Shown: one piece after another, positions 1 to 64,000 of the stretch | How the letters are laid out: each line of letters opens with the position of its first letter | How positions within the stretch are numbered: position 1 is the first letter of the stretch | DNA from: Streptomyces sp. B21-105 | GTDB lineage: Bacteria > Actinomycetota > Actinomycetes > Streptomycetales > Streptomycetaceae | DNA: 64,000 bases | Direction: 5' to 3' | NCBI RefSeq assembly: GCF_036898465.1 | Contig: NZ_JARUMJ010000001.1 | Coordinates: forward strand, 7,254,001-7,318,000 | Notes under the pieces: model-generated | Told to the model about the DNA's origin: nothing | Database searches by the model: none | What the model saw: the letters and a program-made list of their open reading frames with translations, nothing else | Made by a program: the position numbers and the translations under genes

Positions 1-167
1 TCGGTCCGCTGCCCGGCGCCGGGAACGTCGTCCTGCTCGCCGGGTTCTCCGGCCACGGCTTCAAACTCGCGCCCGCCTTCGGTGACATCGCGGCGGACCT
101 GGCGCTGGACGGCAACTCGCCGCAGCCCGTCGACTTCCTGTCCACCCTCGACCGGACGGAGGCGTGA
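1..167 (+). CDS. FAD-dependent oxidoreductase, sarcosine oxidase/MTOX-like (3' end only)
   Basis: Only the last 54 codons are in the window. They contain [14 protein letters not shown], the C-terminal motif that contacts the flavin in monomeric sarcosine oxidase and N-methyltryptophan oxidase (DAO superfamily). Such enzymes oxidise a secondary or primary amine to an imine with release of H2O2. The stop overlaps the next gene's GTG by 4 bp, so it belongs to the same catabolic operon. Substrate is unknown; the family call is good, the exact subfamily is inferred from this short tail. Confidence 0.8.
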
Positions 168-1171
168 CGACCATGACCTCGACGAAGAGCTCCCTGTCCG
201 TCGGCGCCCTGAGCGCCGAGCCCGGCGCCAAGGTCCGCGGCACCGTCTCCGCCGACCTGGGCACGCTCACCGTGGACATCCCGCTGACCCTGGTCAACGG
301 CGCCCACCCCGGCCCCCACGTCCTCATCACGGCAGGCGTGCACGGCGGCGAGTTCACCGGCATCGACGCGGCCACCCGGCTCGCGGCCCTGCTGGAACCC
401 GGCGAGGTGCGCGGCCAGGTCGTCGTCTGCCCGGTCGCCAACCCGCCGGCGGTGTACCAGGGACGGCTCGGCGTCTCCCCGGTCGACGGCGTCAACATCA
501 ACCGCGTCTTCCCCGGCGACCCCGAAGGCGGCCCCACCGAGCGGCTGGCCGCCTGGCTCTTCACCCACCTCGTCGAAGGCGCCGACGCCTACGTCGACCT
601 GCACTCCGGCGGCATCGACGAGGTCCTCGAGGACTTCGTCGGCTACCGCCTCACCGGCGACGCCGAACTCGACGGCAGGACGGCCGACATGGCCGGCGTC
701 CTCGGCATCGAAGACGTCATCTTCGGCATGAACGCGGACGGCGGCAACAGTCACGCGGCCGCCGCCCGGCAGGGAATCCCGGCGATCCTCGTCGAGACCG
801 GCCAGCTCGGTGAACGCGACTCGGACGCCGCCCGTCGGCTGGTCGGCGGCCTGTACGGGGTGCTGAGCCGGCTCGGCGTCCTCGACACACGGCCCCAGGA
901 CCCGGCGTCGCCGGTCCGCGAGTGGGTCTGGGCCGCGGGCGTCACCGCCGAGACCACCGGCCTCTGGTACCCGGAGTTCACCGCCGGTGACGACGTGACG
1001 GCCGGCCAGGTCGTCGGCCACGTCATCGACCCGGCCGACGGCCAGGAGCACAAGATCCACACCCCCGCCACCGGACGGATCTTCTACGGGATGCGTGGCC
1101 TCACCGTCGCTCCCGGTGCCGAACTGGCAGCCATCGCCGCCCCGGCTCCCCGGGAATCCGGCGACCACTGA
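164..1171 (+). CDS. AstE/AspA-family zinc deacylase (copy 1)
   Basis: This 335-aa protein belongs to the succinylglutamate desuccinylase/aspartoacylase branch of M14-like zinc hydrolases, which cleave an N-acyl group from an amino acid or amine. Visible zinc ligands are H60 and E63 (GVHGGE) and H147 (VDLHSGG). N-I-N-R114 is the usual carboxylate-binding arginine, and E211 (ILVETGQ) is the general-base glutamate. The C-terminal ~70 residues resemble the family's beta/barrel-sandwich extension. The GTG start overlaps the preceding stop; an ATG three codons later is an alternative. It lies directly before a polyamine-type importer, so an imported N-acyl compound is the likely substrate. It is related to, but clearly distinct from, the second copy at 6748. 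Confidence 0.85.
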
Positions 1172-1281
1172 CCCCACCCCCTGCAAGGCCCCCTCCCCAC
1201 AGGACCAGAACGAGAAACCGCTCCAGCCCGCACCCCCACACGCATCCTCTCCCCTCGTACCGCACCTCCAGGAGGCACCCG

Positions 1282-2385
1282 GTGAAGGACTTTCGGACCG
1301 ACCGCAGAGTGTTTCTGCGCGGCGCAGGCGGCGTCGCCGCAGGAATCGCCGCCGCCACGTCGCTCAGCGCCTGCGGCACCGGCACCAGCCGGTCCGTCGG
1401 CAGCGGCGGCAAGAGCTCCAAGACCCTTGTCGTGCGCAACAGCGGCGGCTCCTACGGTGACGCCAACCAGCAGGCGATCTACGAGCCGTTCACCAAGGAG
1501 ACCGGCATCCAGGTCAAGGTGGTGAACATCGAGTACGCCCAGATGCTCGCCCAGATCAAGCAGGGCCGCCCGCAGTTCGACGTCATCGACGACTCGATGG
1601 CCGACTTCGTCCTCTTCAAGCAGCAGGACGCGACCGAGGACCTCGACCACGACCGGCTGAAGAACTTCAAGAACGCCGGCATCGCCAAGGCCCTGGTCAC
1701 CTCCAACGCGGTCGGCAAGAACTACTGGGCCAGTGTGATGGCCTACCGCACCGACTCCTTCGGTAAGCAGAAACCTTCCTCCTGGGCCGACTTCTGGGAC
1801 ACCAAGGCGTTCCCCGGCAACCGCGCCCTGCAGGCCCTGGACGCCGACCTGCCCGAACTGGAGTTCGCCCTCCTCGCCGACGGCGTGGCCCTGGACAAGC
1901 TCTACCCCCTCGACGTGGACCGCGCCTTCAAGGTCCTGAGCGAGATCAAGCCCCGCGTCCGCAAGTTCTGGGACACCGGCGCCCTGCCCGGCGTGCTCCT
2001 GGGCCGCAAGGAGGTCGACGCCTCCAGCGTCTGGCACGGCCGCCTGGACGCCCTGATCAAGGGCGGCGCACCGCTCGCCTACCAGTGGAACGGCGCCCGC
2101 CGACAGAGCAACGCCCTCGGCATCCCCAAGGGCGCCGCGAACCTCGACGCCGCCTACCAGCTCATCGACTTCGCGCTGCGCCCCGAGGTACAGGCCGCCT
2201 ACGCCGAGATCTACCCGATGGCCCCGTCGGTGCCCGGCGCCTACAAGAAGCTCTCCACCACCACCGCCGCCAACCTGGCCAGCTCGCCCGAGCACCTGGA
2301 GTCCGGCTTCGACCTGGACGTCGACTGGTGGATCAAGAACCAGGACGCCGTGTCCAAGCGCTGGCAGGAGTGGACGCATGCCTGA
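1282..2385 (+). CDS. ABC importer substrate-binding lipoprotein, PotD-like
   Basis: This 367-aa periplasmic-binding-type protein has a twin-arginine start (RRVFLRG, residues 8-14) and a lipobox ending at C31 (SLSAC), so it is probably exported folded by Tat and lipid-anchored. The GTG start has a strong AGGAGG 6 bp upstream. Sequence blocks such as VVRNSGGSYGDANQ and the following open-cleft architecture fit the spermidine/putrescine/opine binding family (SBP_bac_8/PotD). It heads a four-gene transporter set and overlaps the ATPase gene by 8 bp. The ligand cannot be assigned; neighbouring deacylases and transaminase suggest a nitrogenous, possibly acylated, amine. Confidence 0.9.
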   Translation: MKDFRTDRRVFLRGAGGVAAGIAAATSLSACGTGTSRSVGSGGKSSKTLVVRNSGGSYGDANQQAIYEPFTKETGIQVKVVNIEYAQMLAQIKQGRPQFDVIDDSMADFVLFKQQDATEDLDHDRLKNFKNAGIAKALVTSNAVGKNYWASVMAYRTDSFGKQKPSSWADFWDTKAFPGNRALQALDADLPELEFALLADGVALDKLYPLDVDRAFKVLSEIKPRVRKFWDTGALPGVLLGRKEVDASSVWHGRLDALIKGGAPLAYQWNGARRQSNALGIPKGAANLDAAYQLIDFALRPEVQAAYAEIYPMAPSVPGAYKKLSTTTAANLASSPEHLESGFDLDVDWWIKNQDAVSKRWQEWTHA

Positions 2386-3517
2386 CCTGAACGTGATGCC
2401 CGAGCCGTCGCTCGCCGTTCCGGCGGGGTTGACCGGCAGCGGGAAGCCTTTGTCCGTGACGAAGCTTCGCAAGACCTACGGCGGCGTCACCGCCGTCGAC
2501 GAGGTCTCCATGGAGATCGCGGCGGGCGAGTTCGTCACCTTCCTGGGGTCCTCCGGCTCCGGCAAGACCACCACCCTGATGATGATCGCCGGGTTCTGCG
2601 AGCCCGATTCCGGCAGCATCGTCGTCGGTGGCAACGACGTCACCCGCCTCGCCCCGCAGAAGCGCGGCCTGGGCTTCGTCTTCCAGCAGTACCTGCTCTT
2701 CCCGCACATGACGGTGTGGGAGAACGTGGCCTTCCCGCTGCAATTGCGAGGTGTGCCGAAGGCGGAGCTGCGCCGCAGGGTCGGCGAGACGCTGGAGATG
2801 GCCGGACTGTCCGCCATGGCCCGGCGCCGGCCGCGCGAGCTGTCCGGGGGCCAGCAGCAGCGCGTCGCGCTGTGCCGGGCGCTGGTCTACCGGCCGCCGG
2901 TGATCCTCATGGACGAGCCGCTCGGCGCCCTCGACAAGAAGCTGCGCGACCAGCTCCAGACCGAGATCAAACGCATCCAGCAGGAACTCGGCCTCACCGT
3001 CATCTATGTGACGCACGACCAGGAAGAGGCGCTGGTTCTGTCCGACCGCATCGCGGTCATGCGGGACGGCCGGATCGACCAGTTCGACACCCCGCAGGAG
3101 CTGTTCGAGCGGCCACGCACCCCGTTCGTCGCCGACTTCCTCGGCGCCGCCAACTTCCTCCACGGCAAGGTGGAGCAGCAGACCTCCGCCCACACCCTCG
3201 TCCGCCTCGACAGCGGCGGCACGTTGAAGGCGCGTCCGCAGGCGGGATCCGAGGGGACTCGCGTCCGCGCGGCGGTCCAGCCCGGCCGGCTCACCCTCTG
3301 TCCCGCCGGCGACGGATTCTGTACCGGGACCGTCGAGACGGTCACCTACGTCGGCACCCTGGTCCGGGTCACCGTCCGCCCCCTCGGCGGCACGGACACC
3401 GAACTCATACGACTGGAACTGCCCGCCGGCCGCGCCCCCGCCCTCGGCGAGCGGATCGACCTGGCCGCGGACCCCGCCAATGTCAGCGTCTTTCCCGACG
3501 CGGAACACGGGGGCTGA
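2378..3517 (+). CDS. ABC importer ATP-binding protein, PotA-like
   Basis: This 379-aa ATPase energises the importer. It shows Walker A GSSGSGKT (residues 57-64), Q-loop region FVFQQYLLFPHMTV, signature LSGGQQQRVAL, Walker B VILMDEPLGALD and the switch histidine in VIYVTHDQEEAL. After about residue 270 a TOBE-type regulatory domain follows, as in PotA/UgpC/CysA-class ATPases. Its length is normal for that class. Unlike the two sugar importers later in this window, which lack an ATPase gene, this system is self-contained. The ATG lies inside the end of the binding-protein gene. Confidence 0.95.
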   Translation: MPDLNVMPEPSLAVPAGLTGSGKPLSVTKLRKTYGGVTAVDEVSMEIAAGEFVTFLGSSGSGKTTTLMMIAGFCEPDSGSIVVGGNDVTRLAPQKRGLGFVFQQYLLFPHMTVWENVAFPLQLRGVPKAELRRRVGETLEMAGLSAMARRRPRELSGGQQQRVALCRALVYRPPVILMDEPLGALDKKLRDQLQTEIKRIQQELGLTVIYVTHDQEEALVLSDRIAVMRDGRIDQFDTPQELFERPRTPFVADFLGAANFLHGKVEQQTSAHTLVRLDSGGTLKARPQAGSEGTRVRAAVQPGRLTLCPAGDGFCTGTVETVTYVGTLVRVTVRPLGGTDTELIRLELPAGRAPALGERIDLAADPANVSVFPDAEHGG

Positions 3518-3519
3518 TC

Positions 3520-4458
3520 ATGGCCGGATCCGTATCGGCACCCACCGCGGCCCCCGCCGCCGCCGCGACCTCACCCGCCCCGGGCCAGAGCCGCCTGGGC
3601 CGCGCGCTGTCCGACCGTCGCACCCGCTTCGGACTGCTCAACGCCACGCCCGTCGTCGTATACCTGCTGATCCTCTTCGTCTATCCGATCTTCAGCACCC
3701 TGATGCTGAGCCTCAAGGGCGACAACGGCGGCCTCACCCTGCACTGGTACACCGACGCCTTCCAAGGCGCCAACCTGGAGATCCTCCTCACCACCCTGCG
3801 GATCTCCGCCGAGACCTCCCTGCTCGCCCTGGTCATCGGCTTCCTGCTGGCCTCCGCCATCTCCCGGCTCAAGCCCCTCCTGGCCGGCCTGGTGATGATC
3901 GTCGTGGTCGTCCCGCACTTCATCAGCGCCCTGGTGCGCACCTACGGCTGGATCATCCTGCTCGGTGACAACGGCATGGTGAACAACCTCCTCACGGACG
4001 TCCACTTCCCGGGCGCGCCCTTCCAGTTGCTCTACAACGAGATCGGCGTCGTCATCGGCACCACCGCGGTGATGCTGCCCTACACCGTGCTGCTGCTGTA
4101 CGCGGTCATGAAGGGCATCGACCGGCGACTGCTCGCCGCTGCCGCCAGCATGGGCGCCGGACGGATCACGATCTTCCGCCGGGTCTACGTCCCCCTCGTG
4201 GCCCCCGGCCTGGTCAACGCGGGAGTCCTGTCCTTCATCCTCTGCCTGGGCTACTACCTCACCCCCGCCCTCATGGGCGGCGAGAAGCAGACCATGGTCG
4301 CCTCCCTCATCGACGAACAGGTCATGAAGCAGAACCAGTGGAACGGCGCCTCCGCGCTCGGCATCATCCTGCTGCTGCTCACCTTCGCCGGACTGCTGCT
4401 GCTCAGGCTGCTGAAGTCGGCCGGCGAGGCCCTTCGGAACCGGGGGACGGCGTCATGA
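3520..4458 (+). CDS. ABC importer permease, PotB-like
   Basis: This 312-aa inner-membrane permease has about six predicted membrane segments, the first near LLNATPVVVYLLILFVYPIF. The cytoplasmic EAA-type loop is seen as AAAASMGAGRITIFRRVYVP, which couples to the ATPase. The ATG at 3520 is two bases after the potA-like stop. An alanine/proline-rich N-tail of about 30 residues precedes the first helix and is longer than usual. It pairs with the next permease to make the heterodimeric channel. Confidence 0.92.
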   Translation: MAGSVSAPTAAPAAAATSPAPGQSRLGRALSDRRTRFGLLNATPVVVYLLILFVYPIFSTLMLSLKGDNGGLTLHWYTDAFQGANLEILLTTLRISAETSLLALVIGFLLASAISRLKPLLAGLVMIVVVVPHFISALVRTYGWIILLGDNGMVNNLLTDVHFPGAPFQLLYNEIGVVIGTTAVMLPYTVLLLYAVMKGIDRRLLAAAASMGAGRITIFRRVYVPLVAPGLVNAGVLSFILCLGYYLTPALMGGEKQTMVASLIDEQVMKQNQWNGASALGIILLLLTFAGLLLLRLLKSAGEALRNRGTAS

Positions 4459-5324
4459 TCGAGCTCCGTTCCACCCTGGCCGGGCGCATCACCCTGGCCG
4501 TGTTCTCCACACTGATCCTGCTGTTCCTGGCCATGCCGATCGTCGTCATCGTCGTGACCTCCTTCGGCAAGGACGCCTTCGGCTCCTTCCCGCCGGACTC
4601 CTGGACGCTCGACTGGTACACGCAGTTGTTCGCCGACGGCAGCAAGTGGCCCGCCGCACTGTCGCTCAGCGCCCTGGTCGCGGCGATGACCACGATCTTC
4701 TCGCTCATCCTGGGCATGACGGCGGCCACCGCCCTGGTCCGCAGCGAACTGCCGCTGCGCTCGGCGGTCTACGGCCTGGTCCTGGCCCCGCTGGTGATTC
4801 CCCAAGTGGTCATCGCCCTTGGTCTGTTCCTGCTCTTCGAGCCCGCCTCGATGCTCGGCAGCCCGGTCGCCATCGCCCTCGGACACACCGTGCTCGCCTC
4901 ACCGATCGCCGTGATGATCCTGATGGCCACACTGAAGGGCATCGACGAACGCCTGGAGGACGCGGCGGCCAGCATGGGCGCGAGCCGTCTGACCATCGCC
5001 CGCCGCATCACCCTCCCGCTGGCCATGCCCGGCCTGGTCGCCGCCGGCATCTTCGCCTTCATCACCAGCTTCGACGAGTTCTTCATCTCGCAGTTCCTGT
5101 CCTCCGTGGACACGACGACCCTGCCGGTCCAGGTGTTCAACGTCCTCCAGTACAACGTCGACCCGTCGGTGACCGCCGTCAGCGCGATCCTCATCGCGGT
5201 CGCCGTCGTGGCCCTGGCACTGGTCGGCGTCGTGCGCAAGCTCAGTGGCTCCGGCAAGCAGGACGGCCTGCTGCCCACAGAACCCGCAGTGGGCCTCCCC
5301 GCCGGAAGTGAGACCGCATCATGA
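4455..5324 (+). CDS. ABC importer permease, PotC-like
   Basis: This 289-aa second permease has a 4-bp ATGA overlap with the first. Six hydrophobic segments are visible, and the EAA loop reads DAAASMGASRLTIARRITLP. FITSFDEFFISQFL is typical of PotC proteins. With the PotD-, PotA- and PotB-like genes it completes a spermidine/putrescine-family importer. Its stop overlaps the start of the aminotransferase, so uptake and catabolism are translationally coupled. Confidence 0.92.
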   Translation: MIELRSTLAGRITLAVFSTLILLFLAMPIVVIVVTSFGKDAFGSFPPDSWTLDWYTQLFADGSKWPAALSLSALVAAMTTIFSLILGMTAATALVRSELPLRSAVYGLVLAPLVIPQVVIALGLFLLFEPASMLGSPVAIALGHTVLASPIAVMILMATLKGIDERLEDAAASMGASRLTIARRITLPLAMPGLVAAGIFAFITSFDEFFISQFLSSVDTTTLPVQVFNVLQYNVDPSVTAVSAILIAVAVVALALVGVVRKLSGSGKQDGLLPTEPAVGLPAGSETAS

Positions 5325-6709
5325 CCACCACCAGCACCCCCGCCGACGAGATGTCCGCCACCGCGGCCAGACACCTCCTGCTCAACATGACCCCCAACGG
5401 CTCGCTCGGGCAGGACGGCGAGAACCTCTTCGTCGTCCAGCGCGGGGAGGGACCGTACATCGACGACGCGGACGGCAAGCGCTACATCGACGGCCTGTCC
5501 GGCCTCTACTGCTGCCAGATCGGCTACTCCTACGCCCCCGAGTTCGCCGAGGCCGCCGACAAGCAGCTGCGCGAACTGTGCTTCAGCCCGTTGTGGTCCG
5601 GGTCCGCGCACCCCACGGCGATCGAACTCGCCGAGCGGCTCTCGCGGATCGCGCCCGCCGACGTCGAGCACACCTTCTTCTCCGGCGGCGGAGCGGAAGC
5701 CGTCGAGACCGCCTGGAAGATCGCTCGGCGCTACCACGCCCTGCGCGGGGAACCGGGCCGGGTCAAGGCGATCTCCCGCCGTGGCGCCTACCACGGCCTG
5801 ACCATCGGCGCCCTCTCCCTCACCGACGACCCCGGGCTGCGGGAGCCCTACGGCCCCGGCGCGATCGACACCCGTTTCGTGTCCAACACCAACCGCTTCG
5901 GCCTCGCGCCGGAGTTCGCCGACGACGACGTGTACGCGACCCACCTGCTCGCCGAGCTGGAGGCCGCGATCCTCGCCGAGGGCCCGGAGACGATCGCCAT
6001 GCTGATCGCCGAGCCGGTGCAGAACCGGGGCGGCTGCATCACCCCGCCCCAGGGCTACTGGCCCGGGCTGCGGGCGCTCGCCGACCGGTACGGCTTCCTG
6101 CTCGTCGCCGACGAGGTCATCACCGCCTTCGGACGGCTGGGGGAGTGGTTCGGCGGCGACCTGTACGGTGCCCGTCCCGACATGGTCACCGTCGCCAAGG
6201 GCATCACCGCCGGCTACGCCCCCATGGGCGCCACCCTGGTCAGCAACCAGGTCACCGAGGTCATCAACCGGCCCGGCACGGTCCTCAACCACGGCTACAC
6301 CTTCGCCGGACACCCGCTCAGTGCCGCGATCGCCCTGCGCAGCCTGGAGATCATGGAGCGGGACCGGATCCTGGAGAACGTCCGCGGTCACCAGGATCAC
6401 CTTGCCCAGCGCATGGCCTCGCTCGCGGACCTGCCGATCGTCGGGAACGTCCGGGGCGCCGGCTTCTTCTATGCCTGCGAACTCGTCGGCGACCTCGACG
6501 GCGGCGGCTTCAGCGACACCGTCCGGGGCGACCTGATCGCCGATCTGATCCCGCGCCGGCTGCGCGAGGCCGGACTCCTCGCCCGCGTCTACAACCGCGC
6601 CGCCCCCCTGGTGCAGATCGCGCCCCCGCTGATCAGCGACCGTCACCTGCTCGACCGTATCGCCGACATCCTCGCCGAGACGCTCGACGAGGCGTCCCAC
6701 CGCCTCTGA
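5321..6709 (+). CDS. Class-III PLP-dependent aminotransferase
   Basis: This 462-aa fold-type I transaminase is of the omega-amino-acid/diamine class. The PLP-binding lysine is K293 in VTVAKGITAGYAPMGA. FSGGGAEAVETAWK is the phosphate-binding turn, and LLVADEVITAFGR carries the aspartate that contacts the pyridine nitrogen. Enzymes of this class move the terminal amino group of diamines, beta-alanine or GABA-like compounds to pyruvate or 2-oxoglutarate, giving a semialdehyde. The aldehyde dehydrogenase two genes downstream would oxidise that product. The ATG overlaps the permease stop by 4 bp. Substrate is inferred from context only. Confidence 0.9.
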   Translation: MTTTSTPADEMSATAARHLLLNMTPNGSLGQDGENLFVVQRGEGPYIDDADGKRYIDGLSGLYCCQIGYSYAPEFAEAADKQLRELCFSPLWSGSAHPTAIELAERLSRIAPADVEHTFFSGGGAEAVETAWKIARRYHALRGEPGRVKAISRRGAYHGLTIGALSLTDDPGLREPYGPGAIDTRFVSNTNRFGLAPEFADDDVYATHLLAELEAAILAEGPETIAMLIAEPVQNRGGCITPPQGYWPGLRALADRYGFLLVADEVITAFGRLGEWFGGDLYGARPDMVTVAKGITAGYAPMGATLVSNQVTEVINRPGTVLNHGYTFAGHPLSAAIALRSLEIMERDRILENVRGHQDHLAQRMASLADLPIVGNVRGAGFFYACELVGDLDGGGFSDTVRGDLIADLIPRRLREAGLLARVYNRAAPLVQIAPPLISDRHLLDRIADILAETLDEASHRL

Positions 6710-6747
6710 TCCACGTCCGTGAACCCGCTTTCGAAAGGAACCCTCTG

Positions 6748-7701
6748 ATGTATTCCATCGGTCCGCTGACCGTCGCCCCCGGCGAGCGCGCCCAGGGCCT
6801 GATCCCGGTCGGCACCAGCAGCTACGGCGTTGAGCTCGGCATCCCGCTGATCGTCGTCAACGGCGCCGAGGACGGCCCGGTGCTGTGCGTGGACGCGGGT
6901 GTGCACGGCGACGAGTACGACGGCCAGGAGTCCATCCGCCGTGTCCTCGCCGAGATCGACCCTGCCACTCTGCGCGGCACACTGGTCGGCATCCCCTGCA
7001 TGAACACCCCGGCCTTCGAGGCGGCGGCCCGCACCAGCGGCCTGGACCACCTCAACCTCAACCGGATCTTCCCCGGCGACGCGGACGGCTCGTACTCCCT
7101 GCGCCTGGCCGCCACCTTCGTCGAGCAGGTCGTGCCCACCATCGACGCCCTGGTCGACCTGCACACCGGCGGCACCTTCGGCGAGATCGCGCCGCTCGTC
7201 ATCCTCCAGGGCGGCTACGAGGAGCTGGCCACGGATCTGGCGCTGGCCGCCGGTCACGAGCTGGTCTGGAAGGGTGGCAAGTGGGGCGGCACGGTCCGCC
7301 ACCCCACCCTCGCGGCGGGCAAGCCCGCGATCACCATCGAGGCCGGCGGTGGCACCTACCGCGAGTCCAATGTCGAGCTGCACATCCACTCGATCCGCAA
7401 CATCATGCGCAAGCTCGGCATGATCGACGGCGACGTGGAACTACGCGACAGCTACACGACGGTCTCCGGCACCTTCGCCCGCTCCGCGGCCGGCGGCTTC
7501 TTCCTCGGCCACGCCGAGCCGGGCGAGACCTGCAAGGAAGGCGACCTGATCGCCCACATCGTCGACCACTACGGCAACACGCTGGAGGAGGTCCGCGCCC
7601 CGCAGGACGGCACCGTGCTCTGGGTCCGCCGGATCCGCACCGTGCGGCCGGGCGACGAGGTCGTCATCTTCGGCGAGGTGCTGGGGGAGATCCAGCCATG
7701 A
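6748..7701 (+). CDS. AstE/AspA-family zinc deacylase (copy 2)
   Basis: This 317-aa zinc hydrolase is from the same superfamily as the product of the gene at 164 but divergent. Zinc ligands are H53 and E56 (GVHGDE) and H139 (VDLHTGG). R106 (LNLNRIFPG) is the substrate arginine and E198 (ITIEAGGG) the general base. The ATG is preceded by GAAAGGAA. It is the only gene in the middle of the operon with a real gap before it (38 bp). Two non-identical deacylases in one operon suggest either two acyl substituents or two related substrates. Similar enzymes act in N-acetyl-diaminobutyrate (ectoine) breakdown, but no ectoine hydrolase is present in the window. Confidence 0.87.
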   Translation: MYSIGPLTVAPGERAQGLIPVGTSSYGVELGIPLIVVNGAEDGPVLCVDAGVHGDEYDGQESIRRVLAEIDPATLRGTLVGIPCMNTPAFEAAARTSGLDHLNLNRIFPGDADGSYSLRLAATFVEQVVPTIDALVDLHTGGTFGEIAPLVILQGGYEELATDLALAAGHELVWKGGKWGGTVRHPTLAAGKPAITIEAGGGTYRESNVELHIHSIRNIMRKLGMIDGDVELRDSYTTVSGTFARSAAGGFFLGHAEPGETCKEGDLIAHIVDHYGNTLEEVRAPQDGTVLWVRRIRTVRPGDEVVIFGEVLGEIQP

Positions 7702-9152
7702 CCGCCGACCTCCAGCTGCTCCTCGTCGACGGCAAGCAGGTCCCCGCCGCCGACGGGCGTACCTTCACCGTCGTCGACCCGGCGGACGGCACGGCCATCG
7801 CCCAGGTCGCGCTGGCCGGTGCGGCGGACGTGGACCAGGCGGTGGCCGCCGCTCGCGCGGCCTTCACCTCGCCCGGGTGGGCCCGGATGCGGGCCGCCGA
7901 CCGGGGCAGGATCCTGTACCGGATCGCTGAGGCGATCCGCTACCAGGGCGAACGCCTGGCCCGCCTGGAGAGCCAGGACGTCGGCAAGCCGCTCCGCCAG
8001 GCCAAGGCCGATGTCGAGAGTGCCGCCCGCTACTTCGAGTTCTACGCCGGCATCGCCGACAAGCTCGGCGGCACCACGATCCCCCTCGGGCCCGGTCTGG
8101 TCGACTACACCGTCCGCGAGCCGATCGGCGTCTCCGGCCAGATCATCCCGTTCAACTACCCGCTCCAGAACACCGCGAGGGGCTCCGCCCCCGCGCTGGC
8201 CGCGGGCTGCACGGTGGTGCTGAAGCCGTCGCCCGAGGCTCCGCTGACCCCGCTGGAGATCGCCAGGATCGCCCTCGAGTGCGGTTTGCCGCCCGGTGTG
8301 CTGAACGTCGTCCCCGGTGACGCGGAGACGGGTGCGGCCCTGGCCGGTCACCCGGACATCGACCAGGTCACCTTCACCGGTTCGGTGCCGACCGGCATCA
8401 AGGTCGCCCAGGCGGCCGCCGCCAACGTGGTGCCCTCCGTAACGGAGTTGGGCGGCAAGTCGCCGTTCGTCGTCTTCGCCGACGCCGACTTCGACCTGGC
8501 GCTGAACGCCGTCCTCGGCTGGTCGTTCAGCAACGCCGGCCAGATGTGCTCGGCCGGCACGAGGCTGCTGCTCCAGCGCGGTGCCGAGGAGTTCCTGGAC
8601 CGGCTGGTCGAAAAGGTCGCCGCCCTGCGCATCGGTCCCGGCCTGACGGACCCGGACATCGGCCCTCTGGTCGCCGCCCGGCAACGCGACCGGGTACTGG
8701 GCTACCTCGACCTGGCTCGGCAGGAGGGCGCCGTCGCACGCGTCGGTGGCGGAGCTCCCTCCGCCCCGGAGCTGGCCGACGGCTACTACATCGAGCCGAC
8801 CGTCCTCACCGGCCTGACGAACCGGGCCCGTTGCGCCCGCGAGGAGATCTTCGGCCCCGTCGTCACCGTCATCGAGTTCGACGACGCCGACGAGGCCCTC
8901 CAGATCGCCGACGACAGCCCGTACGGCCTCGCCTCCTACGTCTGGACCCGCGACATCGACAAGGCCATGACCCTGGCCGGCGGCATCCGGGCCGGCCAGG
9001 TCTACGTCAACGTCACCAGCGCAGGGACCGGTATCGAACTCCCCTTCGGCGGCTACAAGCACAGTGGCTGGGGCCGGGAGAAGGGCCTGGAAGCCCTGGC
9101 CAGCTACACGCAGACCAAGAACGTATGCATCGGATTCGGGGACCGGTCATGA
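7698..9152 (+). CDS. NAD(P)-dependent aldehyde dehydrogenase
   Basis: This 484-aa enzyme has the classic ALDH layout. The catalytic cysteine is C284 (NAGQMCSAGTR), the general-base glutamate E250 (VTELGGKSP), and the cofactor loop includes FTGSVPTGIKVAQ. It resembles betaine-aldehyde, gamma-aminobutyraldehyde and succinate-semialdehyde dehydrogenases and should oxidise the aldehyde from the transaminase or flavin oxidase to an acid. There is a 4-bp ATGA overlap at both ends. The precise substrate is not readable from sequence. Confidence 0.92.
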   Translation: MTADLQLLLVDGKQVPAADGRTFTVVDPADGTAIAQVALAGAADVDQAVAAARAAFTSPGWARMRAADRGRILYRIAEAIRYQGERLARLESQDVGKPLRQAKADVESAARYFEFYAGIADKLGGTTIPLGPGLVDYTVREPIGVSGQIIPFNYPLQNTARGSAPALAAGCTVVLKPSPEAPLTPLEIARIALECGLPPGVLNVVPGDAETGAALAGHPDIDQVTFTGSVPTGIKVAQAAAANVVPSVTELGGKSPFVVFADADFDLALNAVLGWSFSNAGQMCSAGTRLLLQRGAEEFLDRLVEKVAALRIGPGLTDPDIGPLVAARQRDRVLGYLDLARQEGAVARVGGGAPSAPELADGYYIEPTVLTGLTNRARCAREEIFGPVVTVIEFDDADEALQIADDSPYGLASYVWTRDIDKAMTLAGGIRAGQVYVNVTSAGTGIELPFGGYKHSGWGREKGLEALASYTQTKNVCIGFGDRS

Positions 9153-10087
9153 GATACCGCACCCTCGGTGAGCGCGGACCGACCGTCTCCGTGGTCGGCG
9201 TCGGCGGCAACAACTTCGGCTCCCGCCTCGACGAGGAGGGCACGAAGGCCGTCGTGCACGCAGCCCTCGACGCCGGGATCACCCTGTTCGACACGGCCGA
9301 CATGTACGGCGGCTTCGGCGAGCAGGGCGGGACGCGCGGCGACGGGGAACGGCTCCTCGGGGCCGCCCTCAAGGGCCACCGCGACGAGGTCGTGCTGGCC
9401 ACCAAGTTCGGCATGGAGATGGGCCGGGAGGCCGATCTGTACGGCCCGCGCGGCGCCCGCGGCTACATCCGCCACGCCGTGGAGGCGTCGCTGCGCCGCC
9501 TGGGCACCGACCGGATCGACTTGTTCCAGTACCACGAGCCGGACGGGGTCACGCCGCTCGACGAGACGATCGCAGCTCTGCGGGAACTGACAGACGAGGG
9601 GAAGATCGGCTACACCGGCTGCTCCAACCTGCCTGCCGAGGACCTGTCCGACGCCTTCGTGTCCACCCAGGCCCGCTACCACCTTCTCGACCGCAGCGTG
9701 GAAGCCGACCTGATCCCGGCCTGCCTGCACCACGGCATCGGCCTGCTCCCGTACTACCCGCTTGCCAACGGCCTGCTCAGCGGCAAGTACCGGCGCGGCG
9801 AGCAGCCACCCGCGGGCAGCCGCCTGTCCTGGCGGCAGGGCTGGCTCACCGACGAAGCCCTCGACCGCGTGGAAGCGCTGACGGAGTACGGCGCCGAACG
9901 CGGCCTGAGCCTTCTCCAGGTCGCCGTCGGCGGCCTGGCCGCTCTCCCCGCTGTCGGCTCCGTGATCTGCGGCGCCATGACCCCCGAGCAGGTCACCGCC
10001 AACGCGGCGGCGGCCGGCTGGATCCCCGACGCGGCCGACCTGGCCGCCCTGGACGCGATCGTCACGCCCGGCGAACGCGTCGTCTGA
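9149..10087 (+). CDS. Aldo/keto reductase
   Basis: This 312-aa (beta/alpha)8 oxidoreductase has the AKR tetrad D48, Y53 (FDTADMYGG), K86 (LATKFGME) and H129 (FQYHEPD). It probably reduces a carbonyl intermediate using NADPH, perhaps as an aldehyde overflow route beside the dehydrogenase. The ATG overlaps the ALDH stop by 4 bp, so it is in the operon. The function is a family-level assignment. Confidence 0.9.
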   Translation: MRYRTLGERGPTVSVVGVGGNNFGSRLDEEGTKAVVHAALDAGITLFDTADMYGGFGEQGGTRGDGERLLGAALKGHRDEVVLATKFGMEMGREADLYGPRGARGYIRHAVEASLRRLGTDRIDLFQYHEPDGVTPLDETIAALRELTDEGKIGYTGCSNLPAEDLSDAFVSTQARYHLLDRSVEADLIPACLHHGIGLLPYYPLANGLLSGKYRRGEQPPAGSRLSWRQGWLTDEALDRVEALTEYGAERGLSLLQVAVGGLAALPAVGSVICGAMTPEQVTANAAAAGWIPDAADLAALDAIVTPGERVV

Positions 10088-10166
10088 ACCCCCCGAAGCC
10101 TGCACACCACCACTCGCGACTCGCATTCCGCGCAGCGAGACTCTCTCTTGAAACGAGGTTGAACCC

Positions 10167-10832
10167 ATGCGAGAGATCGTCACCTTCGACGCGTACGCCA
10201 CCCTCATCGACTTCCAGCTCGGCCCCACCACCCTGAAGGTCCTGGAAGACCGGCTGGACCTGGACAACCTGGACGTCGACGAGTTCCTCGACGACTTCCG
10301 CGTCATGCGCTTCCAGGCCGTCCTGGAGGCATACCGCCCCTACCGCGAGGTCCTGCACTCCAGCCTGCGCAACGCCATGCGCCTGCACGGCCTGGAGTAC
10401 CGCACGTCCGACGGCGACGCCCTCGTCGAGACCGTCCCCACCTTCGGCCCCTTCCCGGAGGTCCCGGACGCCCTGCGCGCGCTGAAGTCGCGCTACGAGA
10501 TCGCGATCATCTCCAACACGGACGACGACCTGATCGCCCGCAACGTCGAGAACATCGGCGTGGAGTTCGACTACGTCATCACCGCCCAGCAGGCCGGCGC
10601 CTACAAGCCGGACCGCCAGACCTTCGAGCACGCCTTCAAGACCATGGGCGTCGAGCCCTCGCAGGTGATCCACACGGCCCAGGGCTGGGAGTACGACCAC
10701 ATCCCGACCCGTGACCTCGGCCTGAAGCGCCGGGTGTGGATCAACCGCTACGGCCGCAAGGGCAGCGCCGACTACCAGCCCTACGACGAGCTGCCCGACC
10801 TGTCGGGCCTGCCGAAGCTGCTCGGCTGCTGA
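10167..10832 (+). CDS. HAD-family hydrolase, haloacid-dehalogenase type II-like
   Basis: This 221-aa HAD hydrolase has the nucleophile D8 in VTFDAYATL, motif II SNTDDDL, the motif III region YKPDRQTF and the HTAQGWEYDH segment. The last resembles the (S)-2-haloacid dehalogenase branch (type II). Many relatives are phosphatases or act on unhalogenated acids, so dehalogenation should not be assumed. It sits 79 bp after the aldo/keto reductase, probably on the same transcript, with an ATG and a weak AGGTTG upstream. Confidence 0.82.
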   Translation: MREIVTFDAYATLIDFQLGPTTLKVLEDRLDLDNLDVDEFLDDFRVMRFQAVLEAYRPYREVLHSSLRNAMRLHGLEYRTSDGDALVETVPTFGPFPEVPDALRALKSRYEIAIISNTDDDLIARNVENIGVEFDYVITAQQAGAYKPDRQTFEHAFKTMGVEPSQVIHTAQGWEYDHIPTRDLGLKRRVWINRYGRKGSADYQPYDELPDLSGLPKLLGC

Positions 10833-10881
10833 TCGGCCGGGACCCCAAGCACACAGAGACAGAACACAGAGGACGCACGTC

Positions 10882-12174
10882 ATGAAGCAGATCCCCTACT
10901 GGCTCGACACCGCTCCAGCCCTGCCCGACCGTTCCGGCAAGGCGCTGCCCGACGAGGCGGACGTGGTGGTCATCGGCGGCGGCCTCACCGGTCTGTCCAC
11001 CGCCTATCACGCCGCCCGCAAGGGCGCCCGGGTCGTCCTCGTCGAGAAGGACAAGGTCGGCTCGGGCGCCTCGGGGCGCAACGGCAGCATGTGCACCCAG
11101 GGCATCACCATCGGCACGGGCGAGGCCCGCAAGCGCTTCGGGCAGGACCGCGCCCGTGAGTTGTACGGCGCGTTCCGCGAGGCGGTCGACGTCGTCGAGG
11201 AACTCACCCACACCGAGAAGATCGACTGCGACTTCCACCGTGCGGGCCGCCTGGGCGTGGCGTACAAGCCGCAGCACTTCGAGTCGATGAAGGCCACCCA
11301 GCGCGACCTGGCCGAGAACTTCGATCATGAGACCCAGCTCCTGAGCCGCGGTGAACTGAAGTCGGAACTGGGCTCGGACTACTACCACGGCGCCCTGCTC
11401 GACCCGCTGAGTGCCGCCCTGCATGTGGGCAAGTACGTCCACGGCCTGGCAGAGGCCGCTGAACGCGCCGGCGCCGAGATCCACGAACGCAACGCCGCCA
11501 CCGGACTCACCCGCCTGCCGGGCGGCGGGTTCGACGTGGAGACCCTGCACGGCACGATCCGCGCCAAGCAGGTCATGGCCGCCACCGACGCCTACACCGA
11601 CAAGGCGCTGCCCTGGTTCCGCAAGCGGCTGATCAACGTGGGCAGCTTCATCATCGTCACCGAGCCTCTCGGTGAGGCGCGGGCCCGCGAACTGATCCCC
11701 AACGGTCGCCTGGTGGTCGACTCCAAGAACATCGGCCACTACCTCCGCCTCACCCCGGACAACCGTCTCGCCTTCGGCGGCCGGGCCCGGTTCGCCCCCT
11801 CCAACCCCGCCTCCGACGTCAAGAGCGGCGACATCCTGAAGCAGGAGATGACGGAGATCTTCCCGCAACTGGCGGGCGTCCGCGTCGACTACGTGTGGGG
11901 CGGCATGGTCGGCTTCTCCTGGGACCGCCTCCCACACGCCGGCGAGGCCGAGGGGGCCAAGGGCCTGTACTACTCCATGGGGTACTGCGGGCACGGCGTC
12001 CAGATGGCCACGTACATGGGCCGCGCGGTCGCCGAGATGATGGACGGCAAGCCGGAGGCCAACCCCCTTCGCGGCCTCGGCTTCCCCAAGGTCCCCGTCC
12101 CCTTCTACAACGGCACCCCGTGGTTCCTGCCCTTCGGCGGCGCCTACTACAAGGCCAAGGACCGCCTGCGCTGA
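10882..12174 (+). CDS. FAD-dependent oxidoreductase, PuuB/DadA-like
   Basis: This 430-aa DAO-superfamily flavoprotein has an N-terminal dinucleotide-binding motif VVVIGGGLTGLSTAYHA (from residue 28) followed by VEKDKVGSGASGRNGSM. C-terminal blocks WGGMVGFSWDRLPHAG and MGYCGHGVQMATYMG are characteristic of gamma-glutamylputrescine oxidase-like proteins. It would oxidatively deaminate an amine to an aldehyde plus ammonia and H2O2. It is the last gene before a clear terminator hairpin and so closes the long operon. The operon then contains two DAO enzymes, counting the truncated one at the window start. Confidence 0.88.
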   Translation: MKQIPYWLDTAPALPDRSGKALPDEADVVVIGGGLTGLSTAYHAARKGARVVLVEKDKVGSGASGRNGSMCTQGITIGTGEARKRFGQDRARELYGAFREAVDVVEELTHTEKIDCDFHRAGRLGVAYKPQHFESMKATQRDLAENFDHETQLLSRGELKSELGSDYYHGALLDPLSAALHVGKYVHGLAEAAERAGAEIHERNAATGLTRLPGGGFDVETLHGTIRAKQVMAATDAYTDKALPWFRKRLINVGSFIIVTEPLGEARARELIPNGRLVVDSKNIGHYLRLTPDNRLAFGGRARFAPSNPASDVKSGDILKQEMTEIFPQLAGVRVDYVWGGMVGFSWDRLPHAGEAEGAKGLYYSMGYCGHGVQMATYMGRAVAEMMDGKPEANPLRGLGFPKVPVPFYNGTPWFLPFGGAYYKAKDRLR

Positions 12175-12196
12175 CCCGCTGCCCACAGTGGCGACA

Positions 12197-12239
12197 CCGC
12201 GGGGGCTTTCCGCGATGCGGTCGTGGAGAGCCCCCGCGG
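12197..12239 (+). terminator. Rho-independent-type hairpin after the catabolic operon
   Basis: An 11-bp perfect stem, CCGCGGGGGCT (12197-12207) with AGCCCCCGCGG (12229-12239), follows the PuuB-like gene by 22 bp. There is no U-tract, as is common in Streptomyces. Confidence 0.75.
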
Positions 12240-12410
12240 ATACGGGACAGCCCGCTCCCCGAGCGAGGCGTTCGCCGGGGCGACCGCTGACGTCCCGATG
12301 ACCGCGGTGCGCCCCTGTCCTTCCCCTTCTCCGCTCCGCACCTCACATCCACGTGTCCGAGCCCGCGTATCCCCAGTCCGCATTTGCTTGCAGAGAAGGT
12401 CCGCACAGCC

Positions 12411-13826
12411 ATGACCGCCGTCGTCACCCGCAGCGAACACGATCTGCTCGGAGAACGGGACATCCCCGCCGATGCGTACTGGGGCATCCACTGTCTGCGT
12501 GCCACGGAGAACTTCCCCATCACCGGGACGCCGATCTCCGCCCACCCGCACCTCATCGACGCCCTCGCCGCCGTCAAGGAAGCCACGGCTCTGGCCAACG
12601 AGGAGCTCGGTCTGCTGGCGCCGGAGAAGGCGGCCGCCATCGTCGCCGCCTGCCGTGAGATCCGCGACGGCAGGCTGCACGACCAGTTCGTCGTGGACGT
12701 GATCCAGGGCGGCGCCGGTACCTCGACCAACATGAACGCCAACGAGGTCGTCGCGAACCGGGCTTTGGAGCTGCTCGGGTACGCCAAGGGGGAGTACGGG
12801 CACCTGCACCCCAACGAGGACGTCAACCTCGGGCAGTCGACGAACGACGTGTACCCGACCGCCGTCAAGGTCGCGACCGTCTTCGCCGTGCACGGGCTGC
12901 TCAAGGCGATGGCCACGCTCCAGGACTCCTTCGGGCGCAAGGCCGTCGAGTTCCGTGATGTGCTGAAGATGGGCCGGACGCAGCTGCAGGACGCGGTGCC
13001 GATGACGCTCGGTCAGGAGTTCTCGACGTACGCGGTGATGCTCGGCGAGGACCGCAGCCGCCTCGCCGAGGCCGCCGAGCTGGTCCACGAGATCAACCTG
13101 GGCGCCACGGCGATCGGTACCGGGCTCAACGCCCCTGCCGGATACGCCGAGTCGGCCCGCCGCCACCTCGCCGAGATCACCGGCCTGCCTCTCGTCACCG
13201 CCGCCAACCTGGTCGAGGCCACGCAGGACTGCGGCGCGTTCGTCCAGATGTCCGGCGTGCTGAAGCGGATCGCCGTGAAGCTCTCCAAGAGCTGCAACGA
13301 CCTGAGGCTGCTCTCTTCCGGGCCGCGCGCCGGTCTCGGCGAGATCAACCTGCCGCCGGTGCAGGCCGGTTCGTCCATCATGCCCGGCAAGGTCAACCCC
13401 GTGATCCCCGAGGTCGTCAACCAGGTCGCCTTCGAGGTCATCGGCAACGACGTCACCATCACCATGGCCGCCGAGGCCGGACAGCTCCAGCTCAACGCCT
13501 TCGAGCCGATCATCCTGCACTCCCTGTCGGAGTCCATCACCCACCTGCGGACCGCCTGCCTGACCCTCGCCGAGCGGTGCGTGGACGGCATCACCGCCAA
13601 CGCCGAGGTTCTGCGCGCGAACGTGGAGAACTCCATCGGCCTGGTGACCGCCCTCAACCCGCACATCGGATACACGGCCGCCACGGACATTGCCAAGGAG
13701 GCCCTGGTCACCGGTCGGGGGGTCGCCGAACTCGTCCAGGAGAAGGGCCTGTTGTCCGCCGAGACGCTCGCGTACCTGCTGCACCCCGAGACCGTGGCGG
13801 GCAGCCGCCAGGCCCTAATTCAGTAG
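12411..13826 (+). CDS. aspA: Aspartate ammonia-lyase (aspartase)
   Basis: This 471-aa member of the fumarase/aspartase superfamily converts L-aspartate to fumarate and ammonia in the cytoplasm. The signature loop GSSIMPGKVNP supplies the catalytic serine. Conserved regions TSTNMNANEV and GRTQLQDAVPMTLGQ are present. The ATG at 12411 gives the canonical N-terminus (ERDIPADAYWGIH); an in-frame TTG further upstream is less likely. It has its own upstream region after the terminator but fits as the last step if the operon yields aspartate or feeds the TCA cycle. A cupin gene follows after 9 bp. Confidence 0.92.
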   Translation: MTAVVTRSEHDLLGERDIPADAYWGIHCLRATENFPITGTPISAHPHLIDALAAVKEATALANEELGLLAPEKAAAIVAACREIRDGRLHDQFVVDVIQGGAGTSTNMNANEVVANRALELLGYAKGEYGHLHPNEDVNLGQSTNDVYPTAVKVATVFAVHGLLKAMATLQDSFGRKAVEFRDVLKMGRTQLQDAVPMTLGQEFSTYAVMLGEDRSRLAEAAELVHEINLGATAIGTGLNAPAGYAESARRHLAEITGLPLVTAANLVEATQDCGAFVQMSGVLKRIAVKLSKSCNDLRLLSSGPRAGLGEINLPPVQAGSSIMPGKVNPVIPEVVNQVAFEVIGNDVTITMAAEAGQLQLNAFEPIILHSLSESITHLRTACLTLAERCVDGITANAEVLRANVENSIGLVTALNPHIGYTAATDIAKEALVTGRGVAELVQEKGLLSAETLAYLLHPETVAGSRQALIQ

Positions 13827-13835
13827 AGGAAAAGC

Positions 13836-14189
13836 ATGTCGCTCCTGAAAACCATCGACACCCACCCCTCCTTCGCGCCCCGCGAGTCCGGCCCGCTTCC
13901 GGAACGTCTGATTTCCGGCGACCCGACCTTCAAGACGTGGGCCCAGGACGTCGCCCGCGGGGAAATGATCAATACGGGCGTCTGGGAAGCCACGCCGGGC
14001 GAGACGCGATCGATCAAGGGCGAGAGCTTCGAGTTCTGCCACATCCTCTCCGGCGTCGTCGAGATCACGCCGGAAGGCGGTGAGCCGGTGGTCTACAAGG
14101 CGGGTGACAGTTTTGTCATGAAGCCGGGCTTCTTCGGTGTCTGGAAGACCATCGAAACCGTGCGCAAGATCTACCTGATCGTGTCGTGA
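13836..14189 (+). CDS. Small cupin protein (DUF861/EutQ-like)
   Basis: This 117-aa single-domain cupin has GVWEATPGETRSIKGESFEF as its first motif region and GDSFVMKPGFFGVWKT as the second. This type (cupin_3) is often found beside polyamine or amino-acid oxidation genes and has no settled activity. The start is supported by GAGGAAA before the ATG. It is 9 bp after aspA and probably cotranscribed. Metal-ligand histidines are sparse, so a binding or regulatory role is possible. Confidence 0.82.
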   Translation: MSLLKTIDTHPSFAPRESGPLPERLISGDPTFKTWAQDVARGEMINTGVWEATPGETRSIKGESFEFCHILSGVVEITPEGGEPVVYKAGDSFVMKPGFFGVWKTIETVRKIYLIVS

Positions 14190-14289
14190 TGCCGATGCCG
14201 ATGCCACACGACTCGATCGTCGTCGAGACCTCTCTCAACCGCCCCGCCCAGAAGGCAGACTCAAAACGCCGGCGGGGGTTGCTCCTGCT

Positions 14290-14505
14290 GCGGTCCTGAG
14301 CGCCGAGACCCGTGGCGACCGCGTCGTCCTGACCCTCGGCAGGCGCGGCCTGACCCTGCCGGCCTCCTTGCTGCCCTTCCTCACCGACCTGCTCTCCCGC
14401 ACCCGGTTCCGCCCTTCGGACCTTCCCGACCCAGGCGGCAGGGAGCTCCGCGACCGTGCGCTCGGTCGGCTGCTCGCCGAAGGCGTGCTGGACACTGCCC
14501 GACTG
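14290..14505 (+). pseudogene. Remnant of a cupin/JmjC-type protein C-terminus
   Basis: One frame reads VVLTLGRRGLTLPASLLPFL, then FRPSDLP and LGRLLAEGVL. This resembles the C-terminal winged-helix-like tail of Streptomyces JmjC/ROXA-type cupin proteins as I remember them. No start codon context or N-terminal cupin domain can be found upstream, so it is a fragment at most. Recognition is from memory of the motif pattern. Confidence 0.4.
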
Positions 14506-14726
14506 ATCCGGTCGTGCGCGCCCGGGCCGGTCAGGCCCGGCCCTGCGCTTCGTTCTCCGCATCCGGACCGTCAGCCGGTGCGGGCGACTCGTCTCGCCGC
14601 TGTCACGGCCCGGACCCGGACGACGCTTCGACGACTGACTGTCGGTGGCGCGTGCCACGACGGACCCGCATCGGGACGGCGCAGCGACGGATGCGGGACG
14701 AGTGCGCGGGTCGGCGGGGGGTGGGG

Positions 14727-15232
14727 ATGGAGGCGGACGAGGCACCGCAGGCCGGGCGGCGGGTCCGGGAGTGGTGCGTACAGGGCGAGCGGCTGTACGA
14801 CGCCTCCCGAACCCTGCTCACCGATCACGCCCGTGCCCTGGACGCCGTGCGCTCCGTCCTCCCCGCTCAGGGACGAACTCGTGGCGAAGGAGCTGGAGTT
14901 CATCCCGGTCTCCCGGCTGAAGGACGTCACCGAGGGGCGGCTGCGGCTGGCCGCGATCGAGGCGGCCGATCTCCGCTCGGTGCGCGCCGTGTACGAGGCG
15001 AACCGCTACGAGCTGCGGCAGATCCCCGGCGTCGGCGCCCAGACCGCCGAGCAGGCGCTCGCCGCGGCCCGGCAGATCGCGCGGGCGGTGGAGGAGACCG
15101 TCTCCTACGCATCGACGTCGACCGGCCCGAGCCCCGGATCGAACGCTCTGGTCCGCGCGCTGTACCGGCTGGTCGAGGCCGGCCCCGAGCTGCGGCGCGC
15201 CGTGGACACCGCCGACTCTCCAACGGGCTGTG
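14727..15232 (+). pseudogene. Frameshifted fragment of a DEAD/DEAH-box helicase N-terminus
   Basis: An ATG at 14727 opens REWCVQGERLYDASRTLL. Near 14865 the coding signal jumps frame to LRDELVAKELEFIPVSRLKD and runs through ANRYELRQIPGVGAQTAEQA (a helix-hairpin-helix-like block). Around 15106-15150 it moves again (RIDVDRPEPR in the first frame) and returns to ALVRALYRLVEAGPELRR. At least three frame changes are needed and the ATPase core is absent. The N-terminal pattern matches a family of Streptomyces helicases I recall, so this is a decayed, truncated copy. Confidence 0.6.
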
Positions 15233-15250
15233 AACGCTCTTGCTCGCGAT

Positions 15251-15500
15251 GCCCCAGGCGCCTTCCCGCACCGAGCGCCGCGTCGCGACTGGCAGGACGA
15301 CAGCATCGAGTTCGGCCGGGTCGCCGTGGAGTTCGCCCCCGACAGCACTTCGGAGACCGGGCCCGGCGGGAGCTACGACGTGCCGTCGTTTGAGTTCGCC
15401 GCCCGATTCGACCTGCGTCAACTGCTCGGCACTGTGGACCTCGTGGGCCTGGACGGCCGGCGTGCCTCCGCTGGGGCGCCCGCACGCGGGGCAGTGAGCC
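15251..15500 (+). other. Possible third gene remnant, family not recognised
   Basis: One frame gives a plausible protein stretch (DDSIEFGRVAVEFAPDS, then FEFAARFDLRQLLGTVDLV) with Streptomyces-like codon use, but there is no convincing start and no known family. It directly follows the helicase fragment. The rest of the ~170 bp up to the murA-like stop shows no gene. Confidence 0.25.
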
Positions 15501-15671
15501 GGGAAACGGCCCTGACCTGGCCCTGTTCCCGGATTCGCTCCGGCCCACAAGGATGACGCCTTCGGTCCCGACCAAAAGTCCCAGAATAGTCCCAGAGGCG
15601 CCGCCACGCCCCCTCGTGCCTCATGTTTACGCAGGTCAGAAGGGGTATGGCGGCCTCTTTCCCGATGACCT

Positions 15672-17201
15672 TCAGATGTCCCGGAAGATCTCGATCTGCG
15701 CGCCGATCGAGTTCAGCCGCTCGGCCAGATCCTCGTAACCGCGGTTGATGACGTACACGTTGCGCAGCACGGACGTGCCTTCCGCCGCCATCATCGCCAG
15801 CAGGACGACCACGGCGGGGCGCAGGGCCGGCGGGCACATCATCTCGGCGGCGCGCCAGCGTGTCGGGCCCTCCACCAACACCCGGTGCGGGTCGAGGAGT
15901 TGCAGACGCCCGCCGAGCCGGTTGAGGTCCGTGAGGTAGATGGCCCGGTTGTCGTACACCCAGTCGTGGATGAGGGTCTTGCCCTGGGCGACGGCCGCGA
16001 TGGCCGCGAAGAACGGGACGTTGTCGATGTTCAGGCCGGGGAACGGCATCGGGTGGATCTTGTCGATCGGCGCCTCCAGCTTGGAGGGCCGTACCGTGAG
16101 GTCCACCAGCCGGGTGCGGCCGTTGTCGGCCGGGTACTCCGGCGTGCGGTCGTGGTCCAGGCCCATCTCCTCCAGGACCGCCAGCTCGATCTCCAGGAAC
16201 TCGATGGGCACCCGCCGCACCGTCAGCTCCGACTCCGTGACGACGGCGGCGGCCAGCAGACTCATCGCCTCGACCGGGTCCTCGGAAGGGGAGTAGTCCA
16301 CGTCCACGTCGATGTCCGGCACGCCGTGCACGGTGAGCGTCGTGCTGCCGATGCCCTCGACCCGGACGCCGAGCGCCTCCAGGAAGAAACACAGATCCTG
16401 GACCATGTAGTTGGAGGAAGCGTTACGGATGACAGTTACCCCGTCGTACCGGGCGGCCGCCAGCAACGCGTTTTCGGTAACCGTGTCGCCGCGCTCGGTC
16501 AGCACGATCGGCCGGTCCGGGCGGACGGCGCGGTCGACGACGGCGTGGTACTGCCCCTCCGTCGCCGCGACGTCCAGCCCGAACCGGCGCAGGGCGATCA
16601 TGTGCGGCTCGATGGTCCGGGTCCCGAGGTCGCAGCCGCCCGCGTAGGGCAGCTTGAAGTGGGTCATCCGGTGCAGCAGCGGACCGAGGAACATGATGAT
16701 GGAGCGCGTGCGCACGGCGGCCTCGGCGTCGATCGCCGCCATGTCCAGCTCGGCCGGCGGCACGATCTCCAGGTCGACGCCGCCGTTGATCCAGCGCGTC
16801 CGTACACCGATGGATCCGAGGACCTCGAGCAGCCGGTAGACCTCCTCGATGCGGGCGACCCGACGCAGCACCGTGCGCCCCTGGTTGAGCAGCGACGCGC
16901 ACAGCAGGGCCACGCACGCGTTCTTGCTGGTCTTCACGTCGATCGCGCCGGACAGCCGGCGGCCGCCCACGACCCGCAGATGCATCGGCCCCGCGTAGCC
17001 CAGAGAGACGATCTCGCTGTCCAGGGCTTCACCGATGCGAGCGATCATCTCAAGGCTGATGTTCTGGTTGCCCCGCTCGATGCGGTTGACGGCACTCTGG
17101 CTGGTTCCGAGCGCCTCGGCCAGCTGTGCCTGTGTCCAGCCCCGGTGCTGCCGGGCGTCACGGATGAGCTTGCCGATGCGTACGAGGTAGTCGTCTGCCA
17201 T
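15672..17201 (-). CDS. murA2: XRE HTH domain fused to a MurA-type UDP-GlcNAc 1-carboxyvinyltransferase
   Basis: This 509-aa two-domain protein has an XRE helix-turn-helix at residues ~8-65 (WTQAQLAEALGTSQSAVNRI) followed by an EPSP/MurA-type domain. MurA catalytic residues are kept: K93-N94 (KTSKNACVAL, equivalent to Lys22-Asn23), the PEP-attacking cysteine C190 (PYAGGCDLGTR, Cys115) and D393 (NIDNVPFF, Asp305). It may therefore transfer enolpyruvate to UDP-GlcNAc, the first committed peptidoglycan step, and also bind DNA. From memory, the S. coelicolor counterpart next to aconitase is SCO5998. An inverted repeat lies 13-28 bp upstream of its start and suggests autoregulation. Confidence 0.9.
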   Translation of the reverse strand: MADDYLVRIGKLIRDARQHRGWTQAQLAEALGTSQSAVNRIERGNQNISLEMIARIGEALDSEIVSLGYAGPMHLRVVGGRRLSGAIDVKTSKNACVALLCASLLNQGRTVLRRVARIEEVYRLLEVLGSIGVRTRWINGGVDLEIVPPAELDMAAIDAEAAVRTRSIIMFLGPLLHRMTHFKLPYAGGCDLGTRTIEPHMIALRRFGLDVAATEGQYHAVVDRAVRPDRPIVLTERGDTVTENALLAAARYDGVTVIRNASSNYMVQDLCFFLEALGVRVEGIGSTTLTVHGVPDIDVDVDYSPSEDPVEAMSLLAAAVVTESELTVRRVPIEFLEIELAVLEEMGLDHDRTPEYPADNGRTRLVDLTVRPSKLEAPIDKIHPMPFPGLNIDNVPFFAAIAAVAQGKTLIHDWVYDNRAIYLTDLNRLGGRLQLLDPHRVLVEGPTRWRAAEMMCPPALRPAVVVLLAMMAAEGTSVLRNVYVINRGYEDLAERLNSIGAQIEIFRDI

Positions 17202-17213
17202 GAGGCTGAGGTT

Positions 17214-17229
17214 ATCTCAGATATGAGAT
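17214..17229. promoter_or_regulatory. Inverted repeat ATCTC-N6-GAGAT upstream of the XRE-MurA gene
   Basis: ATCTCAGATATGAGAT is an imperfect palindrome immediately upstream of the murA2 start (minus strand). The same ATCTC-N6-GAGAT layout occurs before aconitase at 18942-18957. Placement is compatible with an operator for the XRE domain of the adjacent protein. Confidence 0.55.
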
Positions 17230-17265
17230 CGCGCATCCTGAGGGGGCCGTTCGGGTGACATGCCG

Positions 17266-17466
17266 TCAACGCCGCCTGGCGTGACGGGTACGACGCCAGC
17301 CGAAAGGTCCGGGCAAATCCATCGATGTCGTACGACGTCCAGTGCTGCTGTGTGTCTGACGCGGCCCGTGCCGGCCGCCGCCGGTCGTGATCGACCAGGA
17401 ATGCCGGTTGATGTTCAGCCGCACACCGGGGAGGATGCGGAAACTCTTGCGGAAAGTGAGGGGCAT
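17266..17466 (-). CDS. DUF4236 small protein
   Basis: This 66-aa protein begins MPLTFRKSFRILPGVRLNIN, the hallmark of DUF4236 proteins, followed by STGRRTTSMDLPGPFGWRR. A strong AAGGAGG sits 5 bases before the ATG, so this short frame is real. Function of the family is unknown; the N-terminus is thought to form a small beta-fold. It lies on the same strand as the MurA fusion and 64 bp upstream of it, with the inverted repeat in between. Confidence 0.75.
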   Translation of the reverse strand: MPLTFRKSFRILPGVRLNINRHSWSITTGGGRHGPRQTHSSTGRRTTSMDLPGPFGWRRTRHARRR

Positions 17467-17825
17467 CGGGCCTCCTTCGTCCGGGGAGTGCTTGTCCGCT
17501 CTCGTCTACCCCGACCGGGCGGGCCCATGGCGCGCGTTCAGGAACCGTCCCGCCGTAACGCTGTCGCGCCGCCACCCGTCGCGCACAGCGCGGTCACGCC
17601 GCCACCGTGTGCCGCGCGTCGGCCGGCCGTTTGTCCGGCCGGCAGAACGGCGTCGGTCGAGGATGTACGGGGCTCCGTACGGGCGGGCGAGTGCTTCGCG
17701 AACCGGCGGTTTTCCCGCCCTGGACGGCGTGGGCGGCCGGCGCGGCGGCTGTCGTCTCAACTGGGCTGACTGGTCCGTTGTCGGCGTTTCCCATAGGGCC
17801 AGTGGAAGGGCATACGAGATTGAGC
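17467..17825. other. Intergenic region, divergent DUF4236 and kinase genes
   Basis: This 359-bp stretch has no supported gene on either strand. The frames present are uninterrupted by chance in high-GC DNA and lack start context. It must hold the two divergent promoters, but no operator-like palindrome was recognised. Confidence 0.5.
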
Positions 17826-18725
17826 ATGCACGATGACCAAGTGGACGTGACCACCGAAAAAGTTACGACCTTGATCCACGAACAGTTTCCCCAGTGGAGC
17901 GGCGAGGCGATCCGACCCCTGGCGTCGACCGGGACGGTCCACGCCATTTTCCGCATCGGAAACGACCTCTCTGCGCGTTTCCCCCTGCGTCTGGCCGATG
18001 CTGCCGAGGTGCTGGCGGTCCTGGAACAGGAAGCCCGGGCGAGCGCGGAGCTGGCACAGGTGTCTCGGGTCCCCGCCCCGGAGCCCGTCGCCCTGGGAAA
18101 GCCGGGAGCGGGTTACCCCATGCCGTGGTCGGTCCAGACGTGGTTGCCGGGGACGATCGCCTCCGATGCCGACCCGAGCGGATCGGACGCTTTTGCCGAG
18201 GACCTCGCGGCCTTCATCGCGGCCCTGCGGGACGCCGGGACGCGGGGGCGGCATTTCAGCGGCGCACATCGTGGCGGCGTTCTCGCTCACCACGACGAGT
18301 GGATGGCGAAGTGCTTCGAGGAGAGTGCGGAGCTGCTCGATGTGCCCCGGCTGCGCCAGGTGTGGAGCCGCTTTCGCACCTTGCCGCGCGCGGGTGCCGA
18401 CGTGATGAGCCATGGTGACTTGATTCCCGGCAATGTACTTGTCGCGGGAGGCCGGCTCAGCGGCGTGCTCGACACCGGCGGCTTCGGCCCGGCCGACCCC
18501 GCGCTGGATCTGGTCAGTGCCTGGCACCTCTTGCAGTCGGGCCCGCGGGAAGTGCTCCGGCGGAGACTCGACTGTGACGATCTGGAGTGGGAGCGCGGCA
18601 AGGCGTGGGCGTTCGAACAGGCGATGGGGGTCGTCTGGTACTACGTCGAGAGCAATCCGACGATGAGCGCGATGGGGCGGCGGACGCTCGCCCGCATTCT
18701 GGAGTCGATGGGTGACGCGCCCTGA
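17826..18725 (+). CDS. Aminoglycoside phosphotransferase-family kinase (APH)
   Basis: This 299-aa protein-kinase-like phosphotransferase carries the catalytic loop MSHGDLIPGNVL with D198 and the metal-binding DTGGFGPADPALDL segment. It belongs to the broad APH family, whose members phosphorylate antibiotics, sugars or other small molecules. The N-terminal nucleotide-binding part (IFRIGNDLSARFPLRL) lacks an obvious lysine, as in many Streptomyces paralogues. The ATG at 17826 was chosen because the family domain begins about 10 residues later; longer frames upstream read as low-complexity. The substrate is unknown and antibiotic resistance is not implied. Confidence 0.82.
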   Translation: MHDDQVDVTTEKVTTLIHEQFPQWSGEAIRPLASTGTVHAIFRIGNDLSARFPLRLADAAEVLAVLEQEARASAELAQVSRVPAPEPVALGKPGAGYPMPWSVQTWLPGTIASDADPSGSDAFAEDLAAFIAALRDAGTRGRHFSGAHRGGVLAHHDEWMAKCFEESAELLDVPRLRQVWSRFRTLPRAGADVMSHGDLIPGNVLVAGGRLSGVLDTGGFGPADPALDLVSAWHLLQSGPREVLRRRLDCDDLEWERGKAWAFEQAMGVVWYYVESNPTMSAMGRRTLARILESMGDAP

Positions 18726-18940
18726 GCGTCGGCCGGCGGCGACAGAGACGATCGCGTGCCGCCCCAGCGACAACAGCACCGATGGGAAACGACCGGCCGA
18801 GCCGGGACACCTCGGCCCGTTTCAGGAAACTACTGAGCGCGGACCGCGGCCCCCGTGGCGAGCGATCCTCAGACGCCTGGATCGGATGACAGCGGACAGG
18901 CGAGCCCGGGCATGACCATCCAGCCCCTATGTACTAGAGT

Positions 18941-18958
18941 TATCTCGACATCGAGATA
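18941..18958. promoter_or_regulatory. Perfect palindrome in the aconitase promoter region
   Basis: TATCTCGACATCGAGATA is an 8-bp perfect inverted repeat with a 2-bp spacer, about 130 bp before the acnA start. Its ATCTC-N6-GAGAT core matches the repeat before the XRE-MurA gene. MarR- or TetR-type regulators also use operators of this shape. Confidence 0.6.
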
Positions 18959-19000
18959 TCTGCCGAAGGCGCACCGCAGCCGTCGTTCAGTAAGGGTTAC

Positions 19001-21804
<2,804 letters not shown>

Positions 21805-21868
21805 CAGGCACAGCAAGCGGTTCGGCAACGTCCAGGAGCCGACGGAACGCGTGCGAGAAACTGCTCGA

Positions 21869-21900
21869 GGGCCGTATCCCCGGTGACGGGGGTGCGGCCC
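21869..21900 (+). terminator. Hairpin terminator after acnA
   Basis: GGGCCGTATCCCC and GGGGGTGCGGCCC form a ~12-bp stem with a short GGTGAC-type loop, 65 bp after the acnA stop. Confidence 0.75.
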
Positions 21901-21917
21901 TTCGCCGTGCTCGTCCC

Positions 21918-21953
21918 GAGTCATGTGAGTCATGTGAGTCATGAGAGTCGTGA
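21918..21953. repeat. Four tandem 9-bp repeats (GAGTCATGT)
   Basis: GAGTCATGT occurs twice perfectly and is followed by GAGTCATGA and GAGTCGTGA, head to tail, just behind the acnA terminator. It is noncoding and its role is unknown. Confidence 0.8.
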
Positions 21954-22163
21954 CCGACCTGTGGATCGGACACGGGGTTCCTTCGGCCCCCGGGACGGAA
22001 CCCGCGCAGGGACCGGCACCCCCGGTTCCGGAACGTGACACACACGCCGGCCACGGCGAACAGCTGCGGGGCTCGCCGGGGCGGCGGTGGGTGTCACACG
22101 TGGGGACCGGGCGGTGTCTTCATGCCGAACATCCCCACAGGGACGCGGACAAGGAGAGACACC

Positions 22164-22742
22164 ATGACACTGCGCCTGCCGAAGGCCGAGCTTCCCGCCG
22201 AGCTCAAAGAGAACATGATCAAGCAGCTGGGCGCCGTGCCCGAGAACGTCGAGGTGCTGTGGCACCACCCCCGGGTGGCGCAGGACAACCTGGAGCTCGG
22301 CGCCAGGGTGGGGGCGTGGGAGTCGGTCGAGGCGAGCCTGAAATCGTTTGCGCACATGGCTGTCGCGTCGCAGGTCGGCTGCAGCTGGTGCCTGGACGTC
22401 GGCTATTTCCAGGCACAGAACGAGAACCTGGATCCGGCCAGGGCGAGCCAGGTGCCGCGCTGGCGGGAAGCGGACGTGTTCACGGCGTTGGAGCGCGACG
22501 TCATGGGGTACGCCGAGGCGATGACGAACACGCCGCCGACCGTCACCGACGAACAGTACGCCGCCCTCCTCGAGCGGCTCGGGACGGCGGCGATGGTGGA
22601 GCTCACCGCGTTCATCGCCTACGTCAACCTGGCGACCAGGGCGAATGTCGCGAACGGGGTCACCTCGCAGGGCCTCTCCGACGCGTGCGGGATCCCGTTG
22701 GCCAAGCGCCCGGCGACGTCCCGCGCAGGGTCCACGGCATGA
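22164..22742 (+). CDS. Carboxymuconolactone decarboxylase/AhpD-like protein
   Basis: This 192-aa all-helical CMD-family protein has a redox CxxC pair, C73 and C76 (VGCSWCLDVGYF), as in AhpD-type peroxidase partners. It is preceded by AAGGAGA and its stop overlaps the start of the sigma factor gene by 4 bp. CMD proteins paired with SigJ-like factors are common in actinobacteria and probably sense or remove oxidants, possibly acting on sigma activity. That regulatory role is inferred from gene pairing. Confidence 0.88.
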   Translation: MTLRLPKAELPAELKENMIKQLGAVPENVEVLWHHPRVAQDNLELGARVGAWESVEASLKSFAHMAVASQVGCSWCLDVGYFQAQNENLDPARASQVPRWREADVFTALERDVMGYAEAMTNTPPTVTDEQYAALLERLGTAAMVELTAFIAYVNLATRANVANGVTSQGLSDACGIPLAKRPATSRAGSTA

Positions 22743-23599
22743 CGGCGGACCCGTTCGTCGCCCACCGCAGCCTGCTGTTCACCGTCGCCTACGAGATGCT
22801 CGGCTCCGCTGCCGACGCGGAGGACGTGCTGCAGGAGACCTGGTTGCGGTGGGCCGGCGTCGACCGGTCACGGATCGGCGCCCCGCGGGCGTACCTCGTC
22901 CGCGCCGTCACCCGTCAGGCACTCAATCGCATGCGCACCCTCGCACGCCGCCGCGAGGACTATGTGGGCGAATGGCTGCCCGAACCCCTGCTGACCCACC
23001 CCGACGTGGCCGACGACGTCGAACTCGCGGAAAGCGTCTCCATCGCGATGCTGACCGTCCTGGAGACGCTCACACCGGTGGAACGCGCGGTGTTCGTGCT
23101 CCGCGAGGTCTTCGACATGCCGTACGGCGAGGTCGCCGAAGCCGTGGGCAGGACCCCCGCCGCGGTCCGGCAGGTCGCCCGGCGGGCCCGGGACCACGTC
23201 GCCGCCCGACAGCCACGCGTCAAGGTGAGCCGGTCGGAGCACAAGGCCGTCGTGGACCGATTCGTCACCGCGCTGCACACCGGGCGCATCCAGGACCTCT
23301 TGGAGATCATGGCGCCGGACGTGGTCCTCGTCGCCGACGGAGGCGGGATCACGGCCGCCGCTCCGGCCCCCGTCCACGGGGCCGAACTCGTGGCGGCGAT
23401 GCTCGCCGGCACCGACCGGGCCACCTTCGAAACCACGACGGTATGTCTCAACGGCGCCTCCGCGATCCGGATCGGATCCGACACGGTGGGAGCCACGGTC
23501 AGCCTCGTGATCGAGGACGGGCGCATCACCCGGATCTACGCGACGTCCAACCCGCAGAAGCTGACACGACTCGACACACCAACAGATCTCACCCGGTAG
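22739..23599 (+). CDS. ECF sigma factor, SigJ-like, with C-terminal SnoaL-type domain
   Basis: This 286-aa protein has sigma region 2 at residues ~8-75 (GSAADAEDVLQETWLRW), region 4 at ~110-165 (LTPVERAVFVLREVFDMPYG) and a C-terminal domain of ~110 residues with the NTF2/SnoaL pattern (FVTALHTGRIQDLLEIMAPD). This is the ECF41/SigJ layout, in which the extra domain controls activity. It is translationally coupled to the CMD gene. It likely responds to oxidative or related stress and probably transcribes its own CMD partner. Confidence 0.93.
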   Translation: MTADPFVAHRSLLFTVAYEMLGSAADAEDVLQETWLRWAGVDRSRIGAPRAYLVRAVTRQALNRMRTLARRREDYVGEWLPEPLLTHPDVADDVELAESVSIAMLTVLETLTPVERAVFVLREVFDMPYGEVAEAVGRTPAAVRQVARRARDHVAARQPRVKVSRSEHKAVVDRFVTALHTGRIQDLLEIMAPDVVLVADGGGITAAAPAPVHGAELVAAMLAGTDRATFETTTVCLNGASAIRIGSDTVGATVSLVIEDGRITRIYATSNPQKLTRLDTPTDLTR

Positions 23600-23605
23600 C
23601 TGCAG

Positions 23606-23646
23606 CCCGGGTGTTCCGGGGATGCCTACAGCCGGAAACACCCGGG
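23606..23646 (+). terminator. Hairpin terminator after the sigJ-like gene
   Basis: CCCGGGTGTTCCGG pairs with CCGGAAACACCCGGG around a short loop, beginning 7 bp past the stop codon. Confidence 0.75.
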
Positions 23647-24439
23647 AAGCGTTGCCATCGGTCGCGGAACGACACGGGCCGCGACCTCACCGCACCCAGG
23701 GGGCAGCGCTTCGAATGGCAGTTACCGACAGTTATAGACGGTTACCGACTGCCACTGGCAGCCGCTCGCAGCCAGGTAGCAGCCGCTTCCGCCTGCGCAG
23801 CCACCCCCGCGGGCTACGCAGGCCGGCGCGCACGAGAAGGCGGACACGCTCGTCTTCGACCTGGCCGGGCCGTTTTCCGGCGAAGCCGAATCGTGTTTCC
23901 AGCGTCCTGCGACGACCACGCCACCGCGCCGGTAATCTGGTGTGTGCGGTGATGCAGGGTTCCAGCTGTTTCCGGCGAGGACACGCCGGGCACCGCCGTG
24001 CCCCGGAAGCGGTGAGGTGGCGGCCGGGGAGGAGCGAGGCCACGGCCACGGGCGAGAAGTGTGGTGCATGAAAGCGCCGTTGGCCACGTTTCCTGCTCTC
24101 GGTGTCATTCGGGTTCGGGCCGGGGGCCGCAGCAAGTCACAGGCCGTCGTGGCCTTGCGCCAGGGCTTGCCGCGCAGCCGACGCCGATCCCCGAGGTTCG
24201 GTTCCGCCGGTTTCCCGCCGGGTGGGCCGCCCGCTCGGCCAGGGGGCTCCGGCGGTGGCACCCAACTCGGGCATCCGCCGCATCCCTTGCATCCCTTCCC
24301 TCTCTCGTATCCCTCGCAGCTCTTGAAGTCTCAGGTCCGCTGCGGTGCTCGCCGAAGAAACCTTCTGCGCATACGCGAAACGCTGCGCTTCCCCGTTTAC
24401 AAGTGGGCCGCACGGCGCTACCTTCCGCCACAGGTGAAG
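23647..24439. other. Long noncoding interval before the LPMO gene
   Basis: No supported gene is present in these ~790 bp. Frames on both strands have no start context and read as proline/arginine-rich noise. Near its left end TGGCAGT (23716) and ACTGCCA (23748) form an inverted repeat, and GTTACCGAC is repeated at 23721 and 23741. The composition is slightly less GC-rich than the coding flanks. Confidence 0.5.
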
Positions 24440-24453
24440 TGGGAGCGCTCCCA
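24440..24453. promoter_or_regulatory. CebR-type operator
   Basis: TGGGAGCGCTCCCA is an exact match to the palindrome bound by the cellobiose-responsive LacI repressor CebR in Streptomyces. It lies ~200 bp before the LPMO start. A degenerate copy (TGGGACGCTCCCG, one base shorter) lies at 24494-24506. Confidence 0.88.
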
Positions 24454-24649
24454 TAATGTTCGCTCCGACGGACCGGAACCTGCCGGACCGAGCTGGGACG
24501 CTCCCGCTTCGCGTGATCGACATGCCAGGACGGCGCTGCATCGAACCCGCAACGTCTTGGAACTCCTGCCGAACCGCGTTACCCGTCCCCGCATCCGCAG
24601 TGCACCCCATGTCTGCACGGTCCGTACACGGAAGGCGGACTCATTGAGC

Positions 24650-25732
24650 ATGAAAACTGTCATGATCGCGTCAAATTCGGGCGCGAGGTCGCATTTACGC
24701 ACCCGAGCTCTTCTCCTCGTCCTCATGGCCCTGTTGGCCACCGTCCCCGCACTCGGTCTGATCGTGACCGCCGGCGGAAAGGCGGAAGCTCATGGAACCC
24801 CCATGAAACCCGCCAGCCGCACTTTCCTGTGCTGGCAGGACGCGCTGACCAACACCGGTGAGATCAAACCCATCAACCCGGCCTGCAAGAACGCGCAACA
24901 GGTAAGCGGTACCACACCGTTCTACAACTGGTTCTCGGTGCTGCGTTCCGACGGAGCAGGCCGTACCCGCGGCTTCGTACCGGACGGTCAGTTGTGCAGT
25001 GGCGGCAACACCAACTTCACCGGGTTCAACGCGGCCCGCAGCGACTGGCCGCTCACCCACCTCACCTCGGGTGCGACCGTCGACTTCTCCTACAACGCCT
25101 GGGCCGCACACCCGGGTTGGTTCTACGTCTACGTCACCAAGGACGGCTTCGACCCGACCCGCACGCTCGGCTGGGACGACCTCGAGGACCAGCCCTTCCT
25201 CTCCGTCGACCACCCACCCCTCAACGGCAGCCCCGGCACGGTCGAGGCCAACTACTCCTGGACCGGTCAGCTCCCGGCCAACAAGTCCGGCCGCCACATC
25301 ATCTACATGGTCTGGCAGCGCTCCGACAGTGCCGAGACCTTCTACTCCTGCTCCGACGTCGTCTTCGACGGCGGGAACGGTGAGGTGACCGGGATCCACG
25401 AACCGGGCAACCCGGGCGAGCCGGTCCCCGGTACCTGCACGGCGTCCCGCAGAACCACCAACACCTGGAACGGCGGCTACCAGTCGGAGGTGACCGTCAC
25501 CAACTCGGGTGACGTCCCGATGCTCGGCTGGATGGTCGACTGGACGCTGCCCGGCGGTCAGTCGGTGGTGAGCCTCTGGAGCGGCAACGCGACCTACAAC
25601 GGACAGGCGGTGATGGTCCACAACGCCGACTGGAACGGTTCGTTGAGCCCGGGCCAGAGCACGACGTTCGGATACGTGGTCTCCGGCGCGGGAGGTGACA
25701 GCGCCACGAGCCTCCCCTGCAGGGTCGGTTGA
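24650..25732 (+). CDS. Secreted lytic polysaccharide monooxygenase, AA10 with CBM2
   Basis: This 360-aa exported copper enzyme cleaves crystalline polysaccharide, probably cellulose. A signal peptide ends at AEA, leaving H48 as the mature N-terminal histidine of the copper brace (HGTPMKPASRTFLCW). The second histidine is in AWAAHPGWFYVYV. The AA10 domain spans ~48-240 and a family-2 carbohydrate-binding module the last ~105 residues (TCTASRRTTNTWNGGY to SLPC). The pattern is closer to cellulose-active CelS2-type enzymes than to chitin-active ones. Leu16 is a TTA codon (24695-24697), suggesting bldA dependence. An in-frame TTG at 24644 is better spaced from GGAAGG and is an alternative start. 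A CebR site lies upstream. Confidence 0.93.
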   Translation: MKTVMIASNSGARSHLRTRALLLVLMALLATVPALGLIVTAGGKAEAHGTPMKPASRTFLCWQDALTNTGEIKPINPACKNAQQVSGTTPFYNWFSVLRSDGAGRTRGFVPDGQLCSGGNTNFTGFNAARSDWPLTHLTSGATVDFSYNAWAAHPGWFYVYVTKDGFDPTRTLGWDDLEDQPFLSVDHPPLNGSPGTVEANYSWTGQLPANKSGRHIIYMVWQRSDSAETFYSCSDVVFDGGNGEVTGIHEPGNPGEPVPGTCTASRRTTNTWNGGYQSEVTVTNSGDVPMLGWMVDWTLPGGQSVVSLWSGNATYNGQAVMVHNADWNGSLSPGQSTTFGYVVSGAGGDSATSLPCRVG

Positions 25733-25765
25733 GCGAAAGCAACTCCGAGCGGACTGCTCTGCGCA

Positions 25766-25796
25766 GCCGGTGGGCGAGTGAGCCACGCCCACCGGC
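25766..25796 (+). terminator. Hairpin terminator after the LPMO gene
   Basis: An 11-bp perfect stem, GCCGGTGGGCG with CGCCCACCGGC, flanks a 9-nt loop and starts 34 bp after the stop. Confidence 0.75.
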
Positions 25797-26117
25797 TCCG
25801 CCGGCCGGACCGCGCCGAGAGGGCGGGGTGGCGGCCCGGAGTGTGCTCCGTCCGATGGCGTCGCTGGACGGCGCCGCGTGCGTCGACACCCGGCGCCGCC
25901 GCCCCAGCCCCACCTTTGACGACTGCTGTGATCAACGGTCAACGCCCCACCTGCCGGGCCGAGTCGGCAGGAGGCCGACCGAAATCCCTTTGCCTCCGAT
26001 CGGGCCGGCCACGTAGCGTCCTGCCCATGGGAACCCTGTGACAGCCCCCCGCCCGACCGCGTAGAGCACCGCTCCGCCGTCGTGGCGCGCCGATTCCTGT
26101 CGAATCCGTTCCACCGG

Positions 26118-26152
26118 CCTGTTTCGTGTTTTCCCCGGGCCGAGAACAGGGG
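26118..26152 (+). promoter_or_regulatory. Possible leader hairpin masking the ABC-F ribosome-binding site
   Basis: CCTGTT (26118-26123) can pair with AACAGG (26145-26150). The second arm overlaps the AGGGG that would serve the ATG at 26160. A four-codon mini-ORF (ATG 26027 to TGA 26041) lies upstream. This would resemble the translational or transcriptional attenuation known for some ABC-F genes, but the stem is short. Confidence 0.3.
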
Positions 26153-26159
26153 CTTTTCC

Positions 26160-27959
26160 ATGCATGTGCCATCTTTCCCGTCGGCCGGGCGGCCGGCCCG
26201 AACCATTCCGACCCCTACCGACCGGAGGACTCCGCCCACCCGCGGGCCTCGGCCCACACCTCTTCCCGGCCTCTCCCCGTCCCCCCCTTCCTCCCCCTCC
26301 TCCCAACTGTCCCTGCGGGGAGTCACCAAGCGCTATGACGATCGCCGTGTGCTCGATCAGGTTTCCTTCAGTCTCACCCCCGGTGAGAAGGTCGGCGTGA
26401 TCGGTGACAACGGGGCGGGAAAGTCCACGCTGCTCCGTCTCCTCGCCGACGTCGAACGCCCCGATACCGGGGAGGTCACCGTGGTGGCACCCGGAGGAAC
26501 GGGCTACCTGGCCCAGACGCTCGGTCTCCCCGCGGAGGCCACCGTCCAGGACGCCGTCGACCTGGCGCTGAAGGAACTCCGCGCGCTGGAGTCGGGGCTG
26601 CGACGGACCGAAGTCGCCCTGTCCCACGTCACCCAGGGTGAGGAACTCGAAGCGACGCTCGTCGCGTACGCCCGGCTGACCGAGCGGTACGAGGCACGCG
26701 ACGGCTACGGCGCCGACGCCCGCGTCGATGCCGCGCTGCACGGCCTCGGTCTCCCGGGACTGGCCCGGAGCCGATCGCTCGGGACGCTCTCCGGCGGTGA
26801 GCGGTCGCGGCTGGCGCTGGCGGCGACGCTGGCGTCCCGCCCGGAGCTGCTGCTCCTCGACGAGCCGACGAACGACCTGGACGACCGGGCCGTCGGCTGG
26901 CTCGAGGCGCATCTGCGGGCGCACCGTGGCACCGTCGTCGCAGTCACCCACGACCGCGTGTTTCTGGAACGCATTACCGCCACCGTCCTGGAGGTGGACA
27001 GCGGCCGAGTCACCCGCCACGGAAACGGTTACGCAGGTTACCTCGCAGCCAAGGCCACCGAACGCCGTCGACGCCAATTTCAGTACGACGAATGGCGTGC
27101 GGAGCTCGACCGCAGCCGCCGGTTGGCCGATACCCATGCGGCCCGCCTGGACGGCATTCCTCGGAAAGCGGCGAAAGCCGGTTTCGGCCACGGTGCGTTC
27201 CGGGCACGCGGACGGGCCCACGGAGCGATGAGCAGGATCCGCAACGCCAAGGAGCGGACCGAGCGGCTCATCGCCCACCCGGTCACGCCACCCCCGGACC
27301 CGCTGACCTTCGCCGCCCGCATCGACACCGCGGGCAGGACGTCCCACGGGCCGGCCGCACAGCTCGACGACGTGGTGGTGAAGGGCCGACTGGACGTACC
27401 GGAGTTCCGGCTCGGCACCGCGGAGCGGCTGCTCGTCACCGGACCCAATGGAGCGGGCAAGAGCACCTTGCTGAGCGTCCTGGCCGGCGAACTGCATCCG
27501 GACACGGGCACGGCGAGGGTGCCCGGCAGGGTGGGGCACCTGCGACAGGAGCAGTCTCCGTGGCCGCCAAGCTTCACGGTGCTTGCCGCGTTCGCCCACG
27601 GACGCTCGGGCGACCGGGGCGAACAGGCCGACCGGCTGTTGTCTCTGGGGCTGTTCGAGCCGAGCCAACTGCACTTGCGCGTATTCGAGTTGTCGTACGG
27701 GCAGCGACGGCGGATCGAGCTCGCCCGTCTGGTGAGCGAGCCGGTGGATCTGCTTCTGCTCGACGAGCCCACCAACCATCTCTCGCCCGCCCTGGTCGAG
27801 GAGCTGGAGGCGGCGCTCGCCGACTACGCCGGCGCGGTGGTGCTGGTGACCCACGACCGTCGGATGCGGGCACGCTTCACCGGTTCCCGGCTGGAGCTGA
27901 CCGCGGGGACGGTGGTCGGCGGCGCGCAGCGGTCGGACGGCGATCAGTCGGCCAACTGA
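26160..27959 (+). CDS. ABC-F family ATPase (ribosome-associated)
   Basis: This 599-aa soluble protein with two nucleotide-binding domains and no membrane segments is a ribosome-acting translation factor or antibiotic-protection protein. Domain 1 has GDNGAGKSTLLRLL, LSGGERSRLAL and LLLLDEPTNDLD. Domain 2 has TGPNGAGKSTLLSVL, LSYGQRRRIELAR and LLLLDEPTNHLS. An arginine-rich linker lies between them (ERRRRQFQYDEWRAELDRS). The ATG at 26160 is preferred because AGGGG precedes it, though an in-frame GTG at 26082 exists. A ~45-residue proline/threonine-rich N-tail is unusual. Its 3' end overlaps the convergent esterase gene by 16 bp. Confidence 0.9.
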   Translation: MHVPSFPSAGRPARTIPTPTDRRTPPTRGPRPTPLPGLSPSPPSSPSSQLSLRGVTKRYDDRRVLDQVSFSLTPGEKVGVIGDNGAGKSTLLRLLADVERPDTGEVTVVAPGGTGYLAQTLGLPAEATVQDAVDLALKELRALESGLRRTEVALSHVTQGEELEATLVAYARLTERYEARDGYGADARVDAALHGLGLPGLARSRSLGTLSGGERSRLALAATLASRPELLLLDEPTNDLDDRAVGWLEAHLRAHRGTVVAVTHDRVFLERITATVLEVDSGRVTRHGNGYAGYLAAKATERRRRQFQYDEWRAELDRSRRLADTHAARLDGIPRKAAKAGFGHGAFRARGRAHGAMSRIRNAKERTERLIAHPVTPPPDPLTFAARIDTAGRTSHGPAAQLDDVVVKGRLDVPEFRLGTAERLLVTGPNGAGKSTLLSVLAGELHPDTGTARVPGRVGHLRQEQSPWPPSFTVLAAFAHGRSGDRGEQADRLLSLGLFEPSQLHLRVFELSYGQRRRIELARLVSEPVDLLLLDEPTNHLSPALVEELEAALADYAGAVVLVTHDRRMRARFTGSRLELTAGTVVGGAQRSDGDQSAN

Positions 27960-28936
27960 AGTCCCAGCCAATCGAGTTGTCGTCTCACCTGCTCTGCCTC
28001 GCCCCCTTCGTGCCCGTTGAACGGATAGGCGTGGATCTCCTTGCGGGGACGCGCGCCGTCGCTCAGTTCGCCGTACCGGTTGAACGCCGCGTACACCCCG
28101 CTCGGCGGGCAGACCGTGTCGCGCAGGCCCGTGCCGAAGTGGGCGGGGGCCTGCGCGCGGCGGGCGAAGGACACGCCCTCCACATAAGAAAGGGTTCGGT
28201 AGGCGGTTTCCTCGCTGCCGCGGCGGACGGAGAGGTAGGCGGCGATCTCGCCGTACGGTCCCGCGTCAGTCAGCGCCAACGCCCGCCGGATCCCACACAG
28301 GAACGGAGCCGTGACGAGAACGGCGGCCAGATCGTGGACCAGGCCCGCGACAGCCAATGCCAGTCCGCCGCCCTGGCTGTTGCCGACGGCGGCCGTGCGC
28401 TCCGGGTCGACGCCGGGCAGCGACCGCACTGCCGTCACCGCGCGCACCGCGTCCGTGATCAGACGTCGGTAGTGGTAGTCCAGCGGGGAGAGAAGGCCGC
28501 GGACGGCCGGGCCGGGGCCGCTGGACACGACGGTGTGCGGGTCGGGGGTGTCGCCCCCGCTGCCGTACTGGTCGCCCTGGCCGCGATTGTCCATCAACAG
28601 GTGTGCGTAGCCTGCGTTCACCCAGGTCAGTCGCTCATGAGGAAGGCCGCGGCCGCGTCCGTAGCCGACGTACTCGACGACTGCGGGCAACGGTTCCCGC
28701 GGACCGGCCGGGAGGCTGAACCAGGCTCGGATCGGATCACCTGCGAAACCCCGGAACGTCACGTCCCAGGTCCGCGTCAGTCGGAGACCGGTTTCGACAG
28801 GGCGTACCGACACCAGCGGGTCGTGCTGCGCTGCCTCTTTCCGGGCGGCAGCCCAGTACGCGTCGAAGTCGGCGGGCTCGTCGGGTTCGGGGCGGTGGCG
28901 TTCCAGATCCCGTAGCGGCAGGTCGAACGCGGGCAC
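27944..28936 (-). CDS. Acetyl-xylan esterase (AXE1/cephalosporin-C deacetylase family, CE7-like)
   Basis: This 330-aa alpha/beta-hydrolase has the nucleophile serine in AVGNSQGGGLAL, acid aspartate in GLRDTVCPPSG and histidine in NGHEGG. MDNRGQGDQYG is the oxyanion-side motif of family CE7. It should remove acetyl groups from xylo-oligosaccharides; no signal peptide is visible, so it acts in the cytoplasm on imported oligomers. It is divergent from the hemicellulose importer operon, 280 bp away, which supports a role in the same pathway. Confidence 0.92.
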   Translation of the reverse strand: MPAFDLPLRDLERHRPEPDEPADFDAYWAAARKEAAQHDPLVSVRPVETGLRLTRTWDVTFRGFAGDPIRAWFSLPAGPREPLPAVVEYVGYGRGRGLPHERLTWVNAGYAHLLMDNRGQGDQYGSGGDTPDPHTVVSSGPGPAVRGLLSPLDYHYRRLITDAVRAVTAVRSLPGVDPERTAAVGNSQGGGLALAVAGLVHDLAAVLVTAPFLCGIRRALALTDAGPYGEIAAYLSVRRGSEETAYRTLSYVEGVSFARRAQAPAHFGTGLRDTVCPPSGVYAAFNRYGELSDGARPRKEIHAYPFNGHEGGEAEQVRRQLDWLGLQLAD

Positions 28937-29153
28937 GAGGGCACCTCACAGGGGTGGTGGGCCAACGATTGTTGCGCTGGACATCCAGAAATTTGCGGAG
29001 AACGGTAACACTCGACTCGCTGCGTACCCCTGCATCTACCCGATCGGCAGCGGACTTCAACGCCGCGAGACGTCCCACCGGTCCGCCGTGCAGCAACCAT
29101 TGACAGCGGTTTCCAGAACCCCGTACGTTTCCGCAGAGTTACCGGTAAGGGCA

Positions 29154-29164
29154 CGAAAGTTTCG
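29154..29164. promoter_or_regulatory. CGAAAGTTTCG palindrome, xylanolytic-type operator
   Basis: CGAAAGTTTCG is a perfect odd palindrome 53 bp before the first permease gene. Its reverse complement, CGAAACTTTCG, is the element described in promoters of Streptomyces xylanase genes and linked to XlnR/BxlR-type control. It lies between the divergent esterase gene and the importer operon and may serve both. Confidence 0.65.
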
Positions 29165-29216
29165 AGATCACACGTTGAGATCCGAGTGTTTCGAGAACGC
29201 CCCGGGAGGCCCGAGC

Positions 29217-30206
29217 ATGAGCACCTCCACCACATCGGCCCCACCCCCCGACACCCAGGACCCGGCTGCGAAGACCCCGCACGGCTCCCCTCGGCCCACC
29301 GCGCGCCGCGGCTGGCGGAGAGCGTGGCGCCGGGACTGGCGGCTGTACTCGCTGGCCGTCCTGCCCCTGCTGTTCTTCCTGGTCTTCCGCTATCTGCCGA
29401 TGGTCGGCAACGTGATCGCCTTCCGCCGCTTCGAGCCCGGCGGTTCGATCCTGGGGGAGCAGTGGGTGGGGTTGCGATATGTGCGGATGTTCCTGACCGA
29501 TCCCACCTTCTGGCAGGTCTTCCGCAACACCCTGTGGCTCGGCGGGCTGACGCTGCTGTTCTGTTTCCCTCTACCGCTCGTCCTGGCGTTGTTGCTCAAC
29601 GAGGTGCGCCGGCGTTCCCTGCGACGGTTCGTGCAATCGGTTTCGTACCTTCCGCACTTCCTGTCGATCGTGATCGTCGCGGGCATCACCCTGCAGATGC
29701 TGGCCACGGACGGTCCGGTCAACCATGCGCTCTCTCTGCTCGGCCACGATCCGGTGCGGTTCATCCAGGAGCCGGGCTGGTTCCGTACGGTCTACGTCGG
29801 TTCGGAGATCTGGCAGACCGCCGGCTGGGGCACGATCCTTTACCTCGCCGCGCTCACCACGATCGACGAGGACCTCTACGAGGCCGCCCGCATCGACGGC
29901 GCGAACCGCTTGCGGCAGATCTGGCATGTCACGCTGCCCGGGATCCGCCCCACCATGATCACGCTGCTGATCCTCAACGTCGGCACGTTCATGGCGGTCG
30001 GCTTCGAAAAGGTCCTGTTGCTGTACAACCCGCTGACCTATCCCACGGCCGACGTGATCTCCACGTACCTCTACCGTGCCGGCGTCGAGTCCAACAGTTT
30101 CAGCTACGCCGCCGCGATCGGCCTGTTCGAAGCGATCATCGGCCTTGTCCTGATCACGAGCGCGAACCAGTTGTCGCGCCGCACCGTCGGGACGAGCCTG
30201 TGGTGA
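29217..30206 (+). CDS. Sugar ABC importer permease, LplB-like
   Basis: This 329-aa permease has about six membrane segments starting at LYSLAVLPLLFFLVFRYLPM and the EAA-type loop YEAARIDGANRLRQIWHVTL. It belongs to the LplB/YtcP group that imports pectin-, xylan- or rhamnogalacturonan-derived oligosaccharides, usually together with a DUF624 protein, as here. GGGAGG precedes the ATG at 29217. A basic 50-residue cytoplasmic N-tail precedes the first helix. No ATPase gene is in the operon, so the shared MsiK ATPase is the likely partner. Confidence 0.92.
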   Translation: MSTSTTSAPPPDTQDPAAKTPHGSPRPTARRGWRRAWRRDWRLYSLAVLPLLFFLVFRYLPMVGNVIAFRRFEPGGSILGEQWVGLRYVRMFLTDPTFWQVFRNTLWLGGLTLLFCFPLPLVLALLLNEVRRRSLRRFVQSVSYLPHFLSIVIVAGITLQMLATDGPVNHALSLLGHDPVRFIQEPGWFRTVYVGSEIWQTAGWGTILYLAALTTIDEDLYEAARIDGANRLRQIWHVTLPGIRPTMITLLILNVGTFMAVGFEKVLLLYNPLTYPTADVISTYLYRAGVESNSFSYAAAIGLFEAIIGLVLITSANQLSRRTVGTSLW

Positions 30207-31117
30207 GCCTCCTGTCGCCTCGCGCCCCACGTCCGCGCACGTCAGTGAGCCAGCCGACTCGCGGTTACCGCGTTTTCCAGGGCGCCAACGGAGTGATCCT
30301 CACGCTCGTCGTTCTGGTGACCCTGTACCCCTTCGTCAACATCATCGCCCGGTCCTTCAGTGGTGAAGGGCACATCCGGGCAGGCGAAGTGACCCTGTGG
30401 CCGAAGGGGTTCAACCTCACCACATACAGAATCGTCGTCCAGGACTCGATGTTCTGGCGAAACTACGGCAACACCGTTTTCTACACGGTCGTCTCCACGG
30501 TCCTCGCCATGGTGCTGACCACGTCCTACGCCTACGTCCTGTCGAAGCGGAACCTCAAGGGGCGCGGACTGCTCGTCGGTGTGGCGGTGTTCACCATGTT
30601 CTTCACCGGCGGACTGATCCCCCACTACGTCCTGGTCACCAGCCTCGGCCTGAAGAACTCCGTCTGGGCCATCGCCCTGCCGAACGCGATCAGCGTCTTC
30701 AACCTGCTGGTGATGAAGGCCTTCTTCGAGAGCCTTCCGACCGAGCTCGAGGAAGCAGCCGAGATCGACGGCCTGAGCACCTACGGAATTCTGCTCAGGA
30801 TCGTGCTACCGCTGTCCAAGGCCGTCATCGCGACGATGGTTCTCTTCTACACGGTGTCCTTCTGGAACTCCTGGTTCTCGGCCTACCTCTACATGGACCG
30901 CACCGACCTCATGCCGGTCACCGTCTACCTGCGCAACCTCATCGCGGGGGCTACCACCGGGGGAAACGCCGGCGCCGCCACCGAACAGCTGAGCCAGGCC
31001 GGGGCGAACATCCAGGCGGTCACGATCGTGCTGACCTCGCTTCCGATCCTCTGCGTGTACCCGTTCGTCCAGCGCTTCTTCGTCTCGGGCGTGATGCTCG
31101 GCGCGGTCAAGGGCTGA
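30203..31117 (+). CDS. Sugar ABC importer permease, YtcP-like
   Basis: This 304-aa second permease starts at a GTG overlapping the first permease stop (GTGA); an internal GTG at 30243 is an alternative. Membrane segments begin at NGVILTLVVLVTLYPFVNII. The coupling loop reads LEEAAEIDGLSTYGILLRIV. The extracytoplasmic TTGGNAGAATEQLSQ insertion is typical of the YtcP group. It forms the channel with the LplB-like protein. Confidence 0.92.
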   Translation: MSLLSPRAPRPRTSVSQPTRGYRVFQGANGVILTLVVLVTLYPFVNIIARSFSGEGHIRAGEVTLWPKGFNLTTYRIVVQDSMFWRNYGNTVFYTVVSTVLAMVLTTSYAYVLSKRNLKGRGLLVGVAVFTMFFTGGLIPHYVLVTSLGLKNSVWAIALPNAISVFNLLVMKAFFESLPTELEEAAEIDGLSTYGILLRIVLPLSKAVIATMVLFYTVSFWNSWFSAYLYMDRTDLMPVTVYLRNLIAGATTGGNAGAATEQLSQAGANIQAVTIVLTSLPILCVYPFVQRFFVSGVMLGAVKG

Positions 31118-31148
31118 ATCCGTACCCCCTCGGAACAAGGGAGCACCC

Positions 31149-32804
31149 GTGAAGAACGCCGGTCAGTTGTCTCGACGTCAGGTCCTCACGGCCGCAGGCC
31201 TCGTCGGCCTCGCTTCCCTCACCGGCTGCGGAAGCGGCGACGAAGGTGAGGACGGCAAGGACCTTTCCAAGAAACAGAACGGAGCAATGAAGGAGTACCG
31301 CGCCGGCGAACAGTTCAAAGCGTCGAAACCGCTGTCCTTCTCTCTTCTGCACAACAACAACCCGGTCTATCCGATGAAGGACGGCTGGCTGTTCTGGAAG
31401 GAACTGACCCGGCGCACCGGTGTCACCCTGAAGCCGATCGCCGTCCCGCTGAGCGACTACGAGAAGAAACGCAGTGTCCTCATCGGCGCGGGAGACGCAC
31501 CGTTCCTCATCCCCAAGACGTACCACCCCTCGGAAGTCGCCTTCGTCTCGTCGGGCGCGATTCTCCCGGTCAGCGAGTACACGCATCTCATGCCCAACTT
31601 CCGCGACAAGGTCAGAAAATGGAAGCTGGAGCCGGAACTCGACTCCATCCGGCAGTCCGACGGCAAGTATTACCTCCTGCCCGGTCTGCACGAAAAGGTC
31701 AAGTCCGGCTATTCGCTGTCGTTTCGCACCGACGTCCTGGGCAAGCTCGGACTGAGCCTGCCCACCACCTGGGACGAGGTGTACGACGTCTTCAAGGCGC
31801 TCAGGGCCGAGTACCCGGACCGGTACCCGTTCTCGGACCGATGGAGCACCAACACCCCGTTCCCCGCAGCCGCGTTGTGCAGCTACCTCGGCCAGTCCTT
31901 CGGCGTGCGGGCAGGCTGGACCTACGACAACATCAGCTTCGACGCCAAGAAGGACGCGTTCGTCTTCACCGGCGCGACGGACGGCTACCGCCAGATGGTC
32001 GAGTACCTGAGGAAACTGGTCGCCGAGAAGCTGATGGATCCGGAGAGCTTCACCCAGACCGACGACAACGCGTTGCAGAAACTGCTGGGTCAGAAAACCT
32101 TCGCGATCAGCGCCAACCCGCAGGAGCTGGTCCAGAGCTACCGCTACAACCTGGAGAAACAGGTCAAGGGCGCGACCATCGAGATGATCCCGGTTCCGCT
32201 CGGCCCGGCCGGACCGGTCGTACTGGGCGGCGCCCGGCTGGAGAACGGACTCATGATCTCCACCAAGGCCCTCAAGAGCGACACCTTCGTCGCGATGATG
32301 CAGTTCGTCGACTGGCTGTGGTACTCGGACGAGGGGCAGCGATTCGCCAAATGGGGTGTGCAGGGCACCACTTACGCCCACACCGGCGGACAGTACCGGC
32401 CGAGCCCAGGAATCAGTCTCATGGGCTCGGACCCGGACGCCCCGAAAGACCTGCAGAAGGACTACGGCTTCTTCAACGGCGTGTTCACCTACGGCGGCAG
32501 CTGGGCACTGGTCTCTTCCTCCTTCAGCCCGGACGAGAAGAAGTTCCAGGACACGATGTCGCAACGCGAGCAACTGCCCATCGGGCCGGCACACCCGCTG
32601 CAGTCCGTGGAACAGGAGCAGGCCTCCCTCTGGGACACGCCGCTGAGGGACCACGTCACCCAGAACACGCTCAAGTTCGCCCTCGGCAAACGCCCGCTGT
32701 CCGATTGGGAGAACTACCTGAGCGAGCTCAAAGGCAAGAACATGGACCGGCTCGTCGAACTGCACAACAAGGCGCGTGAGCGGTTCGAGAAGGAGAAGGC
32801 GTGA
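31149..32804 (+). CDS. Oligosaccharide-binding lipoprotein of the ABC importer
   Basis: This 551-aa extracellular solute-binding protein is of the large LipO class that accompanies LplB/YtcP permeases. It has a Tat-like motif (SRRQVLTAAG) and a lipobox with C27 (SLTGCG). Family blocks include WAFLF-equivalent DGWLFWKELTRRTG and many aromatic residues suited to oligosaccharide binding. GGGAG precedes the GTG start. Given GH39, GH42 and GH67 neighbours, substituted xylo-oligosaccharides are the probable ligand. Confidence 0.9.
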   Translation: MKNAGQLSRRQVLTAAGLVGLASLTGCGSGDEGEDGKDLSKKQNGAMKEYRAGEQFKASKPLSFSLLHNNNPVYPMKDGWLFWKELTRRTGVTLKPIAVPLSDYEKKRSVLIGAGDAPFLIPKTYHPSEVAFVSSGAILPVSEYTHLMPNFRDKVRKWKLEPELDSIRQSDGKYYLLPGLHEKVKSGYSLSFRTDVLGKLGLSLPTTWDEVYDVFKALRAEYPDRYPFSDRWSTNTPFPAAALCSYLGQSFGVRAGWTYDNISFDAKKDAFVFTGATDGYRQMVEYLRKLVAEKLMDPESFTQTDDNALQKLLGQKTFAISANPQELVQSYRYNLEKQVKGATIEMIPVPLGPAGPVVLGGARLENGLMISTKALKSDTFVAMMQFVDWLWYSDEGQRFAKWGVQGTTYAHTGGQYRPSPGISLMGSDPDAPKDLQKDYGFFNGVFTYGGSWALVSSSFSPDEKKFQDTMSQREQLPIGPAHPLQSVEQEQASLWDTPLRDHVTQNTLKFALGKRPLSDWENYLSELKGKNMDRLVELHNKARERFEKEKA

Positions 32805-34387
32805 TCCGGGTCCCCGCGGAGCCCGTGGGCCGGCACACCGATGCCTGGCGTCATTGCGTCGGCACCGGCCGCGTCGAGCTCGCCCTGCGCCGCGACTACC
32901 AGGACTCCCTCGCCCTGATACAACGAGAAATCGGTTTCCGCCACATCCGCGGCCATGGTCTGCTCAGTGACGGCATGGGCGTGTACCGGCCGTACGACCA
33001 CGAGGGCGCACGTCGCGTCCATCATGCCTTCACCTACGTCGATCAGGTCGTCGACGCGTATCTCGAGGCAGGTCTTCGGCCCTTCGTCGAACTCGGTTTC
33101 ATGCCGCAGGACTTGGCCTCCGGGTCGCAGACGGTCTTCTGGTGGCACGGCAACGTCACCCCGCCCCGCTCGTACCGCGAGTGGGCGGACCTGGTGCGTG
33201 CGGTCGTCGTCCATCTCGTGGACCGCTACGGCATCGACGAGGTCCGCACCTGGCCGATCGAGGTGTGGAACGAGCCCAATCTGCCCGACTTCTGGCAGGG
33301 CGCGGACGAGACGGCCTACCACCGCCTCTACGAGGTCACCGCCCACGCCGTGAAGGAGGTGGACGCCGCTCTCCAGGTCGGCGGCCCGGCGATCTCCCCG
33401 GGCGCCGACGACTGGCTGGAACGTTTCGCTGAGTTCGCGGAACAGCGCGAGGCGCCCGTCGACTTCGTCTCGAAGCACTCCTACAGCTCGGGACCCGCAC
33501 AACACGTCCCCTTCGGCGTCCACCAGACGCTGGCTCCGGCGTCCGACCTGCTCGATCAGTTCGCCACGCCACGCGAACGCCTCAAGGGCACCCGGCTGGC
33601 TGATCTGCCGGTGCACATCACCGAGTTCAACTCCTCCTACCGTCCCGACAACCCGATCCACGACACCGCGTTCCACGCCGCTTACCTGGCTCCGGTCCTC
33701 GCGCAAGGCGGTGACCTGGCGGACTCCTTCTCGTACTGGACGTTCAGCGACATGTTCGAGGAGACCGGCGTCCCCACGGGCCTGTTCCACGGCGGCTTCG
33801 GCCTGCTCACCCACCGGCAGGTCAGGAAGCCCACGTACCACCTGTACGCCTTCATGGCCCGGACGGGTCCCGACCTCCTCGCCCGCGGCGACGACCACCT
33901 GGTCACCCGGCACCCCGACGGCCGGGTCACGGTCCTGGCCTGGGCGCCCGTCGACCCGACCGGCCAGACCCCGGGCACCGGCCGCCACGAGCTGCGCCTC
34001 TCCCTCCCGGTCGCGACCCGAGGAAGCCTGGAAACCCGAAGAAGCGGGGTGCGAACGGGCCAGGAGACCGAAGGGGGCAGGGAGGCCGGAGAGGTACAGC
34101 AGGTCTTCGTCCGCCGTTCCAGCGTCGACGAGGAACGCGGAAACGCTTACACAACGTGGCGGCACATGGGCAGCCCACGCTCACCGAAACCCGCACAACT
34201 GGACGTCCTGCACCAGGCGGCGGAGCCCGCCCGCAGTCACTGCAGGCTGCCCGTGCGGCAGGGCCGGGCCGAGCTGAACCTCGTCCTCGCCCGCCACGAG
34301 ATCACCTTCGTCGAGCTGACCCCCGTCGCCGACGAGACGCCGCCCTGGTGGGACGAACGGCGCCTGCTCGGCCGGGCGGCCCCATGA
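32801..34387 (+). CDS. Glycoside hydrolase family 39, probable beta-xylosidase
   Basis: This 528-aa (beta/alpha)8 retaining hydrolase has acid/base E158 (EVWNEPNLPDFW) and nucleophile E275 (HITEFNSSY). It should release xylose from the non-reducing end of xylo-oligosaccharides. No signal peptide is visible, so it is cytoplasmic. GTG overlaps the binding-protein stop by 4 bp. A hydrophilic, repetitive stretch at ~405-430 (RRSGVRTGQETEGGREAGEV) interrupts the C-terminal beta-domain and is probably a loop insertion specific to this lineage. Confidence 0.9.
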   Translation: MIRVPAEPVGRHTDAWRHCVGTGRVELALRRDYQDSLALIQREIGFRHIRGHGLLSDGMGVYRPYDHEGARRVHHAFTYVDQVVDAYLEAGLRPFVELGFMPQDLASGSQTVFWWHGNVTPPRSYREWADLVRAVVVHLVDRYGIDEVRTWPIEVWNEPNLPDFWQGADETAYHRLYEVTAHAVKEVDAALQVGGPAISPGADDWLERFAEFAEQREAPVDFVSKHSYSSGPAQHVPFGVHQTLAPASDLLDQFATPRERLKGTRLADLPVHITEFNSSYRPDNPIHDTAFHAAYLAPVLAQGGDLADSFSYWTFSDMFEETGVPTGLFHGGFGLLTHRQVRKPTYHLYAFMARTGPDLLARGDDHLVTRHPDGRVTVLAWAPVDPTGQTPGTGRHELRLSLPVATRGSLETRRSGVRTGQETEGGREAGEVQQVFVRRSSVDEERGNAYTTWRHMGSPRSPKPAQLDVLHQAAEPARSHCRLPVRQGRAELNLVLARHEITFVELTPVADETPPWWDERRLLGRAAP

Positions 34388-35130
34388 GCCCCACAACACC
34401 CGTGAGCCCCACAACACCCGAGAGCATCACGACAGCCATGAGCCCCGTGCATACGGTGAGCACCGCGAGCTTCGGCACCGGTCCCCTCTCCCGCGCGGCC
34501 GCCCTGCTGCACACCCTCCTCGTTGTCGAGGCCTGGTTCCTCGCGGCAGCCGCCCCCGGGTTCGTCGGTCTGCTGCTCCTCGGGCCCGACCCGGCGAACC
34601 TGCCTCTCGCCGCGATCTGCCTGCTGCCCCTCGGCCCGGCCGTCTCGGCAGCGCTCTATGCCCTGCACCACCGAAGCAGCGACCTCACCGACCTCCACCC
34701 GGCCCGCGCCTACCTGCGGGGTTGGCGCCTCAACGCGCTGCCCGCGCTGCGGCTCGAGGCACCCCTGCTCGCCTGGCTCACGGTGATCGTCTTCACGCTC
34801 ACGCATTTCACCGCCACCGGACTGCCCGGTTGGTGGGCGGTACTGCTCGGGGCCGTCGGCGTGGCCTCGCTCCTGTGGTGGGCCCACGCGCTCGTTCTCA
34901 CCTCGTTGTTCACGTTCCGGGCCCGTGACACCGCCCGCCTCGCCGCGTACTTCCTGCTGCGGCGGGGGAGCGTCACAGCGGCCGCGGCCTCCCTGCTCGT
35001 CCTGTCGGGCGGCCTGACCGTGCTCTTCACGGAGGCCCTGCCCGCGCTGCTGGCCGCCCCGCTGCTGCTCTCCCTGCTGCGGTCCAGCCGCCCGGTGATC
35101 GTCGAGACCCAGGAGGACTTCACCGTATGA
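34384..35130 (+). CDS. DUF624 (YesL-like) membrane protein
   Basis: This 248-aa protein has four to six hydrophobic segments and the DUF624 pattern (PLGPAVSAALYALHH, then a LRGWRLNALPAL turn). YesL proteins sit in operons with LplB/YtcP importers and are presumed to aid them; the biochemical role is unknown. The first 18 codons include an 18-bp tandem duplication (MSPTTPVSPTTPES), so a later ATG at 34438 could be the true start. It is coupled at both ends by 4-bp overlaps. Confidence 0.85.
   Translation: MSPTTPVSPTTPESITTAMSPVHTVSTASFGTGPLSRAAALLHTLLVVEAWFLAAAAPGFVGLLLLGPDPANLPLAAICLLPLGPAVSAALYALHHRSSDLTDLHPARAYLRGWRLNALPALRLEAPLLAWLTVIVFTLTHFTATGLPGWWAVLLGAVGVASLLWWAHALVLTSLFTFRARDTARLAAYFLLRRGSVTAAAASLLVLSGGLTVLFTEALPALLAAPLLLSLLRSSRPVIVETQEDFTV
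34385..34420 (+). repeat. Two tandem 18-bp repeats at the DUF624 start
   Basis: TGAGCCCCACAACACCCG occurs twice in a row (34385-34402, 34403-34420). The unit is a multiple of three, so the duplication keeps the reading frame and creates a second GTG start candidate. Confidence 0.85.
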
Positions 35131-37172
35131 CCGCCCCCCGCGCCGGCGACGACGGCCGACTCCCGCGTACCGCCAGGATCCCGTACGGCGGAGACTACAA
35201 CCCCGAGCAGTGGCCGAAGGAGATCCACGACGAGGACCACCGCCTGTTCACACTGGCCGGCATCGACACCCTCACCGTCGGGGTGTTCAGCTGGTCGCTG
35301 ACACAAACCGCCGAAAACGATTACGACTTCACGATCCTGGACCGTGCCCTCGACCGCGCGGCCGCCGAGGGCCGCCAGGTCTGCCTGGCCACCGGGACGG
35401 CCGCTCTCCCGCCCTGGCTTGCGAAGAAGTACCCGGAGGTGAACCGAACCGACTTCGAAGGCCGCCGGCACCGCTACGGCCAGCGGCACAACTTCTGCCC
35501 CAGCTCGACCACGTACCGAAGGCTGTCCTCGGCGCTGGCCGGCCGCCTCGCCCAACGGTATGCCGCACACCCGGCCCTGCTCGCCTGGCACATCAACAAC
35601 GAGTACGGAGGCGCTTGCTACTGCGAGCGCTGCGCCGAGGCGTTCCGTGCCTGGCTGCGCGCCCGGCACGGCACACTCGACGGCCTCAACGACGCCTGGT
35701 GGACCGCGTTCTGGTCCCATCGATACACCGACTGGGACGAGATCGAGCCCCCGAGCGCGCTCACCGAGCACTGGCGCGGCCCCGACCACACCGCCTTCCA
35801 GGGCATCACCCTCGACTACCAGCGCTTCATGACCGACGCCCTGCTCGGCTGCTTCAGCGCGGAGAAGGAGGCCATCCGCGCCCACGACCCCGACACGCCT
35901 GTCACCACCAACCTCATGGGCGCCTACCGCGCTCTCGACTACCACCTCTGGGCGCCCCACCTGGACTTCGCCTCCTGGGACAACTATCCGCCGCTGGACG
36001 CGCCGCCGACCCGTCCGGCACTGGGCCACGACCTGATGCGCGGTCTCAAGGACGGCGCTCCCTTCTGGCTGATGGAACAGACCCCGTCGACCACGGCCTG
36101 CCGCGACGTCAACCCCCTGCGTCGCCCCGGCGAACTCCGCCTCGCCACCTGGCAGGCCATCGCCCACGGCGCGGACGCCGTCCTCTACTTCCAGATGCGC
36201 GCCGCACGTGGCGCGTGCGAGAAGTACCACGGCGCGGTCATCGGCCACGCGGGCCACGACGACACCCGGGTGTTTCGTGAAGTGGCCTCGCTCGGAGCGG
36301 AGTTAAGGGCACTCGGTCCCGTCACGCTCGGCGCCCGGACCCCCGCCCGCACCGCCCTTCTTTTCGACTGGGACAGCTGGTGGGCCCTGGAGATCTCCGA
36401 CGGCCCCTCCCGACTGGTGCGCTACACAGACGTCGTACACGCTTACTACCAGGCGGCTCGCGAAGCCGGCGCCGACGTGGACGTCATACCTGTGACCGCC
36501 GACCTCACGCCCTACGACGTCGTCCTCGCTCCGGTGCTGCACCTCGTCGAGGCGGACCTGGCACCCCGCCTGGAGGAGGTGGCCCGGCGCGGCGGCACCG
36601 TGCTCGCCACCTTTCTCACCGCCCGCGGCGATGTACACGACCGGGCCTTCTTCACCGACGTCCCCGGCCCGCTGGCCCCGCTCCTGGGCATCCGCGTCGA
36701 CGAGTGGGACGCACGGCCCGAGGACGTCGAGAACCCGGTGCGGTTCACCGCGTTCACCGCACAGGCCCGCCTGGTTTTCGAGATCGTCCGGTTGCGCGGC
36801 GCCGAGGCGGTGGCCCGTTACGAGACCGACTTCTACGCCGGTACCCCCGCCGTGACCCGCAACGGTTTCGGTGCCGGTCACGCCTGGTACGTGGCGACGG
36901 CCCTCGACCAGCCCGGCGTCGACCACGTCGTCCGGAGCGTTCTCGCCCGCCACGATCTGATCGGCCCCTACGCCGGCCATCGCAGCGTGGAGACCGCCCA
37001 CCGGGTCACCCCGGACGGCGCTCGCCTCGTCTTCCTGCTCAATCACGGCGCCGAGCCGATCCGACTGACCGCTCACGCCGCGGCCACCGACCTCCTCACC
37101 GGCAAGCGGCACGATCAGGGCGCGGAGATCGTGCTGGACTCACGGGGCGTCGCCGTACTGCGGCTTCAGTAG
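35127..37172 (+). CDS. Glycoside hydrolase family 42 beta-galactosidase-like enzyme
   Basis: This 681-aa GH42 enzyme has acid/base E159 (WHINNEYG) and nucleophile E317 (WLMEQTPSTT). The zinc-cluster cysteines of the family are visible (ACYCERCAEAF). Domain B (~400-600) and a C-terminal beta-domain follow the barrel. It is cytoplasmic and likely acts on galactosyl or arabinosyl side chains of imported oligosaccharides. Leu393 is encoded by TTA (36303-36305), so full translation should require the bldA tRNA. The 3' end overlaps the convergent GH67 gene by 7 bp with no terminator between. Confidence 0.93.
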   Translation: MTAPRAGDDGRLPRTARIPYGGDYNPEQWPKEIHDEDHRLFTLAGIDTLTVGVFSWSLTQTAENDYDFTILDRALDRAAAEGRQVCLATGTAALPPWLAKKYPEVNRTDFEGRRHRYGQRHNFCPSSTTYRRLSSALAGRLAQRYAAHPALLAWHINNEYGGACYCERCAEAFRAWLRARHGTLDGLNDAWWTAFWSHRYTDWDEIEPPSALTEHWRGPDHTAFQGITLDYQRFMTDALLGCFSAEKEAIRAHDPDTPVTTNLMGAYRALDYHLWAPHLDFASWDNYPPLDAPPTRPALGHDLMRGLKDGAPFWLMEQTPSTTACRDVNPLRRPGELRLATWQAIAHGADAVLYFQMRAARGACEKYHGAVIGHAGHDDTRVFREVASLGAELRALGPVTLGARTPARTALLFDWDSWWALEISDGPSRLVRYTDVVHAYYQAAREAGADVDVIPVTADLTPYDVVLAPVLHLVEADLAPRLEEVARRGGTVLATFLTARGDVHDRAFFTDVPGPLAPLLGIRVDEWDARPEDVENPVRFTAFTAQARLVFEIVRLRGAEAVARYETDFYAGTPAVTRNGFGAGHAWYVATALDQPGVDHVVRSVLARHDLIGPYAGHRSVETAHRVTPDGARLVFLLNHGAEPIRLTAHAAATDLLTGKRHDQGAEIVLDSRGVAVLRLQ

Positions 37173-39247
37173 ATCGCGCGGCCCCGCTCGTCGGGGACCC
37201 CGGACTTCCGCAGGAAGTAGCTGTTCACCTGGTCGCGCCACTCCCGTGCGCAGCGCACCTGCTCCTCGTACCGCTCCGCCACCCGCGCATGGCGCGCCGG
37301 TTCGACCAGGCCCGCGAGGCCCGCCCACACCCGGCGGGCCTCCTCGGCCTCCTCCACGCCCTCGAAATGCGTGTCGTAGATGTGTTGCACAACCGTCTTC
37401 CCGCTGTTCAGCACATGCCCGTACGGCACATGGTGGAAGAACAGCAACAACTCGTCCGGGCAGGAGTCGCGCGACTCGTACAGTGCGGCCCACGGCTCGG
37501 CGTACTGCGCCGCGTACCCGGTGCCGGTGGCGGCGCTCCGGTCGACGCCGATCCCGTCCCGGTCCGCGAAGTGGTACGTCCCCCACGGGCTGTACTCGTA
37601 GCCGTCGATGCCCGGCCCGTAGTGGTGCCCCGGCTGCACCATGAAGCCCACACCCAGCGGCGCGGTGTACTTCTCGTACGTCCGCCACGAGTGTTGCAGC
37701 ACCGTGCGCAGCCCGTTCGCCAGGCGCTCGGCGGCGGACGGGAAGGTCAGCGCGATCCACTCGTCCAGGATCCGACGGGGGTCGGCGTCCGGCTGCCAGG
37801 CCAGCCGGCCGAAGGTGTAGAGGTTCGCCTGCGCCAGCGGATGACCGGTCCAGAACAGATCGTCCCCCACATTGGACACGGCCACCATGCCACCCCGCGC
37901 CGACTCGCCCACAGCCGCGCCGCGTTCGCCCTCAGGACGGAACCGCAGCACCTCGCTCCACATCGGCCCGAGCCAGCACACGTGCTGCTGCTGTCCGGTG
38001 TACTCCTGGGTGGCCTGAACCTCGACGGCGACCCGCGTGCGGGGCAGCGCTCCGAGCACGGGCGAGACCGGCTCACGCACCTGGAAGTCCATCGGCCCGT
38101 GCTTCACCTGGAGCACGGCGTTGTCCGCGAACTCCCCGTCCAGCGGGGCGAAATGGTCGTACGCGGCACACGCCCGGTCCGAGGAACGGTCCCGCCAGTC
38201 CTGCCGGTGGTCGTAGACGAAGGCCCGCCAGTGGACGGTGCCGCCGTGCGGCGCGAGCGCCGCGGCCAGCATGTTCGCGCCGTCCGCGTGAGAGCGGCCG
38301 TAGGTGAAGGGGCCCGGCTGCCCCTCGGAGTCGGCCTTCACCACGAACCCGCCGAAGTCCGGGACGGCCGCGTACACCCCCCGCGCCGCCCCCGCCCACC
38401 ACGCGCGCACCGCCGTGTCCAGCGGATCGGCGCAGTCCTGCCCACCGAGCAGGACCGGTGAGGCGAAGTTCACCGACAGATGAGTCCGGATGCCGTAGGG
38501 GCGCAACACGTCGGCGATGCGCGCGACGTCGCCGACGCGGTCGGTGAGCAGGTGCGCCTCGGCCTCGTGCACGTTGACATTGTTGACCGACACGGCGTTG
38601 ATCCCGCAGGCGGCGAGCAGCCTGCCGTACCCCCGGACCCGCTCCAGATCCGCCACGGGCCGCCCGTTCCGCCAGAACAGCGAGCCGCCCGCATATCCGC
38701 GCTCGACCTGGCCCATGACGGGGTGCACGGCCACGTTGTCCCAGTGGTCCAGCATCCGCAGTTCCGTCGCGGGGCGGTGCGCCTCGGGCGTGCGGTCACC
38801 CCGGAAGGCGTCCTCACCGAGCCGCACGACGTGGAACAGCCCGTACAGCAGGCCCCGTTGGCCGGACGCCGTGATCGTGGTCGTGCCGCCGGCCCGCTCG
38901 TGGACGAATCCCTCCTCGCCCAGGTCCCGGAGGGGACCGAGGTCCGCGTGCCGGGGCCGGTGGGCGTTCCCGTCGCGGACCACACGCAGCACAAGATCGT
39001 ATGAGGTCTCGGAGGCCTCCGAGGCGTAGGAGACGCCCGGAACGCCCCGTGGGCCACGTGTGTGACTGTCGCGGACGACCGCTCCGCCGAAACGGGCGCA
39101 TCCCTGGGCCACTTCCCCGTGGACCGTCTCCACCAGCGGTCCCGAGCCGTCCACCAGCGTGCGACGGCTCCCCAACGGGCGCAGCGCCTCCGGTGGCAAC
39201 CAAGCGGGGTCGACCCCGGCGGGGAGAACGGGCACGGTGATCGGCAT
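37166..39247 (-). CDS. Alpha-glucuronidase, GH67
   Basis: This 693-aa enzyme removes 4-O-methylglucuronic acid from the non-reducing end of xylo-oligosaccharides. The GH67 core shows LSVNFASP, FGGFVVKADSEGQPGP with the catalytic-acid glutamate, and NAVLQVKHGPMDFQVREP, which contains the general-base pair. WNSWRTYEKYTAPLG-like segments form the C-terminal helical domain. No signal peptide is present. GGAGGG precedes the ATG. A near palindrome, CCGAAACGGTTCCGG (39297-39311), lies upstream. It completes the acetyl/glucuronosyl-xylan pathway with the esterase and GH39. Confidence 0.95.
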   Translation of the reverse strand: MPITVPVLPAGVDPAWLPPEALRPLGSRRTLVDGSGPLVETVHGEVAQGCARFGGAVVRDSHTRGPRGVPGVSYASEASETSYDLVLRVVRDGNAHRPRHADLGPLRDLGEEGFVHERAGGTTTITASGQRGLLYGLFHVVRLGEDAFRGDRTPEAHRPATELRMLDHWDNVAVHPVMGQVERGYAGGSLFWRNGRPVADLERVRGYGRLLAACGINAVSVNNVNVHEAEAHLLTDRVGDVARIADVLRPYGIRTHLSVNFASPVLLGGQDCADPLDTAVRAWWAGAARGVYAAVPDFGGFVVKADSEGQPGPFTYGRSHADGANMLAAALAPHGGTVHWRAFVYDHRQDWRDRSSDRACAAYDHFAPLDGEFADNAVLQVKHGPMDFQVREPVSPVLGALPRTRVAVEVQATQEYTGQQQHVCWLGPMWSEVLRFRPEGERGAAVGESARGGMVAVSNVGDDLFWTGHPLAQANLYTFGRLAWQPDADPRRILDEWIALTFPSAAERLANGLRTVLQHSWRTYEKYTAPLGVGFMVQPGHHYGPGIDGYEYSPWGTYHFADRDGIGVDRSAATGTGYAAQYAEPWAALYESRDSCPDELLLFFHHVPYGHVLNSGKTVVQHIYDTHFEGVEEAEEARRVWAGLAGLVEPARHARVAERYEEQVRCAREWRDQVNSYFLRKSGVPDERGRAIY

Positions 39248-39343
39248 GGTCCCTCCGTCTTGCGCGGACTCGCCCGGGATCGGCCCCGGAATCAGCCCCG
39301 AAACGGTTCCGGAAAACTCGTTTAAGGAGCCCTCGCGCGAGTT

Positions 39344-39868
39344 CTAGGCGATGGCTGCTCCCGTGCCGCGGGCGGCGCCGATGAGGTCCGTGAGGCCGGC
39401 GTCGTCGTATACCGAAATGTCGACGTAAGCGCCTTCGGGCAGATCGAAGTCCTCCACTTCGTAGTCCATCACCGCAGAGGTCCCGGGCGGACTGAAGGTG
39501 CCCAGCGTGTGCGTAGTGCCGCCGGAGGTGTAGGTGACGCGGACGTAGTACGTGTCGCCGTCGTTGGCGGTGTCGTACACCCACAGCTTCTCGTCGTTCG
39601 GATGGAACTCCACCTTGCCGACGAACGCTCCGGATGCGGTCAGCTCCATCTTCACCGCGTAGCCGCCGGCGTCCTTCGCGAAGTACGTGTTGTCGAACGG
39701 GTCCGTGAGGTTGCCGCCGCTGCAGGGGCAGGAGTCGGTGTCGTAGTAGTACGCACGAAACGTCGGGTTCGGGCTGTAGGCCTGTGCGGGAACCGCTGTC
39801 GCGAACAGGGCCCCCGCTCCCAGTACCGTGCCCGCCAGCAGTCCTGTGCACCGCTTGATGAAGTCCAT
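39344..39868 (-). CDS. Secreted protein of unknown function
   Basis: A mature domain of about 140 residues follows a classical signal peptide (MDFIKRCTGLLAGTVLGAGA to PAQA). The start at 39868 is chosen over an upstream ATG at 39886 because AAGGGG lies 9 nt before it. The mature protein is rich in Tyr, Thr and Asp with a single cysteine pair (DTDSCPCSGG) and beta-strand alternation (GDTYYVRVTYTSGGTTHTLG), which suggests a small extracellular beta-sandwich. No family was recognised. It lies 96 bp upstream of the GH67 gene on the same strand and may be cotranscribed. Confidence 0.75.
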   Translation of the reverse strand: MDFIKRCTGLLAGTVLGAGALFATAVPAQAYSPNPTFRAYYYDTDSCPCSGGNLTDPFDNTYFAKDAGGYAVKMELTASGAFVGKVEFHPNDEKLWVYDTANDGDTYYVRVTYTSGGTTHTLGTFSPPGTSAVMDYEVEDFDLPEGAYVDISVYDDAGLTDLIGAARGTGAAIA

Positions 39869-40187
39869 CGTCGCCTGCCCCTTCATGATGGGCCGCCCGT
39901 CGCCCGCGTGGCGCCCGCTCTCCCTGGAGCGCGGGCGGCGCCCGGCGCGATGGACGATCGCTGTCGGTCACCACATCATGACAGCAACTCCACTTCTGAC
40001 AAACAGACTTGACCCACAACACCTCCCGCTTCCCGGCATTCCCGCAGACCCCGCCCCCATCCCCAAGCCGGTCGGTTCCCGGTCGTCCCCCACACCGTCG
40101 GTCGGTTCGGTCCGGTGGCAGGAACCGGGGCAACGCCCACCCTGCGCGTTTCACTTGCCACGGTGTCCGGATCTTGACCAGAAACAC

Positions 40188-40258
40188 GAAAGTGCCCTCT
40201 GGCCCGGGAAGGTGAGGCTTGTCGAAGGTCTCAGTCGTCCCAGCAGGAAGGCACTTTC
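40188..40258. repeat. Inverted repeat at the left side of the IS1380 remnant
   Basis: GAAAGTGCC (40188-40196) and GGCACTTTC (40250-40258) are perfect inverted copies flanking the leader just before the transposase GTG. They could be a leader hairpin limiting transposase expression or part of the element end. Confidence 0.5.
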
Positions 40259-40261
40259 TGC

Positions 40262-40708
40262 GTGCACACTGCCGCCTCGCGCCCCGAGCTCGTCGTCTCG
40301 GCCGACGGCCACGGGGTGGTCAACCACGCCGGGTCCCGCCTGCTGGCCGATCTCGCCGATGCCACCGGCCTGACCGGCGCCTTCACCGATGCACTACGTC
40401 GACTGCGGCCGCGCGGCACCGGACATGACCCGGGCCGGGTGGCGGTTGATCTGGCGGTCATGCTCGCCGACGGCGGCGAGGCGATCGCGGATCTGGCCCT
40501 GCTGCGCGACCAGGCCGACGTGTTCGGCCCAGTCGCCTCCACCCCGACTGCCTGACGCCTGCTCGCCGGCATCGACCAGGCGGCACTGGCCGCGTTGCGG
40601 GCAGCCCGGGCCACGGCCCGGGAGGCCGCCTGGCTCCAGGCTGCCGAGACTCGCACGGGGACACCGGCCTCTCGGGCCGGTGGGCGCAACCTGACCGGCC
40701 TGGTCCTG
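40262..40708 (+). pseudogene. IS1380-family transposase, truncated with internal stop
   Basis: The GTG at 40262 opens the usual N-terminus (ELVVSADGHGVVNHAGSRLL, then ALLRDQADVFGPVAS). A TGA at 40553-40555 interrupts it where relatives have tryptophan (TA-stop-RLLAGIDQAAL). The same frame continues through REAAWLQAAETRTGTPASRA and then loses similarity near 40708. The DDE catalytic part is missing, so the element is dead. The ~190 bp to the right (to ~40900) contain only a short unexplained tail, LNLDVVDGRIMYIEILDRPP. Confidence 0.8.
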
Positions 40709-40933
40709 GAGTGCGTGCCTCTCTTTCCCTCGAAAGGCATGCTGAACCTGGACGTCGTGGACGGCCGGATCATGTACATCGAGATACTCGATCGGCCACC
40801 CATGCACCGTCAGGGTTCACAGCCGTGACGTTCGCCCGAGCGGAAGACGAAGTGCGGGCTCGGGCTTGGCAACTCGGGTGCTCAGGCCTACTGATGGGGG
40901 CTGATCCCGCTCGTCGGCGGGAGGCGTTCGAGG

Positions 40934-41545
40934 TTGCCATGGGGCCGCATCGCGGGACGATTCGCCCGGGTTGCGCCACGGTGCCGGGCCGGGCGGTCGG
41001 TGCTGGGTCTGCTGTCGGACCTGCCGCGCAAGAACTGCTGGACGATCGCGGAGTGGGCCGGGGAAGCGAGTCCGCGCGGCATGCAGCATCTGCTGTGTCG
41101 GGCCTCCTGGGATGCCGACGCCGTCCGTGATGACGTCTGCGAGTACGTCGTCGAGTACCTGCACGACCAGGAAGCGGTGCTGGTCGTGGACGAAACCGGC
41201 GATGTGAAGAAGGGTCCCAGGTTGCCGTCTACCTCGTCTATGCAGGTGCCCGAGGCCATGCGGCGGTGGACCGGAACGGTACGTGCCCCGTTCCTGGACC
41301 TGTGACCAGGACCGGTGCAAGGCGGCGGGGCTCGGCGAGGACATCGTCTTCGCGACCAAGCCGGAGCTGGCCCGCACGATGATCGAACGGTTCTTGGACG
41401 CAGGACACCGCGTCGCCTGGGTCGCCGCCGACGAGGTCTACGGGGGCAACCCGAAGCTGCGGTCCGCCCTGGAGAAACGCGGCCTGGGGTATGTCCTCGC
41501 GGTGGCCTGCTCGTCCGAAGTCACCACCAGGGCTGCCGTCGTCAC
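40934..41545 (+). pseudogene. IS701-family transposase remnant
   Basis: Transposase sequence is visible as VLGLLSDLPRKNCWTIAEWA and AVLVVDETGDVKKG. Shortly after 41215 it shifts frame (QVAVYLVYAGARGHAAVDR), losing the usual THTVGVQRQY segment. It shifts again near 41285 to RSWTCDQDRCKAAGLGED and WVAADEVYGGNPKLRSALEK. It stops matching after AVACSSEVTT near 41535. The N-terminal ~100 residues and the C-terminus are missing. It is a degenerate copy abutting the permease remnant. Confidence 0.85.
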
Positions 41546-41558
41546 CAAGGTCGACGTG

Positions 41559-42416
41559 CCGTCCGGGAGAGCGCCCGGAAGGGAGAAACCGGAAGGAAAA
41601 GTCCTCAACGTCTTTTCTCATGGCGTTCTGGTCATCTGGGCGGTCATGGTGGTGCTGCCGTTGCTCTGGGCGATGATGACCTCCTTCAAAGACGACAGCT
41701 CCATCTTCGGTTCGCCCTGGTCGCTGCCGGACAGGCTGCACTTCGACAACTGGTCGCGGGCCTGGACCGAGGCCGACATGGGCGCCTACTTCTTCAATAC
41801 CGTCCTGGTGGTGGGCGGTTCGCTCGTCGGCACGCTGGCGCTCGGCTCCATGGCGGCCTACGTGCTGGCCCGCTTCGATTTCCCCGGCAACCGTTTCATC
41901 TACTTTCTGTTCGTCGGAGGCATGAGCTTCCCCATCATGCTGGCGCTGGTGCCGCTGTTCTACGTCGTGAACAATGTGGGGCTGCTGAACACCATCCACA
42001 GCCTGATCCTCGTCTACATCGCGTACTCGCTGCCGTTCATGGTGTTCTTCCTGACGGCCTTCTTCCGCACGCTGCCCTCGTCGGTCGCGGAAGCGGCCTT
42101 CGTGGACGGCGCCTCGCACAGCCGTACCTTCCTCCAGATCATGCTGCCGATGGCCAAGCCCGGCCTGATCAGCGTCGGCATCCTCAACTTCCTGGACCAG
42201 TGGAACCAGTACATGCTGCCGACGGTTCTGAACGCGGACCCCGACCGGCGCGTCCTCACCCAGGGCCTGGTCCAACTGGCCGTCAGCCAAGGGATACAAG
42301 GGTGACTGGTCCGGCCTCTTCGCGGGCCTGGTGATGGCCATGCTGCCGGTGCTGGCCGCCTACATCGTCTTCCAGCGCCAGGTGGTGCAGGGCTTGACGG
42401 CGGGCGCCCTGAAGTA
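41559..42416 (+). pseudogene. ngcG: ngcG-type sugar ABC permease, 5'-replaced and frameshifted
   Basis: From about GKVLNVFSHGVLVIWAVMVV the frame encodes an inner-membrane permease with the EAA loop VAEAAFVDGASHSRTF. Its native start is gone: the frame runs in from the IS701 fragment without a stop, giving a chimeric open frame (41283-42305). An extra G in GGG at 42291-42293 shifts the frame and stops it at 42305, while the original ending (DWSGLFAGLVMAMLPVLA to GALK) continues in another frame to the TAG at 42414-42416. Position next to rok7B7 matches NgcG (SCO6007, from memory) of the GlcNAc/chitobiose importer. ngcE and ngcF are absent. Confidence 0.8.
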
Positions 42417-42430
42417 GGGGGAGTGTCCGC

Positions 42431-42460
42431 CGGGGCGGGGCGGGGCGGGGCGGGGCGGGG
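42431..42460. repeat. (CGGGG)6 microsatellite
   Basis: Six perfect CGGGG units lie 15 bp after the broken permease. Runs of four guanines at 5-bp spacing could form a G-quadruplex on the + strand. Confidence 0.9.
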
Positions 42461-42548
42461 CGGCGCAACGCCGCGACCCTTGCGTAACCTCCGGGCCCCG
42501 GCGCAACCTCCCCCGCACTCCCCGCACCCTCGCGCTTCCCATTTCCCT

Positions 42549-42620
42549 GCGCACCCCCACACCCCTGCGCACCCCCACACCCCTGCGCACCCCCACACCC
42601 CTGCGCACCCTCACACCCCT
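42549..42620. repeat. Four tandem 18-bp repeats
   Basis: Unit GCGCACCCCCACACCCCT, three perfect copies and a fourth with one change, then a degenerate partial copy. The surrounding 42460-42700 is extremely C-rich on the + strand. The minus-strand frame through it reads as Val/Trp/Gly/Cys/Ala repeats and is not a gene. Confidence 0.9.
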
Positions 42621-42851
42621 GTGCACCCCCCCGTGCTCCCCGCACCCCCGCGAACCCCCCTGCGCAACCCCCCGCGCCCACCTCCGTACCGTCCGTTACC
42701 GATCGTTTCGCCACACTCCGTGTCTCTCTGCAACCGGGCGGATACTGTTCAACCTCTTGACGGGAGGCAACGCGAACGGCTCAGCTTAGAGTTCACTAGT
42801 TGGACATAGACGGGGTTCTCATCGATGCGACCCCGCGCGCAGGAGGTCGTC

Positions 42852-44051
42852 GTGGAGACTCCGGGGTCGCAGTCGTCGCTGCACCGAGCCAACCTGGAGC
42901 GGGTCGTACGCGCAGTGCGTCTGGCCGGATCCCTCACACAGGCGGAGATCGCCCGGGCGACCGGCCTGTCCGCCGCGACCGTCTCCAACATCGTGCGCGA
43001 GTTGAAGGACGGCGGCACCGTGGAGGTGACGCCCACCTCGGCCGGTGGACGAAGGGCCCGCAGCGTCAGTCTGAGCGGCGACGCCGGCATCGTCATAGGA
43101 GTCGATTTCGGGCACACGCACCTGCGGGTGGCCGTGGGCAACCTGGCCCATCAGGTCCTCGCGGAGGAGTCCGAGCCGCTGGACGTGGACGCCTCGTCGA
43201 CGCAGGGCTTCGACCGGGCGGAGCAGCTGGTAAGCCGTTTGATCGAGGCCACCGGGGTGGACCGCGCGAAGATCGCGGGAGTCGGCCTTGGCGTGCCCGG
43301 GCCGATCGATCTGGAGTCCGGCACGCTCGGCTCGTCCGCCATCCTGCCCGGCTGGATCGGCACCAGGCCCGCACAGGAGATGAGAGGCCGGCTCGGCGTG
43401 CCCGTGCACGTGGACAACGACGCCAACCTCGGGGCCCTCGGCGAGATGGTCTGGGGCAGCGGCCGGGGCGTGCGCGACCTCGCCTACATCAAGGTCGCGA
43501 GCGGTGTCGGAGCCGGTCTGGTGATCGAGGGGAAGATCTATCGAGGGCCCGGCGGAACCGCTGGAGAAATCGGACATATTACACTTGACGAGTCCGGCCC
43601 GGTCTGCCGCTGCGGAAACCGGGGCTGCCTGGAGACCTTCGCGGCCGCGCGCTATGTGCTCCCGCTCCTCCAGTCCAGTCACGGCACGGATCTGACGATG
43701 GAAGGCGTGGTGCGGCTGGCCAGGGACGGGGATCCGGGCTGCCGTCGGGTGATCGCCGACGTCGGCCGACACGTCGGCAGTGGAGTGGCCAATCTCTGCA
43801 ATCTGCTGAACCCGAGCCGGGTGGTCCTGGGCGGTGATCTCGCCGAGGCGGGAGAGCTGGTGCTCGGTCCGATAAGGGAGTCCGTCGGCCGCTATGCGAT
43901 CCCGAGTGCGGCGCGTCAACTCTCCGTTCTCCCGGGGGCACTTGGGGGCCGTGCCGAGGTGCTCGGAGCGCTCGCTCTCGCCCTGAGCGAGATGGGCGAT
44001 TCGACCCTTTTGGACGGTACGCTGACTGCAGCGACCCCTGCCTTCACTTAG
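42852..44051 (+). CDS. rok7B7: ROK-family transcriptional regulator Rok7B7
   Basis: This 399-aa protein has a winged HTH at ~20-70 (LTQAEIARATGLSAATVSNI) and a ROK sugar-kinase-like domain. It retains VDNDANLGALGE and the zinc motif CRCGNRGCLETF. The GTG at 42852 is preferred over an ATG 27 bp upstream because AGGAGG lies 5 bp before it. In S. coelicolor the homologue (SCO6008) affects carbon catabolite repression, antibiotic production and the adjacent xylose importer. It is separated from xylF by a 122-bp region with a palindrome, so direct control is likely. Confidence 0.93.
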   Translation: METPGSQSSLHRANLERVVRAVRLAGSLTQAEIARATGLSAATVSNIVRELKDGGTVEVTPTSAGGRRARSVSLSGDAGIVIGVDFGHTHLRVAVGNLAHQVLAEESEPLDVDASSTQGFDRAEQLVSRLIEATGVDRAKIAGVGLGVPGPIDLESGTLGSSAILPGWIGTRPAQEMRGRLGVPVHVDNDANLGALGEMVWGSGRGVRDLAYIKVASGVGAGLVIEGKIYRGPGGTAGEIGHITLDESGPVCRCGNRGCLETFAAARYVLPLLQSSHGTDLTMEGVVRLARDGDPGCRRVIADVGRHVGSGVANLCNLLNPSRVVLGGDLAEAGELVLGPIRESVGRYAIPSAARQLSVLPGALGGRAEVLGALALALSEMGDSTLLDGTLTAATPAFT

Positions 44052-44080
44052 AGAACGCAAGACGCCGTTGCCATCTCGTT

Positions 44081-44099
44081 AAGTATTTACTTCTTGACG
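44081..44099 (+). promoter_or_regulatory. Candidate xylF operator and -35 element
   Basis: AAGTATTTACTT (44081-44092) is an inverted repeat, AAGTA-N2-TACTT, directly followed by TTGACG (44094-44099), a good -35 hexamer. No clear -10 was found at 17-18 bp. A ROK or catabolite regulator bound here would cover the -35. Confidence 0.45.
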
Positions 44100-44173
44100 C
44101 CGAACTTGCGGCCGAGTTGACTTCGAGCCACCTCGGCCGCAGCGCTGCGGCCCTGTCAGGGAGGCACACCCCA

Positions 44174-45274
44174 ATGAACGCAACGATGCGTAGAGTCGTG
44201 ATCGGCGCCACCGCCGTGTCCATGGCGCTGTCGATTGCCGCGTGCGGCAAGGCGGGCGACGACAAGGACAGCGACTCCGGCAGCAGCAGCTCGGGCGACA
44301 AGTCCATCGGCCTGCTGCTTCCCGACAGCGTCACCGCGCGGTACGAGAAGTTCGACAAGCCGTACTTCGACGCCAAGGTCAAGGCGCTCTGCTCCGACTG
44401 CAAGCTCGAGTACGCGAACGCCGCGGCCGACCCGGCCAAGCAGGCGCAGCAGGTCAGCAGCATGGTCACCAAGGGCGTGAAGGTCATCGTGATCTCCGCC
44501 CAGGACTCCGCCGCGATCAAGTCCTCGATCCAGTCCGCGGTCGACAAGGGCGTCAAGGTCGTCGCGTACGACCGTCTCGCCCAGGGCCCGGTCAGCGCGT
44601 ACGTCTCGTTCGACAACGTCAAGGTCGGCGAGCTCCAGGGCCAGGCCCTGCTCGACGCCCTCGGCGCGAAGGCGACCCCCACCTCCAAGGTCGTCATGAT
44701 CAACGGTGACGACGCCGACCCGAACGCCGGCCAGTTCAAGCAGGGAGCGCACAAGGTCCTGGACGGCAAGGTCGACATCGCCTACGAGCAGTCCGGCCTG
44801 TGGAAGGACACCGTCGCCGCCCAGAAGATGTCCGCGGCCATCACCCAGCTGGGCGCCAAGAACATCGCGGGCGTCTACGCGGCCAACGACGGCATGGCCG
44901 GTGGCATCGCCAACACCCTCAAGGGCGCGAAGATCAGCGGCATCCCGCTGACCGGGCAGGACGCGGAGCTCGCGGGCATCCAGCGCATCGTCGCCGGCAC
45001 CCAGTCCTCCACCGTCTACAAGGCCTTCAAGCCGGAGGCCGAGGCCGCCGCCCAGATCGCGGTCGACCTGCTCAACGGCAAGGACATCAAGGGCGCCGCC
45101 TCCGAGACGCTCACCAGCGGCTCCGGCGACAAGGTCCCCTCGCAGCTGCTGACCCCGGTGTCGGTCACCAAGGCCAACATCAAGGACACGGTCGTCAAGG
45201 ACGGCCTCTACACCGTTGCCGACATCTGCACCGCCGAGTACGCCGCCGCCTGCAAGGCCGCCGGTCTCCAGTAA
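44174..45274 (+). CDS. xylF: Xylose-type ABC importer binding lipoprotein
   Basis: This 366-aa binding protein of the pentose/hexose (RbsB/XylF) fold has lipobox cysteine C24 (LSIAACGK). Sugar-binding blocks include SIGLLLPDSVTARYEKFDKP, GVKVVAYDRLA, INGDDADPNA and YAANDGMAGG, typical of D-xylose-binding proteins. GGGAGG lies 9 bp before the ATG. It is the first gene of xylFGH, adjacent to rok7B7 as in S. coelicolor. A hairpin after it probably makes the binding protein more abundant than the membrane parts. Confidence 0.93.
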   Translation: MNATMRRVVIGATAVSMALSIAACGKAGDDKDSDSGSSSSGDKSIGLLLPDSVTARYEKFDKPYFDAKVKALCSDCKLEYANAAADPAKQAQQVSSMVTKGVKVIVISAQDSAAIKSSIQSAVDKGVKVVAYDRLAQGPVSAYVSFDNVKVGELQGQALLDALGAKATPTSKVVMINGDDADPNAGQFKQGAHKVLDGKVDIAYEQSGLWKDTVAAQKMSAAITQLGAKNIAGVYAANDGMAGGIANTLKGAKISGIPLTGQDAELAGIQRIVAGTQSSTVYKAFKPEAEAAAQIAVDLLNGKDIKGAASETLTSGSGDKVPSQLLTPVSVTKANIKDTVVKDGLYTVADICTAEYAAACKAAGLQ

Positions 45275-45390
45275 ACGGTCCAGTAACGGCTCCCGGCCCC
45301 GAGGGCCGGCTCGAGCCCGCGCCGCACACCGCGCCGCGCCCCGATACCGGCCCTCGGGACCGCCGACCGCCCCGCGGTCCCGTGAAACCT

Positions 45391-45441
45391 GTCCGACGCC
45401 CGCCCCACCTTCACACCCCGCTGCCGGGGCGGGCGTCGGAC
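45391..45441 (+). terminator. Strong intercistronic hairpin between xylF and xylG
   Basis: GTCCGACGCCCGCCCC (45391-45406) and GGGGCGGGCGTCGGAC (45426-45441) form a perfect 16-bp GC-rich stem with a 19-nt loop. No U-tract follows. It probably stops part of the transcripts or stabilises the xylF message. A shorter hairpin (CCGGCC/GGCCGG) lies at 45293-45309. Confidence 0.75.
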
Positions 45442-45445
45442 GGAA

Positions 45446-45502
45446 AACCGTTGCCGAGCGATGGAACCGTTGCCAAGCGATGGAACCGTTGCCAAGCGCA
45501 GC
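45446..45502. repeat. Three tandem 19-bp repeats between xylF and xylG
   Basis: Unit AACCGTTGCCAAGCGATGG begins at 45446, 45465 and 45484; the first copy has one change and the third diverges in its last bases. It follows the hairpin by 4 bp. Regular spacing of just under two helical turns suits cooperative regulator binding. Confidence 0.85.
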
Positions 45503-45633
45503 GGATTCACGCATGTTCATCTTGTAAACCTCGTGCGTCGACGCCGCGGCCCCCGCGCCGTCGCCCACATCCCTCCGCGCCTGTCTTTGCGCGCGGCATC
45601 CCCGCCGGTCAGGCGGCGAAGGAGATGGTTCAC

Positions 45634-46416
45634 GTGTCCGCTACGCCCGTGCTGGCGTTGCGCGGAGTCTCCAAGCGATTCGGTGCGGTGCAGGCACTCA
45701 CCGACGTCGAGCTGGAGGTCCACGCCGGAGAAGTGGTCGCCCTGGTGGGCGACAACGGCGCAGGAAAGTCCACCCTGGTCAAGACGATCGCGGGTGTCCA
45801 CCCCATCGATGAGGGCGTCATCGAGTGGGAAGGCCGGCCGGTCAGCATCGACAAGCCGCACGACGCCCAGGGACTCGGCGTCGCGACGGTCTACCAGGAC
45901 CTCGCGCTGTGCGACAACCTCGACGTCGTCGGCAACCTGTACCTCGGACGGGAGCTGCTGCGCCGCGGCGTCATCGACGAGGTGTCGATGGAGAAGAACG
46001 CCCGCGAGCTGCTCTCCACGCTCTCCATCCGCATCCCGAGCGTCCGTATCCCGATCGCGAGCCTCTCGGGCGGTCAGCGGCAGGTCGTCGCGATCGCCCG
46101 TGCGCTGATCGGCGACCCGAAGGTCGTCATCCTCGACGAGCCCACCGCGGCGCTCGGCGTCGAGCAGACGGCGCAGGTCCTCGACCTGGTCGAGCGGCTG
46201 CGCGAGCGTGACCTCGGCGTCATCCTCATCAGCCACAACATGGCCGACGTCAAGGCGGTCGCGGACACCGTCGCCGTCCTGCGCCTGGGCAAGAACAACG
46301 GCTCCTTCCCCGTGAAGGACACCAGCCACGAAGAGATCATCGCCGCGATCACCGGTGCCACGGACAACGCCGTGACCCGTCGTGCGGGGCGTCGCACCGC
46401 GGAGGCGGCCAAGTGA
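45634..46416 (+). CDS. xylG: Xylose-type ABC importer ATPase, single domain
   Basis: This 260-aa ATPase has Walker A GDNGAGKST, signature LSGGQRQVVAIARA, Walker B VVILDEPTAALG and the switch histidine in ILISHNMADV. E. coli XylG and RbsA are ~500-aa double ATPases, so this is a half-size form that must dimerise. The GTG at 45634 is chosen because AAGGAG is well spaced from it, while the ATG at 45625 directly abuts that site. Its stop overlaps xylH by 4 bp. Confidence 0.92.
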   Translation: MSATPVLALRGVSKRFGAVQALTDVELEVHAGEVVALVGDNGAGKSTLVKTIAGVHPIDEGVIEWEGRPVSIDKPHDAQGLGVATVYQDLALCDNLDVVGNLYLGRELLRRGVIDEVSMEKNARELLSTLSIRIPSVRIPIASLSGGQRQVVAIARALIGDPKVVILDEPTAALGVEQTAQVLDLVERLRERDLGVILISHNMADVKAVADTVAVLRLGKNNGSFPVKDTSHEEIIAAITGATDNAVTRRAGRRTAEAAK

Positions 46417-47786
46417 GCGACACGTCGAAGACCGTGAAGAGCGACTCCACACAGCCCGGGAAGGCCGACACGGGCACCAAGCTCGAGAAGACCCAGGGCG
46501 TCGTCGAGGACCAGACGACCGTCGCGCCCGCCGACGACCCGACGGCCGCGCCCGTCTCCGTCGTCGACCCGCGGCTGCTGGTCCGCGAGGAAGGCCTCAA
46601 GGGCTACCTCACCGAGTTCAAGCGCAAGGTCAAGGGCGGCGAGCTCGGCCAGATCCCGGTCGTTCTCGGCCTGATCGTGATCTGGACGATCTTCCAGCTG
46701 AAGAACGACCGCTTCCTGAGCGCCGGCAACCTCTCCGACATCAGCTACTTCATGTCGGCCACGGGCATGCTCGCCATCGGCCTGGTGTTCGTGCTGCTGC
46801 TCGGCGAGATCGACCTGTCCGTCGGCTCCGTCAGCGGCCTGGCGTCCACGGTGTTCGCGGTGTTCGTGGTGAACCACAGCATGAACCCCTGGCTCTCGCT
46901 GGCCCTGACGATCCTGACCGGCATCGCCATCGGAGCACTGCACGGCTGGTTCTTCGCGAAGATCGGCGTACCGGCGTTCGTCGTCACTCTGGCCGGCTTC
47001 CTCGGCTGGAACGGCCTGATGCTGTGGCTGCTGGGCTCCAGCGGCACCATCAACATCCCGTCGGACAGCGGTCCCGTGCACCTGCTGGGCAAGAGCTCCT
47101 TCTTCATGGACCAGGCCATCATCGGCGCCTACCTGCTGGCTGGTCTCGCCGTCGTGCTGTCCCTGGTCGGTAATTTCGGTGAGCAGCGTCGCCGCCGGGC
47201 CGCGGGCGTACCGCACCGTGCCACCGGCGAGATCCTGCTGCGTGTGGGGGCTCTGGCGGTCGCGTCCTTCGTGACCGCGGCCGTGCTGAACAACGCCGAG
47301 GGGGTCTCCAATGCACTGGTGATCTTCCTGGCCACGCTGGTGATCGTGGACTTCGTGCTGCGTCGCACCACTTACGGCCGCAAGGTGTTCGCGGTCGGCG
47401 GCGGCATCGAGGCCGCCCGCCGGGCCGGCATCAACGTGCCGATGGTCCGGATCACCGTGTTCGCCATCTCCGGCGGCTTCGCGGCGGTCGGCGGCATGTT
47501 CTTCGCCGGCGTGACGGCGTCCGCGACGCTCAACGCCGGTGGTGGCAACACCCTGATGCTCGCCATCGCGGCGGCCGTCATCGGCGGCACCAGCCTCTTC
47601 GGCGGCCGCGGCACCGTCTGGTCCGCTCTGCTGGGCATGCTGGTCATCCAGTCCATCCAGACCGGTCTCGACCTGCTGAACATGAACACCTCGATCCAGT
47701 ACATGATCACCGGTGGTGTGCTGCTGGGCGCCGTCGTCATCGACTCGGTGTCCCGCAAGAGCCAGAAGGCGGCCGGCCGAGGCTAG
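46413..47786 (+). CDS. xylH: Xylose-type ABC importer permease
   Basis: This 457-aa permease has about ten to twelve hydrophobic segments (LLLGEIDLSVGSVSGLAS is the family hallmark) and AIAAAVIGGTSLFGGRG near the C-terminus, as in XylH/RbsC proteins. The GTG overlaps the xylG stop. The N-terminal ~85 residues are hydrophilic and rich in Asp, Thr and Lys, longer than in E. coli XylH. With XylF and XylG it imports D-xylose, which links to the xylan enzymes upstream in the window. Confidence 0.93.
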   Translation: MSDTSKTVKSDSTQPGKADTGTKLEKTQGVVEDQTTVAPADDPTAAPVSVVDPRLLVREEGLKGYLTEFKRKVKGGELGQIPVVLGLIVIWTIFQLKNDRFLSAGNLSDISYFMSATGMLAIGLVFVLLLGEIDLSVGSVSGLASTVFAVFVVNHSMNPWLSLALTILTGIAIGALHGWFFAKIGVPAFVVTLAGFLGWNGLMLWLLGSSGTINIPSDSGPVHLLGKSSFFMDQAIIGAYLLAGLAVVLSLVGNFGEQRRRRAAGVPHRATGEILLRVGALAVASFVTAAVLNNAEGVSNALVIFLATLVIVDFVLRRTTYGRKVFAVGGGIEAARRAGINVPMVRITVFAISGGFAAVGGMFFAGVTASATLNAGGGNTLMLAIAAAVIGGTSLFGGRGTVWSALLGMLVIQSIQTGLDLLNMNTSIQYMITGGVLLGAVVIDSVSRKSQKAAGRG

Positions 47787-47791
47787 CCGTG

Positions 47792-47892
47792 CTCGTCCGC
47801 CGTACGGTCTGAGGCCGGCCCTCGTCCGCTGTACTTCCTGGGTCCGGCCCTCGTCCGCTGTACTTCCTGCGTCCGGCCCTCGTCCGCCGTAC
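47792..47892. repeat. 29-bp tandem repeats after xylH
   Basis: CTCGTCCGC starts at 47792, 47821, 47850 and 47879, exactly 29 bp apart, with conserved TGTACTTCCTG and TCCGGCC segments; the first and last copies differ most. There are about three and a half units and no spacer structure. Confidence 0.85.
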
Positions 47893-47901
47893 GACCCCCC
47901 T

Positions 47902-47931
47902 GTGCCCGGCATCCGTTCAGATGCCGGGCAC
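47902..47931 (+). terminator. Terminator hairpin after xylFGH
   Basis: GTGCCCGGCATC and GATGCCGGGCAC form a perfect 12-bp stem with a CGTTCA loop. Confidence 0.85.
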
Positions 47932-48092
47932 AGTCGCGTCATGGAAACGGTGGATCCTGGGAACGGTGGATCGTGGGTACGGCCGTTCGGGTGACGTATG
48001 ACGCACGGGCCGGACTCCGACCGCCTCGGCGGAACATTAGACTCGACAAGCCCGGCAACAGCTCGATCAGCTTTTACTGCAAGGAGGCACGG

Positions 48093-50012
48093 GTGCCGCT
48101 GCTGACCCGCATCAGGGGACCGCGCGATCTGGACCGGCTCAGCCTGGAGGAGCTGGACCAGCTGGCAGGGGAGATCCGCACCTTCCTCGTGGACGCCGTG
48201 TCCAAGACCGGCGGCCACCTCGGCCCCAACCTCGGCGTGGTCGAACTCACCCTCGCCCTGCACCGGGTCTTCGAGTCGCCCAAGGACAAGGTCCTGTGGG
48301 ACACCGGACACCAGTCCTACGTGCACAAACTGCTCACCGGGCGGCAGGACTTCTCCCGGCTGAAGATGAAGGGCGGCCTGTCCGGCTACCCTTCGCAGGC
48401 CGAGTCCGAGCACGACGTCATCGAGAACAGCCACGCCTCCACGGTGCTCGGCTGGGCCGACGGCATCGCCAAGGCCAACCAGATCCTCGAACGCGACAGC
48501 CACGTCGTGGCGGTCATCGGCGACGGCGCGCTCACCGGCGGCATGGCCTGGGAGGCCCTCAACAACATCGCCGACGGGGACCGCCCGCTGGTCATCGTCG
48601 TCAACGACAACGAGCGCTCGTACGCGCCGACCATCGGCGGCCTCGCCAACCACCTCGCCACCCTGCGCACGACGGACGGTTACGAGCGTTTCCTGGCTCG
48701 CGGGAAGGACCTCCTCGAGCGCACGCCCGTCGTCGGCAAGCCGCTGTACGAGACCCTGCACGGCGCCAAGAAGGGCCTGAAGGACTTCATCGCCCCGCAG
48801 GGCATGTTCGAGGACCTCGGCCTGAAGTACGTCGGCCCGATCGACGGCCACGACATCGAGGCGCTGGAGTCCGCGCTGGCCCGCGCCAAGCGCTTCGGCG
48901 GCCCGGTGATCGTGCACTGCCTCACGGAGAAGGGCCGCGGCTACCAGCCCGCCCTCCAGGACGAGGCCGACCGCTTCCACGCCGTCGGCAAGATCCACCC
49001 CGACACCGGTCTGCCGATCGCCACCTCCGGCGCCGACTGGACGTCCGTCTTCGGCGACGAGATGGTCAAGCTCGGCGAGGAGCGCGCGGACATCGTCGCG
49101 ATCACCGCCGCCATGCTCCAGCCGGTCGGCCTCGACAAGTTCGCCAAGGCCTTCCCGGACCGCGTCTACGACGTCGGCATCGCCGAGCAGCACGGCGCGG
49201 TGTCCGCGGCGGGCCTGGCCCACGGCGGAGTGCATCCGGTGTTCGCGGTGTACGCCACATTCCTCAATCGTGCCTTCGACCAGGTCCTCATGGACGTCGC
49301 CCTCCACAAGTGCGGTGTGACATTCGTACTGGATCGGGCGGGCGTCACCGGCACCGACGGCGCCTCCCACAACGGCATGTGGGACATGTCGATCCTCCAG
49401 GTCGTACCGGGCCTGCGGCTCGCCGCCCCGCGTGACGCCGACCAGGTCCGTGCCCAGCTGCGCGAGGCCGTCGCCGTCGACGACGCGCCGACCGTCGTGC
49501 GCTTCTCCAAGGGCGCCGTCGGCCCCGCCGTACCCGCCGTCGGCCGCGTCGGCGGGATGGACGTGCTGCGCGAGAGCGGCACCGACACCCCCGACGTGCT
49601 GCTGGTCTCCGTCGGCGCACTCGCCCCGATGTGCCTGGAGATCGCGACCCTCCTCGACCGGCAGGGCATCACTGCCACGGTCGTCGACCCGCGCTGGGTC
49701 AAGCCCGTCGACGAGGCCATGGCCCCGCTCGCCGAGCGGCACCGCGTGGTCGTCACCGTCGAGGACAACTCCCGTGTCGGCGGCGTCGGATCGGCGATCG
49801 CCCAGGCCCTGCGCGACGCGGGCGTCGACGTCCCGCTGCGCGACTTCGGCATCCCGCCCCGCTTCCTCGACCACGCCTCCCGCGCCGAGGTCATGACCGA
49901 GATCGGCCTCACCGCGCCCGACATCGCGCGGCAGGTCACCGGCCTGGTCTCCAAGCTCGACGGACGGTACGGCAACGTGGCGGCCGAGTCCGTGGAACCC
50001 GCCCGGGACTGA
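48093..50012 (+). CDS. dxs: 1-deoxy-D-xylulose-5-phosphate synthase
   Basis: This 639-aa TPP enzyme condenses pyruvate and glyceraldehyde-3-phosphate, the first step of the MEP isoprenoid pathway. The TPP motif [16 protein letters not shown] is present, as are the transketolase central block [19 protein letters not shown] and the C-terminal domain. Catalytic histidine contexts [12 protein letters not shown] and [10 protein letters not shown] are intact. AAGGAGG lies 5 bp before the GTG. It has its own promoter region after the xyl terminator and a strong terminator of its own. Streptomyces often carry two dxs genes; the copy number in this genome cannot be seen. Confidence 0.97.
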
Positions 50013-50051
50013 CGCCGCCGCAGGCCCCCCGAGCCGCCCGAGCCCGCCCGG

Positions 50052-50095
50052 ATGGACCGGTTCCACCACTGTGAAGAGTGGTGGAACCGGTCCAT
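50052..50095. terminator. Terminator hairpin after dxs
   Basis: ATGGACCGGTTCCACCACT and AGTGGTGGAACCGGTCCAT form a perfect 19-bp stem with loop GTGAAG, 40 bp after the stop. Confidence 0.92.
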
Positions 50096-50179
50096 TCGCG
50101 TTAACCGGCCCGCGCCGGGGCATACGGTCTACGCCCCCTCTCGATCATGTCGAGGACGACACAGCGTGGGAGGTACCCC

Positions 50180-51700
50180 GTGAGCAGCACCCTCTTCCGG
50201 ACGAAGAAGGTCGAGCAGTCCATCCTCGATACCGAGGAGCCAGAACACGCGCTCAAGAAATCCTTGTCCGCGCTCGATCTGACCGTCTTCGGCGTCGGCG
50301 TCATCATCGGCACCGGCATCTTCGTCCTCACCGGCACGGTCGCCAAGAACAACGCCGGCCCGGCCGTCGCCCTGGCCTTCGTGGTGGCCGGGGTCGTCTG
50401 CGCGCTCGCCGCGCTCTGCTATGCCGAGTTCGCCTCCACCGTCCCCGTGGCGGGCTCCGCGTACACCTTCTCGTACGCCTCCCTCGGCGAACTGCCCGCC
50501 TGGATCATCGGCTGGGACCTGGTCCTGGAGTTCGCGCTCGGCACCGCGGTGGTCGCCGTCGGCTGGTCCGGCTACATCGCCTCCCTGCTGGACAACGCGG
50601 GCTGGCACCTGCCGGCCGCGCTCGGCAGCCGCGACGGGGCCGACGGCTTCGGCTTCGACATCCTCGCCGCCGCGCTCGTCCTGGTGCTCACCGCCATCCT
50701 CGTGCTCGGCACCAAGCTCTCCGCGCGCGTGACGTCGATCGTGGTCGCCATCAAGGTGACGGTCGTACTGACCGTGATCGTCGCCGGCGCCTTCTTCATC
50801 AAGGGCGACAACTACGACCCGTTCATTCCCAAGTCGCAGGCCGTCGAGGCCGGCGGAGGGCTGAACTCCCCGCTCATCCAGCTGATGTTCGGCTGGGCCC
50901 CCGCCAACTTCGGCGTCATGGGCATCTTCACCGCCGCCTCGGTGGTGTTCTTCGCCTTCATCGGCTTCGACGTGGTCGCCACGGCCGCCGAGGAGACCAG
51001 GCACCCGCAGCGGGACATGCCCCGCGGCATCATCGGCTCCCTCATCATCTGCACCACGCTGTACGTGCTGGTGTCGATCGTCGTCACGGGCATGCAGCAC
51101 TACACCAAGCTGTCCATCACCGCCCCGCTCGCCGACGCCTTCAAAGCCACCGGGCACCCCTGGTTCGCGGGCTTCATCAGCTTCGGCGCCGCCGTCGGCC
51201 TCACCACCGTCTGCATGATCCTGCTGCTGGGCCAGACCCGCGTCTTCTTCGCGATGAGCCGGGACGGACTGCTGCCCCGCTTCTTCTCCCACGTCCACCC
51301 GCGCTACAAGACCCCGCACCGGCCGACCATCCTGCTCGGCGTGATCATCGCGATCGTCGCCGGCTTCACCCCGCTGAGCGAACTCGCCGAGCTCGTCAAC
51401 ATCGGCACCCTGTTCGCCTTCGTGGTCGTCGCGATCGGCGTGGTCCTCCTGCGCAGGTCCCGCCCCGACCTGCACCGGGCCTTCCGCACCCCGTGGGTGC
51501 CGTTCGTCCCGATCCTGTCGGTGCTCGCCTCGTTCTGGCTGATGCTCAACCTGCCCGCCGAGACCTGGCTGCGGTTCGGCATCTGGATGGTCATCGGATG
51601 CGTCGTCTACTTCCTCTACGGCCGCTCCCACAGCCGCCTCGGACGAGGCGAGGCGTCCCCCGCCCCCGCCCCGGGCCCCGGCGGCGCCGGCCCCGTATGA
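50180..51700 (+). CDS. Cationic amino-acid transporter-type APC permease
   Basis: This 506-aa secondary transporter with about 12 membrane segments begins with GVGVIIGTGIFVLTG, the APC substrate-binding helix. EEPEHALKKSLSALDLTVFG is typical of the CAT/YfnA branch. FAFIGFDVVATAAEE is helix 6. The GTG at 50180 has GGGAGG upstream and is preferred over an earlier in-frame GTG. The C-tail is Gly/Pro/Ala-rich. It probably takes up amino acids by proton or cation coupling; specificity is not determined. Confidence 0.92.
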   Translation: MSSTLFRTKKVEQSILDTEEPEHALKKSLSALDLTVFGVGVIIGTGIFVLTGTVAKNNAGPAVALAFVVAGVVCALAALCYAEFASTVPVAGSAYTFSYASLGELPAWIIGWDLVLEFALGTAVVAVGWSGYIASLLDNAGWHLPAALGSRDGADGFGFDILAAALVLVLTAILVLGTKLSARVTSIVVAIKVTVVLTVIVAGAFFIKGDNYDPFIPKSQAVEAGGGLNSPLIQLMFGWAPANFGVMGIFTAASVVFFAFIGFDVVATAAEETRHPQRDMPRGIIGSLIICTTLYVLVSIVVTGMQHYTKLSITAPLADAFKATGHPWFAGFISFGAAVGLTTVCMILLLGQTRVFFAMSRDGLLPRFFSHVHPRYKTPHRPTILLGVIIAIVAGFTPLSELAELVNIGTLFAFVVVAIGVVLLRRSRPDLHRAFRTPWVPFVPILSVLASFWLMLNLPAETWLRFGIWMVIGCVVYFLYGRSHSRLGRGEASPAPAPGPGGAGPV

Positions 51701-51710
51701 CCCACGCCCC

Positions 51711-51746
51711 CCGAGCCCGGCCCCGACCGCCAGGGGCCGGGCTCGG
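51711..51746. terminator. Terminator hairpin after the APC permease
   Basis: CCGAGCCCGGCCCC and GGGGCCGGGCTCGG make a perfect 14-bp stem with an 8-nt loop. Confidence 0.85.
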
Positions 51747-51943
51747 TGCTGCGCCGCCGCCCCGCCCCAGCCGGAGCGGCCGGCGGGCCGGCGGGTGCGA
51801 GCGCGGCCGGGCCGGGAGCGGCTTGCCTCGCGGGGGACACGCTCCACCCGGCCGTCGGCCGTCGGACGCACCTCCGTATCCCCTCGGCGTGCCGCCGGGT
51901 GCCGCGTGCGGGCTGCCGCTCACGGAGTGCGACGTCGGTCGTC

Positions 51944-52315
51944 TCAGCCGCGCACCGCGCGAGGGCCCGTGACGTCCGCGCCGAGCTCCGTCACACGGCG
52001 GCGCAGCTCGCGGTCGGCGGTGACGACCAGACGGGGGCGGCCGGCGGCCCCGGCGACCAGCTCGACGATGCGGTCGTCACCGCTGCCGGGGGCCGCCTCC
52101 ACCCGTACACCGGGCGCCGGCTCCACCCCGCGGGCCGTGCCCTCGACGACGAGGACGATGTCCACGGGCCCGGAGTGCCCCGAGAGGCCGTCTGCGGCCA
52201 GCCGGTCGCGCAACCGTTCCGCTGCGCCCCGCCGGTCCCGCCACCATCCGTCGGGTACCGACCCGACGACGTTCGCGGCGTCGACGATCACGAGCAGCGC
52301 GGTGTTGTCGTCCAT
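51944..52315 (-). CDS. Small NYN/PIN-like putative ribonuclease
   Basis: This 123-aa protein has VIVDAANVVGSVPDGWWRDR at its N-terminus, an acidic GDDRIVELV block and LVVTADRELRRRV. These are the spaced acidic residues expected of a NYN/PIN metal-dependent nuclease fold (YacP-like). The ATG at 52315 removes a poorly conserved N-tail; the ribosome-binding site is weak. It is convergent with the APC permease and has no operon partner. The fold is fairly likely, the activity is inferred. Confidence 0.7.
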   Translation of the reverse strand: MDDNTALLVIVDAANVVGSVPDGWWRDRRGAAERLRDRLAADGLSGHSGPVDIVLVVEGTARGVEPAPGVRVEAAPGSGDDRIVELVAGAAGRPRLVVTADRELRRRVTELGADVTGPRAVRG

Positions 52316-52471
52316 GCGGACCAGCGTCGCACGGACGGCCCCGCGGACGAGACTTCGCGGACTCGACTGCACGGACCGACGTCACGGACCGACTTCACGG
52401 ACGAGGCTCTGCGGGACCCCGTGACGAGACCGGCGACGGGCATGGTCAGGACCCCGGCATGAAGTGATCGG

Positions 52472-52702
52472 GTGAACGGCGACTGGCTCATACGCGGCCG
52501 CGACGGGCGGCTGGCCGTCTATCTGATGTAGGACGACGCCGTCCTGTGCCGAGCCGAACACGTCCCGGGCAGATCCTGGGAAGCCGCGCGCCGGGTCGGC
52601 GGCGACCAGAGACTGCATCATCAGGTCCTCGCCGTCGACCAGGGTGCGAACGGCGACGCCCACCTGGTCTCCTGGCGGCCCACCGCGCGCGCCCCCTCGT
52701 GA
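52472..52702 (+). pseudogene. Fragment of a conserved Streptomyces hypothetical protein with a nonsense codon
   Basis: The GTG at 52472 reads VNGDWLIRGRDGRLAVYLM and then hits TAG (52529-52531). The same frame continues as DDAVLCRAEHVPGRSWEAAR and NGDAHLVSWRPTA before a TGA at 52700. The segment resembles the N-terminus of a larger beta-propeller-like Streptomyces protein I recall. It is too short and interrupted to be functional. The next ~150 bp contain no gene. Confidence 0.5.
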
Positions 52703-52852
52703 TCGGCGGGAGTTCGTCGTGGGCGTCGGCCGGACCGACCCGGAGCCCGTTCACTTCGCCGAGCCGGCCTTCGCGCTCGGCCTCAGCCATGCGGGCAGGA
52801 GATCGCGGCCAGGGCCCGTGGGCGGGCCGTCCAGGGCGACAGCCGCGCGACA

Positions 52853-52881
52853 GAGGGCCTCCGCCATGAGCGGAGGCCCTC
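52853..52881. terminator. Bidirectional-looking terminator hairpin downstream of fadB
   Basis: GAGGGCCTCCGC and GCGGAGGCCCTC form a perfect 12-bp stem with a 5-nt loop, 140 bp beyond the fadB stop on the minus strand. Confidence 0.75.
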
Positions 52882-53020
52882 TTCACTTCGCCCTGCCCCC
52901 GGAGACCAGGGACGGGTCGTCAGCCCCGGGACGGGTCGTAAGCCGTTACGACTGTTACGGCCCCAGTAACCCTTCCGGCAACTTTTGCGACGCCTCGTAC
53001 GACGCCTCTTACGGCAACCG

Positions 53021-55153
53021 TTACGCCGGCACCGACGCGACACCCGGGGCAAGGAACTTCTTGCCGTTCACCCGCTCGGAGACGCCCTCGCGGTCCAGGT
53101 ACGGCGTGATGCCGCCCAGGTGGAAGGGCCAGCCGGCGCCGGTGATGAGGCAGAGGTCGATGTCCTGGGCCTCGGCGACGACGCCCTCGTCGAGCATGAG
53201 CCCGATCTCCTGCGCCACCGCGTCCAGGACGCGGGCCCGCACCTGCTCCTCGGTGAGGACGTCGTCGCCCTGCTGCAGGAGCGCGGCGACCTCGGGGTCC
53301 AGCTCGGGCTTGCCGCTGTCGTAGAGGTAGAAGCCGCGCTTGCCCGCCTTGACGACGGCCGCGAGGTTCGGCGAGACCGTGAAACGGTCCGGGAACGCGC
53401 GGTTCAGCGTTTCCGAGACGTGCAGACCGATCGCGGGGCCGACCAGCTCGAGCAGCACCAGCGGGGACATCGGCAGGCCGAGCGGTTCCACCGCCTTCTC
53501 CGCGACCGCGACGGGGGTGCCCTCGTCGATGACGTTCTGCACCTCGCCCATGAAACGGGTCAGAATGCGGTTCACGACGAACGCCGGGGCGTCCTTCACC
53601 AGAACCGCCGTCTTCTTCAGCTTCTTGGCGACGGCGAAGGCCGTGGCCAGCGAGGCGTCGTCGGTCTGCTCCCCGCGGACGATCTCCAGCAGCGGCAGGA
53701 TCGCGACCGGGTTGAAGAAGTGGAAGCCCACGACCCGCTCGGGGTGCTTCAGCTTCGACGCCATCTCGGAGACCGACAGCGACGAGGTGTTCGTCGCGAA
53801 GATCGCGTGCGCCGGGGCGACGGCCTCGACCTCCGCGAACACCCGCTGCTTGACGCCGATCTCCTCGAACACGGCCTCGATGATGAAGTCCGCGTCCGCG
53901 AATCCCTCGGCCTTGTCCAGGACGCCGGACACCAGGGCCTTCAGGCGGTTGGCCTTGTCCTGGTTGATGCGGCCCTTGCCGAGCAGCTTGTCGATCTCGG
54001 CGTGCACATAGCCCACGCCCTTGTCGACACGCTCCTGGTCGATGTCGGTCAGCACGACCGGCACCTCGAGGCGGCGCAGGAACAGCAGCGCGAGCTGCGA
54101 GGCCATCAGGCCCGCGCCGACCACGCCGACCTTGGTGACCGGACGGGCCAGGTTCTTGTCCGGGGCGCCGGCCGGGCGCTTGCCGCGCTTCTGCACCAGG
54201 TTGAACGCGTAGATGCCGGAGCGCAGTTCACCGCCCATGATCAGGTCGGCGAGCGCGACGTCCTCGGCGTCGTAGCCCTGCTGGAGGTCGCCGTTCTTGG
54301 CGGCGGCGATGATGTCCAGCGCGCGGTAGGCGGCCGGGGCGGCGCCGTGCACCTTGCTGTCCGCGACGAACCGGCCGCGTGCGACGGCCTGGTCCCAGGC
54401 CTCGCCGCGGTCGATCACCGGGCGGTCGACGACGATCTCGCCCTTGAGGACGGACGCCGTCCAGATCAGCGACTGCTCCAGGAAGTCGGCGCCCTCGAAC
54501 AGGGCGTCGGCGATGCCCAGTTCGTAGACCTGCGCGCCCTTGAGCTGCTTGTTCTGGTTGAGCGAGTTCTCGATGATCACCGAGACGGCCTTGTCCGCGC
54601 CGATCAGGTTCGGCAGCAGCGTGCAGCCGCCCCAGCCGGGGACCAGACCGAGGAAGACCTCGGGCAGCGAGAACGCCGGCAGCGCCGCGGACACCGTGCG
54701 GTACCGGCAGTGCAGGCCGACCTCGACGCCACCGCCCATCGCCGCGCCGTTGTAGTAGGCGAACGTCGGCACCGCGAGGCCCGCGAGGCGCTTGAAGACC
54801 TCGTGGCCGCCCTTGCCGATGGCGAGCGCGTCCGTGTGGTCCTTCAGCAGCTCGACGCCCTTGAGGTCCGCGCCGACGGCGAAGATGAACGGCTTGCCGG
54901 TGACGCCCGCGCCGACGATCTCCCCGGCCGCGGCCTCCTTCTCGACCTGGTCGATCGCGAGGTCGAGGTTGGCGAGGGACTGCGGGCCGAAGGTGGTCGG
55001 CTTGGTGTGGTCGAAACCGTTGTCGAGCGTGATCAGGGCGAACCGCCCCGCGCCGAACGGCAGGTCCAGGTGGCGTACGTGCGCCTGGGTGACGACCTCG
55101 TCCGGGAACAGCTCGGCCGCGCCCTTCAGAAGCTCAGCGGTGGTGGTGCTCAC
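53021..55153 (-). CDS. fadB: Fatty-acid oxidation complex alpha subunit (enoyl-CoA hydratase / 3-hydroxyacyl-CoA dehydrogenase)
   Basis: This 710-aa bifunctional enzyme carries the hydratase at residues ~20-230 (YNGAAMGGGVEVGLHCRY; LPEVFLGLVPGWGG) and the NAD-dependent dehydrogenase from ~330 (VGVVGAGLMASQLALLF; TNTSSLSVSEMASKL; VVGFHFFNPV). It catalyses two consecutive beta-oxidation steps. The GTG at 55153 overlaps the thiolase stop by 4 bp and gives the conserved N-terminus (STTTAELLKGAAELFPDE); a longer frame reads into the thiolase gene antisense-like and is rejected. From memory the S. coelicolor pair is SCO6026-6027. Confidence 0.95.
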   Translation of the reverse strand: MSTTTAELLKGAAELFPDEVVTQAHVRHLDLPFGAGRFALITLDNGFDHTKPTTFGPQSLANLDLAIDQVEKEAAAGEIVGAGVTGKPFIFAVGADLKGVELLKDHTDALAIGKGGHEVFKRLAGLAVPTFAYYNGAAMGGGVEVGLHCRYRTVSAALPAFSLPEVFLGLVPGWGGCTLLPNLIGADKAVSVIIENSLNQNKQLKGAQVYELGIADALFEGADFLEQSLIWTASVLKGEIVVDRPVIDRGEAWDQAVARGRFVADSKVHGAAPAAYRALDIIAAAKNGDLQQGYDAEDVALADLIMGGELRSGIYAFNLVQKRGKRPAGAPDKNLARPVTKVGVVGAGLMASQLALLFLRRLEVPVVLTDIDQERVDKGVGYVHAEIDKLLGKGRINQDKANRLKALVSGVLDKAEGFADADFIIEAVFEEIGVKQRVFAEVEAVAPAHAIFATNTSSLSVSEMASKLKHPERVVGFHFFNPVAILPLLEIVRGEQTDDASLATAFAVAKKLKKTAVLVKDAPAFVVNRILTRFMGEVQNVIDEGTPVAVAEKAVEPLGLPMSPLVLLELVGPAIGLHVSETLNRAFPDRFTVSPNLAAVVKAGKRGFYLYDSGKPELDPEVAALLQQGDDVLTEEQVRARVLDAVAQEIGLMLDEGVVAEAQDIDLCLITGAGWPFHLGGITPYLDREGVSERVNGKKFLAPGVASVPA

Positions 55154-56370
55154 TTGGCGCCTCCGTCGAAGTGCGGGTTCTCCCAGATGACCGTCGCGCC
55201 CATGCCGAAGCCGACGCACATGGTGGTCAGGCCGTAGCGGACCTGCGGCTGCTCCTCGAACTGGCGGGCCAGCTGCGTCATCAGACGGACGCCGGAGGAG
55301 GCCAGCGGGTGACCGAAGGCGATCGCGCCGCCGTACTGGTTGACGCGCTCGTCGTCGTCCGCGATGCCGTAGTGGTCGAGGAAGGCCAGCACCTGGACGG
55401 CGAAGGCCTCGTTGATCTCGAACAGACCGATGTCGGAGATGGACAGCCCCGCCTGCGCGAGGGCCTTCTCCGTGGCCGGGATCGGGCCGTAGCCCATGAC
55501 CTCCGGCTCGACGCCCGCGAAGGAGTACGCGACCAGGCGCATCTTGACCGGCAGGCCGTTCTCGCGCGCGAAGTCCTCGGAAGCGATCAGGGAAGCGGTT
55601 GCACCGTCGTTCAGACCGGCCGCGTTTCCGGCGGTGACCCGGCCGTGGACACGGAACGGGGTCTTGAGGCCGGAGAGGTTCTCCAGCGTCGTCCCCGGGC
55701 GCATCGGCTCGTCGGCGGTGACCAGGCCCCAGCCCGTCTCACCGGCCTCCGGGTTGGTGCGGCGCACCGAGACCGGCACCAGGTCGGCCTGGATCTTGCC
55801 GTTGGCGTACGCCTTGGCGGCCTTCTCCTGCGAACGCACCGCGTATGCGTCGGCGCGCTGCTTGGTGATCTGCGGGTAGCGGTCGTGCAGGTTCTCCGCG
55901 GTCATGCCCATGAACAGGGCGGACTCGTCGACCAGCTTCTCGCTCACGAACCGCGGGTTCGGGTCCACGCCCTCGCCCATCGGGTGGCGGCCCATGTGCT
56001 CGACGCCGCCCGCGACGGCGACGTCGTACGCGCCGAAGGCGACCGAGCCGGCGACCGACGTGACCGCCGTCAGGGCGCCCGCGCACATGCGGTCGATGGA
56101 GTAGCCGGGGACCGAGGTCGGCAGACCGGCCAGGATGCCGGCGGTGCGGCCGATGGTCAGGCCCTGGTCGCCGATCTGCGTGGTCGCGGCGATGGCGACC
56201 TCGTCGATCTTCGCGGGGTCCAGGCCGGGGTTGCGGCGCAGCAGCTCCCGGATCGCCTTGACGACGAGGTCGTCGGCGCGGGTCTCGTGGTAGATGCCCT
56301 TCGGGCCCGCCTTGCCGAACGGGGTACGGACGCCGTCTACGAAGACGACGTCCCTGACGGTACGAGGCAC
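55150..56370 (-). CDS. Acetyl-CoA acyltransferase (thiolase)
   Basis: This 406-aa thiolase completes beta-oxidation by cleaving 3-ketoacyl-CoA. The nucleophilic cysteine is C96 (SIDRMCAGALTAV), the histidines are in NEAFAVQ and FGHPLASSGVRL, and the second cysteine in TMCVGFGMGATVIWE. The GTG at 56370 follows GGAGGAG. GHPLASSG deviates from the commoner GHPLGxTG but is usual in this actinobacterial branch. It is translationally coupled to fadB downstream. Confidence 0.94.
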   Translation of the reverse strand: MPRTVRDVVFVDGVRTPFGKAGPKGIYHETRADDLVVKAIRELLRRNPGLDPAKIDEVAIAATTQIGDQGLTIGRTAGILAGLPTSVPGYSIDRMCAGALTAVTSVAGSVAFGAYDVAVAGGVEHMGRHPMGEGVDPNPRFVSEKLVDESALFMGMTAENLHDRYPQITKQRADAYAVRSQEKAAKAYANGKIQADLVPVSVRRTNPEAGETGWGLVTADEPMRPGTTLENLSGLKTPFRVHGRVTAGNAAGLNDGATASLIASEDFARENGLPVKMRLVAYSFAGVEPEVMGYGPIPATEKALAQAGLSISDIGLFEINEAFAVQVLAFLDHYGIADDDERVNQYGGAIAFGHPLASSGVRLMTQLARQFEEQPQVRYGLTTMCVGFGMGATVIWENPHFDGGAK

Positions 56371-56528
56371 GATGGCTCTCCTCCAGGGTGCGGGATGGCA
56401 CTGCTGCGACACGCAAGCGCTGAGCACGCGCTCAGAGCACATGCTACTTGTGGGTAACGTAGCTGCACACCCCTGCCGGGAGGAGCGGCGAACGTCACAC
56501 CCGGCGAGTCTGCGCGATCACCGGCCGT

Positions 56529-57566
56529 TCAGGCCCGCGGCGGGGCCGTCGAACCCCTCGGCGTGAGCACCGGAGTCGGCACCGGATGCGACCTGGGACC
56601 CGCCCCCGTGAGCACCCCGAACAGCGTCCGCGCGGCCTCCGCGCCGAATCCGTGCACGTCATGGCTCATCGCGGAGAGCGTCGGATGGGTGAGCCGGCAC
56701 AGCTGCGAGTCGTCCCAGGCGAGCAGGGAGACGTCACCCGGCACTGCGAGCCCCATCTCGGCCGCCACCGCCAGCCCGGCCACCGCCATGATGTCGTTGT
56801 CGTAAACGATTGCGGTAGGGCGGTCAGACGGGGCGGCGGTCAGCATCGACCGGGTGGCCCGCGCCCCCGCCTCCCCGGAGTAGTCCGTGGCGACCTGCCG
56901 GGCGCCGGCCAGCCCGAGACGGCGCGCCGCCGCGTCGAACGCGGCCGTGCGCACCACCGTGTGCCCGAGCGCGGCCGCACCCCCCACCCGGGCGATCCGC
57001 CGGTGCCCGAGCGCCGCGAGATAGCGCACCGCCTCCGTCACGGCCGTCGCGTCGTCGGTCCACACCGACGTCAGGCCGCCGGTCAGCGACGGATGCCCGA
57101 CGGCGACCACCGGCATCCCGAGCCGCTCGACCGCCGCCGGCCGGGGATCGTCCGCCCGGAAGTCCACCAGGATCGACCCGCCGACCTGCCGGCCCCGCCA
57201 CCACGACTCCTGCAGCCCCGCCTCCTCCTCGACGCTGCGCACCAGCCGCAGCAGCAGCGAGCAGGAGTGCTCGGTCAGCACGCTCTCGACCCCGGAGACG
57301 AAGTCCATGTAGAACGGCTCGAGGCCCAGCATCCGGGCCGGCCGGCAGATCGCGAGCCCCACCACGTCCACCCGTGAGCTCGACAGCGACCGGGCCGTGA
57401 GGTTCGGCTCCCAGCCCAGCTCCCGCGCCGCCGTGAAGATCCGGTCCCGGGTCGCCTCGGACAGTCCCGGCTTGCGGTTGAAGGCGAGGGACACCGCGCC
57501 CTTGGACACCCCCGCGCGCGCGGCGACGTCCTTGATGGTGACGCGGGGGGCGGGGGACGCCGTCAT
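56529..57566 (-). CDS. LacI-family repressor of the mannoside operon
   Basis: This 345-aa regulator has an N-terminal HTH (VTIKDVAARAGVSKGAVSLA) and hinge helix (LTARSLSSSRVDVVGL), then a periplasmic-binding-like sensor domain with YDNDIMAVAGLAVAAEMG. Its ATG overlaps the GH2 stop by 4 bp, so it is cotranscribed with the mannosidase and probably controls it and the divergent importer. Likely inducers are manno-oligosaccharides. Candidate operators lie at 59999-60079. Confidence 0.92.
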   Translation of the reverse strand: MTASPAPRVTIKDVAARAGVSKGAVSLAFNRKPGLSEATRDRIFTAARELGWEPNLTARSLSSSRVDVVGLAICRPARMLGLEPFYMDFVSGVESVLTEHSCSLLLRLVRSVEEEAGLQESWWRGRQVGGSILVDFRADDPRPAAVERLGMPVVAVGHPSLTGGLTSVWTDDATAVTEAVRYLAALGHRRIARVGGAAALGHTVVRTAAFDAAARRLGLAGARQVATDYSGEAGARATRSMLTAAPSDRPTAIVYDNDIMAVAGLAVAAEMGLAVPGDVSLLAWDDSQLCRLTHPTLSAMSHDVHGFGAEAARTLFGVLTGAGPRSHPVPTPVLTPRGSTAPPRA

Positions 57567-59989
57567 CGCAGAGGCTCCTGGCAGTACAGCGCGGCCCGGG
57601 CGGCGGCGGCGTCCGGAGTCTCCCAGCCCTCGACCCCGATCGTCACCCGCTCCCCGGGCAGCAACGTCACCAGACCCCGGTCGGCGCGCGCCCCCGGGTC
57701 CAGCCGGTCCGCCTGGAGCAACAGGTCCCGCACGAGGGTGCGCGCCGTGACGGTGACGGCCCCCGCGGCCACGTCCACCGCGAACTCGGGCCGCGGCAGG
57801 GCGATGTCACGGTCGGGCACCGGGAAGTGCACGGTCCGCAGCCGGCCCTCGTCCGCGTCCCCCCGGCCGCTCCCGGACGCGCCCGGGCCGGGCAGCCCTC
57901 GCGCGTCGGCCACCAGGAACTCCTTCGCCCCGGCCGGCTCCAGGTCCGCCGGAACCCGCGTCACCTCCACCGACCGGGCGCCGACGGCCAGTTCCAGCGT
58001 CGCCGTGCCGACCACATCGCCCTCCACGGTCAGCCGCCGCAACGTCAGCGGGCCCGTCCACGGTTCGGCCGACTGGTTGACGGCGGCCGCCACGAGCCGC
58101 CCGTCCCGCACCTGCAACGACAGCAGTCGGTCCGCGTACAGCCGCCGCAACTCGTGGTAAAGCGGTTTCTCCCGCCCGTCCCCGTCGATCGCCGCCCAGG
58201 ACGTCACCGGCCAGCAGTCGTTGAGCTGCCAGACGATCGTGCCCGCGCACACCGGCCAGTGCGACCGCCAGTGCTCGATCCCGGTCGCCACCGCCCGCGC
58301 CTGGTTGACCTGAGTGAGGTAGTGCCACCGGTCGAAGTCGCCCCCGGGCGAGGGGAAATGGCGGGCGATCCCGCGCTCCAGCTTGCCGTTGCCGTCCTCG
58401 GCCTTCTGGTGGTGCAGCATGCCGGGGGAGTCCGCCGCCAGTACCTCGCCCGGCAGCGCCCGCCGCAGCGTGGCGTGGGCCGGTGGCGCCTGCCAGCCGA
58501 ACTCGGCCACGAACCGCGGCACTTCGCTGCGGTACTCGGCGTAGTCCTGCCGGTTCCACACCTCCCACGAATGATGCGTGCCGTGCGCCGGGTCGTTGGG
58601 ATGGCGCTCCCAGGACCCCGACCACGGGCTCCCCGCCGTGTACGGCCGCGTCGGATCCAGCTCGCCGACGACCCTCGGGAGCATCCCCAGGTAGTAGCCC
58701 TCGCCCCAGGAGTCCGCGCCCAGGCGCTCCTCCCAGCCCCAGTCCCGGAAACCCCACAGATTCTCGTTGTTGCCGTTCCACAACACGAGCGAGGGATGCG
58801 GCATCAGCCGTACGACGTTCTCGCGCGCCTCCGCCTCCACCTCACCCCGCAGCGGCTGCTCCTCGGGGTAGGCCGCGCACGCGAACGGGAAGTCCTGCCA
58901 GACCAGCAGCCCCGACTCGTCGCAGGCTTCGTAGAAGTCCTCGCTCTCGTAGATGCCGCCTCCCCACACCCGGACCAGGTCGACCCCCGCGTCGGCCGCC
59001 TGTCGCAACCGCTTCCGGTAACGCTCCCGGGTCACCCGGGAGGGAAACACGTCGTCCGGAATCCAGTTCACGCCCCGCGCGAAGAGCCGCACCCCGTTGA
59101 CCACGAGGGTGAAACCGCTCCCGTAAGAGTCGGCGGAGGTATCCAGCTCGACGCGGCGAAAGCCGATGCGCCGCCGCCAGACGTCCAGCGGCGCACTCCC
59201 GTGATGCAGCGTCAGCTCGACGTCGTACAGCGGCTGTCCGCCGTACCCTCGGGGCCACCACAGGTCCGCGTCCGGCACTTCGACCCGCACGGCACCGCGC
59301 GTGCCCGTCACCTCGGCGCGGGCCTGCCGTCCCGCCACCCGGGCCTCCAACACGAGCCCCGCCTCCACCCGGGTCCGCTCCACGTCCACCTGCAACTCGA
59401 CGACGCCGACGCCCCCTTCGACCGTCACCAGCGGGCGCACCCCGGCGAGCCGCGCCGTCGACCAGCGCTCCACCCGCACCGGCCGCCAGATCCCCGCCGT
59501 CACCAGCGTGGGCCCCCAGTCCCAGCCGAACGAGCACGCCATCTTGCGCAGGTACTGGTAAGGCTCCGGATAGGCGCCGGGCCGGTCGCCGACCTTCCCG
59601 CGCACCGCCTCCGCCTCGACGTAGGCGGAGGCGAACCGGACGGCCAGCACACCGCTGAGCCCCGTCACGTCGAAGCGGTACGAGCGGTGCATGTTCCGCA
59701 CCCGGCCGAGGAGCCGGCCGTCGAGGGTGATCTCGGCGACCGTGTCGAGCCCGTCGAAGACCAGGTCGGTCTGCTCGTGCCCGGACCGCACGGCCGGCAA
59801 CCGCGTCTCGTACGTCCACTCCCGCCGCCCGACCCACGAGACCTCGGTCTCGGCCCGCCCCAGGAAAGGGTCCGGGATCACCCCGGCGGCGAGCAGATCG
59901 GTGTGCACACAGCCCGGCACCACGGCCGGCAGTTCCCTGCCCTCATGCCGCAACTGCCATCCGTCGTCGAGTGGTGAGGCCTCCAGCAT
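57563..59989 (-). CDS. Glycoside hydrolase family 2 beta-mannosidase
   Basis: This 808-aa enzyme has an N-terminal sugar-binding domain and immunoglobulin-like domain, then a TIM barrel with acid/base E409 (LWNGNNENLWG) and nucleophile E496 (FVAEFGWQAPP). KMACSFGWDWGPTLVTAGIW is diagnostic of beta-mannosidases rather than beta-galactosidases. The ATG at 59989 has AGGAG 5 bp upstream; the longer frame runs into the divergent promoter. No signal peptide is present, so it cleaves imported manno-oligosaccharides in the cytoplasm. Confidence 0.94.
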   Translation of the reverse strand: MLEASPLDDGWQLRHEGRELPAVVPGCVHTDLLAAGVIPDPFLGRAETEVSWVGRREWTYETRLPAVRSGHEQTDLVFDGLDTVAEITLDGRLLGRVRNMHRSYRFDVTGLSGVLAVRFASAYVEAEAVRGKVGDRPGAYPEPYQYLRKMACSFGWDWGPTLVTAGIWRPVRVERWSTARLAGVRPLVTVEGGVGVVELQVDVERTRVEAGLVLEARVAGRQARAEVTGTRGAVRVEVPDADLWWPRGYGGQPLYDVELTLHHGSAPLDVWRRRIGFRRVELDTSADSYGSGFTLVVNGVRLFARGVNWIPDDVFPSRVTRERYRKRLRQAADAGVDLVRVWGGGIYESEDFYEACDESGLLVWQDFPFACAAYPEEQPLRGEVEAEARENVVRLMPHPSLVLWNGNNENLWGFRDWGWEERLGADSWGEGYYLGMLPRVVGELDPTRPYTAGSPWSGSWERHPNDPAHGTHHSWEVWNRQDYAEYRSEVPRFVAEFGWQAPPAHATLRRALPGEVLAADSPGMLHHQKAEDGNGKLERGIARHFPSPGGDFDRWHYLTQVNQARAVATGIEHWRSHWPVCAGTIVWQLNDCWPVTSWAAIDGDGREKPLYHELRRLYADRLLSLQVRDGRLVAAAVNQSAEPWTGPLTLRRLTVEGDVVGTATLELAVGARSVEVTRVPADLEPAGAKEFLVADARGLPGPGASGSGRGDADEGRLRTVHFPVPDRDIALPRPEFAVDVAAGAVTVTARTLVRDLLLQADRLDPGARADRGLVTLLPGERVTIGVEGWETPDAAAARAALYCQEPLR

Positions 59990-59998
59990 GCGCACTCC

Positions 59999-60079
59999 TA
60001 AACCGGTCAAGCCCATAATTGAGCGCGGTTTCTTCCTCGTTGGCGGGAATGGGACTTTACCGGTTGAGAAAGCGCTGTC
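59999..60079. promoter_or_regulatory. Divergent promoter with paired inverted operators
   Basis: TAAACCGGTCAAG (59999-60011) and, inverted, TCAACCGGTAAAG (minus strand of 60055-60067) match at 11 of 13 positions and flank the interval between the mannosidase and the binding-protein gene. Next to the second, GAAAGCGCTGTC (60068-60079) is an imperfect LacI-type palindrome centred on AGCGCT. Either could be the site of the adjacent LacI protein. Confidence 0.5.
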
Positions 60080-60158
60080 AGAGTGCCGAATCAGCCAACC
60101 CGCTTGTTCTCGATCCACCCGCACGTGCTCATCCGTCCCACGAACGGAAGTGATGCAC

Positions 60159-61481
60159 ATGAACCGCCGCACCACCCACGTCCTCGCCGCGGCCGCCGCG
60201 GCCGCCCTGCTGCTCCCCGGCTGCACCGGCACCGCCGGAAACACGAAGGGCGCGGACGCCAAGGCGCCCGACGACCCGGCCAAGGTCAGCGGATCCATCA
60301 CGGTCCTCACCGTGCGGACCGACCTGGTGCAGGACGGCACGATGAAGAAGTACGCCGCCGAGTTCAACAAGACCTACCCCAAGGTCAAGGTGGAGTTCCA
60401 GGCCCTCACCAACTACGAGGCCGAGATCAAGATCCGCATGAACACGGACGACTACGGCGACGTCCTGCTGATCCCCGCGGTCATCAAGAAGAACGACTAC
60501 CCGAAGTTCTTCGCCTCGCTCGGCACCGCCGCCGAGCGCAGCAAGAAATACCGTTTCACCGATTTCACCACCGTCGACGGCAAGGTCTACGGCCAGAGCC
60601 CGGTCGGCGTGATGCCCGGCTTCGTCTACAACAAACGGATCTGGAAAGAGGCCGGCGTCACCGCATGGCCCACCACCCCGGCCGAGTTCCTGACCGGTCT
60701 CAAGGCGATCAAGGCGAAGACCGACGCGGTGCCGTACTACACCAACTTCGCCGCGCAGTGGCCGCTCACCTCGTGGACCTATGTCGACGGCGCGGTGCAC
60801 TGCGACCCGCAGGCGACCGCGAAGCTGGCCGAGGGCGACCCCTGGGCGCAGGGCTCCGACCTGCGCGTCGGAGACACGCTGCTGTACGACATCGTCAAAC
60901 AGGGCCTCGCCGAGAAGGACCCGACCACCAGCAACTGGGAGGAGTCCAAGCCCCGCACGGCCAAGGGCGAGATCGCCACGCAGTGGCTCGGCACCTGGGC
61001 CATCATCCAGTTCCAGGACGCTGCGAAGAAGGCCGGCGTGAACCCGGACGACGTCGGTTTCATGCCGTTTCCCGCGCAGACGGACGGCGCGTACTGCGCA
61101 ACCGTCGGCCCCGACTACCACCAGGCCGTCAACGTGCACTCCCAGCACAAGGAGGCGGCCCGCGCCTGGATCGACTGGTTTACCGACAAGTCCGGCTACG
61201 ACAAGGACAACCTGGCCATCTCCCCGCTCAAGAACGCGGCCATGCCCGATGTCCTGAAGCCGTACGAGGAGGCGGGCGTCAAGCTCATCGAACTGGACGA
61301 CTCCGCGGGCGCGAAGGTCAAGCTGATCGACGACCAGTCCGAGGTCGGCATCTTCAAGCCCGAGTACCGCCAGGACCTGGTCGACCTCGCGCGCGGCGCG
61401 AAGAAGGGCAGCCTGGACGACTTCCTCTCCGGGCTCGGCGAGAAGTGGACGAAGACACAGGCGAACGTGGGCGACCGATGA
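60159..61481 (+). CDS. Sugar-binding lipoprotein of the mannoside ABC importer
   Basis: This 440-aa family-1 solute-binding protein has a signal peptide and lipobox cysteine C22 (ALLLPGCTG). The ATG at 60159 is chosen over one 6 bp upstream because GGAAG is then 8 bp away. Blocks such as GSITVLTVRTDLVQDG and WPLTSWTYVDGAVHCD fit oligosaccharide-binding proteins. It is divergent from the mannosidase, so manno-oligosaccharides are the probable ligand. It overlaps the first permease by 4 bp. Confidence 0.9.
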   Translation: MNRRTTHVLAAAAAAALLLPGCTGTAGNTKGADAKAPDDPAKVSGSITVLTVRTDLVQDGTMKKYAAEFNKTYPKVKVEFQALTNYEAEIKIRMNTDDYGDVLLIPAVIKKNDYPKFFASLGTAAERSKKYRFTDFTTVDGKVYGQSPVGVMPGFVYNKRIWKEAGVTAWPTTPAEFLTGLKAIKAKTDAVPYYTNFAAQWPLTSWTYVDGAVHCDPQATAKLAEGDPWAQGSDLRVGDTLLYDIVKQGLAEKDPTTSNWEESKPRTAKGEIATQWLGTWAIIQFQDAAKKAGVNPDDVGFMPFPAQTDGAYCATVGPDYHQAVNVHSQHKEAARAWIDWFTDKSGYDKDNLAISPLKNAAMPDVLKPYEEAGVKLIELDDSAGAKVKLIDDQSEVGIFKPEYRQDLVDLARGAKKGSLDDFLSGLGEKWTKTQANVGDR

Positions 61482-62452
61482 CCCACGCGGGCACCCACAC
61501 CCCGGCACGGGGCGTCGGGAAGGCCGCCGCCGAGGCCGTGCCGTCGGCCTCGGGGCGCGCCGCCCCGTCACCGGCCCCGCGCCGGGAGCGCACCTGGCGG
61601 CTGCTGACCCCCTGGCTGTTCCTGCTCGCCCCGCTCGCCCTGCTGATCACCTTCACCTACGCGCCGATCGTCAACATGGTCGCGTACAGCTTCACCGACT
61701 GGGACGGCGTGAGTCCCGAACTGCACTACACGGGCGCGGAGAACTACGCGGAGATCTTCACCCGGGAGGACCTCTTCCAGGTGTTCTGGGTGAGCGGTTA
61801 CTACCTGGCCGCCTCGGTGATCCAGATCGTCGCCGCGCTGTACTTCGCGACGATCCTGAGTTTCAGCATCCGTTTCCGGAACTTCTTCAAGGGCGTGCTC
61901 TTCTTCCCGTCCCTGGTGAACGGCGTGGCCATCGGTTTCGTCTTCCTCTACTTCTTCCAGGACGGCGGGACCCTCGACACGGTGCTGGGCCTCTTCGGCC
62001 ACCACAGCGACCGCGCCTGGCTGGGCACGCCCGCCTCGGCGAACGTCTCGCTCGCCGGCGTCTCGATCTGGCGCTACCTGGGCATGAACTTCGTGCTGTT
62101 CCTCGGCGCGATCCAGTCCATCCCGGGGGAGCTGTACGAGGCGGCCGAACTGGACGGCGCGGGCCGGTGGCACCAGTTCCGCTATGTCATCCTGCCCGGC
62201 ATCAAGCCGGTGCTGACCCTGACGGTGATCCTCTCCGTCTCCGGCTCGCTGTCGGCCTTCGAGATCCCGTACATCATGACCGGTGGGGCGACCGGCACCG
62301 AGACCTTCGTGATCCAGACCGTGAAGCTGGCCTTCCAGTTCAACAAGACGGGGCTCGCCTCGGCGGCGGCCGTGGTGCTGCTGCTGATCATCCTGCTGGT
62401 CACCTGGGTGCAGCGACGCCTCGTCCCCGACGACAGGGTGGACCTCGTATGA
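61478..62452 (+). CDS. Sugar ABC importer permease (MalF/UgpA type)
   Basis: This 324-aa permease has about six membrane segments from LLTPWLFLLAPLALLITFTY and the EAA loop YEAAELDGAGRWHQFRYVIL. ATGA overlaps join it to both neighbours. The 35-residue N-tail is Ala/Pro-rich. No ATPase is encoded nearby, so the general sugar ATPase MsiK probably serves it. Confidence 0.92.
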   Translation: MTHAGTHTPARGVGKAAAEAVPSASGRAAPSPAPRRERTWRLLTPWLFLLAPLALLITFTYAPIVNMVAYSFTDWDGVSPELHYTGAENYAEIFTREDLFQVFWVSGYYLAASVIQIVAALYFATILSFSIRFRNFFKGVLFFPSLVNGVAIGFVFLYFFQDGGTLDTVLGLFGHHSDRAWLGTPASANVSLAGVSIWRYLGMNFVLFLGAIQSIPGELYEAAELDGAGRWHQFRYVILPGIKPVLTLTVILSVSGSLSAFEIPYIMTGGATGTETFVIQTVKLAFQFNKTGLASAAAVVLLLIILLVTWVQRRLVPDDRVDLV

Positions 62453-63279
62453 CGCGCCGAGCCGTTGCCCGCACCCTCGTGTACCTGTCGCTGATCGCCG
62501 CGACGCTGGTCGTGCTGCTCCCGTTGGGCGTCGTCGTGCTGACGTCACTGAAGACCGAGAACGAGACGGCGGCCGGCAGCGGAGCCCTCACGTTCCCCGA
62601 CGATCCGCTGAACTTCGACAACTACGTGACGGCGTTCCAGGACGGCGGGATGCTCACCGCGTTCGGTAACACCGCCTTCATTCTGCTGGTCTCCGTCGGC
62701 GGAACCGTTCTCATCGGTTCGATGACGGCGTATGCGATCGACCGTTTCACCTTCCGTTTCCGGAAACTGGTGATCGCCCTGTTCCTGGTCGCCGCGCTGG
62801 TCCCCGGGGTGACCACCCAGGTGGCCACGTTCCAGATCGTCCACAGCCTCGGCATGTTCGACACCCGCTGGGCGCCGATCGCGCTCTACATGGGCACGGA
62901 CATCGTTTCGATCTACATTTTCCTGCAGTTCGTGCGATCGATCCCGATCTCCCTGGACGAGGCGGCCCGCCTCGACGGCGCCAACGCGTTCACGATCTAC
63001 CGAAAGATCATCTTTCCGTTGCTGAAACCGGCGATCGCGACGGTCGTGATCGTGAAGGGAATCGCCGTCTACAACGACTTCTACATCCCTTTCCTCTACA
63101 TGCCGTCACAGGATCTTGGCGTGATCTCGACGTCGCTGTTCCGCTTCAAGGGCCCCTACTCCGCCCACTGGGAAACGATCTCGGCAGGAGCGGTGCTCGT
63201 CATCCTGCCGACCCTGATCGTCTTCCTCGCCCTTCAGAAATACATCTACAACGGTTTCACGAGAGGAGCGACGAGGTGA
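62449..63279 (+). CDS. Sugar ABC importer permease (MalG/UgpE type)
   Basis: This 276-aa second permease has six membrane segments and the EAA loop LDEAARLDGANAFTIYRKII. It ends the importer operon; no hairpin terminator of note follows, only a repetitive GC-rich stretch before the convergent ribonuclease D gene. Confidence 0.92.
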   Translation: MTRRAVARTLVYLSLIAATLVVLLPLGVVVLTSLKTENETAAGSGALTFPDDPLNFDNYVTAFQDGGMLTAFGNTAFILLVSVGGTVLIGSMTAYAIDRFTFRFRKLVIALFLVAALVPGVTTQVATFQIVHSLGMFDTRWAPIALYMGTDIVSIYIFLQFVRSIPISLDEAARLDGANAFTIYRKIIFPLLKPAIATVVIVKGIAVYNDFYIPFLYMPSQDLGVISTSLFRFKGPYSAHWETISAGAVLVILPTLIVFLALQKYIYNGFTRGATR

Positions 63280-63370
63280 CCTGCCCCCCGGCGGCAGGAC
63301 AGGCGGCAGGACAGGCGGCGGCGCGGGCGGTAGAGCGGGCAGCAGGACGGGCGGCAGGCCATTCCGCCGA

Positions 63371-63405
63371 CTGGAGCTGGAGCTGGAGCTGGAGCTGAAG
63401 CTGGA
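63371..63405. repeat. CTGGAG hexanucleotide repeat
   Basis: Four CTGGAG units followed by the variant CTGAAG and a partial CTGGA unit lie between convergent genes. The flanking 63290-63350 also repeats GGCGGCAGGACA. Noncoding. Confidence 0.85.
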
Positions 63406-63486
63406 CAGGCCGCAGGCCGGGCGCCTGTACCGGCCGGCCGTCGTGCCCCCGCAGGGCGCGTACGGCGCCGCCGGGCGCCGCCGCGG

Positions 63487-64000
63487 TCACTCGCCCTTGT
63501 CCGACAGCGCCGTGGCCAGCACCGGCGCGACCTGTTCCACCTGCCAGCGACGCGCCCCGTACCCGGCAAGCGCCGTCGTCACCGCTTCCGGGTCGGCCGC
63601 CGGGGGCTCCCAGCAGACCCGCCGTACGGCGTCCGGCGAGATGAGGTTCTCCTGCGGCATGTTCAGCTCCTCGGCCAGCGCCGAGACCGCCGACCGCGCC
63701 GTGCTGAGCCGCGCGGCGGCCGCGGGGTCCTTGTCGGCCCAGGCGCGCGGCGGGGGAGGCCCCGTCACCGGTTGTCCCGGTTGTGGGAGCTGCGACTCGC
63801 TCAGCGCCTTCGCCCGGTCGACCGCCGCCTGCCACTGCTCCAGCTGCCGCCGCCCCATCCGGTGCCCGAACCCGGTCAGCGCGGCCAGCGCGTGCGCGTT
63901 CGCCGGGAGGGAGAGCGCGGCCTCCACGATGGCCGCGTCCGACAGCACCTTGCCCGGTGACACGTCACGCCGCCGTGCGATCCGGTCCCGGGTCTCCCAC
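63487..64000 (-). CDS. rnd: Ribonuclease D, C-terminal part (gene continues beyond the window)
   Basis: The last ~170 codons of a DnaQ-fold 3'-5' exoribonuclease are visible. DRIARRRDVSPGKVLSDAAI and TGFGHRMGRRQLEQW belong to the HRDC domain, followed by the actinobacterial tail WEPPAADPEAVTTALAGYGA. The frame stays open to position 64000, so the start and exonuclease domain lie to the right. RNase D trims stable RNA 3' ends. Confidence 0.88.
   Translation of the reverse strand, partial: WETRDRIARRRDVSPGKVLSDAAIVEAALSLPANAHALAALTGFGHRMGRRQLEQWQAAVDRAKALSESQLPQPGQPVTGPPPPRAWADKDPAAAARLSTARSAVSALAEELNMPQENLISPDAVRRVCWEPPAADPEAVTTALAGYGARRWQVEQVAPVLATALSDKGE

Follow-up and report, generated by a model that had tools for sequence, protein, structure and literature searches.

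Genes and palindromes at the locus

The window, which is the whole stretch of 64,000 nucleotides of Streptomyces sp. B21-105 DNA that was analysed, contains two copies of the pattern ATCTC-N6-GAGAT: ATCTCAGATATGAGAT at 17214-17229 and ATCTCGACATCGAGAT at 18942-18957, each with TT before it on the plus strand. These are the only two in the window, and in 100 shuffles the mean was 0.01 and none had two, so that their presence is non-random. The first copy is located 13-28 bp ahead of the start codon of a gene for an XRE-MurA fusion protein (A of the ATG at 17201, minus strand), and the second forms the centre of an 18-bp dyad, TATCTCGA-CA-TCGAGATA (18941-18958), in front of the aconitase gene. 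A preliminary description of the locus was therefore right about both palindromes, the TT before each and the 13-28 bp placement. It had also set the second copy inside a longer perfect palindrome; the longer dyad is there, but it is not strictly perfect, because its two central bases, CA, are unpaired.

The features of the locus, with the evidence for each, are the following.

15672..17201, minus strand: XRE-MurA fusion gene (509 aa), which neighbourhood and literature identify as the orthologue of SCO5998/murA2 (Pfam, family profiles)
17010..17177, minus strand: XRE/Cro-type helix-turn-helix, residues 9-64, with the recognition-helix motif TSQSAVNRIE (Pfam, solved relatives)
15687..16985, minus strand: MurA domain, residues 73-505 (motif residues, fold)
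17209..17214, minus strand: predicted -10 box TAACCT, separated from the ATG by 7 nt, its first TA also part of the operator (TAnnnT conservation)
17213..17230, minus strand: putative fusion-gene operator GATCTCATATCTGAGATA (minus-strand reading), consensus TATCTCA-N4-TGAGATA (conservation)
17243..17258, plus strand: BldM-WhiI-type activator site GGGGCCGTTCGGGTGA, one mismatch to TGnnCCGnnCGGGTGA (motif from the accessible part of PMC4125116)
17826..18725, plus strand: APH-family phosphotransferase gene, a bystander between the two promoters (Pfam APH)
18941..18958, no strand: aconitase-promoter palindrome TATCTCGA-CA-TCGAGATA, TamR-type operator (pattern, conservation, tam/MarR arrangement)
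19001..19019, minus strand: weak iron-box-like sequence, candidate DmdR1 site (14/19)
19072..21804, plus strand: aconitase AcnA, orthologue of SCO5999 (TIGR01341, 1309 bits)

A second iron-box-like match, also 14/19, begins at 18986; both this and the one at 19001..19019 were scored against an iron-box consensus.

In the fusion protein, Pfam places HTH_3 at residues 13-64 and EPSP_synthase at 79-496, and together with the family profiles this confirms that an XRE domain is joined to a MurA domain, as had been proposed from the sequence. The protein scores 312 bits with PRK09369, above the cut-off of 297, and 299 bits with TIGR01072, below the cut-off of 392.7, while NF006015 matches its helix-turn-helix weakly (34 bits; cut-off 204). 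The nearest solved relatives of this helix-turn-helix are DBP48, C.AhdI, C.BclI and HipB. An AlphaFold2 model, made from 31 rows only (mean pLDDT 79.9; 36-66 in blocks of the helix-turn-helix), served solely to confirm the MurA fold, and its best 42 Foldseek matches are all MurAs.

The fusion is widespread. A same-genus search gave a best match with E at or below 3.0e-217 in 198 of 199 genomes, as expected of the fusion, the exception being a fragmented genome (G050) with only 1.1e-35; among the best matches listed, all are full-length or nearly so. The class-wide search found fusion orthologues of other families at about 64-86% identity. Conserved neighbours of the fusion were also sought, by clustering open frames at 43 loci, and apart from lineage-specific groups this returned spurious high-GC frames, which swamped the clusters, so nothing is drawn from it.

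A conserved palindrome at the fusion promoter

The upstream regions of 93 fusion loci with a start codon, 52 from Streptomyces (this one included) and 41 from other genera, were compared, with start codons picked by nearness to the aligned start. One locus with the fusion in two frames (L104) was excluded from the operator counts, and a frameshifted one of 389 aa (L103) was kept here and excluded from the 92-row residue count given below. All 93 promoters are mutually different in sequence. The motif is conserved before fusion orthologues: 51 of the 52 Streptomyces loci and 39 of the 41 others have, within 60 bp upstream, the pattern CTCA-N4-TGA(G/T) followed by any base and T, compared with about 1-2 in 10,000 shuffled upstream regions.

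As the pattern itself requires CTCA, TGA and one T, only the A of the terminal TA and the remaining letters of the -10 box count as independent evidence of invariance. The next base after the pattern is A in all 90 operator-bearing loci, and a TAnnnT hexamer abuts and overlaps the operator in 87 of them. The gap from this hexamer to the start codon is 6-8 nt in 84 of the 90, for which reason the fusion promoter is probably leaderless, with the operator lying before the -10 box and overlapping its edge. At one locus (L101) the start codon comes 35 nt past the -10 box, and the promoter is therefore not leaderless there.

Fusion and operator are conserved together across ten family groups. A second set comprised the best 80 of 584 confirmed loci, two of them already in the first set, from taxa that include Streptomyces, Kitasatospora, Actinacidiphila, Nocardioides, Aeromicrobium, Mumia, Janibacter, Knoellia, Terrabacter, Ornithinimicrobium, Brachybacterium and Allokutzneria. 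Among these best 80, a strict site accompanies an intact recognition helix in 67, the helix is intact and the strict site degraded or absent in 12, and neither is found in one. The left half, TATCTCA, remains in nine of the 12 and the right half in another (L280), and L217 and L258 have an intact helix and little of the operator left; a Streptomyces locus (L055) also has an intact helix and a degraded or absent strict site. These 12 loci are a real weakness of the case that the fusion owns the operator.

Probable binding by the fusion protein

The recognition helix is degenerate, lacking SQSAxxRxE, at L098, L103 and L235 (Arsenicicoccus bolidensis), and the operator is absent from all three. 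The three loci probably belong to one lineage and hence represent a single loss event, and the joint loss of helix and operator is what binding by the XRE domain would lead one to expect. The 400 bp ahead of each of 18 canonical murA genes contain no strict fusion-type site. At the level of genomes, ATCTCAN4TGAGAT is present once in 92, twice in 21 and not at all in eight of 121 Streptomyces (backward control, 1/121), and TATCTCAN4TGAGWTA once in 56 and not at all in three of 59 Nocardioides (control, 0/59); in the four Nocardioides genomes that were position-checked (G258, G272, G475 and G241), the site is directly before the fusion gene. One site per genome, which is the usual number, fits a repressor that would have its own gene as its single target; the second copy in 21 of the Streptomyces genomes counts against this.

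The geometry of the site has a precedent in HipB, which autoregulates via TATCC-N8-GGATA according to the accessible part of PMC3376134: the fusion operator, TATCT-N8-AGATA, has the same spacing, and the helix-turn-helix domains are related. HipB, C.AhdI and C.BclI are, however, small stand-alone proteins, whereas the helix-turn-helix of the fusion sits in a biosynthetic enzyme. Because the site travels with the fusion across ten family groups and is lost together with the helix, the palindrome ahead of the fusion gene is very probably a binding site of the XRE-MurA protein itself. The earlier idea that the fusion controls its own gene is strengthened and now extends well beyond Streptomyces.

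The most serious alternative is that another, unlinked regulator owns the operator, with a different role for the XRE domain. The binding is deduced from sequence, BldM-WhiI, SigB and DmdR1 have been reported or predicted at the locus in the accessible parts of the papers discussed below, and the site might belong to a regulator that travels with the fusion. This alternative is nevertheless unlikely, since the site tracks the fusion itself across the ten family groups and is absent before the 18 canonical murA genes, is usually found once per genome, has a HipB-like geometry and is lacking wherever, at three loci, the helix is degenerate.

The broader pattern ATCTC-N6-GAGAT has ten places across the 9.2-Mb genome, and its backward-read form one. 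Each of the eight places outside the window is in at least one open frame, often a long one with high GC3, and all eight look coding by this rough frame test, which also flags the genuine murA2 operator and cannot decide alone. A regulon defined by this pattern is not supported.

Enzyme or sensor

The MurA domain had been said to keep all catalytic residues, which is too strong a statement, because Asp369 is replaced and there are further active-site changes. Nine residues, K22, N23, R91, C115, R120, D305, R331, R371 and R397 (E. coli numbering by motif), which have catalytic or ligand-binding roles in the E. coli enzyme, are indeed retained in all 92 full-length fusions. The position of Asp369, in contrast, is Pro in 92 of 92 fusions and Asp in 18 of 18 canonical MurAs as well as in the reference, and at least 90 of the 92 have other residues in place of R236, E192-P193-E194 and T308 (5u4h numbering), none of which varies among 19 canonical proteins. 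With these residues changed, the argument for catalysis is made from the genomes in which the fusion is the sole MurA.

A MurA that passes the TIGR01072 cut-off is present in only 17 of 45 chosen fusion-bearing genomes. In the remaining 28 no MurA can be recognised other than the fusion, which scores about 300 bits; 28 of 45 is not a rate, as the genomes are not a random draw and were chosen partly for few MurA matches in the class search. The other matches in the 28 reach at most 54 bits and are presumably AroA. By family group, these sole-MurA genomes amount to 22 of 24 in f26, whose genus g39 is Nocardioides, two of two in f42 and four of four in f33, whose closest named relatives mark it as Dermatophilaceae-like. 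In one genome among the 28 (G275, locus L103) the sole MurA is split between two frames or pieces, perhaps through a sequencing error. Bacteria of these groups make peptidoglycan, and because the fusion is their sole recognisable MurA it is very likely a working MurA enzyme.

That the MurA domain would instead be a pure sensor, a dead enzyme feeding the repressor, is improbable, and slightly more so than an unlinked owner of the operator. The replacement of Asp369 in every fusion and of R236, E192-P193-E194 and T308 in nearly all, and the second, canonical MurA that this Streptomyces has, would suit such a role. Against it stand the retention of Cys115, Lys22, Asp305, Arg397 and the five other residues in all 92, the 28 chosen genomes without an above-cut-off MurA, in which the fusion is the best match although itself below the cut-off, and the Arsenicicoccus-type loci, which retained the MurA domain while the helix-turn-helix decayed.

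The aconitase palindrome

The pattern ATCTYGANNTCRAGAT (ATCTYGA-NN-TCRAGAT) has exactly two exact places in the genome, the aconitase palindrome and C1:3962619. The latter is about 40 bp from the best match to trans-aconitate methyltransferase (260 bits, below the family cut-off of 297) and precedes a divergent gene of the MarR family (L041:1566-2060; MarR by Pfam). In S. coelicolor, the MarR-family protein TamR represses aconitase, as stated in the accessible part of a review (PMC5487221). Aconitase as the target and a tam-like gene with a divergent MarR gene are found here too; matched by gene arrangement and this review, only the aconitase palindrome fits TamR, and the XRE-MurA palindrome is separate.

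All 30 Streptomyces loci, and 25 of the 30 from other genera, have a TamR-type site with at most one mismatch in the 300 bp ahead of aconitase (shuffles, 0 of 6000). With up to two mismatches it is found in 26 of the 30 other-genera loci, and two of the four that miss it covered less than 150 bp upstream. The Streptomyces site is always ATCTCGACATCGAGAT, and the arms in other genera are mostly ATCTTGA-NN-TCAAGA(T/G). A fusion-type site with at most one mismatch was not found within 400 bp upstream of aconitase in any of the 60 loci, eight of them covering less than 250 bp. Farther away, such sites are seen in ten Streptomyces loci, at the distance of the adjoining fusion gene's own site, and L131 has one at -756 from aconitase.

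The inner letters also differ, CTCA-N4-TGAG at the fusion and CTYGA-NN-TCRAG at aconitase, and the stricter patterns separate the two sites in this genome. Because the arms in other genera differ and no fusion-type site is near aconitase, the outer letters ATCTC...GAGAT common to both look like a coincidence of Streptomyces, and the aconitase palindrome fits a separate, TamR-type operator.

The preliminary description had read the two palindromes as one operator, by which the fusion would repress both itself and aconitase and so couple cell-wall precursors to the TCA cycle. Both sites are conserved in Streptomyces, their outer 5-mers are identical and the genes are neighbours, and yet this reading is now very improbable. 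An operator common to XRE-MurA and aconitase is rejected by the differing inner letters and by the absence of fusion-type sites near aconitase; outside Streptomyces, moreover, the sequence covered around the fusion (3 kb on its upstream side; 1.5 kb for L071 and L072) showed no aconitase, and the aconitase site is already accounted for by TamR in the accessible part of PMC5487221. Repression of this TCA enzyme by the fusion is accordingly left without support, and, as far as the comparison goes, the aconitase palindrome fits a regulator other than the fusion, the one further exact match of its pattern being in the tam-like/MarR intergenic region. Mere functionless chance similarity of the two palindromes is negligible, for short as the arms are, the shuffle expectation in the window is 0.01 and each site is conserved far above shuffled upstream regions.

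murA2 and development

The statements in this paragraph follow the accessible parts of the papers cited. SCO5998 has been named MurA2, and a DmdR1 site was predicted between SCO5998 and SCO5999 (PMC12161575). The SCO5998 promoter was SigB-dependent in a heterologous test (PMC8346170). BldM-WhiI targets murA2 (sven5810), a Group II gene, and a footprint on it has been published (PMC4125116); overexpression of murA2 failed to copy the whiI effect (PMC11005364). The fusion gene described here is the same gene by its SCO5999 neighbourhood and by its BldM-WhiI motif with one mismatch; those texts treat murA2 as an enzyme gene, and the helix-turn-helix, the operator and autoregulation are not mentioned in them.

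With up to two mismatches, the BldM-WhiI motif is present in 40 of 52 Streptomyces fusion promoters, compared with 0.7% of shuffles, and in none of 42 non-Streptomyces fusion loci. A literature search, in which subscription papers were poorly covered, gave among the matches listed no account of the helix-turn-helix or autoregulation of this MurA, and self-regulation by XRE-MurA appears to be undescribed in the literature searched.

Proposed autogenous control of MurA

Taken together, it is likely that the fusion is a working MurA that represses its own gene from a single 18-bp operator at its -10 box, and that the aconitase palindrome is a separate site of TamR type. Comparison of sequences shows two distinct operators, deep conservation, the promoter geometry and the usual single site per genome, along with the sole-MurA status and, in one lineage, a helix and an operator that were lost together. 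From these we infer binding by the XRE domain, repression, dimer formation, the leaderless start, catalysis and control by ligands.

As MurA2 accumulates, its N-terminal XRE domains, probably as a dimer, would sit on TATCTCA-N4-TGAGATA, and the bound protein would exclude RNA polymerase where the operator meets the -10 box, and would thereby limit its own amount. BldM-WhiI, whose site in Streptomyces is a short way upstream (-42 to -57 relative to the predicted start), would work against this limit and activate murA2 in sporulating hyphae; with a second, classical MurA present and a BldM-WhiI site added, the Streptomyces fusion would be a developmental MurA2. Occupancy of the MurA active site by ligands, among which the preliminary description had suggested UDP-GlcNAc and PEP, may further tune repression or release the DNA. 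A homeostat that responds to concentration only and repression tuned by ligands are equally compatible with the observations.

A more tentative proposal, with the chances somewhat against it, concerns Nocardioides and, by extension, Aeromicrobium and Dermatophilaceae: here the sole MurA would be its own single-target repressor, its DNA binding would be switched by the state of the active site (free, UDP-GlcNAc-bound or Cys115-occupied, hence also by fosfomycin), and the enzyme would work without Asp369.

Metabolic enzymes that repress transcription through a DNA-binding domain of their own, such as BirA and PutA, are known as trigger enzymes. Two of their hallmarks are found in the fusion, namely a DNA-binding domain together with an enzyme domain and a conserved operator-like site in a repressing promoter position; both the enzyme and the helix-turn-helix differ from those of BirA and PutA, and the repression by the fusion is proposed. 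XRE regulators of the BoxR/BzdR type bear a shikimate-kinase-like domain and so likewise join XRE to an enzyme-like domain, but the second domain of the fusion is MurA and appears to be an enzyme still. An enzyme with its own repressor domain is therefore known in principle, and the XRE-MurA instance appears to be new in the literature searched.

The analysis corrects the attractive but wrong idea that XRE-MurA controls aconitase, and it offers an operator that can be tested, a natural loss of it in Arsenicicoccus and an active site without a conserved acidic residue. MurA carries out the first committed step of cell-wall synthesis and is the target of fosfomycin. The operator appears dedicated to the fusion in ten family groups, in some of which the fusion is the only MurA; if the proposed mechanism is true, entry into cell-wall synthesis would be under transcriptional self-control across a large group of soil bacteria that includes antibiotic producers.

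Surroundings of the palindromes and the canonical MurA

An APH-family phosphotransferase gene lies between murA2 and the aconitase gene, and the spacing between the murA2 and aconitase palindromes is not constant across Streptomyces. An identical second palindrome, ATCTCAACGTTGAGAT, occurs distant from murA2 in at least four Streptomyces genomes, with copies, among the matches listed, at G114:C697:23337, G119:C100:75, G039:C11:13209 and G021:C24:73578. The canonical MurA of the source genome (L113) carries an insertion, the RECLGG...FLHS region, which is absent from the fusion and from another canonical MurA (L176).

Window 17826-18725, APH-family phosphotransferase gene
C1:3733608-3734906, canonical MurA of the source genome (L113)

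Divergent fusion loci

At four loci of Ornithinimicrobium and Serinicoccus (L206, L208, L209, L210), the fusion operator region reads TATCTCATATATGTGATCTA, in which one half-site is changed, while the recognition helix is intact; this may be a variant of the operator with shifted spacing. The fusion gene is split over two reading frames in L103 (genome G275) and L104 (G397). Since the split fusion is the sole MurA of G275, an assembly error is conceivable there. In the Arsenicicoccus-type loci L098, L103 and L235, the MurA domain is retained, the recognition helix of the fusion is degenerate and the operator is absent; judged from sequence, the regulatory half has been lost naturally in these loci.
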